DNA from: Verrucomicrobiota bacterium
GTDB lineage: Bacteria > Verrucomicrobiota > Verrucomicrobiia > Limisphaerales > SXTU01
Assembly (NCBI GenBank): GCA_016871445.1
Contig: VHDH01000013.1
Location: 1-49,202, forward strand
DNA length: 49,202 nt
Direction: 5' to 3'
Shown here: piece by piece, positions 1 through 49,202 of the stretch
Numbering within the stretch: the first letter of the stretch is position 1
How the letters are laid out: every line of letters starts with the position of its first letter
Notes under the pieces: model-generated
The model's input: the letters and a program-made list of their open reading frames with translations, nothing else
Told to the model about the DNA's origin: nothing
Database searches by the model: none
Made by a program: the position numbers and the translations under genes

Positions 1-249
1 GACTGCCTTGTTTTGGTCGAAGTAAAAACGCGCTCCTCCGAGACTTGGACGCGTCCCGCCGCCGCCGTGAACGCACGCAAAAAGCGGCTCCTATCGCTGG
101 TGGCAATGGATTACCTCCGCCTGCTCAAAGACCCACGGGTGAAAATTCGCTTCGACATTGTCGAGGTGCTGCTCAACGGAGGCGCAGTGCGCGAGGTGCG
201 ACACTTGCCGAACACTTTTTCCCTGTCGCCTCCTTTCCGGCTCGGGTGA
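1..249 (+). CDS. YraN/UPF0102 family protein, 3' part
   Basis: The gene enters from the left edge and only its last 82 codons are present. The visible start of the protein reads LVEVKTRSS, the core motif of the YraN/UPF0102 family, which has a Holliday-junction-resolvase-like nuclease fold; the E and K of EVKTR match the family's putative active site. It continues with AVNARKKRLL and RFDIVEVL, both normal family blocks. The family's biochemical role is poorly defined; a nuclease function is inferred from fold only. The C-terminal 20 or so residues are Pro/Ser-rich and not typical. It converges on the DUF1080 gene. The start codon lies outside the window. Confidence 0.85.
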   Translation, partial: DCLVLVEVKTRSSETWTRPAAAVNARKKRLLSLVAMDYLRLLKDPRVKIRFDIVEVLLNGGAVREVRHLPNTFSLSPPFRLG

Positions 250-306
250 CCCGAAAAGCAAACCGCCGGCGCAAGGCCAACGGTTGCAGAAAACACCGGC
301 GACTGT

Positions 307-324
307 ACCAGGCTTAAGGCTGGT
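307..324 (-). other. Small hairpin spanning the DUF1080 stop codon
   Basis: The arms ACCAG (307-311) and CTGGT (320-324) are perfectly complementary around an 8-base loop that contains the TAA stop of the DUF1080 gene. No U-tract follows. This is the weakest member of a group of stop-codon hairpins in this window and could be chance. Confidence 0.35.
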
Positions 325-1144
325 CGTAATCACCCAGCTTGCGCAGCCAGATGTTGCGAAAGCGCATTGGATTATTGTGGTCTTGGAGCTGGATGAAAAC
401 TTCGGGCGGATGCGGTTTGCTGTAGTCGCCATTGCGCTGGTGCGGGGTGTTGCCTTGGTACTCTTTGCGGTGATGCACCACGACCCCGTTATGGATGACT
501 GTCACCGCCGCCTTTTTTGCGATCTTACCGTCAGTGCCCCAGCGCGGAGACTCGAAGATGATGTCGTAACTCTGCCATTCGCCGGGCTTCTTGCTCGCGT
601 TCACGAGCGGCGGGGACTGGCCGTAAAGGGCGGCGCACTGGCCGTCGGGGTAGGTCGGGTTCTCGAAGGAGTCGAGTACTTGAACCTCATAAATGCCGTT
701 GAAGAGCACGCCGCTGTTGCCGCGGCCCTGGCTGTTGCCGTCGACCTTGGCCGGCGTGGCAAACTCCAAGTGCAACTGGAAGTCAGCGAATCCATCCTTG
801 GTGCGAATGCTGCCGCTCTTGGGGGCGACTTCCATGTAACCGTCTTCCAGCTTCCATGTGGCATCGCCTTTTGGCCCGCTCCACTTGGAAAGGTCCTTGC
901 CGTTAAACAATACGATGGCGTCCGAGGGCGGTGGGGCCTGATGGCTGAAGGTAGCGGCAGACGTTACGACACGCGGCGCGGGCCGGGTGCCGTCGTGGAC
1001 GTGCCACTTGGTGCCGGGAATGAGGGGCGAAGTAGCCTCGTAGCCGAGGCTCTTCTTGGCCGCGTCGGCGGCGGTTAGCGCGATTGCCGCACTGGCGATA
1101 GCGGCGGGGACGATGAACTTGGGGGAGAGGAATTGTTTGAACAT
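314..1144 (-). CDS. Secreted DUF1080 (3-keto-disaccharide hydrolase fold) protein
   Basis: A 276-residue exported protein with a signal-like N-terminus (basic MFKQF, then an Ala/Ile-rich stretch ending near ADAA). From about residue 75 it has the DUF1080 concanavalin-like fold: FNGKDLSKW, GNSGVLFNGIYEVQVLDS, and a C-terminal RFRNIWLR strand. Members of this family include 3-keto-glycoside hydrolases and are very abundant in Planctomycetes and Verrucomicrobia, so a role in periplasmic carbohydrate turnover is likely but the substrate is unknown. The start at 1144 is preferred to an in-frame start at 1195 because it gives a clean signal peptide. It is transcribed away from the SGNH/propeller gene across a 210-base divergent region. 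Confidence 0.92.
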   Translation of the reverse strand: MFKQFLSPKFIVPAAIASAAIALTAADAAKKSLGYEATSPLIPGTKWHVHDGTRPAPRVVTSAATFSHQAPPPSDAIVLFNGKDLSKWSGPKGDATWKLEDGYMEVAPKSGSIRTKDGFADFQLHLEFATPAKVDGNSQGRGNSGVLFNGIYEVQVLDSFENPTYPDGQCAALYGQSPPLVNASKKPGEWQSYDIIFESPRWGTDGKIAKKAAVTVIHNGVVVHHRKEYQGNTPHQRNGDYSKPHPPEVFIQLQDHNNPMRFRNIWLRKLGDYDQP

Positions 1145-1354
1145 AAGGTCATCATTTCGGGGAGGGAAAAAAACGCAAGCCAGTTTCCGTTGCAACTTTG
1201 GCTAGGTAACCCCGGCTTTGGTCTGGGTATCCTTTGTGGCAGGGAGGCGCCGACGAGAGCGGCGCGTTAATTATGCTCGCCACCAACGCAGTCGCGCTCA
1301 ATAAAAGCCGCTGCCGCACGTCAACTATTGGCCCGTCAGATCAACTGTCATCAC

Positions 1355-4051
1355 ATGAAACTGAAGTCCCTCCTCGCCGCTGGCGCGCTGCTCGCGGCCT
1401 CGCTCACTCAATTGTTTGCCGCCGCCGTTGAACTGAAGCCCGGCGAAAACGTTGCGCTCATCGGCAACGGCCTCGCCGACCGCATGCAGCATCACGGCTG
1501 GCTTGAGACGCTCGTCCACGCCAAGTTCCCCAAGCACAATCTCGTCTTCCGCAACCTTGCAGCCGCCGGTGACGAGGTCGCCGGCTTCACCGAAAAGCCC
1601 GACGCCAAGTTCCGCATGCGGTCGGAGAACTTCGGCAGTTCCAACGACTGGCTCAAGCGCGTGCAGGCCGACGTGGTCTGGGCGTTCTTCGGCTACAACG
1701 AGTCCTTCGCCGGCGATGCGGGCCTCGCGCAGTTCAAGACCGACCTCGAGCGCGTCATCAAGCACACCACCAGCCAAAACTACAGTGGCAAGGGCAACGC
1801 TCGCCTCGTGCTCTTCTCGCCCATCGCCGCCGAGCCCAGCAACGACCCGAACCGCCCGGTCGCCGCGCCGCTCAACGCGAACTTGAAGAAATACTCTGCC
1901 GCGATGGCCGAGGTGGCGAAAGCGAACAACGTGCCGTTCATTGACCTGCACACGCCGTCGGAACAGCTCTTCGCCGCCGCCGCAAAGGCCAGACAGACGC
2001 TGACCTTCAACTCGGTTCACCTCTCCGAGGCCGGCGACAAGGCGCTCGCGCCGGAGGCCTTCCGTGCGCTGTTCGGCGAGACTGCGCCAGACGCGGCAAA
2101 GTTGGACAAACTTCGCAGCGCCGTGCTGGAAAAGAACTACGACTGGCACCAACGCTACCGCACCGTGGATGGCTACAATGTATACGGCGGCCGCTCCAAG
2201 CTCTCCTTCCCCGTCGAGGGCGCGATGGCCAAAGGCAAGGACGCTCCCAAGATCACCAACTACGACGTGATGCAGGACGAGATGGCCCAGCGCGATGTGA
2301 AGACCGCCAACCGCGACCAGGCCGTCTGGGCCGTGGCTAAGGGCGGCACCGCCAAGGTGGATGACAAAAACCTCCCGCCCGTCCGCACGCTCAAGTCCAA
2401 CCGCCCCGACGAGTTCTACAAGCCCTTCCCCACCGGCGAGGAAGCCATCAAGCACATCACCGTGGCCAAGGGCGCGAAGGTCACGCTCGTCGCCGAGGAG
2501 AAGCAATTTCCTGAGCTGGCCAGCCCGGTGCAGATGGGTTTCGACACCAAGGGCCGCCTCTGGGTCGCCGCGTGGCCGAGCTATCCCGAGCTGCGCCCGA
2601 CGGATAAGGTGTTCGACAAGCTGCTCGTGTTCGACCTCGGCGCGGATGGCAAGGCGCAGAAATGCACCACTTTCCTCGACGGCTTGAACTGCCCCACCGG
2701 CTTCCAGTTCCACAAGGATGGCGTGCTCGTAGTGCAGTCACCCGACGTGTGGTTCGCGCGCGACACCAACGGCGACGGCAAGGCCGACTGGAAGGAACGC
2801 GTCCTCATGGGCCTGGATTCCGCTGACTCCCACCACACCGCCAATGCAATGGCTTACGGCCCCGGCGGCGACACCTTCCTGAGCGACGGAGTCTTCCACC
2901 GCACGCAGATGGAGACGCCTTTCGGCCCACCCGTCCGCAATAGCGACGGCTGCATCTATCGCTGGGAGCCGCTCACACATAAGCTTGAGCGCTACATCCC
3001 CTACGGCTTTGCGAATCCGCACGGCAAGGTCTTCGACCGCTGGGGCAACGACATCATCACTGACGCCACCGGCAACGCGAACTACTTCGGCCCGGCCTTC
3101 AGCGGCATGCTCACCGGCGACGCGGGCAGCAAGCACCCGGGCATGAAACAGTTCTGGAATCGTCCCTCGCGCCCGTGCCCCGGCACCGGAATGGTTTCGA
3201 GCCGTCACTTCCCGGAGGATTGGCAGGGCAATTTCCTCAACGCAAACGTGATTGGCTTCCAAGGCATCTTCCGCGTGAAAGTCAGCGAGGACGGCGCGGG
3301 CTTGAAAGGCGAAACGCTTGAAGACCTCATCAAGGGCGACAACAACCAGATTCCCAACTTCCGCCCCTCCTGCATGGCGGTCGCACCGGACGGCTCGATC
3401 TACTTCTGCGACTGGGCCAAGGAACTCATCGGCCACATGCAGCACCACATCCGCGACCCAGGCCGTGACAAGACCCACGGCCGCATCTACCGCATCACCT
3501 TCGAGGGCCGCCAACTGCTCAAGCCGGTTAAGATTGATGGCGAGCCCATCGACAAGCTGCTCGCCGCCCTCACCACGCCGGAGGACGATGTCCGCACCCG
3601 CGCCAAAATCGAATTAAGCAAGCACGACTCCGCCAAGGTCATCGCCGCGACCAAGAAGTGGATCGCCGGCCTCAGCAAGACCGACCCCGAATACGAGCAC
3701 CACCGCCTCGAAGGGCTGTGGGTCCACCAGTGGCACAATGTCGTGGACGAGGCGCTCCTCAAGGACGTGCTGAAATCCCCCGACCACCGCGCCCGCGCCG
3801 CCGCCACGCGCGTGCTCTGCTACTGGCGCGACCGCGTGAAAGCCCCGCTTGACCTCCTCAAAGTTCAGGCCGCCGACGCCCACCCGCGCGTCCGCCTCGA
3901 AGCCATCCGCGCGTGCAGCTTCTTCACCACTAGCGCCGCCGCCGAAGTCGCGCTTAGCGCGCTGGAGAAGGAAGCTGACGTGAACAAGCCGGATTACTAC
4001 ATCAAGTATTGCCTCGACGAGACCCTCAAGCAGCTCGGGAAGTTCAAGTGA
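1355..4051 (+). CDS. SGNH-like domain fused to PVC-type dehydrogenase propeller and HEAT-like tail
   Basis: 898 residues. A signal peptide (about 1-23) is followed by an SGNH/GDSL-like domain (about 25-245), a linker, a PVC-type membrane-bound dehydrogenase/sorbosone-dehydrogenase-like beta-propeller (about 365-735) and a HEAT-like alpha-helical tail. The SGNH domain is altered: the nucleophile block reads GNGL (37-40) where GDSL is usual, and the last block reads NSVH (219-222) where DxxH is usual, while GYNE (113-116) resembles the oxyanion-hole block. A calcium-type loop DTNGDG starts at residue 470. The haem-binding CxxCH that many relatives carry at the C-terminus is absent. The start at 1355 is chosen because it begins the signal peptide. 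The protein is probably periplasmic and sugar-related; its reaction is unknown. Confidence 0.88.
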   Translation: MKLKSLLAAGALLAASLTQLFAAAVELKPGENVALIGNGLADRMQHHGWLETLVHAKFPKHNLVFRNLAAAGDEVAGFTEKPDAKFRMRSENFGSSNDWLKRVQADVVWAFFGYNESFAGDAGLAQFKTDLERVIKHTTSQNYSGKGNARLVLFSPIAAEPSNDPNRPVAAPLNANLKKYSAAMAEVAKANNVPFIDLHTPSEQLFAAAAKARQTLTFNSVHLSEAGDKALAPEAFRALFGETAPDAAKLDKLRSAVLEKNYDWHQRYRTVDGYNVYGGRSKLSFPVEGAMAKGKDAPKITNYDVMQDEMAQRDVKTANRDQAVWAVAKGGTAKVDDKNLPPVRTLKSNRPDEFYKPFPTGEEAIKHITVAKGAKVTLVAEEKQFPELASPVQMGFDTKGRLWVAAWPSYPELRPTDKVFDKLLVFDLGADGKAQKCTTFLDGLNCPTGFQFHKDGVLVVQSPDVWFARDTNGDGKADWKERVLMGLDSADSHHTANAMAYGPGGDTFLSDGVFHRTQMETPFGPPVRNSDGCIYRWEPLTHKLERYIPYGFANPHGKVFDRWGNDIITDATGNANYFGPAFSGMLTGDAGSKHPGMKQFWNRPSRPCPGTGMVSSRHFPEDWQGNFLNANVIGFQGIFRVKVSEDGAGLKGETLEDLIKGDNNQIPNFRPSCMAVAPDGSIYFCDWAKELIGHMQHHIRDPGRDKTHGRIYRITFEGRQLLKPVKIDGEPIDKLLAALTTPEDDVRTRAKIELSKHDSAKVIAATKKWIAGLSKTDPEYEHHRLEGLWVHQWHNVVDEALLKDVLKSPDHRARAAATRVLCYWRDRVKAPLDLLKVQAADAHPRVRLEAIRACSFFTTSAAAEVALSALEKEADVNKPDYYIKYCLDETLKQLGKFK

Positions 4052-4087
4052 ACTGTGAGACAGGTTTAATTTCACGGCCGGGCTTGG

Positions 4088-4130
4088 ACCGCGTCGGCCA
4101 GCTGAGGCTAAGCCCAAAGCGCGGTTTTTT
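4088..4130 (+). terminator. Possible first terminator after the SGNH/propeller gene
   Basis: ACCGCG (4088-4093) pairs with CGCGGT (4120-4125), and a run of six T follows directly. The loop of 26 bases is long, so this is only a moderate candidate; it stands just before a better terminator. Confidence 0.4.
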
Positions 4131-4133
4131 CGC

Positions 4134-4160
4134 ATCCCAGGCGAAGCCCGGGATCTTTTT
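4134..4160 (+). terminator. Rho-independent terminator
   Basis: A tight hairpin: ATCCC, one mismatch, GGC, a GAA loop, GCC and GGGAT, followed by CTTTTT. It lies 83 bases after the stop of the SGNH/propeller gene and separates it from the ferredoxin gene. Confidence 0.72.
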
Positions 4161-4327
4161 AAAAGGGACTGACTAAACCTCGATTGGGCCAACATGTTTT
4201 TAAAATTCAGCTTAAGCCTTCATTATCCTGCTCCCCCACAGCTTCAGCCGGACTGAAACTTTGGAGAAGGCGCTTGCCAATGTGCCGCCTCCCCCGCATA
4301 AATCGTTTGTCTCAACTATCGAACTGT

Positions 4328-4558
4328 ATGGCTGACATCGCTAATAAATACGAAAATAACGTCATCGGAAAATTCTTCGTGGACAATCAGTGCATTGACT
4401 GCGACCTGTGCCGCGAAACCGCCCCCGAAAACTTCACGCGCTTTGATGATGGCGGTTACTCCTACGTGAAAAAGCAGCCCGAAACCCCCGAAGAAGAAGC
4501 TCAATGCAAGGAAGCCAAAGAGGGTTGCCCCGTGGAAGCCATCGGCGACAACGGCTGA
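4328..4558 (+). CDS. Small [4Fe-4S] ferredoxin
   Basis: A 76-residue soluble electron carrier. It has CIDCDLC near the N-terminus (three cluster ligands in a C-x2-C-x2-C pattern) and GCPVEAIG at the C-terminus (the fourth ligand). This matches single-cluster ferredoxins such as those of Thermotoga and Desulfovibrio. The CP that often follows the first block is absent (RETAPENF), and the extra Cys in QCKEA may correspond to the structural cysteine seen in that family. The start at 4328 is preferred to an upstream in-frame start because the extra residues have no family match. It stands alone between two terminators, so it is probably its own transcript. Its redox partner is not evident here. 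Confidence 0.92.
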   Translation: MADIANKYENNVIGKFFVDNQCIDCDLCRETAPENFTRFDDGGYSYVKKQPETPEEEAQCKEAKEGCPVEAIGDNG

Positions 4559-4576
4559 TCTTTCATCTGCTTTAAG

Positions 4577-4608
4577 AAAACCCGCCCGCGCTTGCTGGCG
4601 GGTTTTTT
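4577..4608 (+). terminator. Rho-independent terminator of the ferredoxin gene
   Basis: AAAACCCGCC (4577-4586) pairs perfectly with GGCGGGTTTT (4597-4606) around a 10-base loop and runs into a T-tract. It starts 18 bases after the ferredoxin stop codon. Confidence 0.9.
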
Positions 4609-4647
4609 CGTTTGATAGCCAGAGGGTTTCCGAGAATATGGGTGACC

Positions 4648-4717
4648 GACGTCATTGCCGCCAATAGGCCGACGCGCCTAAATCGTAAACTTGTAACCAT
4701 CCTCTTTTGATGACGTC
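4648..4717. repeat. Separated inverted pair of GACGTCAT sites
   Basis: GACGTCAT (4648-4655) and its exact reverse complement ATGACGTC (4710-4717) lie 54 bases apart, upstream of the EF-hand/cytochrome gene at 4752. Each half also holds the palindrome GACGTC. It looks like a pair of regulator sites, but no regulator can be named. Confidence 0.4.
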
Positions 4718-4751
4718 GTCTCTCTTGTAACGAGTCACTGATCAAGCTGCC

Positions 4752-7667
4752 ATGAACAAGCTCCTCTGGACACTCCCGCTCTTGCTCGCTGCTGGCTTGT
4801 TCGCACAGCAACCGCCCGGAAAAAAAAGTTTTCCCGGTGCGGGAGCCCCGTTTGACCCGGGCACGGCTTTTCGTCTCCTGGACGCTAATCGCGATGGCAA
4901 AGTGGACAAGGCTGAGTTCGCACGTTCACCGCGGTTCCGAGATCAGCATGAGCTGGCTGATGCCACATTTGCACTGCTGGACAAAAACAAGGACGGCTCC
5001 CTCACGCGGGCCGAGTTCGCTGAGTTGCTCACTCTTGCGCCGGGTGGTCCGCGTCCCGGCGGCAATGATCCAGCGCAGTCGCAATTCGCCTCGCCCAAGT
5101 CCGCGACGCCCGCGAAAACCCCAGAGCGCACCACTTCGCCAGAAGAGTTGGCTTTCTTCGAGTCGAAGATTCGTCCCGTGCTGGTGGAGAAGTGTTACAA
5201 GTGTCACGCAGCGGGCGAGGGCAACAAAATCAAAGGCGGCCTCGCGCTCGACACGCGCGATGGTGCCCGCAGAGGCGGTGATTCTGGTCCGGCCATTGTG
5301 CCCGGCAACCCGGCGAAGTCGCTCCTGCTCGAAGCTATTCGTTACACGAAGAATGACCTGCAGATGCCGCCGGAAAAGGACGGCGGCAAGCTTTCCGACG
5401 CGGTCATCAAGGACTTCGAGCGTTGGATTCAGACCGGGGCTGCTGACCCGCGCACGGGCAGCGGGCTGGCAAAGAAGGAATACGACGGCTCAAAGGCAAA
5501 GGATCACTGGGCCTATCAACCTTTGAAGAAATCGCCCGTGCCCTCCGTGATAAATGCCGTCTGGCCTAAGAGCGACATCGACCGATTCGTGCTCGCGCAC
5601 TTGGAGTCGAAGGGCCTTACACCGGTTGCGGACGCCAGCAAGCTCACGCTGCTGCGCCGAGTTTACTTCGACCTCATCGGCCTGCCACCAACCTTTGATG
5701 AGGTGAATGCCTTCCTCGACGACAAGTCCGCTGACCCGTTCGCGAACGTCGTGGACCGGTTGCTCGCGTCGCCGCAGTTCGGCGAGCGCTGGGGCCGGCA
5801 TTGGCTCGACGTGGCGCGCTACGCCGAGTCCACCGGCAAGGACGTAAATACGCCTTACCCACACGCTTGGCGTTACCGCGACTACGTCATCACCGCCTTC
5901 AATGCGGACAAGCCCTATGACCGTTTCGTGCGCGAGCAGATCGCGGGAGATTTACTGCCTTCGACCTCCGACCAACAAAGAGCCAGTCAACTCGTCGCCA
6001 CCGGCTTTCTCGCCATTGGCCCGCGCAGCCTCAACGAACAAAATGGGCGTCTGTTTTACCTCGACTTGGCGGATGAGCAGATTGACACACTTTCGCAGGC
6101 GTTTCTCGGCACAACCATCGCGTGTGCTCGCTGCCACGACCACAAGTTCGACCCCATTTCGCAAAAAGACTATTACGCCTTGGCCGGGATTTTTCTCTCC
6201 ACGGAAACACGCTATGGCACGGTGCAAGGCGTGCAGACCCGGCGTCCGTCCGAACTGTTTGACCTGCCAAAGAACGCCAACGCACCGACGCTCAATCGTA
6301 CGATGAACCTCGAAGAGCGGGCTCGGGTAGAGAAGCAACTCGCTGACAAGCGCACTGAACTACGCGACCTCTTCACACCCGCGCCCGGCCAGAAGGGCAA
6401 AGGGCCGCAGGCGGACAACGATCCGCGCCGCACGCTGGAACGCCTGCGCCTGCTATTCGAGACCGGTCAGCTCGAATCGCGCCTCAAGCAATACGATGCC
6501 AAGACCGGCGAAGAAAAGGCGCTGGCGATGGGCGTCCAGGACCTGCCGCGCACGCAAACCTCTGAGCGGATGGCTAATTTCCGCCGCTTTGCTGAGGGCC
6601 GCATCGGCGGCGGACGCCCGGACGAGTTCAGCGCCATCGCAGACGCCGCACTTTACACTCGTGGCGATGCCAGTAAGCCCGCCGAGAAAGTCGCGCGCGC
6701 CCTTCCCGTTGCGCTCACGCACGGCACGGCACCGCGCATCCCGACCTCCGCCAGCGGACGCAAGGAACTGGCCGACTGGCTCACCAGCGCGGGCAACCCG
6801 CTCACGGCGCGTGTCTGGGTTAATCGCGTGTGGGGCTGGCTGGTCGGCGAGGGCCTTGTGAACTCGCCGGATAACTTTGGCACCACGGGCGGCAAGCCGA
6901 GCAATGCGGCATTGCTCGACACGCTGGCGGTGCGCTTCATGGAGAACGGGTGGAGCACAAAACAGCTTATTCGCGAAATCGTGTTAAGCCGCGCCTACCA
7001 ATTGTCCACTGACTACAACGAACACAACCACACCGCCGATCCGGAAAACCGCCTTCAGTGGCGCATGTCGCCGCGCCGGATTGATGCCGAGGGCGTCCGC
7101 GACGCGATGCTACACGCGGCGGGACGACTCGATCTCAAGGCTCCCATAGGATCCGTCGTCGCCACGAAGGGAGATTTTCCGATTGATGGGCCAAATGCTG
7201 CCGCGCTCGGTTTTTCCGAAGCGCAGCTCAATGCCAACACTAGCCACCGGTCCGTCTATCTGCCCATCGTCCGCGACCGTGAGCCGGAGGTGCTCGAACT
7301 GTTCGACTTTCCCGACGCGAGCCTGGTCACCGGCAAGCGCGAGAGCACGAGCGTGCCAGCGCAGGCATTGTTCCTGCTCAACAGCCCGTTCGTCGCAGAC
7401 CTGGCTGGGTCACTCGCAAACCTGCTGTTGCGCTGGCAGTCCAGCGGCGTGAGTGCGGATGAGACAGCGCAGCTCAGGGAACGCGTGAATGTGGCTTACT
7501 GGCTCACCCTCACCCGCCCGCCTACCACGAACGAACTCAAGGCCGCGCAGGACTTTTTTGCGAAGTTCCTCGGCGACAAGCCGGCCAGCCCCGCGTTGCA
7601 AGCCGCCGCGTGGACTAGTTTTTGCCGCGCGCTCTTTGCGAGCGCAGAGTTTAGACAGTTGAATTAA
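4752..7667 (+). CDS. EF-hand, cytochrome c, DUF1549 and DUF1553 protein (PSD1 type)
   Basis: 971 residues with a Sec-type signal peptide (about 1-18). Two EF-hand loops follow, DANRDGKVDKAEF (from 44) and DKNKDGSLTRAEF (from 77). Then comes a planctomycete-type cytochrome c domain with one haem site, CYKCH (148-152), followed by DUF1549 (about 275-480; FGERWGRHWLDVARYAES) and DUF1553 (about 690-960; NPLTARVWVNRVW). Proteins of this type are very numerous in Planctomycetes and Verrucomicrobia and are nearly always paired with a DUF1501 protein, as here 47 bases downstream. They are thought to act in the periplasm on complex polysaccharides, but no enzymatic activity is established. The N-terminal EF-hand pair is an addition to the usual layout and suggests calcium control or stability. 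Confidence 0.93.
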   Translation: MNKLLWTLPLLLAAGLFAQQPPGKKSFPGAGAPFDPGTAFRLLDANRDGKVDKAEFARSPRFRDQHELADATFALLDKNKDGSLTRAEFAELLTLAPGGPRPGGNDPAQSQFASPKSATPAKTPERTTSPEELAFFESKIRPVLVEKCYKCHAAGEGNKIKGGLALDTRDGARRGGDSGPAIVPGNPAKSLLLEAIRYTKNDLQMPPEKDGGKLSDAVIKDFERWIQTGAADPRTGSGLAKKEYDGSKAKDHWAYQPLKKSPVPSVINAVWPKSDIDRFVLAHLESKGLTPVADASKLTLLRRVYFDLIGLPPTFDEVNAFLDDKSADPFANVVDRLLASPQFGERWGRHWLDVARYAESTGKDVNTPYPHAWRYRDYVITAFNADKPYDRFVREQIAGDLLPSTSDQQRASQLVATGFLAIGPRSLNEQNGRLFYLDLADEQIDTLSQAFLGTTIACARCHDHKFDPISQKDYYALAGIFLSTETRYGTVQGVQTRRPSELFDLPKNANAPTLNRTMNLEERARVEKQLADKRTELRDLFTPAPGQKGKGPQADNDPRRTLERLRLLFETGQLESRLKQYDAKTGEEKALAMGVQDLPRTQTSERMANFRRFAEGRIGGGRPDEFSAIADAALYTRGDASKPAEKVARALPVALTHGTAPRIPTSASGRKELADWLTSAGNPLTARVWVNRVWGWLVGEGLVNSPDNFGTTGGKPSNAALLDTLAVRFMENGWSTKQLIREIVLSRAYQLSTDYNEHNHTADPENRLQWRMSPRRIDAEGVRDAMLHAAGRLDLKAPIGSVVATKGDFPIDGPNAAALGFSEAQLNANTSHRSVYLPIVRDREPEVLELFDFPDASLVTGKRESTSVPAQALFLLNSPFVADLAGSLANLLLRWQSSGVSADETAQLRERVNVAYWLTLTRPPTTNELKAAQDFFAKFLGDKPASPALQAAAWTSFCRALFASAEFRQLN

Positions 7668-7714
7668 TCTTCTCGCCGTGTCTGTCTGCTGAAACTCATA
7701 CGATCGCTCAACTT

Positions 7715-9085
7715 ATGCAAACGCTCCCTTTCACCCGCCGCGCAGCGCTCTCCAGCGTGTCGTGCGGCTTTGGCTGGCTGGCTTTTTCCGCGCTGGCCAA
7801 CAAGTTGTCTGCTGCCGCTGGTGACAAGCCCCTTCTGCCAAAGCAGCCGCATTTCACACCCCGCGCCAAGCGCGTCATCTTCCTGTGCATGAACGGCGGG
7901 CCGTCGCACGTGGATACGTTCGACTACAAGCCAAAGCTCGTGGCCGACGATGGCAAGCCCGGCTCACGCCCCGGCAGTGTGTGGATGGCACCGAAAGCCG
8001 AGTTCAAACAACGCGGCCAATCCGGCCTTTGGATTTCGAGTCTGTTTCCGAATGTCGCGCAGCACGCAGACGACCTCGCGCTTGTCCGCTCAATGCAGAC
8101 GGATTTACCCGCGCACCCCCAGGCGTTCCTGCGCATGCACACCGGCACGTCGCAGTTTGTGCGGCCGTCGCTTGGCGCGTGGGCGACCTACGGCCTCGGC
8201 TCGGAGAACGAGAACCTGCCCGGCTTCATTACCATCGCGCCACCCAACAACGTCGGCGGTGCGCAGAACTACGGCAGCGCGTTCTTGCCGGCAATTTATC
8301 AGGGCACGCGCATTGGCAGCGGCGGGCGGTTCACTGGCTCACAAGCACAAGTGAAAAACCTCCAACCGCCCGGCACCGCGCAGGCGCAGCGGCTGGAACT
8401 GGATTTGATTCAAACGCTCAACCGCGAGGCGCTCGCCCGCAACCCGCATAACGCAGAGGTCGAGGGAGTCATCGAGAGCTTCGAACTGGCCTACAAGATG
8501 CAGAGCCAGATGCCCGCGGTGCTGGATTTGAACAAGGAAAGCACCGCGACGCGACAACTCTACGGCATCGGCGAGCGCGACACTGATGACTTCGGCAGGA
8601 AATGCCTCATGGCCCGGCGCTTCATCGAAGCGGGCGTGCGCTTTGTGGAAGTCGGGTCCGGCAACTGGGACCACCACTTCAATCTCTCCGGCGCGCTGGC
8701 CCGGAGTTGTGGCGGTGTGGACAAGCCCATCGCTGGTCTGCTCGCCGACCTTAAGCAGCGCGGACTGCTCAAGGACACGCTCGTCATATGGGGCGGTGAG
8801 TTCGGCCGCACGCCCTACGCGCAGGGCAACGACGGCCGCGACCACAATAACAAGGGCTTCACGCTCTGGTTGGCCGGCGGGGGCGCAAAGGGCGGGACCA
8901 GCTATGGCTCAACCGACGAGCACGGCGCTGAAGCGGTGCAAGACAAGGTCAACATCCACGACCTGCATGCGACGATCCTGCACCTGCTTGGACTGAACCA
9001 CGAGAAGCTCACCTTCCGCTACGCCGGCCGCGACTTTCGCTTGACCGACGTGAAGGGCGAAGTGGTTAAGGGCGTGGTTGCTTGA
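7715..9085 (+). CDS. Tat-exported DUF1501 protein
   Basis: 456 residues. The N-terminus has a twin arginine (TRRAALS) and a hydrophobic stretch, so export by the Tat route is likely. The mature part is DUF1501, which has an alkaline-phosphatase/sulfatase-like fold: FLCMNGGPSHVDTFD near residue 53, GGEFGRTP and GRDHNNKGFT in the C-terminal half, then LAGGGAKGG. The conserved acidic and His residues suggest metal binding. It follows the DUF1549/DUF1553 gene by 47 bases and is probably co-transcribed; the two families co-occur widely and are believed to work together in the periplasm. The reaction is unknown. Confidence 0.93.
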   Translation: MQTLPFTRRAALSSVSCGFGWLAFSALANKLSAAAGDKPLLPKQPHFTPRAKRVIFLCMNGGPSHVDTFDYKPKLVADDGKPGSRPGSVWMAPKAEFKQRGQSGLWISSLFPNVAQHADDLALVRSMQTDLPAHPQAFLRMHTGTSQFVRPSLGAWATYGLGSENENLPGFITIAPPNNVGGAQNYGSAFLPAIYQGTRIGSGGRFTGSQAQVKNLQPPGTAQAQRLELDLIQTLNREALARNPHNAEVEGVIESFELAYKMQSQMPAVLDLNKESTATRQLYGIGERDTDDFGRKCLMARRFIEAGVRFVEVGSGNWDHHFNLSGALARSCGGVDKPIAGLLADLKQRGLLKDTLVIWGGEFGRTPYAQGNDGRDHNNKGFTLWLAGGGAKGGTSYGSTDEHGAEAVQDKVNIHDLHATILHLLGLNHEKLTFRYAGRDFRLTDVKGEVVKGVVA

Positions 9086-9095
9086 AGGGCGGTTG

Positions 9096-9140
9096 AGACG
9101 CAAGCAGGGACACCCCGCACTGAATGTCCCGTCTAACGGC
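9096..9140 (+). terminator. Possible terminator after the DUF1501 gene
   Basis: GGGACA (9107-9112) pairs with TGTCCC (9125-9130) and is flanked by AGAC/GTCT. A short TTTT lies a few bases downstream rather than directly after the stem, so confidence is low. Confidence 0.35.
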
Positions 9141-9278
9141 GTTTTCTCCGACATTCGTAAGCCGAAGCAAAATGCTGCTTCAAAAAGTTGGCTGACTGAT
9201 ATTGAGGGGTGATGGGGTTCAATCGCCGGATCCGGCCACCCCCTTGCCTCTCGTTCCTTGGCCCGCCAAACTTCGTCC

Positions 9279-10460
9279 ATGAAATATCGCCGCTTTGGTA
9301 AGACCGAGTTACAGATGCCTGTCATCTCCTGCGGCGGTATGCGCTACCAGCACAAGTGGCAGGACGTGCCTCCGCAAGAGATCCCCAAGGACGGCCAGGC
9401 CAACCTCGAAGCCACCATCTGCCGCGCCCTCGAACTCGGCATCAACCACATCGAGACCGCGCGCGGCTACGGCTCCAGCGAAATGCAGCTCGGCTGGGTG
9501 CTCCCGCAAATCAAGCGTGACCGCCTCATCGTGCAGACCAAAGTCGCCCCCTTCGCCGACCCCGAGGAATTCCTCCGCACCTTCGACCAGTCCATGAAGT
9601 ATCTGCGGCTCGACCACGTGGAACTCCTTTCCTTACACGGCATCAACCACCGCCAGCACCTCGACTGGACCCTCCGCAAAGGCGGCTGCCTCGAAGCTGC
9701 CCGCAAACTCCAGCGCGCAGGCCGCTGCCGCCACATCGGCTTCTCCACCCACGCCACCACCGACATCATCCTCGACGCCGTCCGCTCCGGCGAGTTCGCT
9801 TACTTCAACGTCCACTGGTATTTCGTCAACGACCTCAACTGGCCCGCCATCGAAGCTGCCACCGCCCTCGACATGGGCGTCTTCATCATCAGCCCCAACG
9901 ACAAAGGCGGCAAACTCTACGCCCCGCCCCCGAAGCTTGTGGATTTCTGCGCGCCGCTCACGCCGATGCAGTTTAACTCCCTCTACTGCCTCGCCCGCCC
10001 GCAAGTCCACACCCTTAGTTGCGGCGCGGCCAAACCCTCTGACTTCGACGATCACATCGCCGGCCTCGCCCACTACGACCGCGCGGCGGAAATCACCGCG
10101 CCGATTGAAGCGAAGCTCCGCGCCGAGATGCTTCGCGTCCTCGGCGAAGACTGGTGCCGCCGCTGGGCCGATGGCCTCCCGCACTATGTGGATGTGCCAG
10201 GCGAAATCAACGTGACTGAAATCCTCCGCCTCTGGACTTACGCCAAGTCCCTCGGCCTCGTGAACTGGGGCAAGATGCGCTACAATCTGCTGGGCCAAGC
10301 CGACCACTGGTTTCCCGGCCAAAATGCCGCCAGCTTCGACGAGCGCAAGCTGATGGAGACCATTAAAAATAGCCCCTTCGCCGCCCGCATCCCGCAAATC
10401 CTCCGCGAAGCTCATGCAATGATGTGGGAGGCTCCGGTGAAACGGCTAAGTCAGAGTTGA
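9279..10460 (+). CDS. Aldo/keto reductase with cysteine-free Fe-S-like C-terminal domain
   Basis: 393 residues. The N-terminal barrel (about 1-280) has the family pattern FGKTELQMP, then [12 protein letters not shown] (Asp of the tetrad replaced by Glu; Tyr kept), QTKV (Lys) and LSLHGIN (His), so NAD(P)H-dependent carbonyl reduction is plausible. The C-terminal 110 residues align in layout with the di-cluster ferredoxin-like tail of the large oxidoreductase-type AKRs, with blocks such as [12 protein letters not shown] and [11 protein letters not shown], but nearly all cluster cysteines are gone; only one remains, in WCRRW. The start at 9279 gives the usual MKYRRFGKT beginning. It follows a 193-base gap and is probably independently transcribed. 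Confidence 0.9.
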
Positions 10461-10500
10461 CCGTGAGATTGGTGAGTACCTGGTCACCAGGAGTTCACGG
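10461..10500 (+). other. Two-part hairpin directly after the aldo/keto reductase stop
   Basis: The outer arms CCGTGA (10461-10466) and TCACGG (10495-10500) enclose an inner stem CCTGG (10479-10483)/CCAGG (10487-10491) with a TCA loop. It begins on the base after the TGA stop and has no U-tract. It may mark a transcript end or protect the 3' end. Confidence 0.5.
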
Positions 10501-10696
10501 CAACTTATTGGGAATAAGCGGTGATCCAGAGGGCGCATTTACTCTGCGCGTTTCATTTTTCAATGCTGAGTAATTCCAGCTGGCACGAATCGTACACTTT
10601 GGTCGTCCGCTAGCCCCGTTGGGCAAGGGCCGAGTTATTTGCTTCTTTGTTTCAAATTCCTTTTCCCGTCCTCGTTCACTCCCCACAATCCCACAC

Positions 10697-11830
10697 ATGA
10701 ATGTGACCGTCCGTGGACGCACACGCCACTTCCGTACTGTGAGCTTTGACGCGGCGAAAAACCGGGTCCTGCTCATCGAGCAACGCTTACTGCCGCATGA
10801 GTTCAAAGTCGTGGGCACGCGCGACTTCCGCGCGACCGCCGTTGCCATCCGCGATATGGTCGTGCGTGGCGCGGGCGCCATCGGCGCGACTGCGGCTTAC
10901 GGTCTGGCGCAAGGTGCACGGGCGTTTCGCGGGCGGGATTTGGGAAAGTTTCAAGCACATGTGGAAGCCGTCTTCCAAACCCTGGCGCAGGCCCGGCCCA
11001 CCGCCGTTGACCCTGTGAACGCGATGCTCGACCTGCGTCGAGCCATGTCCGTCGGCACGACCGTCGCCGAGCAACAAACCCTCGCGCTAAGGGCAGCGGA
11101 GCGCTTCGCTGACGAAGACGTGGCGCATTGCAAGGCCATCGGGCGGCACGGCGCGAAGCTGATTCGCAACGGCATGAGGGTGCTCACGCATTGCAACGCG
11201 GGCTGGCTGGCCTTTGTGGACATCGGGACCGCCACCGCGCCGATGTATGCAGCTCAAGCGACGGGTCGACGCTTCCACGTCTTCTGCGACGAGACACGCC
11301 CGCGCTCGCAGGGCGCGACGCTCACGGCCTGGGAACTGGCGCAGCAAGGCGTGCCACATCAGATCATCGCCGACAACGCGGCGGGCTTCCTCATGTGGCG
11401 CGACGAGATTGACCTCGTCATCGTCGGCAGCGACCGCACGCTGGGCCGCACCGGCGAGGTGGCGAACAAGATTGGTACCTACACAAAAGCCGTGCTCGCG
11501 AAGCGTCATGGGATTCCCTTTTACGTCGCCATTCCGCTTTCGACGATTGACTGGCAGATGCGGTCGGGCCGGGACATTCCCATCGAGGAGCGTAGTGAGA
11601 GCGAAGTGCTCGGGGCGTGGGGAATTGTCCAAGGTCCAAAGTCCAAGGTCCAAAGTTTAAAGTCGGGCGAGCGCGCCTTCGTGCGCGTGGCGAACCCAAC
11701 GAGCAGGGCGCGCAATCCGGGCTTCGATGTCACGCCGCCGGAACTCATCACCGGCATAATCACGCCCGAAGGCATCTTCAAGCCCGGCGAACTGTGGCGG
11801 CACCGCGCCAAACTGGGCGGGCCGGCCTGA
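10697..11830 (+). CDS. mtnA: S-methyl-5-thioribose-1-phosphate isomerase (MtnA)
   Basis: 377 residues. MtnA converts methylthioribose-1-phosphate to methylthioribulose-1-phosphate in the methionine salvage pathway, in the cytoplasm. Family blocks are clear: VRGAGAIGATAAYGLA, THCNAGWLAFVDIGTA with the catalytic Cys at 166, DETRPRSQGATLTAWEL, and VGSDRT with the catalytic Asp at 246 followed by GEVANKIGTY. The start at 10697 gives the correct N-terminus. An odd insert at about residues 311-322 (GPKSKVQSLKS) comes from a 7-base tandem repeat and lies between the EVLG and VRVANP blocks, where the family varies in length. No other salvage gene is adjacent; the glcF-like gene follows after 68 bases. 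Confidence 0.93.
   Translation: MNVTVRGRTRHFRTVSFDAAKNRVLLIEQRLLPHEFKVVGTRDFRATAVAIRDMVVRGAGAIGATAAYGLAQGARAFRGRDLGKFQAHVEAVFQTLAQARPTAVDPVNAMLDLRRAMSVGTTVAEQQTLALRAAERFADEDVAHCKAIGRHGAKLIRNGMRVLTHCNAGWLAFVDIGTATAPMYAAQATGRRFHVFCDETRPRSQGATLTAWELAQQGVPHQIIADNAAGFLMWRDEIDLVIVGSDRTLGRTGEVANKIGTYTKAVLAKRHGIPFYVAIPLSTIDWQMRSGRDIPIEERSESEVLGAWGIVQGPKSKVQSLKSGERAFVRVANPTSRARNPGFDVTPPELITGIITPEGIFKPGELWRHRAKLGGPA
11627..11661 (+). repeat. Heptanucleotide tandem repeat inside mtnA
   Basis: Five consecutive 7-base units: GTCCAAG, GTCCAAA, GTCCAAG, GTCCAAA, GTTTAAA. The array is translated in frame within mtnA. It resembles the short tandemly repeated heptanucleotides known from cyanobacteria, and similar in-frame arrays are recalled from Verrucomicrobia. 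Confidence 0.85.
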
Positions 11831-11845
11831 GCCACGCTCCGGCCT
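11819..11845 (+). other. Hairpin spanning the mtnA stop codon
   Basis: GGCCGG (11820-11825) pairs with CCGGCC (11839-11844); the TGA stop lies in the 13-base loop. TTTG follows but there is no real U-tract. It belongs to the group of stop-codon hairpins seen in this window. Confidence 0.5.
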
Positions 11846-11898
11846 TTGTGATTGCCCCCCGGCGCGTCGTGCGTTGTCATTTGCCCGCAACGAACGAC

Positions 11899-13278
<1,380 letters not shown>

Positions 13279-13306
13279 CCAGCGGACCGCCCGCACTCCC
13301 TGTCCA

Positions 13307-15847
<2,541 letters not shown>

Positions 15848-15855
15848 TCACGCGT

Positions 15856-18219
15856 ATGCGCTCGTTACTGCTCTCAATTATTCTGTTTTTTTGCTTGTCG
15901 GCCAATACGTTCGCGGCCGCGTTGCCCATCGTCAGCGAAGTCGAGTTCCAGCCGTTTGTCGCCCAAGTGCGCCGGCTTATCGAGGCGACCGACTACCTCG
16001 GCGCGCCGTTCAGTGCGGCGGACAAGGCGGCACTCAACGCCACAATGGAGTCGCCCGACCACAAGGCCGCCGTCGCGAAGCTGCAGGAAATCCTCGACCG
16101 CTACGCAATCTTCGGCGTCCACATCAACCCCGAGATGCGCGTGAAAGTCGCTCAAGGTGACGCGAAACCCGAGCTCACGCAGGACGGCTGGCGGCAGTTT
16201 CTCGTGAAGGTCGCCAACGAGTCCGGCACCACTGCGCCGCTCGCCGCCGTCAGCCCGAACGCGCAGTCTGTCCACAACGTCCGCACAGCGACGACATCCT
16301 CCGACCGCGCGCTGCGTAAGGTCGGCGACACGCCCTCGCTCAAACTAACGGATCTGTGGCTTGATTTGCAGATGTTCAACCAGCAGCCGTTGCGGCCCAC
16401 GCTCTCCGGCCTCACGGTCGAGTATCGCATCGTGCAGCTTTACAGCCGCGACGCTGGGAAGCGCGAAGCAAAGATTAGCTTCAACGTTGGCCAAGGCACG
16501 CAGGACATCGGCTTCCGCAACGAAGTGGATTTGCTCTTCACCTGTCTTCCCACGCCGGAAATCACGCTGGGCGTGAAGGACGAAAACGGAAAGCCCGCGA
16601 CCGCCGGCTTCCTCATCCGCGACGCGCAAGGCCGCGTGTATCCGTCGCAAGCCAAGCGGCTCGCGCCGGACTTCGCGTTTCATCCGCAGGTCTATCGCAT
16701 GGACGGCGAGAAGCTGCGGCTGCCAGCGGGGACTTACACCATCGAGTTTGATCGCGGCCCGGAGTCGGTGAAGGAGACCCGCACGGTGAACGTGACGGCG
16801 GCGACGAAGCGGCTGGATTTCACAGTGAGACGCTGGATTGACCCGCTCAAGTTCGGCTACGTCTCCGGCGACCACCACATCCACGCCGCCGGCTGCGCGC
16901 ATTACACGAACCCGACCGAGGGCGTCCACGCGCCCGACATGGTGCGGCACATTTTGGGCGAGGACTTGAAGGTTGGCGCAAACCTTACGTGGGGACCGTG
17001 CTTTGATTATCAGAAACAGTTTTTCACGGGGAAGGACGACAAGGTTTCGCTGCATCCCTACGTGCTGCGCTACGACGTGGAGGTCTCCGGCTTCGGCTCG
17101 CACCAGAGCGGGCATCTGTGCCTGTTGCGGCTCAAGGAGCAGATGTATCCCGGCGGCGAATCAAAGCACCACTGGCCCACACTCGGCCTGAACACGCTGC
17201 GCTGGGCGAAGCGGCAGGGCGCGCTCGTGGGCCCGGCGCACTCGGGCTGGGGCTTGCAGCCTGCGGCACCCGGCCAACGCGACGCGGTCTCCAGCAAGAC
17301 GGCGCAGGATTTTCGCGGTGTGGCGGACGCGCTGCCAAATTACGTGGTGCCGCCCTTCAACGGCATTGGCGCGAACGAATACATCATGAACGTGACGCAC
17401 ACCGTGCCTGGCCCCGACGGCAAGCCGGTAGCGGCCGTGGACTTCCTCAGCATGGTGGACACGCCCCACCTGTGGGAGCTGAACATTTGGTACCACACGC
17501 TCAACGTCGGCTTCCGCACCCGCATCAGCGGCGAGACGGATTTCCCCTGCATCTACGGCGAAAAGGTCGGCCTCGGCCGCAGCTATGTGAAGCTGCCGAC
17601 GAAGTGGACTTACGAGGACTGGTGCGAAGGTATTCGCGCGGGGAACAACTATGTGAGCGATGGCCGCAGCCATCTGCTCGACTTCAAGGTGAACGCGACG
17701 GCGCTCGGCGAGCGGGGCAGTGAAATGAAATTGAGCGCGCCCGGCTTTGTGAAAGTGACCGCAAAAGTCGCCGCCTATCTCAACCCGCAGCCCAATCCCG
17801 TGATTAAGGCCAGTCCGCAAAGCGCCAAGCCGTATTGGGACATCGAGCGCGCCCGCATCGGCGAGTCGCGCGAGGTGCCAGTGGAACTCACCGTAAATGG
17901 CAAGGCCGTCGAGACGAAGCGTATCGTCGCCGATGGCTCGCAGGTGAACCTTGTCTTCGAGACGAAGATCGACCGCAGCAGTTGGGTCGCCTTGCGCATT
18001 CTGCCCAGCAGCCACACGAACCCGATCTGGGTAATGGTTGGCGACCAACCCGTGCGCGCCTCCAAGCGCAGCGCCGAGTGGTGCGCGCAATCACTCGAAG
18101 TCTGCTGGCAGCAGAAGGAGCGCACCTACGCCGCGACCGAGCTGGACCAGGCCCGAAAGGATTACGAACACGCCCGACAGGTCTATCGCAAACTGCTGGC
18201 CGAATCGCCGGTAGACTGA
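15856..18219 (+). CDS. Secreted CehA/McbA-type metallohydrolase
   Basis: 787 residues with a signal peptide (about 1-21, ending near TFAAA). The centre has a PHP/amidohydrolase-like metal site, GDHHIHAAG, with D339, H340, H341 and H343, followed by further His residues (CAHYTN, HPYVLRYDVEVSG). The overall layout fits the CehA/McbA family, named for carbaryl and other ester or amide hydrolases, which in this phylum is mostly uncharacterised. The N-terminal 330 residues look like beta-sandwich binding domains. The C-terminal part ends in a charged helix (ATELDQARKDYEHAR). It is preceded by a 140-base divergent region shared with ligA and is followed by a hairpin. Confidence 0.87.
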   Translation: MRSLLLSIILFFCLSANTFAAALPIVSEVEFQPFVAQVRRLIEATDYLGAPFSAADKAALNATMESPDHKAAVAKLQEILDRYAIFGVHINPEMRVKVAQGDAKPELTQDGWRQFLVKVANESGTTAPLAAVSPNAQSVHNVRTATTSSDRALRKVGDTPSLKLTDLWLDLQMFNQQPLRPTLSGLTVEYRIVQLYSRDAGKREAKISFNVGQGTQDIGFRNEVDLLFTCLPTPEITLGVKDENGKPATAGFLIRDAQGRVYPSQAKRLAPDFAFHPQVYRMDGEKLRLPAGTYTIEFDRGPESVKETRTVNVTAATKRLDFTVRRWIDPLKFGYVSGDHHIHAAGCAHYTNPTEGVHAPDMVRHILGEDLKVGANLTWGPCFDYQKQFFTGKDDKVSLHPYVLRYDVEVSGFGSHQSGHLCLLRLKEQMYPGGESKHHWPTLGLNTLRWAKRQGALVGPAHSGWGLQPAAPGQRDAVSSKTAQDFRGVADALPNYVVPPFNGIGANEYIMNVTHTVPGPDGKPVAAVDFLSMVDTPHLWELNIWYHTLNVGFRTRISGETDFPCIYGEKVGLGRSYVKLPTKWTYEDWCEGIRAGNNYVSDGRSHLLDFKVNATALGERGSEMKLSAPGFVKVTAKVAAYLNPQPNPVIKASPQSAKPYWDIERARIGESREVPVELTVNGKAVETKRIVADGSQVNLVFETKIDRSSWVALRILPSSHTNPIWVMVGDQPVRASKRSAEWCAQSLEVCWQQKERTYAATELDQARKDYEHARQVYRKLLAESPVD

Positions 18220-18235
18220 CGCCCGGTACGACTCG

Positions 18236-18260
18236 GGTGACGGCCTATAAAACCGTCACC
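18236..18260 (+). other. Hairpin after the CehA-like gene
   Basis: GGTGACGG (18236-18243) pairs perfectly with CCGTCACC (18253-18260) around a 9-base loop. It lies 16 bases after the stop codon and is not followed by a U-tract. It may be a U-less terminator or an mRNA 3' end element between this gene and nfeD. Confidence 0.6.
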
Positions 18261-18304
18261 GTAATTCCACTTGGCCAGACAACGTCGCCAGACTAATCTT
18301 TGCT

Positions 18305-18760
18305 ATGGCTTTGGTTTTAACCCTTTTGCTCGCAGGCGCTATTCTGCTCCTCGCAGAGACGGTTTTGCCGGGCATGATCGCCGGTATTATCGGCGCCTGT
18401 TGCCTGCTTGCCGGGGTCGTGGCGGGCTATCGGGAGTTTGGCTTAGAGACAGGGAATTGGATTCTCATTGGTACTCTGGGCGGTTTAGGCATCGGGTTTT
18501 TCCTCTGGCTAAAATACTTTCCGGAGAGTCGTATCGCCGGGCTTTACACGTCAAAAGGCGTGGTCGGTGACATCGGCACGGAGCGCCCGGAACTGATAGG
18601 CCAGTCTGGCATGGCATACACGGCTTTGAGGCCCTCGGGCGTCGCAGTCATCGGCGGCCAGCGCGTGGATGTCGTGACCGAAGGTGCACTGATCGAACGC
18701 GGCGTGAACATCCGCGTCATCGCCGTAGAAGGCGCGCGCGTGGTCGTCAGACAAGTTTAA
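18305..18760 (+). CDS. nfeD: NfeD family membrane protein
   Basis: 151 residues. Two or three hydrophobic segments occupy about residues 2-75, and the C-terminal half (about 80-150) is the NfeD OB-fold: GQSGMAYTALRPSGVAVIGGQRVDVVTEG, given here only by its endpoints GQSGMAYTALRP and QRVDVVTEG. This short form lacks the ClpP-like protease domain found in long NfeD proteins. NfeD proteins are encoded next to flotillin-like genes and are thought to interact with them in membrane microdomains. The floA gene starts 33 bases downstream, so co-transcription is very likely. Confidence 0.9.
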   Translation: MALVLTLLLAGAILLLAETVLPGMIAGIIGACCLLAGVVAGYREFGLETGNWILIGTLGGLGIGFFLWLKYFPESRIAGLYTSKGVVGDIGTERPELIGQSGMAYTALRPSGVAVIGGQRVDVVTEGALIERGVNIRVIAVEGARVVVRQV

Positions 18761-18793
18761 TTTTGGTCAAAAACCCTAATCCAACCTCATATC

Positions 18794-19837
18794 ATGAATC
18801 CCACTCCCTTCCTCGCCCAAAGTTTCACCGCCAGTGCGCTTCTGATCGGCTGCCTTTTCTTGGTGGCTTTTGTGGTCATCATCATTGTTTTAAACTTTGG
18901 CATGATCTACATCCGCGCCATGTTCAGCGGCGCGAAGGTCAAGTTTTCCGATCTCATCGCTCTCAAGCTTCGCAGCGTCCCTGTCGGCAGCATCGTGGAC
19001 ACGCGCATCACCGCGGTGAAATCCGGAATCCCCATGTCGATTGACGATCTCTCCACACACTACCTTGCCGGTGGCAACATCGAGGCTGTAGTGCAAGCAC
19101 TGATCGCGGCCAAGAAGGCCGGCATACACTTGAACTTTGACCGTAGTTGCGCAATCGACCTCGCCACCAAGGGCACGGGTAAGACCGTCCTCGAAGCCGT
19201 AAAAACCTCGGTTAATCCCAAAGTCATTGATTGTCCCGCGCCCACCTCGGGCAAGGTGGCCATCGATGCCGTGGCCAAGGACGGCATTGCAGTGAAGGTC
19301 AAAGCCCGCGTCACCGTGCGCACCAACTTGGACCGCTTTGTGGGCGGCGCGACCGAGGAGACCATCGTTGCCCGGGTAGGCGAAGGCATCGTCTCCACCA
19401 TCGGTTCCTCCGACAGTTACAAGGCTGTACTCGAAAACCCCGACCGTATTTCCAAGACCGTGCTCGATAAAGGCCTCGATTCTGGCACTGCGTTTGAAAT
19501 CCTCTCCATTGACATCGCCGACGTAGATGTGGGCGAAAACGTCGGCGCGAAGCTGCAGGCCGAGCAAGCCGAGGCGAACAAGCTCATCGCACAGTCGCAG
19601 GCCGAAGTCCGTCGCGCCGCCGCCGTGGCCACCGAGCAGGAGATGGTCGCCCGCGTGTCCGAGATGCGGGCGCGCGTTGTCGAGGCCGAGGCGCAAGTGC
19701 CACTGGCAATGGCTGAGGCCTTCCGCAACGGCAATCTCGGCGTCATGGACTACTACAAGATGAAAAACGTGCAGGCCGACACGGGCATGCGCGATAGCAT
19801 CGCCACCGCCGGGGCTACCCCTCAAGTGAAGAGCTGA
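18794..19837 (+). CDS. floA: Flotillin-like protein FloA
   Basis: 347 residues, the usual FloA length. A single N-terminal membrane segment (about 10-38, [17 protein letters not shown]) is followed by a SPFH-like region (about 60-240; [37 protein letters not shown]) and an Ala/Glu-rich coiled coil (about 255-310) that drives oligomerisation. FloA organises ordered membrane microdomains and supports assembly of membrane complexes. It lies between nfeD (33 bases upstream) and a proline-rich membrane protein (10 bases downstream), the classical nfeD-floA arrangement with an added third gene. Confidence 0.95.
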
Positions 19838-19847
19838 ACGCCTCACC

Positions 19848-20567
19848 GTGGCATTACTGATGCACGCAGGACTGGCAACTCACGGGCTGTTAGGGTTTAC
19901 CGACAACCCTTATATCATCCTTGCAATCGTAGTCATCTCAGCCATTTCAAGCTGGTTACAAAACCGCAAAAAGAAACAAAATCAAGCTGAGCGGTGGGGG
20001 GGCGAGGAAAACGCAGACTACGAGCCCAACCCTCAGACCGGCGGGGGAACCACCTCCAACTCGAACCAGCCGCTTAATTGGGAAGAAGAGTTAAAGCGGC
20101 TGCTCGAGGGTAAGCCACCGCTCGATGGCACCGTGGGCGCTCCGCCCCCGCCCCCGCCGCCCATTATCCGGCGCACGGACCCACCTCCGGTGCCCGAACC
20201 GATCGCGCGCGAAAGCGAGACGCCACCCGAGGAAAATTACGCCGCCCGTGAGAGCTCTTCGCCGTGGGCGAATGAAACGCTTGACTCTCTGCCTGCGCCG
20301 ACGAAGCCGCTTGCCCATCTCGAGCACAACACGCAGGCCTATCATCGCGCCACGCGACTCCATGAGACTATCTCCGCCCGAATGCGCCAGGTGAGCGAGC
20401 AGACCGAAAGGCATGGCAATCCGATTACCCTGCCGCAACTCGCCCGCAAGGAAGTCGTATCAGCCGACTTGCGTGCCGTGGTGGGGTTACTCCGCCAGCC
20501 CGCCACCGCCCGACAAGCCTTGCTCGCCTCCTTCGTGCTCGCTCCGCCAAAGGCGCTGGAGACTTGA
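19848..20567 (+). CDS. Proline-rich single-pass membrane protein in the floA operon
   Basis: 239 residues from a GTG at 19848 (an ATG at 19860 is also possible). Family not recognised. One membrane helix (about 21-36, YIILAIVVISAISSWL) is followed by a basic patch (QNRKKKQNQ), a low-complexity Pro/Glu-rich region (about 50-140, with a run of nine prolines broken by Ala), then a helical region (about 150-205) and a C-terminal block RQPATARQALLASFVLAPPKALE that looks conserved-like. The start lies 10 bases after the floA stop, so it is probably co-transcribed with nfeD and floA and may be a partner of the microdomain scaffold. That function is inferred from position only. Confidence 0.75.
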   Translation: MALLMHAGLATHGLLGFTDNPYIILAIVVISAISSWLQNRKKKQNQAERWGGEENADYEPNPQTGGGTTSNSNQPLNWEEELKRLLEGKPPLDGTVGAPPPPPPPIIRRTDPPPVPEPIARESETPPEENYAARESSSPWANETLDSLPAPTKPLAHLEHNTQAYHRATRLHETISARMRQVSEQTERHGNPITLPQLARKEVVSADLRAVVGLLRQPATARQALLASFVLAPPKALET

Positions 20568-20576
20568 TCTGACTTC

Positions 20577-21191
20577 CTAAGGCACCAGCCACAAACCGCT
20601 CCAGCGCGCGGCCGTCCAGTTGAAGACGGCGCGTTGATGGCCCTCGTCAGAAAGCTGTAACCACTCGATTTGATCTACGGTCGAGACCAGCACAGCGAAA
20701 TTTTCGTACCCCACTTCCAACTGTTTCGCGGTCACCTTTGCGGCTTTCAACTCAGGCGCGATAGCGTCGCCCGGCGCATGAATGTCGGAGCCGGGCGGTT
20801 GATTGGCGCAGTAATTCCGCCGGCTAACAAGCGGCAGCTTCTGCCAGTGTTCCGCCGCGATGGCGTCGTTCACATGAACCATCGTGCCGCTGCTGATACG
20901 GAGTTGTGTGCGGCGGGCGGGATCGTAAAAAAGCCAGTGCGCCTGCTGGCAAAGTCCAAGCTGATGGACCTTCTGCGCACGCGCGTCCGAATATGCCACG
21001 AGCCAGCGCTTGGCGACATCCACCTGCCGGAGCACGACCACCCGTATGGAGCACTCGAATAAATTTGTGGTGCCAAAAACCGGCGTGCGGAACGGATGTG
21101 CGGGCTTGCCAACGGCTTGCTCCAGTTCGCACCAAAGTTCGGCGGGCAGCAAGCCAAGGTCGTCAACGGAGCGGCGAATGGGATTGGTCAT
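20577..21191 (-). CDS. Pyridoxamine 5'-phosphate oxidase-like flavin-binding fold protein
   Basis: 204 residues. The pattern of RxVVLRQVD, then YSDARAQKVHQL, AHWLFYDPARRTQLRI and a C-terminal TAARWSGLWLVP fits the FMN-binding split barrel of the PNPOx-like (Alr4036-type) family. True PNPOx makes pyridoxal phosphate from pyridoxine or pyridoxamine phosphate, but this subgroup is largely untested, so flavin binding is likely and the substrate is unknown. The start at 21191 is used; a longer version from 21203 is equally possible. It is the last of four minus-strand genes (thrH, methyltransferase, aldo/keto reductase, this one). Confidence 0.8.
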   Translation of the reverse strand: MTNPIRRSVDDLGLLPAELWCELEQAVGKPAHPFRTPVFGTTNLFECSIRVVVLRQVDVAKRWLVAYSDARAQKVHQLGLCQQAHWLFYDPARRTQLRISSGTMVHVNDAIAAEHWQKLPLVSRRNYCANQPPGSDIHAPGDAIAPELKAAKVTAKQLEVGYENFAVLVSTVDQIEWLQLSDEGHQRAVFNWTAARWSGLWLVP

Positions 21192-21256
21192 GGGGAGTCG
21201 CAATTCTTGGTGTGTAATGGGTTATGGCGCTTTCAGGATGCACGCACCACTAAAGC

Positions 21257-22183
21257 TCACGGCAGCCGTTCGCCGCGCGCGGATTCAAGCAGTCGATACC
21301 ATTCCTCGCGGGACAGCTCGACCTGCGGAGCAAGCGCGCCTTCGCGGATTTTTTCCGGTTTGGTCGAGCCGACGATAGGCACAATGCCGGCGGGATGTTT
21401 GAGCAGCCAAGCTAGCGCAAGGGTTCCACGCGGGCTGCCGCGCACGCGGGCCAGCTCGTCCAGTTCCAACCCGACACGTTCAACGCGGTATTTCTCCTGC
21501 GACGGCAGCAACCGCCGCGCACCGTCCGCCAGCAGGCCGCCCGCAAGCGGGCTCCACGCCATCGGCGTGACGCGCTCAGCGAGGCATTGGTCAAGCGTGC
21601 CGTCAATAAAGGTGCTCAGATTGGCGAGGCTGATTTCGACTTGGTTGACGACGAGCGGAAAATCCAAAGCGCGCTGCAAAACGGTTAGCTGCGCTGGCCG
21701 GAAGTTGCTCACGCCGAACTCGCGCACCTTGCCCTGCTGCCGGAGTTGCGCGAAGGCTGCGGCCACCTCGGCAGGGTTCATCAGCCAGTCAGGCCGGTGG
21801 AGTTGAAAGAGGTCAATTGTCGCTACGCCCAAACGGCGAAGCGATTGCTCGCAGCTCCACACGATATGCGCAGCGGAAAAATCATAGCGGAAGGGCGCTT
21901 CCGGCCGCGGCTCTCCAGCGAGGCGAATACCGCACTTCGTCGCAATGAGCACACTCGCACGCATCCCGCTGACCTCGCGGAGCACGTCACCGAAAGTTTT
22001 TTCTGCGCGGCCACCACAATAGATATCCGCGTGATCGAAGAGCGTGTAGCCCGCTTCGTAGGCAGCAAGGATAGCCGCACGGCCCACACTGCGCCCAAGT
22101 TCCTCGGTATCCGCGATGCGCCAGCAGCCGTAAGCCATGCGGCTTGCGCGCAAAGAGCTTGGACCAAGAAAAAGCGAATTCAT
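21257..22183 (-). CDS. Aldo/keto reductase (YdhF-like)
   Basis: 308 residues. A complete AKR barrel with the whole catalytic tetrad visible: Asp in FDHADIY, Tyr in the same block, Lys in ATKCG and His in LFQLHRPDW. GVSNF and AWSPLAGG are normal family blocks, and the C-terminal cofactor site IVGSTKPEKI fits NADP(H) binding. It most resembles YdhF-like reductases of unknown physiological substrate. The start at 22183 gives a normal N-terminus; an in-frame extension to 22246 has no family match. The gene lies 65 bases before the PNPOx-like gene and 92 bases after the methyltransferase. Confidence 0.93.
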   Translation of the reverse strand: MNSLFLGPSSLRASRMAYGCWRIADTEELGRSVGRAAILAAYEAGYTLFDHADIYCGGRAEKTFGDVLREVSGMRASVLIATKCGIRLAGEPRPEAPFRYDFSAAHIVWSCEQSLRRLGVATIDLFQLHRPDWLMNPAEVAAAFAQLRQQGKVREFGVSNFRPAQLTVLQRALDFPLVVNQVEISLANLSTFIDGTLDQCLAERVTPMAWSPLAGGLLADGARRLLPSQEKYRVERVGLELDELARVRGSPRGTLALAWLLKHPAGIVPIVGSTKPEKIREGALAPQVELSREEWYRLLESARGERLP

Positions 22184-22250
22184 GTTCCGTAGGAAACTTA
22201 GCGTAGGCACGCCGCTAGGGCGCGTGAAGGTAAAAGGCGCACGCAACTCC

Positions 22251-22276
22251 AGGCCGTCTATAAACTAAAACGGCCT
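22251..22276 (-). other. Hairpin at the methyltransferase stop codon
   Basis: Read on the minus strand, AGGCCGT begins on the last bases of the TAA stop and pairs perfectly with ACGGCCT after a 12-base A/T-rich loop. No U-tract follows. Another member of the stop-codon hairpin group. Confidence 0.5.
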
Positions 22277-23238
22277 TACTCCTTCACGGCCACGACGAAC
22301 TGATTCGAGGTCGCCAAGCCCAACTTGATGCACAAGGTATCTAACGCAGTAAAGCCGCCGCTGAAGAGAATGTTCTTCAAGCTAATATGCCGCCATGGCC
22401 AACCGCCGGTTTGGACACAGTCCAATCCGAACTTCACGCGCAGGCTGATGATCCAGAAGCCGATGGACGGCAGGTAGCCGCGGTCAATGACCTTGAAGCC
22501 CGCTTCTTGCACGAGCTTGGTGAGCGAGGCTTGGTTGAACAGATGGAAGTGACGCGGGGTGTGAAAGCCGGCCCAGTAACTGCGTTGAAAGAGATCGAAG
22601 TCGAGGCCGCCGACGTTGGGCGTGTCAATGACGAGGAGCGCGCCAGGCTTTAGCTTGGGGCGCAGGTTTAAAAGCGCTTGGCGGGGATCGCGCAGGTGCT
22701 CGATGAGCTGGCGCATGAAGGCGAGATCGAAGCCGTCATTTGGCAAACTGGCCACGTCGGTCTCGATATTTCCCTCGCTGCACGCGACATTCAGATCCTT
22801 TGCCAAGGCGCGCGCGCGGTCGCTGAAGAGCAGGTCGAAGGCGGTGGCCTGCGCGCCGCAGTCAGCGTAGGCATCGCGGTAGGCGGCGATACGTTTCACG
22901 TCGCCGCAGCCGATGTCGATGAGGTTGGTGAACTTGCGCTCGCCCCAGCGCGCGCGGAAGTTGCGGGCGTCCTTGCCCATCTTCCAGCGGATGAGCTTGC
23001 TCTCGTGGAAGAGTGGGGAGTTGGGGTTGACCGTGTAATAGGTCGGCGGGTAAAGCGCAGCAACCTCTTCAGGCGCGGGAATGGGGTTGAGATAGACGTG
23101 GCCGCATTTCCAGCAGCGGACGATGTCGAACTCGCCGGGGCGGGCATGATACTCGCGATCATCAGTGCGAGAGACGAGCGTCCAGCCGCGTTCGCCGCAC
23201 ATTAGACAGGAACCGTCAGTGCCAGTGTTGGCAGGCAT
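22276..23238 (-). CDS. Class I SAM-dependent methyltransferase with N-terminal zinc ribbon
   Basis: 320 residues. The N-terminus has two CxxC pairs, CLMC and CWKC, 30 residues apart, forming a probable zinc ribbon. It is followed by a Rossmann-type methyltransferase domain: LIDIGCGDVKRIAAY (SAM-binding motif I), FDLAFMRQLIEHLRDP and PGALLVIDTPNVGG. This layout is common in methyltransferases of sugar, polyketide or cell-surface pathways, but the substrate cannot be told. The ATG at 23238 is chosen; an upstream TTG at 23280 would add 14 residues. It follows thrH on the same strand after 157 bases. Confidence 0.87.
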   Translation of the reverse strand: MPANTGTDGSCLMCGERGWTLVSRTDDREYHARPGEFDIVRCWKCGHVYLNPIPAPEEVAALYPPTYYTVNPNSPLFHESKLIRWKMGKDARNFRARWGERKFTNLIDIGCGDVKRIAAYRDAYADCGAQATAFDLLFSDRARALAKDLNVACSEGNIETDVASLPNDGFDLAFMRQLIEHLRDPRQALLNLRPKLKPGALLVIDTPNVGGLDFDLFQRSYWAGFHTPRHFHLFNQASLTKLVQEAGFKVIDRGYLPSIGFWIISLRVKFGLDCVQTGGWPWRHISLKNILFSGGFTALDTLCIKLGLATSNQFVVAVKE

Positions 23239-23395
23239 GAGGAAATCGTCAGTTTCTAACAGGCAGTTATCACCTGCCAAAGCGGGCGGCTGCCAAACTC
23301 ATTGAGGATAAAGAGCTCCGTGATCTTGTGCAGGTGGGCATAGGTCAAATTACGAGGGATAGTTCGCCGGGAGAGGTGAGCGTAAAAGCACCCAG

Positions 23396-24001
23396 TCAAG
23401 CCAACGCCTCCTTCAGGCGAGCCATCAGCTCGGCATGGGTTTCAAGCGCAGGAAACTGCGAAAACTCCCGCTTAACGTTGGCGGGCGCATGCAGCAGGAA
23501 GCCTTGGTCCGCCTGCACGAGCATCGCCGTATCGTTGTAGGAATCGCCGGCAGAGAGAACACGGTAGTTGAGCCGTTGCAGGGCGCGGACGGATTCGCGC
23601 TTCTGGTCTGGCATCCGCAGCTGATAACCAATAATGCGGTCGCGCTCCACGAGAAGCCGGTGACAGAAGAGGGTGGGCCAGCCAAGTTGGCGCATCAAGG
23701 GATGAGCGAACTGCTCGAATGTGTCACTGAGAATGATGACCTGTGTGAGCGTGCGCAGCTCATCGAGAAATTCCTTCCCGCCGGGCAACGGTCGGAGCGT
23801 TGCAATGACGGCCTGGATATCAGCGAGTTTGATGCCGTGCCGGTCAAGGATGCCGATGCGATAACGCATCAGTTTGTCATAGTTTGGCTCGTCGCGCGTG
23901 GTGCGGCGCAATTCGGTAATACCCGTCTTCTCGGCCACGGCGATCCAGATTTCTGGGACGAGGACGCCTTCCAAATCCAAAGTGACGATCGTCTGCTTCA
24001 C
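23396..24001 (-). CDS. thrH: ThrH: phosphoserine phosphatase / homoserine phosphotransferase
   Basis: 201 residues, HAD superfamily. The first motif reads LDLEGVLVPEIW, where LDLEGVL with Glu as the second acidic residue is the ThrH signature instead of the usual DxDxT/V. Motif II is IILSDTFEQF, and motif IV is LSAGDSYNDTAML. ThrH dephosphorylates phosphoserine and can transfer the phosphate to homoserine, linking serine and threonine synthesis. A GTG start at 24001 matches the family length; an in-frame GTG at 24079 would add 26 residues without a family match. It is divergent from the MMPL transporter across 155 bases and leads a minus-strand run of four genes. Confidence 0.88.
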   Translation of the reverse strand: MKQTIVTLDLEGVLVPEIWIAVAEKTGITELRRTTRDEPNYDKLMRYRIGILDRHGIKLADIQAVIATLRPLPGGKEFLDELRTLTQVIILSDTFEQFAHPLMRQLGWPTLFCHRLLVERDRIIGYQLRMPDQKRESVRALQRLNYRVLSAGDSYNDTAMLVQADQGFLLHAPANVKREFSQFPALETHAELMARLKEALA

Positions 24002-24156
24002 GGTGGAGGGAGATTGGCGGCAGGGCGAGCGGAAGTCGAGTGCCGGCGTGTCACCCAGCGCGATGCTGAGATTGGACACCGAGCGGGTGTTCGGTGCATC
24101 ATCTTGGTCAGAATTCGAACCGGCCAGTGCCCACTGAAGCGCCTAAACCATCGCCC

Positions 24157-26826
24157 ATGCAACGCCTGCTCACTCGGCTGGCGGACGCGGTATATTTGTA
24201 TCCGCGCGCGTTCTTATATCCGCAGGTGGCGCTATTCTGCGTGTGCTTGATCTACACGGTGCGGCACCTCGATTTCCATACCAACCGCAACGACCTCGTA
24301 GGCTCAGACAAGAAGTATCACCAAAACTTCCTCGCGTTCAAAAAAGAGTTCCCCGGTCAGGATGACCTGGTGGTCATCGTCGAGAGTGACCGGCAGGACA
24401 AGAACCGGCAGTTCGTCGAGCGGCTTGGTGCACGGCTAGAGGCAGAGACAAACCTCTTCACAGATGTTTTCTACAAGGGCGACCTCAAGCTAATGGGCAG
24501 CAAGGCCCTCCTGTTCGTGCCGCAGGCCGACCTTCTGGAGTTAGAAAAGAAGGTCAAGGACTACCAGCCGTTCATTAACAACTTCTCGCAGGCGACGAAC
24601 CTAGTTTCGCTCTTCACCATTCTTAATCGCCAGTTTCGCACCGCGAAGCAGGAGGCGAATGCGGAGAACGAGTCCATGCTCGGCGCGCTGCCGGCGCTAG
24701 AGCGTATTGTAAACGAGGCGCGTGCGGGCCTGCAACGGCCCGGCCGGCCACCATCGCCGGGCGTGAGCGCGCTCTTCGGAGGCGGGCCTGAGGCCGAGCG
24801 CGAGATGTATGTAACCTTCGGCAACGGCCGAATGTATCTCGTGACCGCGCACGCGAAGCGGGAGGATCTAAACGGTGCCGCTGTGGAGCGACTGCGCGCA
24901 CTGGTGGCGGAAACGCAGCGTGAAGTGCCGGGCGTAAACGTGGGCATCACGGGCGAGCCGGTGCTGGAGTTTGACGAAATGGCGCAATCGCAAGTGGACA
25001 CCACGCTGGCGACCATCGTGGCACTGGTGTTGGTGCTCATCATCTTCATCTACGGCTATGCAGAAACGGGCCGGCCACTCAAGGCTACCGCGGTGTTAAT
25101 TGTTGGTCTGGCTTATACGATGGGCTACACGACGCTGACGGTCGGACACCTGAACATTCTGACCATTACGTTCGCTCCAATGTTAGTGGGGCTAGCGATT
25201 GATTTTGGCGCGCATCTGATAGCGCGGTTCGAGGAGGAATTGCGGCATGGTAAGTCTGAGCGTGAAGCCATCACGCTGGCGATGGTCAACACAGGCCAAG
25301 GCATCTTCACTGGCGCGGCCACGACCGCGGCGGCGTTCTTCGCAATGGGGATCACAAATTTCAAGGGCATCCAGGAGATGGGCATTATTGCCGGCGGCGG
25401 CCTCATTGTCTGCCTCTTGCCGATGATGACGCTGCTACCGGTGCTGTTGATACGCGGTCGGCAGAACGTGATTGACCGTACCACACCACCAGTGGACCGC
25501 CGCGGGCAAATCGAGCGCCTATGGCTAAACCGGCCAGGCGCGGTGCTAGCGGTGACGGCGGGCCTGTGTGCGTTGAGCGCGGCGCGGCTGGGTCGGGTTC
25601 AGTTCGATTATAACCTCCTGAATATGCAGTCCGCCGGGCTACCGGCCGTGGTCTTCGAGCACAAGCTCATCAACACGGCGTCAAACTCCGTGCTGTTTGG
25701 CGCGGTGGTAGCGGCGGACCTCGAGCAAGCGGCTCGGCTTGAACGACAACTCACCAACCTGACCACCGTTGCAAATGTGCGCTCAATGAGCCAGTTCCTC
25801 GCCGAGGAGACCACTCAGAAGCTCGCGCTTATCCGGCAGATCAAGGCCGACGCTGGGACGGTGAAATTTGCCCCGCTTGACCCGCAGCCGCCGAAAGTGC
25901 CGGAGCTATTGCAGGTGCTGTTCTCGTTCCAAGGCTTTGTCGGCGCGGCGGAGGACGTGGTGCGGAAGGAGGGAGATGCGAAGCTGGCGGAACAGTTCAA
26001 GTCGCTGAAGGGCGCGCTCCAAGCTTGGCGAACCGCGCTGGTTGCCACGCCCGCCGAGCAGGCCGCGCGGCAGTTGGCGCTATACCAGCAAGCGCTGCTG
26101 GAGGACTTAGCGGAAACGTTCACCACGCTCGCCAACCAGCAAGCCAGCCCGCTGCGGCCGGAGGATCTGCCGGACGCGCTGCGCAACCGCTTCATCGGAG
26201 TGACGGGCAAGTATCTGCTGCAAGTCTATCCCAAGACCGACGTATGGCAGCGTGCGCCGCAGGAGGCCTTCGTGAAGGAACTGCGCACCGTGGACCCGAA
26301 CGTGACCGGCACACCCGTGCAACTCCTCGAATACACCACCCTGCTCAAGGACAGCTACGTAAAGGCCGCGTGGTATGCGACAGCGGCCATCGCCGTGATG
26401 GTGCTGCTGCATTTCCGGTCAATCGTACACGTGGTGTTGGCGCTGCTGCCAGTGGCTGTTGGGACTTTGTGGATGGTCGGCTTCATGGGCTGGGTTGGCA
26501 TTCCCTTCAACCCGGCGAACATCATGACCCTGCCGCTCGTAGTGGGTATTGGAGTGACCAACGGCATTCACATCCTCAATCGCTTCGGCGAGGAGAAAAA
26601 ACCCTCCCTTCTGGCCCGCAGCACCGGCCTTGCCGTCCTAGTGTCCGGCCTGACGACCATTGCGGGCTTCGGCAGCCTCATCCTAGCGAAACATCAGGGC
26701 ATCGAAAGCCTAGGCTATGTGATGGCTGTAGGTACAGCTACCTGCATGGTGGCGGCGCTAACCTTGCTCCCGGCGGTGTTGCAACTGCTGCTAAAACTGG
26801 GCTGGCTTAAAGAAAAGGCCCAGTGA
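24157..26826 (+). CDS. MMPL family RND transporter
   Basis: 889 residues with the internal duplication of RND proteins. One membrane helix (about 20-36) is followed by a periplasmic domain (to about 280), a cluster of helices (about 283-433), a further helix near 461, a second periplasmic domain (to about 734) and a last cluster of helices (about 734-885). The layout resembles hopanoid-associated HpnN and other MMPL lipid exporters, which move lipids from the inner to the outer membrane. The charged pair GLAIDFGAHLIARFEEE in the first cluster fits the proton-relay region. The start at 24157 is favoured over an earlier in-frame start at 24094. The next gene, a repeat protein of unknown family, follows 225 bases later. 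Confidence 0.9.
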   Translation: MQRLLTRLADAVYLYPRAFLYPQVALFCVCLIYTVRHLDFHTNRNDLVGSDKKYHQNFLAFKKEFPGQDDLVVIVESDRQDKNRQFVERLGARLEAETNLFTDVFYKGDLKLMGSKALLFVPQADLLELEKKVKDYQPFINNFSQATNLVSLFTILNRQFRTAKQEANAENESMLGALPALERIVNEARAGLQRPGRPPSPGVSALFGGGPEAEREMYVTFGNGRMYLVTAHAKREDLNGAAVERLRALVAETQREVPGVNVGITGEPVLEFDEMAQSQVDTTLATIVALVLVLIIFIYGYAETGRPLKATAVLIVGLAYTMGYTTLTVGHLNILTITFAPMLVGLAIDFGAHLIARFEEELRHGKSEREAITLAMVNTGQGIFTGAATTAAAFFAMGITNFKGIQEMGIIAGGGLIVCLLPMMTLLPVLLIRGRQNVIDRTTPPVDRRGQIERLWLNRPGAVLAVTAGLCALSAARLGRVQFDYNLLNMQSAGLPAVVFEHKLINTASNSVLFGAVVAADLEQAARLERQLTNLTTVANVRSMSQFLAEETTQKLALIRQIKADAGTVKFAPLDPQPPKVPELLQVLFSFQGFVGAAEDVVRKEGDAKLAEQFKSLKGALQAWRTALVATPAEQAARQLALYQQALLEDLAETFTTLANQQASPLRPEDLPDALRNRFIGVTGKYLLQVYPKTDVWQRAPQEAFVKELRTVDPNVTGTPVQLLEYTTLLKDSYVKAAWYATAAIAVMVLLHFRSIVHVVLALLPVAVGTLWMVGFMGWVGIPFNPANIMTLPLVVGIGVTNGIHILNRFGEEKKPSLLARSTGLAVLVSGLTTIAGFGSLILAKHQGIESLGYVMAVGTATCMVAALTLLPAVLQLLLKLGWLKEKAQ

Positions 26827-26851
26827 CGAGAATGCACCCTCATCACTGGGC
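26818..26851 (+). other. Hairpin spanning the MMPL stop codon
   Basis: GCCCAGTGA (26818-26826) pairs perfectly with TCACTGGGC (26843-26851) around a 16-base loop. The last three bases of the first arm are the TGA stop. No U-tract follows. The strongest member of the stop-codon hairpin group. Confidence 0.65.
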
Positions 26852-27051
26852 TGTGAGGAACCGAGGTCAAATGGAACCTCAACCAACTGACAAATAAACT
26901 TAATTGCTTGTGAATAAATGTCAAATACGCAATTTGCCTGATTAATGCACTCAACGATAACGATATTGAAGGGCTAAGCCGGCTGGGTTCAACGTTCTTG
27001 CTGAGCGGGCAAACTTGACCCCAAACCCCGCGCTCTTACCATCTCAACTGC

Positions 27052-28533
27052 TTGGTTTACACCGCCAATAATTCTCTAAAGGGGGCACTGGAATCCTCGC
27101 AAAGAATCGGAATACGATTCTCACGCTTGTCAGCGCTGGCTTGTCTGCTGTTTACAGCTTTCCGGCTCCTCGCCGCCGAGTGGACCGCCGGTCCGTTTGC
27201 GCACGAGTTTTCGCTTACCCTCGCCACGGGCACTCGCGAGGAATGGCTAGGGCCGCTCTACTACCGCGAGGTTTCCGACGGCCAGATGACTTGGGCCATG
27301 CCCCCGTTTTTCTCTCGCACGGTTAAGCCCGACGTGGAAATGGAGGAATACGATTTCCTTTATCCGTTGCTCTCCTACGACCGCTTTGGGGAGGAATACC
27401 GCTGGCACCTCTTTCAACTCCTGAACTTCTCCGGTGGCCGACAGCAGGACGACCAAGCCGTGGACAAGTTCACGATTTTCCCCTTCTACTTCCAGGGTCG
27501 GTCCGCCGATCCCGCTCACAACTACACCGCGCTCCTGCCCTTCTGGGGCACGCTCAAGAACCGCTTGCTCCGGGACGAGATTAAATTGCGCCTCTTTCCG
27601 TTATACTCCCGCACGGTCAAACGTGATGTGGTGACGGAGAACTACTTGTTCCCCTTTGTGCATCTGCGCCACGGTCCCAAACTCGACGGCTGGCAGTTCT
27701 GGCCGCTCATGGGCCATGAGCACCGCGATCCCTCCATCGGCACCAACTATCTCGGCCTCGAACAGCTTACCCCGGGCCACGACCGCCTCTTCATCGCGTG
27801 GCCGTTCTTCTTTAACCAACACAATGGCATTGGCTCGACGAATCCCGTTCATTACCACGCCCTGCTGCCACTCTACAGCCATCAACGTTCACCCAGCCGG
27901 GATTCCTCCACCTACGCTTGGCCATTTCTAACCTTTACCGATGACCGGGAAAACCGTTACCGCGAGTGGAACCTGCCCTGGCCCTTCATTGGTTTCGCGC
28001 GCGGCGAGGGCAAGCATATGAACCGCGTTTGGCCCTTTTACAGCCACGCAACTAATGCGGTGCTCACCAGCCACTTCATTCTCTGGCCGCTCTATAAATA
28101 CAACCGCGCTCAAGCCGCGCCGCTTGACCGCGAACGCACGCGCTGGCTGATCTACCTCTACAGCGACACGGTCGAGCGCAACACCGCCACTGGCCAATCA
28201 AAGAGCCGAGTCGACCTTTGGCCGCTGTTCAGCGCGCGGCGCGAACTCGATGGGCGCGAGCGCTTCCAACTCCTGGCCTTAATGGAGCCTCTGGTGCCCG
28301 GTAACAAGTCCATCGAACGTAACTGGTCGCCTGTCTGGTCGCTTTATCGCCAGGAGAAAAACCCAGGCACTGGCATGCAAAGCGGCTCGCTGCTCTGGAA
28401 CCTCGCACGTTGGGAGAGTAGCCCGACGAACTCCCGCGCCGCTTTCTTTTTTGGCACAGCGAAGCGCGAAAGGAACGAACACGGCACTCGTTGGCGGTGG
28501 TTTGATTGGAGCGCGCCGTCGTCGGCGAAGTGA
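27052..28533 (+). CDS. Secreted protein with about 14 Pro-aromatic repeats, family unknown
   Basis: 493 residues from a TTG at 27052; a TTG at 27127 would also leave a signal sequence, and no early ATG exists. A hydrophobic signal-like stretch (about 26-42, ending LLAAEW) precedes a mature part with a short motif repeated about 14 times at 15-40 residue spacing: an aromatic or aliphatic residue, Pro, Phe or Leu, then an aromatic. Examples are WPFFFN, FPLYSR, LPLYSH, WPFYSH and WPLYKY. Trp, Tyr and Phe content is very high. This suggests a repetitive beta structure, perhaps a beta-barrel or solenoid in the outer membrane or periplasm. It lies 225 bases after the MMPL transporter. I do not recognise a named family. 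Confidence 0.8.
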   Translation: MVYTANNSLKGALESSQRIGIRFSRLSALACLLFTAFRLLAAEWTAGPFAHEFSLTLATGTREEWLGPLYYREVSDGQMTWAMPPFFSRTVKPDVEMEEYDFLYPLLSYDRFGEEYRWHLFQLLNFSGGRQQDDQAVDKFTIFPFYFQGRSADPAHNYTALLPFWGTLKNRLLRDEIKLRLFPLYSRTVKRDVVTENYLFPFVHLRHGPKLDGWQFWPLMGHEHRDPSIGTNYLGLEQLTPGHDRLFIAWPFFFNQHNGIGSTNPVHYHALLPLYSHQRSPSRDSSTYAWPFLTFTDDRENRYREWNLPWPFIGFARGEGKHMNRVWPFYSHATNAVLTSHFILWPLYKYNRAQAAPLDRERTRWLIYLYSDTVERNTATGQSKSRVDLWPLFSARRELDGRERFQLLALMEPLVPGNKSIERNWSPVWSLYRQEKNPGTGMQSGSLLWNLARWESSPTNSRAAFFFGTAKRERNEHGTRWRWFDWSAPSSAK

Positions 28534-28807
28534 CCGCTTGGATTGAGAACAGGTTGTAAAACGCGATTAGTCGCAAAAGAGTAATTCCGGTTCGTGAGCC
28601 TGTTACTGATCGCGCCGCGGTCGATGTTGCCGTTTTGGGCTGTCGGAATCGTATCCCTTACAAGTCCGGCAGGATTTTCCGAACACAGTTTTCAACACTT
28701 CATGAGTGCGGCAATTCGGCGGTCTGCGAAACCATCGCTTCACCGCGCTCTGCAGGAGCTTTAGCGAAACGTTGTTTGTGCTGAGAGAAATAAATACCAA
28801 TCGGCGA

Positions 28808-30289
28808 TCAGACGGTCGGCGGCGTGGCTACGAGGCGCTTGCTATCCGTGGCCAGTTCAATATCGGCGTGGTTGGCGGCACGCCAGCGCGTGGCGGCTTT
28901 GAACCAGGCCTCCGCCGCTAGTTCGCACTTCATCTCGAATAACCGAGGCGAGACGTCGTCGCGCCGAACCGCGATCTCGATGCCCGTGATGTCCGAACCT
29001 TGGAAATCGTGGCGTTTCCATTCTAACTCCTCCCCGTCCGCGATTCCAGCCGCGCGCCAAACCAACCGGCCAGCGTGCAATTGCAACCGCACCTCGGCCA
29101 GTTCGAGCTTTTCGGCGATAAAGACAAAGTTACCCCATAGCGCCTCAGGCGTCGGGCAGCGCTCGGCTTCCATCTCCAGCCACTGCGCCAGCAGCATGGT
29201 GTAACGCGACTCGCGCCGCATGTCCTGCATCTCTCGCCAGAAGGTCCGCAGCGAATACCGCGACGACGCCAGCCCGAACGAATGCACGATGTAAATGACC
29301 ACCAGAAAGCACAAGCCGAGGAATAACGGCACCAGCCGCCCCTGCGACCAGAAAACACCAAAAGCCATCAGCAGAAACAACAGCGAGAGCACATACAGCA
29401 TCAGCAAAGTGCGCCGGTGGGAGAAACCGAACTCAACTAAACGGTGGTGGATGTGCCGGCGGTCCGGCCGGAAGACCGGCAGACCTTTGAGCGCGCGGCG
29501 CACAATCGCCAACGACACGTCAATAATCGGCAATGCGAGAGCGAATACAGGGGCCACCAACGCGGCCGCCACAGTGCCCTTGTTCGACGAGACTAGGGTC
29601 AACCCGCCAATCAAGAACCCAAGGAAGTAAGCGCCGCCGTCGCCCATGTAGATTCGCGCCGGCGGAAAGTTGAAGTAGAGAAAACCTGCCAAAACCCCAA
29701 TCATGCCCACCGACAGCGCCAGCATGAACGAGGAACTACCCTTGCTGGCGTGCGCCAACAACAACATAAGCATGAGACTGATGCCGCCCGCCAGCCCGTC
29801 GATCCCGTCGATGATGTTGATTAGATTAGTTAGTGCCACCAGCCACAGTATCGCCGCCAGCAGGCCACTCAAGGAACCGAGGGGCAGACTGGCACCGGTC
29901 AGCGGATTGGTGACGTTTTCGAGCGTGAGCCCGCTCCCAGCCACCACGCCGCTAATGAGGATCTGGCCCAGCAGCTTCATTCGGGCGCCGATCGGCGTGA
30001 GATCGTCCAACAACCCCAAGCCGAACATCGCCAATGAACCCAACAGCACGATCATTGTCTCGTGAGTAACGGCCTCCGCGCTCAAATATGCCGCCCCCAG
30101 CACGCTAGCTACAAATCCCCCCGCCAGAGCCACGCCCCCGAACCGGGGCACCGGGGCCGAACCGCCTTGGTGAAAGCACTTGTCCCGCAGCCAGCCCATG
30201 CGGCGGCAACTCGCCAAGATCAACGGAATCAGACCCCATGCGACCAGCAATCCCAGCAATCCGCATGCGACAATGGATGTGATTGACAT
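28808..30289 (-). CDS. WecA/MraY-type undecaprenyl-phosphate phosphosugar transferase
   Basis: 493 residues. The first 345 residues hold about 11 membrane helices and the family's cytoplasmic motifs: GLLDDLTPIG (DD at 95-96), NLINIIDGIDGLAGG (D161, D164), YMGDGGAYFLG (D217) and DRRHIHHRL (from 276). It transfers a sugar-1-phosphate, probably GlcNAc-1-phosphate, to undecaprenyl phosphate to start synthesis of O-antigen, teichoic-acid-like or exopolysaccharide chains. Residues about 346-493 are an extra soluble domain not found in E. coli WecA (367 residues), with charged helices and a beta-rich part. The start at 30289 (ATG) is preferred to a TTG at 30304. It diverges from the spermidine synthase-like gene. 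Confidence 0.92.
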   Translation of the reverse strand: MSITSIVACGLLGLLVAWGLIPLILASCRRMGWLRDKCFHQGGSAPVPRFGGVALAGGFVASVLGAAYLSAEAVTHETMIVLLGSLAMFGLGLLDDLTPIGARMKLLGQILISGVVAGSGLTLENVTNPLTGASLPLGSLSGLLAAILWLVALTNLINIIDGIDGLAGGISLMLMLLLAHASKGSSSFMLALSVGMIGVLAGFLYFNFPPARIYMGDGGAYFLGFLIGGLTLVSSNKGTVAAALVAPVFALALPIIDVSLAIVRRALKGLPVFRPDRRHIHHRLVEFGFSHRRTLLMLYVLSLLFLLMAFGVFWSQGRLVPLFLGLCFLVVIYIVHSFGLASSRYSLRTFWREMQDMRRESRYTMLLAQWLEMEAERCPTPEALWGNFVFIAEKLELAEVRLQLHAGRLVWRAAGIADGEELEWKRHDFQGSDITGIEIAVRRDDVSPRLFEMKCELAAEAWFKAATRWRAANHADIELATDSKRLVATPPTV

Positions 30290-30473
30290 GAGCGCCGTGG
30301 TCAACTGCCGCTGCGGCGGCTGTTAGAAGGCCAAAGGGACTAACGCACAGTGCGGGACGGAACAAAAGCTTAAATATCGCTGGCGGCTGGCCACATTCTC
30401 CTTTTCAAGCCCTCGCAAAGCCTCATTCTCCGCCAAACTTTCCGCCTGCCCATAATGCCGGCGGGCTTTTGCC

Positions 30474-32537
30474 ATGCTGCCATTTGCACTGACGATCTTT
30501 ACCGGGGCGTTCCTGCTCTTCCTCGTACAACCCCTAATCGGCAAATACATCCTCCCGTGGTTCGGCGGCACGCCGGGCGTGTGGACCACGTGCATGCTGT
30601 TCTTCCAGTTGGTGCTGCTGGCGGGCTATGCCTATGCACATTTTTTGAGCCGCTGGCTTCAGCCGCGTGGACAGGCGGCGGTGCATCTAGCCTTGTTGCT
30701 AGCCTCGCTGATGATGCTGCCCATCATCCCAAGCGAATCGTGGAAGCCCAAGCCCGGCGATGAGCCCATCACCCAAATTCTGCTGCTGTTAGGCGCGACC
30801 ATTGGCCTACCTTACTTCGTAGTATCCACCACTGGCCCGCTGATGCAGGCGTGGTTTGCCCGCATGAACCCGGGCAGGTCCCCCTACCGCCTTTACGCGC
30901 TGTCCAACATCGGCTCCCTGCTGGCGCTACTAGCGTACCCGTTCCTCATTGAACCCAATTACGCGCGCAAGCTTCAGGCGCTCTCTTGGGGTTGGGGGTT
31001 GATGGCCTACGTGTTGTTTGCCGCTTGGTGCGTGCGGCAGGTCTGGCTGCGGGGCTTTGCGAAGGAAACCTCAGCCACCGGCCATGTGGCTGAGGAGGAG
31101 CCGGCAGAAACGCCCTCTGCACGGCGAAAGTTGCTCTGGCTCGCGCTGCCGGCCTGCGCGTCCGCGCTGCTGCTGGCCACGACCAACAAGCTCACGCAGG
31201 ACGTGGCGGTCATCCCGTTCCTGTGGGTGCTGCCGTTAAGCCTCTACCTGCTGACGTTCATTTTGTGCTTCGACGCAAACCAATGGTATTGGCGGCCGCT
31301 CTTCCTGCCGGCGATGCTCGCGTGCTTCGGTTGGCTGATTTACGTACTGACGAACATCAACAACGTGGGCATCGGCTGGCAGGTGCCGGCGTTTTGCCTG
31401 ACAATGTTCGTTGCATGCATGGTCTGCCACGGCGAGCTTTATGCGCTTAAACCGCATCCGCGCTGGCTCACGAGTTTTTATCTGATGATCTCCCTCGGAG
31501 GCGCGATCGGCGGCTTCCTCGTCGCCGTGGTTGCTCCGCACGTATTCAATAGCTACGCGGAACTCTCTTGGTCCTGCGGCGCGTGCGCAGTGCTTACGTG
31601 GCTGGTTTGCCTACCCGACTGGCGCGGAGCGAACTTTCAATGGTGGCGCTTCCACGCGTGGCTCGCCGGCTCGCTCGTCGCGCTCGGCGTTTGTCTGGCC
31701 TTCTACCTCCAAAGCAAAGAGCGCGATAATGTAGTGGAAGCTACGCGCAACTTCTACGGTGCAATGTGCGTGCTCGAATACGGCACGGACTCTCCCGGGT
31801 CACGTTACCTGTTGCTGCAGCACGGCCGCATCACTCACGGTTTCCAACTCACTGACCCCGATCAGCGCCGCCGCATCACAAGCTACTATGGAGAAAAGAG
31901 CGGCGTAGCCCTTGCCATTCGCAACCTTCCACGCCCCCAGAAGCGCATCGGCGTCGTCGGTTTAGGCACGGGCACCACAGCGGCCTTTGGCGAGAAAGGC
32001 GATTATGTCCGCATCTACGAGATCAACGAGGAGGTTCGGCGCATCGCAACCAACCACTTCTCCTTCATCAAGGACACGCTGGCAGCCGGCGGCTCGGTGG
32101 ACGTGATTATGGGCGACGCCCGGCTTTCGATGGAGCGCGAGGAACCGCAACGTTTCGACGTGCTCGCGCTCGATGCGTTCAGCAGCGACGCCATTCCTGT
32201 GCATTTGCTGACAAAAGAAGCTGTGGCCATCTACGGCAAGCACCTCGCTGACGACGGCGTGCTGGCCATCCACATCTCGAACCGCTACCTCGACCTCGAA
32301 CCGGTGGTGGAAAATCTTGCCGAGAAATTCGGCTACCGTCGGCTTTCGATCTCCGATGGCGATAGCGAAAAGGACTGGTGGATTTATAGCTCTACGTGGG
32401 TGCTCTTGAGCAAAAACGAGGCGTTGATGAACACGATCGCCAGCAAGAGCGAGTCGGCCAAATCAGAGCCCAGCAACAAGAAAGTGCCGCTCTGGACCGA
32501 CGATTACGCCAGCCTTTGGCAGATCATGAGTTGGTGA
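30474..32537 (+). CDS. Membrane-fused spermidine synthase-like protein
   Basis: 687 residues. The N-terminal 410 residues have about ten membrane helices (FTGAFLLFLVQPLIGKYILPW at the start is a signature of this fused family). The C-terminal domain is spermidine synthase-like with a nucleotide-binding motif VGLGTGTTAAFG near residue 490, YEINEEV, and DVLALDAFSSDAIPVHLLT. Fused MFS/spermidine synthase proteins are widespread in this phylum, and their reaction is unproven; aminopropyl transfer to a polyamine is only one possibility. The start at 30474 is set by the strong membrane-helix N-terminus. It converges on the RluA-type gene, 67 bases away. Confidence 0.9.
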   Translation: MLPFALTIFTGAFLLFLVQPLIGKYILPWFGGTPGVWTTCMLFFQLVLLAGYAYAHFLSRWLQPRGQAAVHLALLLASLMMLPIIPSESWKPKPGDEPITQILLLLGATIGLPYFVVSTTGPLMQAWFARMNPGRSPYRLYALSNIGSLLALLAYPFLIEPNYARKLQALSWGWGLMAYVLFAAWCVRQVWLRGFAKETSATGHVAEEEPAETPSARRKLLWLALPACASALLLATTNKLTQDVAVIPFLWVLPLSLYLLTFILCFDANQWYWRPLFLPAMLACFGWLIYVLTNINNVGIGWQVPAFCLTMFVACMVCHGELYALKPHPRWLTSFYLMISLGGAIGGFLVAVVAPHVFNSYAELSWSCGACAVLTWLVCLPDWRGANFQWWRFHAWLAGSLVALGVCLAFYLQSKERDNVVEATRNFYGAMCVLEYGTDSPGSRYLLLQHGRITHGFQLTDPDQRRRITSYYGEKSGVALAIRNLPRPQKRIGVVGLGTGTTAAFGEKGDYVRIYEINEEVRRIATNHFSFIKDTLAAGGSVDVIMGDARLSMEREEPQRFDVLALDAFSSDAIPVHLLTKEAVAIYGKHLADDGVLAIHISNRYLDLEPVVENLAEKFGYRRLSISDGDSEKDWWIYSSTWVLLSKNEALMNTIASKSESAKSEPSNKKVPLWTDDYASLWQIMSW

Positions 32538-32604
32538 CGAATGTCGCGGTGACTGGTGAGTGAGAAGAGCTTAGCAGGACGAGGCTGTTTCACGCCCCGC
32601 CGCT

Positions 32605-33411
32605 TCACAACCCGCTGAATTGCCGGAGATACTTCACTGTCACGCGTAAATCCTTGGGCCACTCGGCCGTGACGTTCAGCGATATGCCAGTAACGGGGTG
32701 ACGGATTTCCAACTGTTCCGCGTGCAGGGCCACGCGGTTCATGAGCGGGCGTTCGGGTTCATTGGGTTTAGGCGTGTAGCTGCGCTTGATTTGCGAAAGA
32801 TAAAGCGGCGCACCAGCGTAGTCCAAGTCGCCGACGATGTGCAGGCCCACAGAGCGCAGGTGCACGCGAATCTGGTGAGTGCGGCCCGTGCGCGGCTGGC
32901 AGCGCAGCAGGGTGAAGCCCCGGAACTGCTCGGCCACGCGGCAGTTGGTGACGGACTTCTTGCCGCCCTGCCGGTCAATCCGCATCAACCCAAGTTGCCG
33001 AGTCTGCGGACCGATGGGCGCGTCCACGGTGAACTCCGGCTGCTCGGGCATGCCCCGGGTGAGGGCGACGTAAGTCTTGAGCGGCAGGTTGGAGCCGAAC
33101 TCGTTGGCTAGCAAAGTGAGCACAGGCTTCGATTTCGCCAGCAGGAACACACCACTAGTTTCGAAGTCTAGCCGGTGGGCGTTGGCAAGGTAAGACAAGT
33201 TGCGCTCCTTGGCCCACGGCGCGCTCTGCGCGATGCCATCATGCAGCAGGCGCATAAGATTAGGGCGCTGGGGATCATAGCGGTCAGGCGAGGATAACAG
33301 CCGTGCGGGCTTGTCCACAGCGAGCAGGTGCTCGTCCTCGAAAACAACGGGTAATTCCCAATACTCGCGAGTGGCGGGGGCGGAAAGCTTGATGACCGCG
33401 CCGGCGGGCAT
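32605..33411 (-). CDS. RluA family pseudouridine synthase, lacking an S4 domain
   Basis: 268 residues. It has the RluA catalytic block AHRLDFETSGVFLLAKS, whose Asp is the catalytic residue, plus RTGRTHQIRVHL and the final HPVTG block. RluA enzymes convert uridine to pseudouridine in rRNA or tRNA. The S4 RNA-binding domain usual in RluC and RluD is missing: the N-terminus starts with a remnant-like strand (AGAVIKLS) and runs straight into the catalytic domain. The gene begins 2 bases after the stop of the PpiD/SurA-like gene, so the two are probably translationally coupled. The RNA target cannot be told. Confidence 0.92.
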   Translation of the reverse strand: MPAGAVIKLSAPATREYWELPVVFEDEHLLAVDKPARLLSSPDRYDPQRPNLMRLLHDGIAQSAPWAKERNLSYLANAHRLDFETSGVFLLAKSKPVLTLLANEFGSNLPLKTYVALTRGMPEQPEFTVDAPIGPQTRQLGLMRIDRQGGKKSVTNCRVAEQFRGFTLLRCQPRTGRTHQIRVHLRSVGLHIVGDLDYAGAPLYLSQIKRSYTPKPNEPERPLMNRVALHAEQLEIRHPVTGISLNVTAEWPKDLRVTVKYLRQFSGL

Positions 33412-33413
33412 GG

Positions 33414-35117
33414 CTACTCGATCACGTTCATCCGTGAATCACCGCCCTTAGCCTGCTGCCGCAAGGGGGCCATGACGCCGGAACGTTCCATCTCGCGGCC
33501 GAGCCACTCGCGAAAGGCGTAATTGGCACGATTGTCACGCAGGGATTCGGCAAACTTGGGAAGCTCGGCCTTGACCTGCTCTTCGGCGACCGGCGTGAAA
33601 CTCTTGACGAAAACTACAAAGCCGCCGCCGCTAACGGAGCGAAAGCTGCTGACCTTGCCGGCGGCTAAAGCGAATACTTGGTCGCGAAGCTCCTCCACAC
33701 CGATGCCTCGGCTCTCGACGATCTCGATCCCGCGCGCATTGCGACTGAAAGGCGGGACTTCGAGCGCGATGTGGCCCTGCTCCTTTGCAGCGTCCTTGAA
33801 GGACTTGCCAGCAGCCAAGGCGTTAGTCGCAGCCTGCACAAGCTTAGTGCCTTCGTTAAGCGTCAGTTCGGTGGCTTGCGCACGCCGATAATCCTCGGCG
33901 ACCTTCTCACGGACTTTCTCAAAGGGCGGATCCTCGGGCTTCAGCCGCTCTTTGAAGGCAATAAAATACACGCCGTCTAGCGCAGGTAACATCTGACCGA
34001 GAGCCTCGTCCGGCGCGAGTTGGAAGGCCGTGCGTCCAAAATTGTTCGGGGCGTTGGTGAGCTTCGGCCCCTCGAACTCAGTGAAAGGCTCGGTGACTTT
34101 CACCGGCAAACCCTTGCGCGCGGCGAGTTGGAGGAGGATTTCCGCCCGATTGGTTTGGCCAGCGAGTTTAAATAGTTCGTTGCCAAACTCGGTGGCCTTC
34201 TGGAAACCAATGCGCGCGGCGGTCTCGTCGCGGAACTCGGAACGGATCTGATCCCTGACTTGGTCGAAGGTTTTAGCTGTCCCGTTGGTGTCGCGGTAAC
34301 GAAAGACGTTGGTCTGGTACTGCATCTCCATCAGCTTCACGAGATTCGTATTCGCCGCGAGTTCCTTGTCTGCCTCAGCGTTGTAATTCGTGTGGGGGAG
34401 AAAGACATAGTGAACGCTGACGCGCTCGGGGATGCGGTAGGTGGCGAGGTTGTTGGTGTGCCACGCGCGTAATGCAGCCTCGTCGAGCTTCACCTTGGCG
34501 AGATTGTTGGAGGTAGCGAGGAAAACGAACTCCGCCTGTGCTTGCTCGTTCTCGCGGCGGAAAAAGGCGTCCGCCGCGCGGTCAGGCATAAGCTTACCCA
34601 CGAGGCCGAACGCACGCGTGAGTTGCTGCCGCCCGAGTTCGTGCTGCAGGAACCGCTCAAACGCCGCTTCGGAAATGCCGGCGGAGCCGAAGTGCTGCTT
34701 TAACATACCTTCGTAACGTTGAAGGCTGAATGCCCCGGTCTGGGGGTCGGTAAAGATATTCTTAATTTCTTGAGCTACGGCAGAGTCACCTACGGCGATG
34801 CCTTGGGCCTTGAGATGGTGGTTTATGAGCAGCCGCTGGCGCGCCTCGGCGTCGAGGTTAAACCCAAACATCCGAGCGCGCTCATCGCGGTCGGGCCACT
34901 GACCGGTGCTTAGGAAGTAGCCAATCCGCGCGTCGCTGTAAGCTTGCGCAAGATCGTCGCGCTTGATGGGCAAGCCGTAGAGCGTGCCATAGTCCGCCTC
35001 GCGTTGACCGGAGCTATTGCCGATGTCTGGGCTGAAGAAGACCACGAAGGTGACGATGATCACCGTGATGATGATGCCCCAGAGCCACTGCGAGTGCTTG
35101 CGTAACGTGCCAATCAT
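33414..35117 (-). CDS. PpiD/SurA-like membrane-anchored peptidyl-prolyl isomerase
   Basis: 567 residues. A short cytosolic start (MIGTLRKHSQWLW) leads to one membrane helix (about 14-31, GIIITVIIVTFVVFF), then a SurA/PpiD-type N-terminal chaperone domain (about 80-230) and a C-terminal parvulin-like region around FALAAGKVSSFRSVSGGGFVVFV. Proteins of this type help fold secreted and outer-membrane proteins in the periplasm. The parvulin domain is divergent and may not be active. The start at 35117 gives the membrane anchor; an upstream in-frame start at 35195 has no family match. The RluA-type gene follows immediately on the same strand. Confidence 0.88.
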   Translation of the reverse strand: MIGTLRKHSQWLWGIIITVIIVTFVVFFSPDIGNSSGQREADYGTLYGLPIKRDDLAQAYSDARIGYFLSTGQWPDRDERARMFGFNLDAEARQRLLINHHLKAQGIAVGDSAVAQEIKNIFTDPQTGAFSLQRYEGMLKQHFGSAGISEAAFERFLQHELGRQQLTRAFGLVGKLMPDRAADAFFRRENEQAQAEFVFLATSNNLAKVKLDEAALRAWHTNNLATYRIPERVSVHYVFLPHTNYNAEADKELAANTNLVKLMEMQYQTNVFRYRDTNGTAKTFDQVRDQIRSEFRDETAARIGFQKATEFGNELFKLAGQTNRAEILLQLAARKGLPVKVTEPFTEFEGPKLTNAPNNFGRTAFQLAPDEALGQMLPALDGVYFIAFKERLKPEDPPFEKVREKVAEDYRRAQATELTLNEGTKLVQAATNALAAGKSFKDAAKEQGHIALEVPPFSRNARGIEIVESRGIGVEELRDQVFALAAGKVSSFRSVSGGGFVVFVKSFTPVAEEQVKAELPKFAESLRDNRANYAFREWLGREMERSGVMAPLRQQAKGGDSRMNVIE

Positions 35118-35281
35118 AACCGGGCCGTAAGAAACAGGCGGGGAACGTAGCCGCCGCTTTACAATCCGGTCAAACCCTAAAGCGGCGGGGCGCACCCGCC
35201 TTCAGCCGCAACGCTGCAAAACCGCTTTTCTCCACAACGCAAAGGCGGAATGTCGGAGCTTCCAACTGAATGGCTCTGGCT

Positions 35282-35968
35282 TCAGAACGTGTAAGTCGCC
35301 AAAACTCCAAAAGCCTGATGGTCGAACCACTGCGTGCCGGCGAGGGTCTTGCGCCAGAGGTGGAACACGCGCAGCTCCAGCTCCGGCGACGGCCGGAACA
35401 CCGCGCCCAGCGGGATGAGGCGGTTCTCCGTGATGCGCCCCTGCGTGAAATCGTAGAACACTTCGTTGTTCGCGTAGAGGCCGCGAAAGACACCGGAGCG
35501 GGCCATGACCCAATCGAACTGCGGGCGCATCCGAATGCGCGTGTTAAAGGCGTCGCCGTTATCGAGCCGCCGCCACTCGAACCGGTTTCTCATGCTGTAT
35601 TCCACCGACTCGGAGAGCTTCACGTTCGGGTTGGCCTCGAACTCCAGACGGAAGGAATCCACGCTTCGAGTCTGCGGCCCGTTGAGCGCCTCAACCCAAG
35701 TCGTGTTGAGCTGGAGTTGGAGGCGCGGATGCAAGTCGTAACGTACGCGTGGGCTTACGATCCACGTGTGCAGGTCGCCCAGGCCGTCGTTCACGCGCGC
35801 TTCGGCATAGTTTCCCACGGACCACTGGTCGTTGAGGCGCTTCCAAATGGTGCTTTGATACCAGCCTTGCAATTGGTCCGCCCGGCCGGGGGCGATCGCC
35901 GCAAAGAGAATTCCTAATCCCAACGCAGCGCTGCCCAATCTAAATCGGGGGAATGTGGGCGTTCGCAT
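35282..35968 (-). CDS. DUF2490 outer-membrane-like protein
   Basis: 228 residues. A signal peptide (about 1-30, ending near GRADQ) precedes a beta-rich body with DUF2490 features: LQGWYQSTIWKRLNDQWS, many alternating aromatic and polar strands (RLEFEANPNVKLSESVEYSMRNRFEW given here only by its ends RLEFEANPN and MRNRFEW) and a C-terminal YTF, typical of barrel strands. DUF2490 proteins are predicted beta-barrels of unknown function, and the terminal Phe fits outer-membrane insertion. The start at 35968 follows an SD-like GGAGG that is too far away (14 bases) to be decisive. It is divergent from the HzsA-related gene, with a pseudogene fragment between. Confidence 0.85.
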   Translation of the reverse strand: MRTPTFPRFRLGSAALGLGILFAAIAPGRADQLQGWYQSTIWKRLNDQWSVGNYAEARVNDGLGDLHTWIVSPRVRYDLHPRLQLQLNTTWVEALNGPQTRSVDSFRLEFEANPNVKLSESVEYSMRNRFEWRRLDNGDAFNTRIRMRPQFDWVMARSGVFRGLYANNEVFYDFTQGRITENRLIPLGAVFRPSPELELRVFHLWRKTLAGTQWFDHQAFGVLATYTF

Positions 35969-36010
35969 GATCGACTCTCGACCTCCCTGACACACGGGTA
36001 ATTCAACCCA

Positions 36011-36120
36011 TTACTTCCCGATGGCGTAAAACAAGCGGTCGCTATGGAAGATTAGGCGGCCTAGGCTTGGCATGGACAACGGGACGAACGGGCTTCGCCA
36101 CCCAAACTCCGTAGCTGGGT
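36011..36120 (-). pseudogene. Relic C-terminus of a PQQ-like propeller protein
   Basis: One minus-strand frame ends with RLIFHSDRLFYAIGK and a stop. The intact PQQ-like protein in this window ends with RLLLRSNRALYCLGGK and a stop, a residue-by-residue match in the strand and Gly/Lys end. No start or further conserved sequence can be followed upstream, where the HzsA-related gene begins on the other strand. It is most likely a remnant of a deleted paralogue. Boundaries are approximate. Confidence 0.5.
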
Positions 36121-36165
36121 AAAGCCCGCTTGAACTCGCCCTCCGGCCCTGTCAGCGTGCGTTTC

Positions 36166-39100
36166 ATGCACTCAAAGTTTTGGCTTAGCCTAGCTGGACT
36201 CGCCGCGTTGCAGGTGACAGTTGCGGCCGGAGAACCGCTCTTCACCAACGACCTCAACCTCGCCATCCCGGCCCTCGCGTCGGACAAGTCCGTTCGCTAC
36301 GATTACGACATCGTGTATGTCCGCGCACCGCGGGCCGGCGACGAGGTGCACAAGCGCTTCTACACCGATTTCTCGCAACCGGTCACGATGGAGCCGGGCG
36401 CGGACCTGATGTTGCTGCGCCCGGACGGCAGGGAGGAGTTGCTCGTCGCGGGCGGCGACGGCTCCATCACCGACCCGATGGTATCGTTCGATGGCGAGTG
36501 GGTTTATTACTCTCATCTCTATAATTTGCAGAAGGCGAACCAGTGGACGCCGCCGCGCGCGGGGGCAGACATTTTCAAAATCCATCTCAAGACCCGGCGG
36601 GTCGTGAAGCTCACCGACCAGACCTTCACGCCCAACACCGGCGCGGCGAAGTGGTCCGATGACTTCCGCACGCCGCAGCCGGGCCGCACGCACTTCGACT
36701 ACGGTGTGTTTAATATGGGACCGTGTCCGTTGCCGGGCGGGCGCCTCGTCTTCACGAGCAATCGCGATGGTTTCCGTCCCTCGAAGGGGTATCCGACGGT
36801 CGCGCTGCAACTGTTCGTGATGGACGACTCGGATGACGGCTTGGGCCGCAACGTGGAGAAAATCGGCCACCTGAACATCGCCGGCGCGTTGCATCCCGTG
36901 GTGCTCGCGGACGGACGAATCATGTTCAGCACGCTCGAGTCACAAGGCATCCGCGGCGACATCCTCTGGGGCGTGTGGACCATCAACCCCGACGGCACCG
37001 GCTGGGCCCCGCTCGTCAGCGCCTTCGACACCGGCGGCGCGCCGAACGGCTTTCATTTCCAGACGCAGCTCTCCGACCACGCGCTCGTCGTCGAGGAATA
37101 CTACAACCAGAACAACTCCGGCTTCGGTGCGTTCATCAAGCTGCCGCCGCAGCCGCCGGCGGGCGCGGCGCAGTTTGGCCCCGCGCATATGCCGAGCAAC
37201 GCGCCGTGGCGCTTCGGTCGCCACTACAACGGCAAGGGCGTGTGGTATCGCATGCCCTTCATGCCTGTCGGCTCGGAATCGCTCACCCGCTTCGCCCGCG
37301 TGGATGACGGCCCCGCCGGCCCTTCCAAGCTGGGCGACAAGAATTCTGCCGCCGTCGGCAAGTTCACGCATCCCTCCGGCGCGCCCGACAATCACCTGCT
37401 CACCGTCTATTCGCCCGGCCCGGCGAACCATCAATACAAACACCTGCCGCAAATTGACGGCGGGCTTTACCTGCTCAAGGGCGGCACGGCGATTGACGAA
37501 CCCGCGCAGCTCCGGCTCATCAAGAACGACCCGAACTACAACGAGTGCTGGCCGCGCGCAGTCGTTTCCTACGCCCGTATCTACGGCGTGAAGGAGCCAA
37601 AGCGCCTCGCGCCGCTGGCCAACGACGGCGCGCTTTCGAAGCATTTGCCCGCCGGCTCGCCGTTCGGGCTCATCGGCTCATCGAGCCTCTACAAACGCGA
37701 AAGCTACCCGAACGGCATCGTCCCGCCGGGCAAAGTCACGGCCACTTACGCGGGCGGCACAGACCCGTGGCGCGGACTCGATGCCTTCACCAGCCATGGC
37801 AACGGCATGCCGCTCAACCTCCACAACCAGGGCGGCGACATCGGCCTCTACGAAAACAGCGACATCCACGCGCTGCGCATCCTGGTGATGGAGCCGACCA
37901 CCGACCGCCAGCGCGGTGCCGACGCGGGCCGGCGCTTCGCCAATCACGCCAACGAACGGCTTCGCATCCTCGGCGAGATTCCCGTGCGCAAGTTCACCGG
38001 GGCCGACGGCGAACAGCCGCGCGACCCGGACGGCCATCCCGACACCAGTTTCCTCGCCAAGATCCCCGCGGACACCACCTTCACGTTCCAAACGCTCGAC
38101 CGGCGCGGCATGGTGCTAAACAACTCGCAGACTTGGCACCAGCTTCGCCCCGGCGAAATCCGCAACGACTGCGGCGGCTGCCACGCACACAGCCAGAAGC
38201 CGACGGACTTCGCCCTCACTGCCGCCGCGAAGCCCGACTACAAGGTCTGGGACCTCATCAACACCACGCCGCTGCTCGCTGCCAAGCGCACTGCCGCCGC
38301 GCAGCCCCAGTGGGACGTGGCGAACCAAACCGGTCTGCGCGTAACCGACGGCGGGCCGCACGACGTGGAATATTGGCGCGACGTGCTGCCGATTCTCCAG
38401 CGCAGTTGCGTTGCCTGCCACTCCGCGAAGTCCGGCTCGACGCCCGCCAGCAAGCTCGACCTCGACGCTGACGACCAGCTCGTTCCGCGCGAGAACACGG
38501 GCAAGTTTCCCGGCACTTACTACCGCCTCGCGCTGGATGAGCGGGCGCAGTTCGGTCACAAGCCCATCGGCTACGACTCGTGGGGTTACCCCAATGCGTC
38601 TCGTTACATCCGCAAGCTCGCCTCACGCCGCTCGCTGCTCATCTGGAAAATCTTCGGCGAACGCCTCGATGGCTTCTCCAACGACACGCATCCCTCCGAA
38701 CCGGAGCCGGGCGCGGGTTACTTCGCGCACAAGGGCGAGCGGGTGCCGACGGACAAGAACCGCCACCGCTATGACCTCGACTTCCTCGGCAGCCAGATGC
38801 CACCGCCGGACGCGGTCGCCGGTGGCCACAAGCTGCCCGACGGACGCGTGGTGAAAGTCGCGCCGCTCACCGATGAAGACCGCCTGACGTTGGTGCGGTG
38901 GATTGACCTCGGCTGTCCGATTGACCTCGACCGCGCCCCCGCCAGCCAGCGCGGCTACGGCTGGTTCCTCGACGACCAGCGCCCCACGCTTACACTCACC
39001 ACGCCACGCCCCGGCGCGAACGCGTCGCTCGACCGCATCCTGCTCGGCGCGCACGACCTCTACACGGGCCTCGACCCCGCGAGCCTCACGGTCACGGCCG

Positions 39101-39291
39101 ACTTCACAGTCAACGGCATCGCCCCGGGCGAAAACCTTGCGGCGAAGTTTAAGCCGCTGGCCCAAGGCGTGTGGGAACTCAAGCTGAACTCGCCAATAAA
39201 AGACCTCGCCCGCGCGCAGTTGCTTGTCGCCGTGAAGGACAAGCAGGGCAACCTCACCCGCATTGAGCGGAGTTTTTCAGTGAAGCAATAA
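36166..39291 (+). CDS. HzsA-related dihaem propeller protein
   Basis: 1041 residues, secreted (signal peptide about 1-20). The N-terminal two thirds form a beta-propeller with DIVYVRAPRAGDE and repeated blocks such as RPDGREELL and FTSNRDGF, like the middle domain of hydrazine synthase subunit A. Two haem c sites follow: CGGCH (669-673) and CVACH (748-752). The C-terminus includes a LVRWIDLGCPIDLD block usual in planctomycete-type cytochromes. HzsA itself makes hydrazine in anammox bacteria, but close relatives are common in Verrucomicrobia and Planctomycetes that do not do anammox, so hydrazine chemistry must not be assumed. A periplasmic electron-transfer or sugar-oxidation role is possible. 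The start at 36166 begins the signal peptide. Confidence 0.85.
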   Translation: MHSKFWLSLAGLAALQVTVAAGEPLFTNDLNLAIPALASDKSVRYDYDIVYVRAPRAGDEVHKRFYTDFSQPVTMEPGADLMLLRPDGREELLVAGGDGSITDPMVSFDGEWVYYSHLYNLQKANQWTPPRAGADIFKIHLKTRRVVKLTDQTFTPNTGAAKWSDDFRTPQPGRTHFDYGVFNMGPCPLPGGRLVFTSNRDGFRPSKGYPTVALQLFVMDDSDDGLGRNVEKIGHLNIAGALHPVVLADGRIMFSTLESQGIRGDILWGVWTINPDGTGWAPLVSAFDTGGAPNGFHFQTQLSDHALVVEEYYNQNNSGFGAFIKLPPQPPAGAAQFGPAHMPSNAPWRFGRHYNGKGVWYRMPFMPVGSESLTRFARVDDGPAGPSKLGDKNSAAVGKFTHPSGAPDNHLLTVYSPGPANHQYKHLPQIDGGLYLLKGGTAIDEPAQLRLIKNDPNYNECWPRAVVSYARIYGVKEPKRLAPLANDGALSKHLPAGSPFGLIGSSSLYKRESYPNGIVPPGKVTATYAGGTDPWRGLDAFTSHGNGMPLNLHNQGGDIGLYENSDIHALRILVMEPTTDRQRGADAGRRFANHANERLRILGEIPVRKFTGADGEQPRDPDGHPDTSFLAKIPADTTFTFQTLDRRGMVLNNSQTWHQLRPGEIRNDCGGCHAHSQKPTDFALTAAAKPDYKVWDLINTTPLLAAKRTAAAQPQWDVANQTGLRVTDGGPHDVEYWRDVLPILQRSCVACHSAKSGSTPASKLDLDADDQLVPRENTGKFPGTYYRLALDERAQFGHKPIGYDSWGYPNASRYIRKLASRRSLLIWKIFGERLDGFSNDTHPSEPEPGAGYFAHKGERVPTDKNRHRYDLDFLGSQMPPPDAVAGGHKLPDGRVVKVAPLTDEDRLTLVRWIDLGCPIDLDRAPASQRGYGWFLDDQRPTLTLTTPRPGANASLDRILLGAHDLYTGLDPASLTVTADFTVNGIAPGENLAAKFKPLAQGVWELKLNSPIKDLARAQLLVAVKDKQGNLTRIERSFSVKQ

Positions 39292-39326
39292 CGCCTGCGG
39301 CGACGACCGTTGCCCGGCACCGGCCA

Positions 39327-40586
39327 CTATTTCCCGCCCAGGCAATACAGCGCGCGGTTGGAGCGGAGCAAGAGGCGGCTGCCATCGAAGGCGGGTGTGG
39401 CGTTGAAGTAGCCACGCCGGTTCTCCAGCGAGTTCTCAGCCAGCATTTCAAACTTCGGCGAGGCCGCGAGCACGACCGCGAGGCCTGTGCGCCCGAAGTA
39501 GTAGAGCTTGCCGTCGGCGACGACGGGCGAGGAGTAGATGCCTTGCAGGCTTTGGTTCAGGCGCTCCTCATACACGATTTCGCCAGTCTTCGCGTTGGCG
39601 CAGTAGGCGACGGCGAGGGAATCGCTGGCGAAGTAAAGGTGGCCATCGTGCAACACAGGCGAGGGGACGTTGGAGCCTTTGTTGATTTTCCAAAGCACGT
39701 GGCTGCCGCTCACCTCGCCGCGCCCACCGGCTTTGATGGCGAGGCCGTTCTGCGGGTTGCGTCCGCCGATGGCGTAGATGATGCCGTCTTTCGCAACAGG
39801 CGTGGGGCACATATACCAGCCGATGCCGGTCTGACAGGTCCACAACGGCGCGCCGGTGTCGGCATCGAAGCCGAACACCTGCTTGATGCACGCGGCGACG
39901 ACCTCGGACTTGCCGCCGGGCAGCGCGACCACGAGCGGCGCGTGCCACGACTCCGTGATGCCGCGCGCACTCCATTTCTGCGTGCCGGTCTTTTTGTCGA
40001 GTGCCACGAGCGAACTGCTCTCGACGCTGGCGTTCACGAGCACGAGGTCCTTGTGGAGCACGGGCGAGGTCGCGGAACCCCAGCCGTTCAACTGCGTCCC
40101 GACCTTGGTGTTCCAAAGTTTCTTGCCCGCGTGGTCGAACGCGAACACGCCGGACTTGCCCCAGAAAACATACACGCGCTCAGCGTCCGCGACGGGTGTG
40201 CTGGTGGCGTAACCGTGGTCCTCACGGATGCCGGATTGCTCAGGAAGGTCGGCGGGGACGGGCGTGTTCCACAGAAGCTTGCCGGTGGCGCGGTCGAGGC
40301 AGAGCAGGTGACGCTTCAAATCGTCGAGGCTCGCGCCGCGTCCGGGCTGCACGCCGGTGTAGCAGGTGAGGAAGATTTTGTTGCCGAAGACAATCGGACT
40401 GGACGTGCCGGGGCCGGGCAGGTCGGTCTTCCACGCGAGGCCCTCAGTGTCGCTCCACTTGAGCGGCGCGCCTTTGGAATCGCTGACGCCGGAGCCACCG
40501 GGGCCGCGGAATTGGGTCCAATCCGCGGCTAAGATCTGGGTAGAAATGAGTACGAGTAGGAGGGCGAAAACCGAAACCAGATGCAT
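39327..40586 (-). CDS. Secreted PQQ-like beta-propeller protein
   Basis: 419 residues. A signal peptide (about 1-20, ending near ILAAD) is followed by WTQFRGPGGSGVS, the usual opening of a verrucomicrobial and planctomycetal PQQ-binding-like propeller family, and repeated blade motifs (ALDKKTGTQKWSARG, CANAKTGEIVYEERL). It belongs to the PQQ-dependent dehydrogenase/BamB-like fold, but PQQ ligands and a dehydrogenase active site are not clear, so it may be a binding or scaffold protein. It converges on the HzsA-related gene, 35 bases away, and diverges from the AraC gene across 98 bases. Confidence 0.9.
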   Translation of the reverse strand: MHLVSVFALLLVLISTQILAADWTQFRGPGGSGVSDSKGAPLKWSDTEGLAWKTDLPGPGTSSPIVFGNKIFLTCYTGVQPGRGASLDDLKRHLLCLDRATGKLLWNTPVPADLPEQSGIREDHGYATSTPVADAERVYVFWGKSGVFAFDHAGKKLWNTKVGTQLNGWGSATSPVLHKDLVLVNASVESSSLVALDKKTGTQKWSARGITESWHAPLVVALPGGKSEVVAACIKQVFGFDADTGAPLWTCQTGIGWYMCPTPVAKDGIIYAIGGRNPQNGLAIKAGGRGEVSGSHVLWKINKGSNVPSPVLHDGHLYFASDSLAVAYCANAKTGEIVYEERLNQSLQGIYSSPVVADGKLYYFGRTGLAVVLAASPKFEMLAENSLENRRGYFNATPAFDGSRLLLRSNRALYCLGGK

Positions 40587-40684
40587 GAGGGTTTTTCAGA
40601 ATTCTGATGGGCCGAGGCAAGAGTAAACTTTCTCCCGTCAAGTCGCGGCCTTCCCATGCTTGACGATTGAGCTACATTCCACGC

Positions 40685-41638
40685 GTGCGCAGCCGCGTCA
40701 CCGAGCCATTCAGCGAACGCCCCTTCTGGCAGGCGTGGCCGGGCGCATGGCATCCGCTGTGCGGGAGCTTCGCTGGGATGGGCTGGAGCTTCGAGTGGCA
40801 TGATTTCGAGCCAACGACCCGCGTCGAGTGGGGTAAAAGTTTTCATCCACAGGGCCTCGAAGTCTGCTTAAACCTGACCGGCACTGCACATCTGGCGGCG
40901 AAAAAAGGTGAGGCCGAGCTGCGAGCAGACTCGGCGACGCTCTACCTCGCCGGCGATTTACCATTAGCCGCATGGCGTGAGGCTGGCCAGCGGCACCAGT
41001 TCCTCACGGCCGAGTTCAGCGTAGATTTTCTTCGGGGCAATCTGCCGCGTGGGCTCGGCCAGGTGCGGCCGTTTGTGCAGCGCGTGCTGGACACAAAAAA
41101 GCCCATGAGTGCAGTGGATGATATGCAGCCGCTTACCCCGCGCCTGCGTCTGCTGGTGGCCGCGCTGCGCTCACCGCCCGTGGCCGGGGCGGCGCGCACG
41201 ATGTGGTTCACCGCCAAGGCGTATGAGGTCGCGGCGGAGCTGTTCTTCGACCACACGGCGGAAGAAGCGCTGTTCTGCACACGGCAGACGCTCGTGGCAC
41301 AGGAGCGCGTGGAAAAAGCCGCCGCGCTCATCCGCGAAAACCTCGCCGAGCCGCTCACGCTCGAAGCCCTCGGCCAACGCGTGGGTTGCAGCCCGTTTTA
41401 TCTCAGCCGAACGTTCAGTGAACAGATGGGCATGACCATTTCGCAATACCTGCGGCAAGTGCGGCTCGAACGCGCAGCGGAGCTGCTACGCTCCGGCAAA
41501 TTCAACGTCACGCAAGCTGCGCTTGAAGTTGGCTACTCGAGCATCGGCCACTTTAGCACCGCCTTTCACGAGACTTTTGGTTGTTGCCCGGGCTTGTATC
41601 CGCTGCAGATGCCGTCGCAAGTGGCGGATCGAGAATAG
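40685..41638 (+). CDS. AraC family transcriptional regulator
   Basis: 317 residues from a GTG at 40685 (a TTG at 40667 is also possible). The N-terminal 200 residues are a sensor-like region with the beta-rich block GLEVCLNLTGTAHL, resembling the PchR type of siderophore-responsive regulators. The C-terminal 100 residues are a double helix-turn-helix: PLTLEALGQRVGCSPFYLSR and VTQAALEVGYSSIGHFSTAF. The gene lies just upstream of a TonB-dependent receptor on the same strand, which supports control of iron or siderophore uptake. The ligand is not known. Confidence 0.9.
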   Translation: MRSRVTEPFSERPFWQAWPGAWHPLCGSFAGMGWSFEWHDFEPTTRVEWGKSFHPQGLEVCLNLTGTAHLAAKKGEAELRADSATLYLAGDLPLAAWREAGQRHQFLTAEFSVDFLRGNLPRGLGQVRPFVQRVLDTKKPMSAVDDMQPLTPRLRLLVAALRSPPVAGAARTMWFTAKAYEVAAELFFDHTAEEALFCTRQTLVAQERVEKAAALIRENLAEPLTLEALGQRVGCSPFYLSRTFSEQMGMTISQYLRQVRLERAAELLRSGKFNVTQAALEVGYSSIGHFSTAFHETFGCCPGLYPLQMPSQVADRE

Positions 41639-41720
41639 GTCGCCAAGTTGCGGGCCGATTTAGATTGGGCCGGCCGAAGCTGCGAACTGTAGAAGTGAGG
41701 AAGGCACCTCCCGTGCTGCA

Positions 41721-41770
41721 AGCCGCCGCAAACTTTCCGCAAGCCGTCGGAAGCGCGGCTTTTCCCTTTT
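41721..41770 (+). terminator. Possible Rho-independent terminator of the AraC gene
   Basis: The outer stem AGCCGC (41721-41726)/GCGGCT (41755-41760) encloses an inner stem TTCCG/CGGAA, and TTTT then a second T-run follow. It ends about 110 bases before the TonB-dependent receptor, so the receptor probably has its own promoter. Confidence 0.5.
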
Positions 41771-41878
41771 GCGTAGAACTTCCATCGTTCGGGCGGGCTG
41801 GCGCGCTTGTGTGTGTTCCTCCTGCTCAAGCCTAGACGGTGCAGTCTTTGCGTCACCCGCCCGGACCTAAAAAATAAT

Positions 41879-44134
41879 ATGCGACAATCCAAGATTCGTT
41901 CCTTTGCCTTGCGCCACGCGCTGATCACCGCGTCGCTCATGAGCAGCGTCTTGCTCGCGAAGGTGGCTTCCGCGCAGACCGCCACAAACAGGCCCGCCGC
42001 GAAGGAGCCCGTCAAATTGCCCACCGTCGTCGTGACCGGCGAGTCCCAGGCGGACGCCACCGTGCAGCCCACGTTTCTTCCGGCGGTCGAGGGCACACGC
42101 ATTTACTCGGGCAAGAAGACTACAGTGATTGATTTCGATGCGATGCCGCTGATCCAGTCAGACAACTACCGGCAGGCCTTCACTAAGACGCCCGGACTAA
42201 TCGTCAGCGAGATGCCTAACCCTGCCTTCCTCAACCTCGGCTCGCGCGGCATCGGCGATCCCCACGAGTCGCAGGACCTGATGGTGCTGCGAGACCGCAT
42301 CCCGTTCGCGATGGACATGATCGGCTATCCCACCGTGTATTACGCGCCGCCGCTGACCTCGGTGGACCGGTTGGAATTCGTCCGGGGCGGGGCCTCGCTG
42401 CTGTTCGGCCCGCAGCCAGCGGGGGCATTGAACTATGTCACGCACCAACCGCGCCGCGACCGCGCGTTCGCCGCACGCACGGACCAGGTGTTCGGCTCGG
42501 ACAACCTCTATTCCACCTACACTTCCGTGGAAGGCACGTCGGGCCGCGTGGGCTACTTGGCCTATGTCGATCACCGGCAAGGCGACAGCTTCCGCGATGT
42601 GAACAGCGACTTCCGCGTCACCGGCGGCACCTTCAAGCTGGTGCTGGACGCCGACCGGGAAACGCGGTGGACGCTGGGCTTCGATGCCTTCAACGGGGAC
42701 AGCGGCGAGCCGGGCGGGCTGACGCTCGGCACGGCCGCGCCTCTCGGCGGCTCGGTGTTCAACTACTCCGCCAACCGCAACGCCACGCAGCACGCCTTCG
42801 ACCGCGTGCGGGTCGAGCGCTACGCGCCCTCGCTGACCGTCGAGCATGACTTCAGCCCAACCACGCGGGCCGAGGCGCGCGTCTGGGGCGGTTACTCGCG
42901 GCGGTTCAGCCGTCGGGAGACGGATGTCGGCTTCGGCACGCAGGCGGCGGTGCCAGTCGCGGACGCCGATGGCAACCGCGACAACCTGCTTACGGAGCAC
43001 CAATACTATTTTTCCGGCACCGACGTGCGCGCGCGCCACGACTGGACCGCGTGGGAGAACGACCACACGCTCACGGCCGGCTTCACCACATATTACTCGG
43101 ACGCGCCCTTCTCAGTGCGACGTGGCGAGACGGTCACCGCCGAAGACGGCGCGCTCCGGCTGCAGTCACGACGGGGCACGGTTTACGGCGCGATCTTCGC
43201 GGAGAACAAATTCACCTTCTCCAAGTTGAGCATCGTGCCGGCGATTCGCGTTGAGACAATCCACCAAAACATCACCGAACTGGCCAACAACGGCACCGGC
43301 GAAGCCGTGACGCCCAAGGCAGTTCTCTCCCGCGATTCCTATGTCGAGGTCGTGCCCCTGCTGGCGCTGGGCCTGGCTTACGATTTCGGGCGCGGACACG
43401 AGGCCTACGCGAATGTCTCTCAAGGTTACAAGGCCAAGACCTTCACCGATGCCGTTCCGTTGGGCACGGCGGACACCGTCAGCGCGAACCTCGAAGCCGC
43501 GCGCTCCTGGACCTACGAACTTGGCCTGCGCGGTGCGCCGCAACCCTGGCTGACCTACGATGTCAGCGTCTTCCGCATTGATTACGACAACCGGTTTGGC
43601 CGCGTCGGTGCGAACATCCAGAACGTGGGCCGCTCCATCAACCAAGGCCTGGATCTGGCCCTCGAAGTGGACCTGATCGGCCTTTACGACGCCCGCACGG
43701 GCGGGCAACCCGGCGAGCGCGACCTGGCTCTCAACTTGCACGGCAACGTGGAGTTCCTAGACGCCCGCTTCGAATCCGGTCCGCTCACGGGCCTGACGCC
43801 GCAATACGCACCGGACCATCTGGTGCGCGTCGGTGCGACGCTGCACAGCAAGCGCTGGGGTCGCGTGGGGCTCATGGGCACGTTTGTAGATAGCCACTGG
43901 GCTAATGACAACAACGGCCTTTTTGCTCCGGCCAATCCAGCCAGTAGCGGTTTTATCCCCGCTTACATGGTCTGGGATCTGTCCGCTGAAGTGCGGCTTT
44001 ATAAGGACTCCGTCTCGCTCCTCGCCGGCATCAACAACCTGCTCGGCGAAGATTACTTCTCACGCGTTCGTGCCGACGGCATCCAGCCCGCCTACGGCCG
44101 TAACTTCTACGCCGGCCTGTCAGTGAGGTTTTGA
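41879..44134 (+). CDS. TonB-dependent outer-membrane receptor (FecA-like)
   Basis: 751 residues. A signal peptide (about 1-32, ending near ASAQT) is followed by a possible TonB box (LPTVVVTGE), the plug domain (about 60-190; RQAFTKTPGLIVSE, DRLEFVRGGASLLFGPQPAGALNYVT) and a 22-strand-type barrel, ending in the terminal aromatic residue GLSVRF. It resembles iron-dicitrate and siderophore receptors. The start at 41879 is preferred to one at 41807. It lies between an AraC regulator and the TonB/ExbB/ExbD genes, all on one strand, so it is probably part of a single iron-uptake system, perhaps regulated by the AraC protein. Confidence 0.93.
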   Translation: MRQSKIRSFALRHALITASLMSSVLLAKVASAQTATNRPAAKEPVKLPTVVVTGESQADATVQPTFLPAVEGTRIYSGKKTTVIDFDAMPLIQSDNYRQAFTKTPGLIVSEMPNPAFLNLGSRGIGDPHESQDLMVLRDRIPFAMDMIGYPTVYYAPPLTSVDRLEFVRGGASLLFGPQPAGALNYVTHQPRRDRAFAARTDQVFGSDNLYSTYTSVEGTSGRVGYLAYVDHRQGDSFRDVNSDFRVTGGTFKLVLDADRETRWTLGFDAFNGDSGEPGGLTLGTAAPLGGSVFNYSANRNATQHAFDRVRVERYAPSLTVEHDFSPTTRAEARVWGGYSRRFSRRETDVGFGTQAAVPVADADGNRDNLLTEHQYYFSGTDVRARHDWTAWENDHTLTAGFTTYYSDAPFSVRRGETVTAEDGALRLQSRRGTVYGAIFAENKFTFSKLSIVPAIRVETIHQNITELANNGTGEAVTPKAVLSRDSYVEVVPLLALGLAYDFGRGHEAYANVSQGYKAKTFTDAVPLGTADTVSANLEAARSWTYELGLRGAPQPWLTYDVSVFRIDYDNRFGRVGANIQNVGRSINQGLDLALEVDLIGLYDARTGGQPGERDLALNLHGNVEFLDARFESGPLTGLTPQYAPDHLVRVGATLHSKRWGRVGLMGTFVDSHWANDNNGLFAPANPASSGFIPAYMVWDLSAEVRLYKDSVSLLAGINNLLGEDYFSRVRADGIQPAYGRNFYAGLSVRF

Positions 44135-44155
44135 GGCGACCGGCACCAGCCGCCT
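44134..44155 (+). other. Small hairpin at the receptor stop codon
   Basis: AGGCG starting on the last base of the TGA pairs with CGCCT (44151-44155) around a 12-base loop. No U-tract follows. A weaker member of the stop-codon hairpin group. Confidence 0.35.
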
Positions 44156-44301
44156 AGCGCAAACTGCCGTAAAAAAATCGCAATTCGGCGTAAGACTGCT
44201 CATCTGACGCTGTTAAATGATCGTAGACCTTGTCACAAAACGAGTTCACAGGTCGTCGGGTGGGGTATAAGATTAAATTCTGTCTCTAAACAATAAGGGC
44301 T

Positions 44302-45069
44302 GTGCCTGCGCAATCTCCAAACACTGATTCCGCCGCCTCCCCGGGCGGCCGGACGGAATTGTCGATGGCTCCCATCCTCACATTGGTGTTGTGGTTGGGC
44401 TGCTTGCTCGTGGGCGGCTTGGGTTTTGTATTACCTTATTCCCGGCCGCAACCATCGCCCCCTGCAGCCATTATCCAAGCAGAGTTGCTGAAGGTGGATC
44501 TAAGCAACGAGCCAGCGCCTCCACCCGATGCCGCTCAACCGCCCGCGCCCGAGTCCGCCGAGCCGCCGCCGCTCTTCGCCCCTCCCACGCCGCCGCCAGC
44601 CCCGCAACTGGTCGCCGTCGCGCTGCCTAGCCCAGCCGTGGCCTTCGCCCTGCCCGTGGAAGGGCCCGCCCGGATTGTCGAACTCAAACAAGCTGCGTTC
44701 GTGCGGCCCGCACCCGTGCAAAAGATTGTCCCCACTGGTCCGCCCGGCCCACCAAGCAATTCCAACCAGCCGAGTGGCAACAACGCCGCCGCGCCCGCTG
44801 TGCAAACGCTCACCTATGGCCAGGGCGAAGGCCGCCAACCTGCACCGCGTTACCCAGAATCAGCCCGGCGCGCCGGACAAGAAGGCACCGTGGTGGTTCG
44901 TCTCAGCATTGGCACTGATGGTCGCGTGCTGGCGGCAGAGCCGAGTGCCCCTTCGCCCTGGAGCGCACTTAATCGAGAGGCCCTGAGAGTAGTGCGCGAG
45001 CAGTGGCAATTTCAGCCTGGACCTGTGCGGCTCTTCGAAGTTGCCATCCGTTTTGAACTGAAGAAGTGA
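44302..45069 (+). CDS. tonB: TonB-type energy transducer
   Basis: 255 residues from a GTG at 44302 (an ATG at 44365 would trim 21 residues). One membrane helix (about 24-45, [20 protein letters not shown]) is followed by a long proline-rich periplasmic spacer (about 50-165) and a TonB C-terminal domain (about 175-250; [20 protein letters not shown], and [10 protein letters not shown]). TonB passes energy from ExbB/ExbD to outer-membrane receptors such as the one upstream. The exbB gene begins right at its end, so they form an operon. Confidence 0.93.
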
Positions 45070-45077
45070 TTTTTAAA

Positions 45078-45806
45078 ATGACTCCCATTTTCGCCAACGT
45101 CGCCGTGGACATTTTCATCAAGGGCGGCCCCATCATGTGGCCGATCCTTGCCTGCCTGGTTGCCGCATTAGTGGTGGTCGCCGAGCGCAGCCTGTGGTGG
45201 TGGCAGCACTACCGCCGCTGCCGTGAGCCCCAGTTGCGCGAAGCGTTCGAGGCTATCGCCGCCGGAGACTTCGACCGCGCCTTGTGCTTGAGCGAATCTT
45301 CACCGGACCCTTACCTGAACACCGTGGGCGAAGGCCTTTGCCATGCTCACTCATCACTGCTGGGCGCTATGCAGCTCCGTGCGACTGACGAATTGGAGCG
45401 GGCAGAAAAACGGCTTTGGATCCTCGGCACGTTCATCACGCTTGCCCCATTGCTGGGCCTGCTGGGCACGGTCACGGGCATCATGCATTCATTTAGTTTC
45501 GTAGGAGAGGAGGCACTCGCGCCGGCGAAGGTCAGCGGCGGTATTGCTGAGGCGCTCATCGCCACCGCCGGCGGACTAGGCATCGCCATCCTGTGCCTAC
45601 TGCCTTACAACTGGTTTAACCGTCGGCTCGCGCACTATCGCGGCAACTTGGAGCGCACCATCAACCACGTCGAGTTGTTGGTGGAATCAGCCAAGCACCA
45701 TGGCCACGACCTCGAAGTCTTCGCCCGCCAACGCGCCATTCGCACGCGGGCCAGTGTCTTCCGCCCGAAGGAAGAAAAGCCGCCCACCTCGGCCGTGACC
45801 CGTTGA
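45078..45806 (+). CDS. exbB: ExbB/TolQ/MotA family proton channel
   Basis: 242 residues. Three membrane helices are expected: one near the N-terminus (about 19-35, [17 protein letters not shown]), two in the middle and C-terminal half ([19 protein letters not shown] and [15 protein letters not shown]), the last two framing the proton path. It works with ExbD as the motor for TonB. The ATG at 45078 is preferred; a GTG at 45066 overlaps the tonB stop. The gene lies 8 bases after tonB and 21 before exbD. Confidence 0.93.
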
Positions 45807-45827
45807 CGTCCATTCCCCCAAAAAACC

Positions 45828-46253
45828 ATGCCCGTCAAACTTGGCTCCAAACTTCCGCCAGAAAACGCTGAGGCGCGCATCGAGATCATTCCGCTGATTG
45901 ACATCATGTTCTTCCTGCTCGCCGCGTTCATGCTGGTGAGCCTGAGCATGGTGAACCTCAAGAGCGTGAAGGTGAACCTGCCCACCGCCACCTCGGCCAC
46001 GGCGGACCCTAAGCGTGACTACGTGAGTCTCTCCGTGGACAAGGCCGGCATGGCCTACCTCGACGCCAAACCCGTCGCCCCCAACGAACTGGCCATCGCG
46101 CTCGCCGCCCTAGTCAAGGCAAACGAAGAGGTGCGCGTTTTCATCAGTGGCGACAAAGACGCCCGGCACGGCGATGTGATCCGCGTGCTGGATATCGTGC
46201 GCGGCACGGGCATCCAGAAAGTGGCCTTCGAGATTCGCACTCCGGAGAAATGA
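45828..46253 (+). CDS. exbD: ExbD/TolR family protein
   Basis: 141 residues. One membrane helix (about 20-40) contains the essential Asp at position 25 (PLIDIMFFLLAAFML), as in E. coli ExbD. The periplasmic domain follows (VSLSVDKAGMAYLD). Part of the tonB-exbB-exbD operon. Its stop overlaps the start of the next gene by 4 bases (ATGA), so translation is coupled. Confidence 0.93.
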   Translation: MPVKLGSKLPPENAEARIEIIPLIDIMFFLLAAFMLVSLSMVNLKSVKVNLPTATSATADPKRDYVSLSVDKAGMAYLDAKPVAPNELAIALAALVKANEEVRVFISGDKDARHGDVIRVLDIVRGTGIQKVAFEIRTPEK

Positions 46254-46882
46254 CCCGCTTCCTCCAATGGTTCAACCTCGTGGGCGTGCTGGCGTTGGCG
46301 GCGCTTTGCGTTCAGCAGTGGCGCATCAACCGGCACCTCAACCATGAGTTCAACGAGGCCTGCAAGCTTTGCATCAGCCATAGCCAGAACCTCGGTGAGA
46401 AAGATAAGAAGCTGAAGAGCGCCGCGGCCGATCTCGAAGTCTTTCGCGACCAACTCACCCGCGCCACCGCCTCGCTCAAGGACACCGAAACCAAGCTTGC
46501 CGCACTCGACCGGCAGTTGAAGCAACTCACGAACGAGCGCGAACAACTCAAGACCAGCGTCACCAACTGGGCTGCCGCCGTGGCCACCCGCGATGAGCGC
46601 CTTAAACAATCCGGTGCCGAGCTCACTAAGCTAGGCAACGATCGCAACGACGCGGTGCGTAAGTTCAACGAGCTGGCCGGCCGACAGAACCAGCTGGTGG
46701 CGGAGATCGAGCGCCGCGCGAAGGAACACAACGCCGTGATCGAGGAGATGAATAAGCGCACGCTGGAGCACAACCGCTTACTCACGGAGATGAACAAGCG
46801 AGCGAGGGACTTCAACGAGTTGGTGGACAAATACAACGCGTTAGCCAAGCAGTTGGAGGCCAAGCCTCCGGCCAAACCTTAA
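46250..46882 (+). CDS. Coiled-coil membrane protein coupled to exbD
   Basis: 210 residues; family not recognised. One N-terminal membrane helix (about 7-22, WFNLVGVLALAALCV), a CKLC motif at about 38-41, then a nearly continuous coiled coil to the C-terminus (residues about 50-205), rich in Lys, Glu, Leu and Asn with a repeated EMNKR(T/A)xxxN pattern (EEMNKRTLEHN, TEMNKRARDFN). It is likely to project into the periplasm. It overlaps exbD by 4 bases, so it is probably made together with the TonB motor. A structural partner or spacer function is inferred from position only. Confidence 0.82.
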   Translation: MTRFLQWFNLVGVLALAALCVQQWRINRHLNHEFNEACKLCISHSQNLGEKDKKLKSAAADLEVFRDQLTRATASLKDTETKLAALDRQLKQLTNEREQLKTSVTNWAAAVATRDERLKQSGAELTKLGNDRNDAVRKFNELAGRQNQLVAEIERRAKEHNAVIEEMNKRTLEHNRLLTEMNKRARDFNELVDKYNALAKQLEAKPPAKP

Positions 46883-47039
46883 ACCGCGCGCCCTCGCGAT
46901 TGGATGCCGGAAGTAAGTGGTCTGACCCGACGCATGTGGGCAGAGGTTTGTCATGAACCACCCGAGGCGTCATCTAAAGTGCACAGTCCGCAGCCCGTGT
47001 CTTGCGGGGCCCCGACCACTCCGATAAATTACAACCAAG

Positions 47040-47672
47040 TTGAAGAGCAGTTCGCGATCAGAAATACCGCGCAAGGCTGTTTATCGCCTTTCGATTTACC
47101 TGCGCTGTTTGTTGCGCCTCAAGGAGAACGGCTTGCCAACGATTTCCAGCGAGGCACTCGCCCGCGCGGCGGGAGTAAAGCCTACGCAGTTGCGCAAGGA
47201 CTTGACCTACTTCGGCTCGTTCGGCACGCGCGGGCTGGGCTACGATGTGGAGCAACTCTCCGGGATGATCGCCGACGTACTGGGCACCAACCGTCTGCAA
47301 CCCGTCGTGCTCATTGGCGTCGGCAATCTTGGCGCGGCGTTGTTGGCGTATCAGGGCTTTGGCCCCGAGGGCTTTGAGGTGGTAGCGGCCTTCGACGCGG
47401 AACCGGCCAAGGCGCGCACCCGAACCAATTTTCCCCGCATTCTGCCCATGCCTGAGATGATGCGGGTCGTTCGCTCCCGCAACGTGCGCATGGCGATTCT
47501 AACCGTGCCGGCTAATGCAGCACAGGAGGTCGCCAACCAACTTGTGGACGCAGGGATCGTCGGCATCCTCAACTTCGCGCCGATCGTGCTGCAGGTGCCC
47601 GAGGATGTGACGGTGAATGGCGTGAACCTTGCCATCGAACTGGAAAACCTGAGTTATTTTATCCAGGGGTGA
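47040..47672 (+). CDS. rex: Redox-sensing transcriptional repressor Rex
   Basis: 210 residues from a TTG at 47040. An N-terminal winged helix (about 10-75; IPRKAVYRLSIYLRCL, TQLRKDLTYFGSFGTRGLGY) is followed by a Rossmann domain with GVGNLGAALLAY, the NADH-sensing site, and a C-terminal LSYFIQG helix for domain swapping. Rex senses the NADH/NAD ratio and releases DNA when NADH is high. The usual Rex operator (TTGTGAA, 4 bases, TTCACAA) was not found in the window, so its targets cannot be named. It is followed by mlaE after 140 bases. Confidence 0.95.
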   Translation: MKSSSRSEIPRKAVYRLSIYLRCLLRLKENGLPTISSEALARAAGVKPTQLRKDLTYFGSFGTRGLGYDVEQLSGMIADVLGTNRLQPVVLIGVGNLGAALLAYQGFGPEGFEVVAAFDAEPAKARTRTNFPRILPMPEMMRVVRSRNVRMAILTVPANAAQEVANQLVDAGIVGILNFAPIVLQVPEDVTVNGVNLAIELENLSYFIQG

Positions 47673-47725
47673 AATGGGTTGAGAGTTTAGCTGGCGTTCC
47701 GGTCATGGCCGCCCCTGACAATTAA

Positions 47726-47777
47726 AATTAACCGCGAGCGAAACTCCATTTGCCAACCACGCGTTGTGCGGTTAATT
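47726..47777. repeat. Inverted repeat upstream of mlaE
   Basis: AATTAACCGC (47726-47735) and its exact reverse complement GCGGTTAATT (47768-47777) are 32 bases apart, about 36 bases before the mlaE start. It could be a regulator site or a long-loop RNA structure in the leader. Confidence 0.45.
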
Positions 47778-47812
47778 AACCTCCCGTCGAACGGGGCTTT
47801 CCAGTTTGTTCT

Positions 47813-48559
47813 ATGTTTCGGGACATTGGCGGATTGACATTGCTGGTTTGGCGGACGCTTCAGGCGTTGCCGCTAGTGTTTAGGCACGGGCGCAAGGTGC
47901 TGGAGCAGTTCTACGAGATCGGCATGGGCAGCATGCTCATGGTCTGCATCTTGTCGTTCTTCATCGGCGGCGTGCTCGCACTGGAGATTGGCCCAGTAAT
48001 GGTGGAGCGCGGGCTGGCAAACTTCCTAGGCGGCATTGTCGGCCTCGGTTTGTGCCGCGAGCTAGTCCCGGTACTTATGGCCGTGCTAATCGCGGGGCGC
48101 ATTGGCTCAGCAATGGCAGCAGAGATCGGCTCGATGGCCGTGTATCAGGAAATAGATGCACTGCGCACGATGAACATCAACCCCGTGCATTACCTCGTGC
48201 TGCCCCGTATCGTCGCCCTCGCGGTGGGCTTGCCAATGCTGGTGATTTTCGCCGATCTCGTCGGCTGGTTGGGCGGTGCGCTGGTTTGCTCGGCGAACCA
48301 ACAGATCGCTGTGGGGACGCAGTCCTTCTTGTCGAACCTGCGCGCCACGGTGGGGTTGGAGGACGTGTTGCATGGCCTGTACAAGACCTTCGCCTTCGCG
48401 CTGGTCATCGGCACGGTATCGTGCCATCAGGGTCTGGCGACCATTGGTGGTCCGCGCGGCATCGGCCGCACCGTTACTAAAGCCGTGGTCAACTCCATTG
48501 TGCTTATTCTCATCCTCGATTACTTCCTCACGCACCTGCTGGTGCAGCTTGAGAAATGA
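47813..48559 (+). CDS. mlaE: MlaE-type ABC transporter permease
   Basis: 248 residues with about five or six membrane helices. The family blocks are present: EIGMGSMLMVCILSFFIGG, LVPVLMAVLIAGRIGSAMAAEIGSM, given here only as VLMAVLIAGRIG and AAEIGSM, and EIDALRTMNINP. MlaE is the inner-membrane permease of the Mla system, which moves phospholipids between the inner and outer membranes. It overlaps the ATPase gene by 4 bases. The solute-binding partner (MlaD) would be expected further downstream, beyond the window. Confidence 0.93.
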   Translation: MFRDIGGLTLLVWRTLQALPLVFRHGRKVLEQFYEIGMGSMLMVCILSFFIGGVLALEIGPVMVERGLANFLGGIVGLGLCRELVPVLMAVLIAGRIGSAMAAEIGSMAVYQEIDALRTMNINPVHYLVLPRIVALAVGLPMLVIFADLVGWLGGALVCSANQQIAVGTQSFLSNLRATVGLEDVLHGLYKTFAFALVIGTVSCHQGLATIGGPRGIGRTVTKAVVNSIVLILILDYFLTHLLVQLEK

Positions 48560-49202
48560 GCGCCGCGAATAACCACCACGAAAGCGTCCGTGTCGAGGCG
48601 CGCAAACTGCGCAAGTCCTTCGGCGGGCAGGAAGTGCTCCGCGGCGTGAGTTTCAACGTTGAGCGCGGCGAAATCTTCGTGCTTATGGGTCCCAGCGGCA
48701 GCGGCAAGAGCGTCCTGCTCAAGCACATCATCGGCCTAGAAGAGCCTGACGCAGGTCAAATCCTCATCGAAGGACAGGACATTCACACCGAGGGCCTGCG
48801 CGACCGTTACCGCATGGCAATGGTTTTCCAATCCGGCGCACTGCTCAACTCGCTGACCGTCGGAGAGAACGTCGGCCTTTACTTGCGCGAGCACCGGCTT
48901 CAGCCCGAAGCGGAAATTCAGCGCATCATCGCGGAGAAGTTGGAAATCGTTGGCCTAAAGGGTGCCGAGGAAAAAATTCCGGGCGAACTGTCCGGCGGCA
49001 TGAAAAAACGTGTGGCCTTGGCCCGCGCGTTGGTCATAGAGCCGCAACTGATACTCTACGACGAGCCAACCAGCGAGTTGGATCCGCTTATTGCCATCAC
49101 TATCGGGCAAGAAATCCTCGCGCTGCGTAACCGCACGAGCGCAACGAGCATTGTTGTCACGCACGACCGCGACCTCGCGTTCGGCATCGCAGACCGCATC
49201 GC
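48556..49202 (+). CDS. mlaF: MlaF-type ABC transporter ATPase, 5' part
   Basis: The first 215 codons are present; the gene runs off the window. The nucleotide-binding domain is complete to the H-loop: Walker A GPSGSGKS, Q-loop VFQSGALLNSLTV, signature LSGGMKKRVALARAL, Walker B LILYDEPTSELDPL and the switch His in VTHDRDLA. The D-loop reads SELD where SGLD is common. It powers the MlaE permease, which overlaps it by 4 bases. Confidence 0.93.
   Translation, partial: MSAANNHHESVRVEARKLRKSFGGQEVLRGVSFNVERGEIFVLMGPSGSGKSVLLKHIIGLEEPDAGQILIEGQDIHTEGLRDRYRMAMVFQSGALLNSLTVGENVGLYLREHRLQPEAEIQRIIAEKLEIVGLKGAEEKIPGELSGGMKKRVALARALVIEPQLILYDEPTSELDPLIAITIGQEILALRNRTSATSIVVTHDRDLAFGIADRI

Follow-up and report, generated by a model that had tools for sequence, protein, structure and literature searches.

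A secreted-type aromatic repeat protein linked to MlaEFD lipid-transport genes in Verrucomicrobiota

Gene content of the locus

The window, meaning the whole stretch of 49,202 nucleotides of Verrucomicrobiota DNA analysed here, contains the gene of an aromatic-rich repeat protein for which we use the label RPT (Table 1). As a sequence-only reading of this DNA had stated, RPT follows a gene for an MMPL-type transporter, and the two are separated by 225 nt. The upstream product resembles the hopanoid RND transporter HpnN over the whole of the TIGR03480 model, but differs in that its score (595 bits) is under the curated cut-off of 752, as are the scores in all 97 genomes of the window's order, and it is therefore termed HpnN-like only. 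A terminator-like structure on the minus strand (26818–26851), a stem of 15 pairs followed by a T-rich tail, lies just where the HpnN-like gene ends and may bear on whether that gene and RPT are co-transcribed.

On its other side RPT is followed by the gene of a WecA-like glycosyltransferase on the opposite strand. Positions 36130–39291 encode a 1053-aa protein matching the middle domain of hydrazine synthase alpha (PF18582), which is probably a general domain and not a sign of anammox, and homologues of a TonB-dependent receptor plug protein, TonB, ExbB and ExbD stand in a row at 41807–46253, upstream of a gene for MlaE. This MlaE gene and the part of the MlaF gene that follows it (47813–49202) were missing from the sequence-only reading, though they lie inside the window; the corresponding mlaD would be past the contig end. 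Elsewhere in the genome a second, distant MlaE-MlaF-MlaD set of a different subfamily was found (G000:C12, locus L095, 1628–4282). The genome also contains a squalene-hopene cyclase gene scoring above cut-off and an HpnG-like gene, together on another contig, so that hopanoids are likely made; these genes would fit a role of the HpnN-like pump in moving hopanoids.

Table 1. Positions of RPT, its parts and the transporter genes in the window
Feature	Position	Strand	Basis and remarks
HpnN-like MMPL/RND transporter, 910 aa, directly upstream of RPT	24094..26826	+	PF03176; TIGR03480
RPT, secreted-type aromatic LWP[LF][YF]-repeat protein, 493 aa	27052..28533	+	ORF with TTG start
Signal-peptide-like segment, RPT N-terminus	27052..27183	+	Hydrophobic stretch LSALACLLFTAFRLLAA ahead of the conserved mature part; low pLDDT
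RPT repeat region, 15 conserved Pro motifs	27244..28233	+	All 15 in short inter-strand connections (AlphaFold)
MlaE permease, RPT-linked type, 19 kb downstream	47813..48559	+	PF02405, E=3.4e-69; TIGR00056 above cut-off
MlaF ABC ATPase, cut by contig end	48556..49202	+	Translation; MlaF model, 330 bits; 4-nt overlap with mlaE stop

Sequence features of RPT and its family

The start codon of RPT is uncertain, and conservation among homologues starts at about residue 47. The N-terminus is Sec-signal-like and has no lipobox. By a simple rule (a hydrophobic stretch plus A-x-A), 77 of 78 loci of distant homologues have a signal-like N-terminus as well. A lipoprotein was considered and rejected, since the mature protein of the window has no Cys and a lipobox-like pattern was found in only six of the 78 loci. 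Aromatic residues (F/W/Y) make up 16.7% of the mature protein.

Twelve strict [WFLIYMV]P[FL][FYWLIM] motifs are found between residues 104 and 390, whereas 20,000 shuffles of the sequence gave 0.60 on average and never more than 5. Fifteen motif prolines (residues 68, 85, 105, 144, 163, 183, 201, 218, 251, 273, 291, 311, 328, 346 and 391) are kept in at least 93% of 27 homologues, and 13 of them are invariant. The sequence-only reading, which had described about 14 strict repeats, a signal-like N-terminus and high aromatic content, was right on these three points. It had also called the spacing of the motifs irregular, and here it has to be corrected: the spacing is quasi-regular, at 17–22 residues or multiples of this, with distances of 33, 39 and 45 at degenerate units of the window's RPT. 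Among 107 homologous sequences, some of them near-identical, 60% of the spacings are 16–22 residues and 23% are 33–44. The repeat profile reads x-L-W-P-(L/F)-(Y/F)-(S/G/T). Positions -2, -1, +1 and +2 around the proline are 88–100% hydrophobic; farther from it charged residues account for about 20–60%, and Arg is frequent at +6.

Homologues of RPT were identified in 10 of 11 genomes of the genus, 88 of 97 of the order and 172 of 388 of the phylum. Six of the records (L012, L015, L016, L025, L031 and L038) have titles that name Klebsiella pneumoniae, Akkermansia muciniphila or Proteobacteria; their gene content groups with the window's Verrucomicrobiota order, and the titles look wrong. No plasmid-borne relatives were found when looked for. 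Single-protein and profile searches with RPT gave no Pfam, NCBIfam or PDB-sequence match, and ten distant homologues matched no family model; no homology to MlaA (PF04333) or MlaC (PF05494) was detected by Pfam in RPT or in those ten. The same searches and Foldseek gave no known family of unrelated role, and a search of open-licence papers returned no earlier account of the protein. RPT would represent a family of repeats, and perhaps also a fold, so far absent from Pfam and the PDB.

Linkage of RPT to MlaEFD and to the HpnN-like gene

Across the rest of the phylum RPT is the first gene of a conserved block. Pfam assigned the genes that follow it to MlaE, ABC_tran and MlaD, and the same-strand order RPT-MlaE-MlaF-MlaD was found at 69 of 71 loci; no other gene family is common to the RPT loci of the phylum. 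In the window's order the arrangement was found at 34 of 38 loci, made up of 16 of 18 and a further 18 of 20, the latter picked because HpnN is not adjacent to RPT in them. Some order loci (L019, L032, L193 and L197) have RPT with no Mla genes nearby, and at L032 neither HpnN nor Mla genes occur inside 6 kb of the RPT homologue. The window's genus is an exception in which the block is split: in the window the MlaE-MlaF pair is on the same contig as RPT but 19 kb away, an RPT-type MlaE is found in 9 of 11 genus genomes, and in the other genomes that list both genes they are on different contigs.

When scored with a model made from RPT-linked MlaE, the MlaE of the window reaches 334 and the second MlaE of the genome 130. 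Most linked MlaE proteins score about 290–430 and those of RPT-negative genomes about 200–230, a gap that is due in part to the model having been built from RPT-linked MlaE. In a tree of MlaE, the RPT-linked proteins form two well-supported groups, between which lie long branches and a non-RPT group whose placement is weak, and the linked and unlinked labels are separated with two changes. Judging from this tree, the link between RPT and MlaE may have a single origin.

Conserved linkage to an MMPL gene, which the sequence-only reading had suggested looking for, was found within the order and not beyond it. The HpnN-like gene adjoins RPT at all seven genus loci and at 17 of the 19 other loci of the order that have room for it. 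RPT is present in 88 of the 97 order genomes, the HpnN-like gene in 86 and both in 85; they are adjacent in 50 of the 88, a count depressed by fragmented MAG contigs. It could be argued from these figures, and from the hopene cyclase of the genome and the staying together of HpnN and RPT in a genus where MlaEFD is elsewhere, that RPT is dedicated to hopanoid export, with the HpnN-like pump as its partner, and that its link to MlaEFD is secondary. We consider this unlikely. Outside the order the HpnN-like gene is beside RPT at none of 74 loci, compared with 69 of 71 for MlaEFD, so the Mla link is the broader and probably the older one; inside the order, MlaEFD is kept at 18 of the 20 loci without an adjacent HpnN. 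The phylum-wide partner of RPT is therefore MlaEFD and not the MMPL transporter. Of the earlier proposal that RPT is a lipid-export partner of the MMPL protein, the envelope lipid-transport context and the secretion-like nature of RPT stand, and the MMPL protein as defining partner does not.

Distribution of RPT, MlaA and MlaC

Among 388 genomes of the phylum, RPT was found in 172, MlaE in 360, MlaA in 152 and MlaC in 46. RPT and MlaA are nearly exclusive of each other, occurring together in 18 genomes where 67 would be expected (Fisher p 8.5e-27, in a test that ignores phylogeny, so that one or a few ancestral replacements could yield much of the signal). RPT and MlaC occur together in 8 genomes against 20 expected, again with phylogeny ignored. 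The genome of the window itself has no match to MlaA (PF04333) or MlaC (PF05494), and none of the 20 MlaE-negative genomes listed contains RPT. In four genomes (G111, G188, G220 and G355) an MlaE has MlaC and MlaA inside 4 kb while RPT is on a different contig; in G111 and G188 the RPT loci (L155 and L151) carry MlaEFD.

Neither RPT nor MlaA was found in 82 of the 388 genomes, which indicates that some MlaEFD systems run without either. A diverged RPT was looked for beside MlaE at 20 loci of RPT-negative genomes, and no motif-rich neighbour was seen. There are also MlaEFD operons with no nearby RPT in genomes that have no MlaA (L157, L158, L160 and relatives); these may have another partner or none. 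In RPT-negative families such as f23, f28 and f39, MlaA is contained in ORFs of 600–880 aa, far above its usual length, suggesting fusion with another domain.

A published survey located MlaA, MlaB and MlaC chiefly in Proteobacteria and detected no β-barrel on the MlaD of PVC bacteria, which leaves the outer-membrane partner in PVC unassigned (PMC10665443). With hits in 152 of the 388 genomes analysed here, MlaA is common in parts of Verrucomicrobiota as well.

Predicted structure

AlphaFold, run on RPT with 27 relatives, predicted an all-β meander of about 44 strands (pLDDT 84.8, pTM 0.64), in keeping with the repetitive β fold suggested earlier. A second run on the homologue L026 reproduced this pattern and these scores, although the two runs share most of the alignment and are not independent. 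In both, the strands are mostly six residues long, which is short for a usual transmembrane β-barrel (about nine or more). All 15 conserved prolines are in gaps of 3–5 residues between predicted strands, so the connections would be of two classes, one formed by the hydrophobic motif and one by polar loops. In such a model a hydrophobic L-W-P-L-Y edge would run along a long β-ribbon, and lipid might be contacted along this aromatic edge.

Foldseek returned no global match to the model, with TM-scores of at most 0.24. The weak local matches were to propellers, engineered single-layer OspA, teneurin YD shells and ApoB100. Propellers head the list, but their TM-scores of about 0.1 led us to reject a β-propeller of WD40 or LRP6 type. 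OspA, the Rhs/teneurin YD shell and the ApoB100 belt resemble RPT as series of antiparallel hairpins; with TM-scores no higher than 0.24 and no sequence similarity, they are not the same fold on present evidence.

If the ribbon were straight, 44 strands at 4.8 Å would measure about 200 Å, near the width of the periplasm, and RPT might then span the periplasm as a lipid bridge, similar in function to LptA or AsmA with an unrelated fold. The in-register L-W-P-L-Y connections with their charged flanks would suit such a bridge, as would the weak local matches to the single layers of OspA and to ApoB100. In grooves of the LptA type as usually described, hydrophobic residues lie on one face of the strands, while those of RPT gather at the connections. 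This difference, the pTM of 0.64 and the fact that the MlaD of these systems is of the long type, itself able to form a tube, make a bridge improbable. It is less probable still that RPT carries no lipid and instead holds MlaEFD in position as an envelope scaffold, either structural or binding glycans (of LPS or peptidoglycan): aromatic-rich hairpin repeats can bind sugars, as choline-binding repeats do, and the RPT repeat has many Arg at +6, but RPT matches no known glycan-binding family and its loci across the phylum share only MlaEFD.

Proposed role of RPT

The gene context, with MlaEFD and the HpnN-like pump, places RPT in intermembrane lipid transport, and on the strength of that context we put the probability that it belongs to a lipid-transport system between the two membranes at about 0.85. 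As RPT is beside MlaEFD across the phylum and mostly where MlaA is missing, it probably supplies a part that this machine would otherwise lack. A possible role, and on balance the one that we favour, is that RPT does the job of MlaA/MlaC at the outer-membrane side and, in the window's order, is used by the HpnN-like pump as well. Verrucomicrobiota would then have a variant MlaEFD (ABC/MCE) system whose secreted partner RPT, in the periplasm or associated with the outer membrane, acts at the place that MlaA/MlaC have in Proteobacteria and takes lipid from, or hands lipid to, the long MlaD channel where this faces the outer membrane. A location at the outer membrane would fit such a role. In the order, the HpnN-like RND transporter would probably use the same RPT acceptor or conduit, plausibly for hopanoids, so that RPT may be shared between the two pumps. 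More tentatively, the RPT ribbon may be a new single-layer fold with an unbroken L-W-P-L-Y edge that serves an Mla-type system throughout the phylum as lipid conduit or as receptor at the outer membrane, having independently replaced MlaA/MlaC and being common to the RND hopanoid pump; we regard this fuller version as doubtful.

Two known systems are useful for comparison. The Mla system of E. coli (MlaFEDB-MlaC-MlaA-OmpC) is alike in that homologues of its MlaE, MlaF and MlaD adjoin RPT, and RPT is in the genomic place of MlaC/MlaA; RPT is unrelated to these two in sequence, much larger, and all-β by prediction. The minimal transenvelope MlaEFD system of Veillonella parvula is alike in having a long MlaD and no MlaA or MlaC, but in that system MlaD has a C-terminal barrel that forms the outer-membrane end, and tolC and tamB come next in the operon (PMC10665443). 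The RPT systems differ from it in having a separate secreted-type protein ahead of mlaE.

How an MlaEFD system without MlaA, MlaC or an MlaD barrel gets to the outer membrane is the question on which RPT bears (PMC10665443). RPT is a specific candidate for the outer-membrane partner in nearly half of the phylum genomes sampled, and it ties ABC/MCE and RND lipid pumps together through one secreted-type protein.
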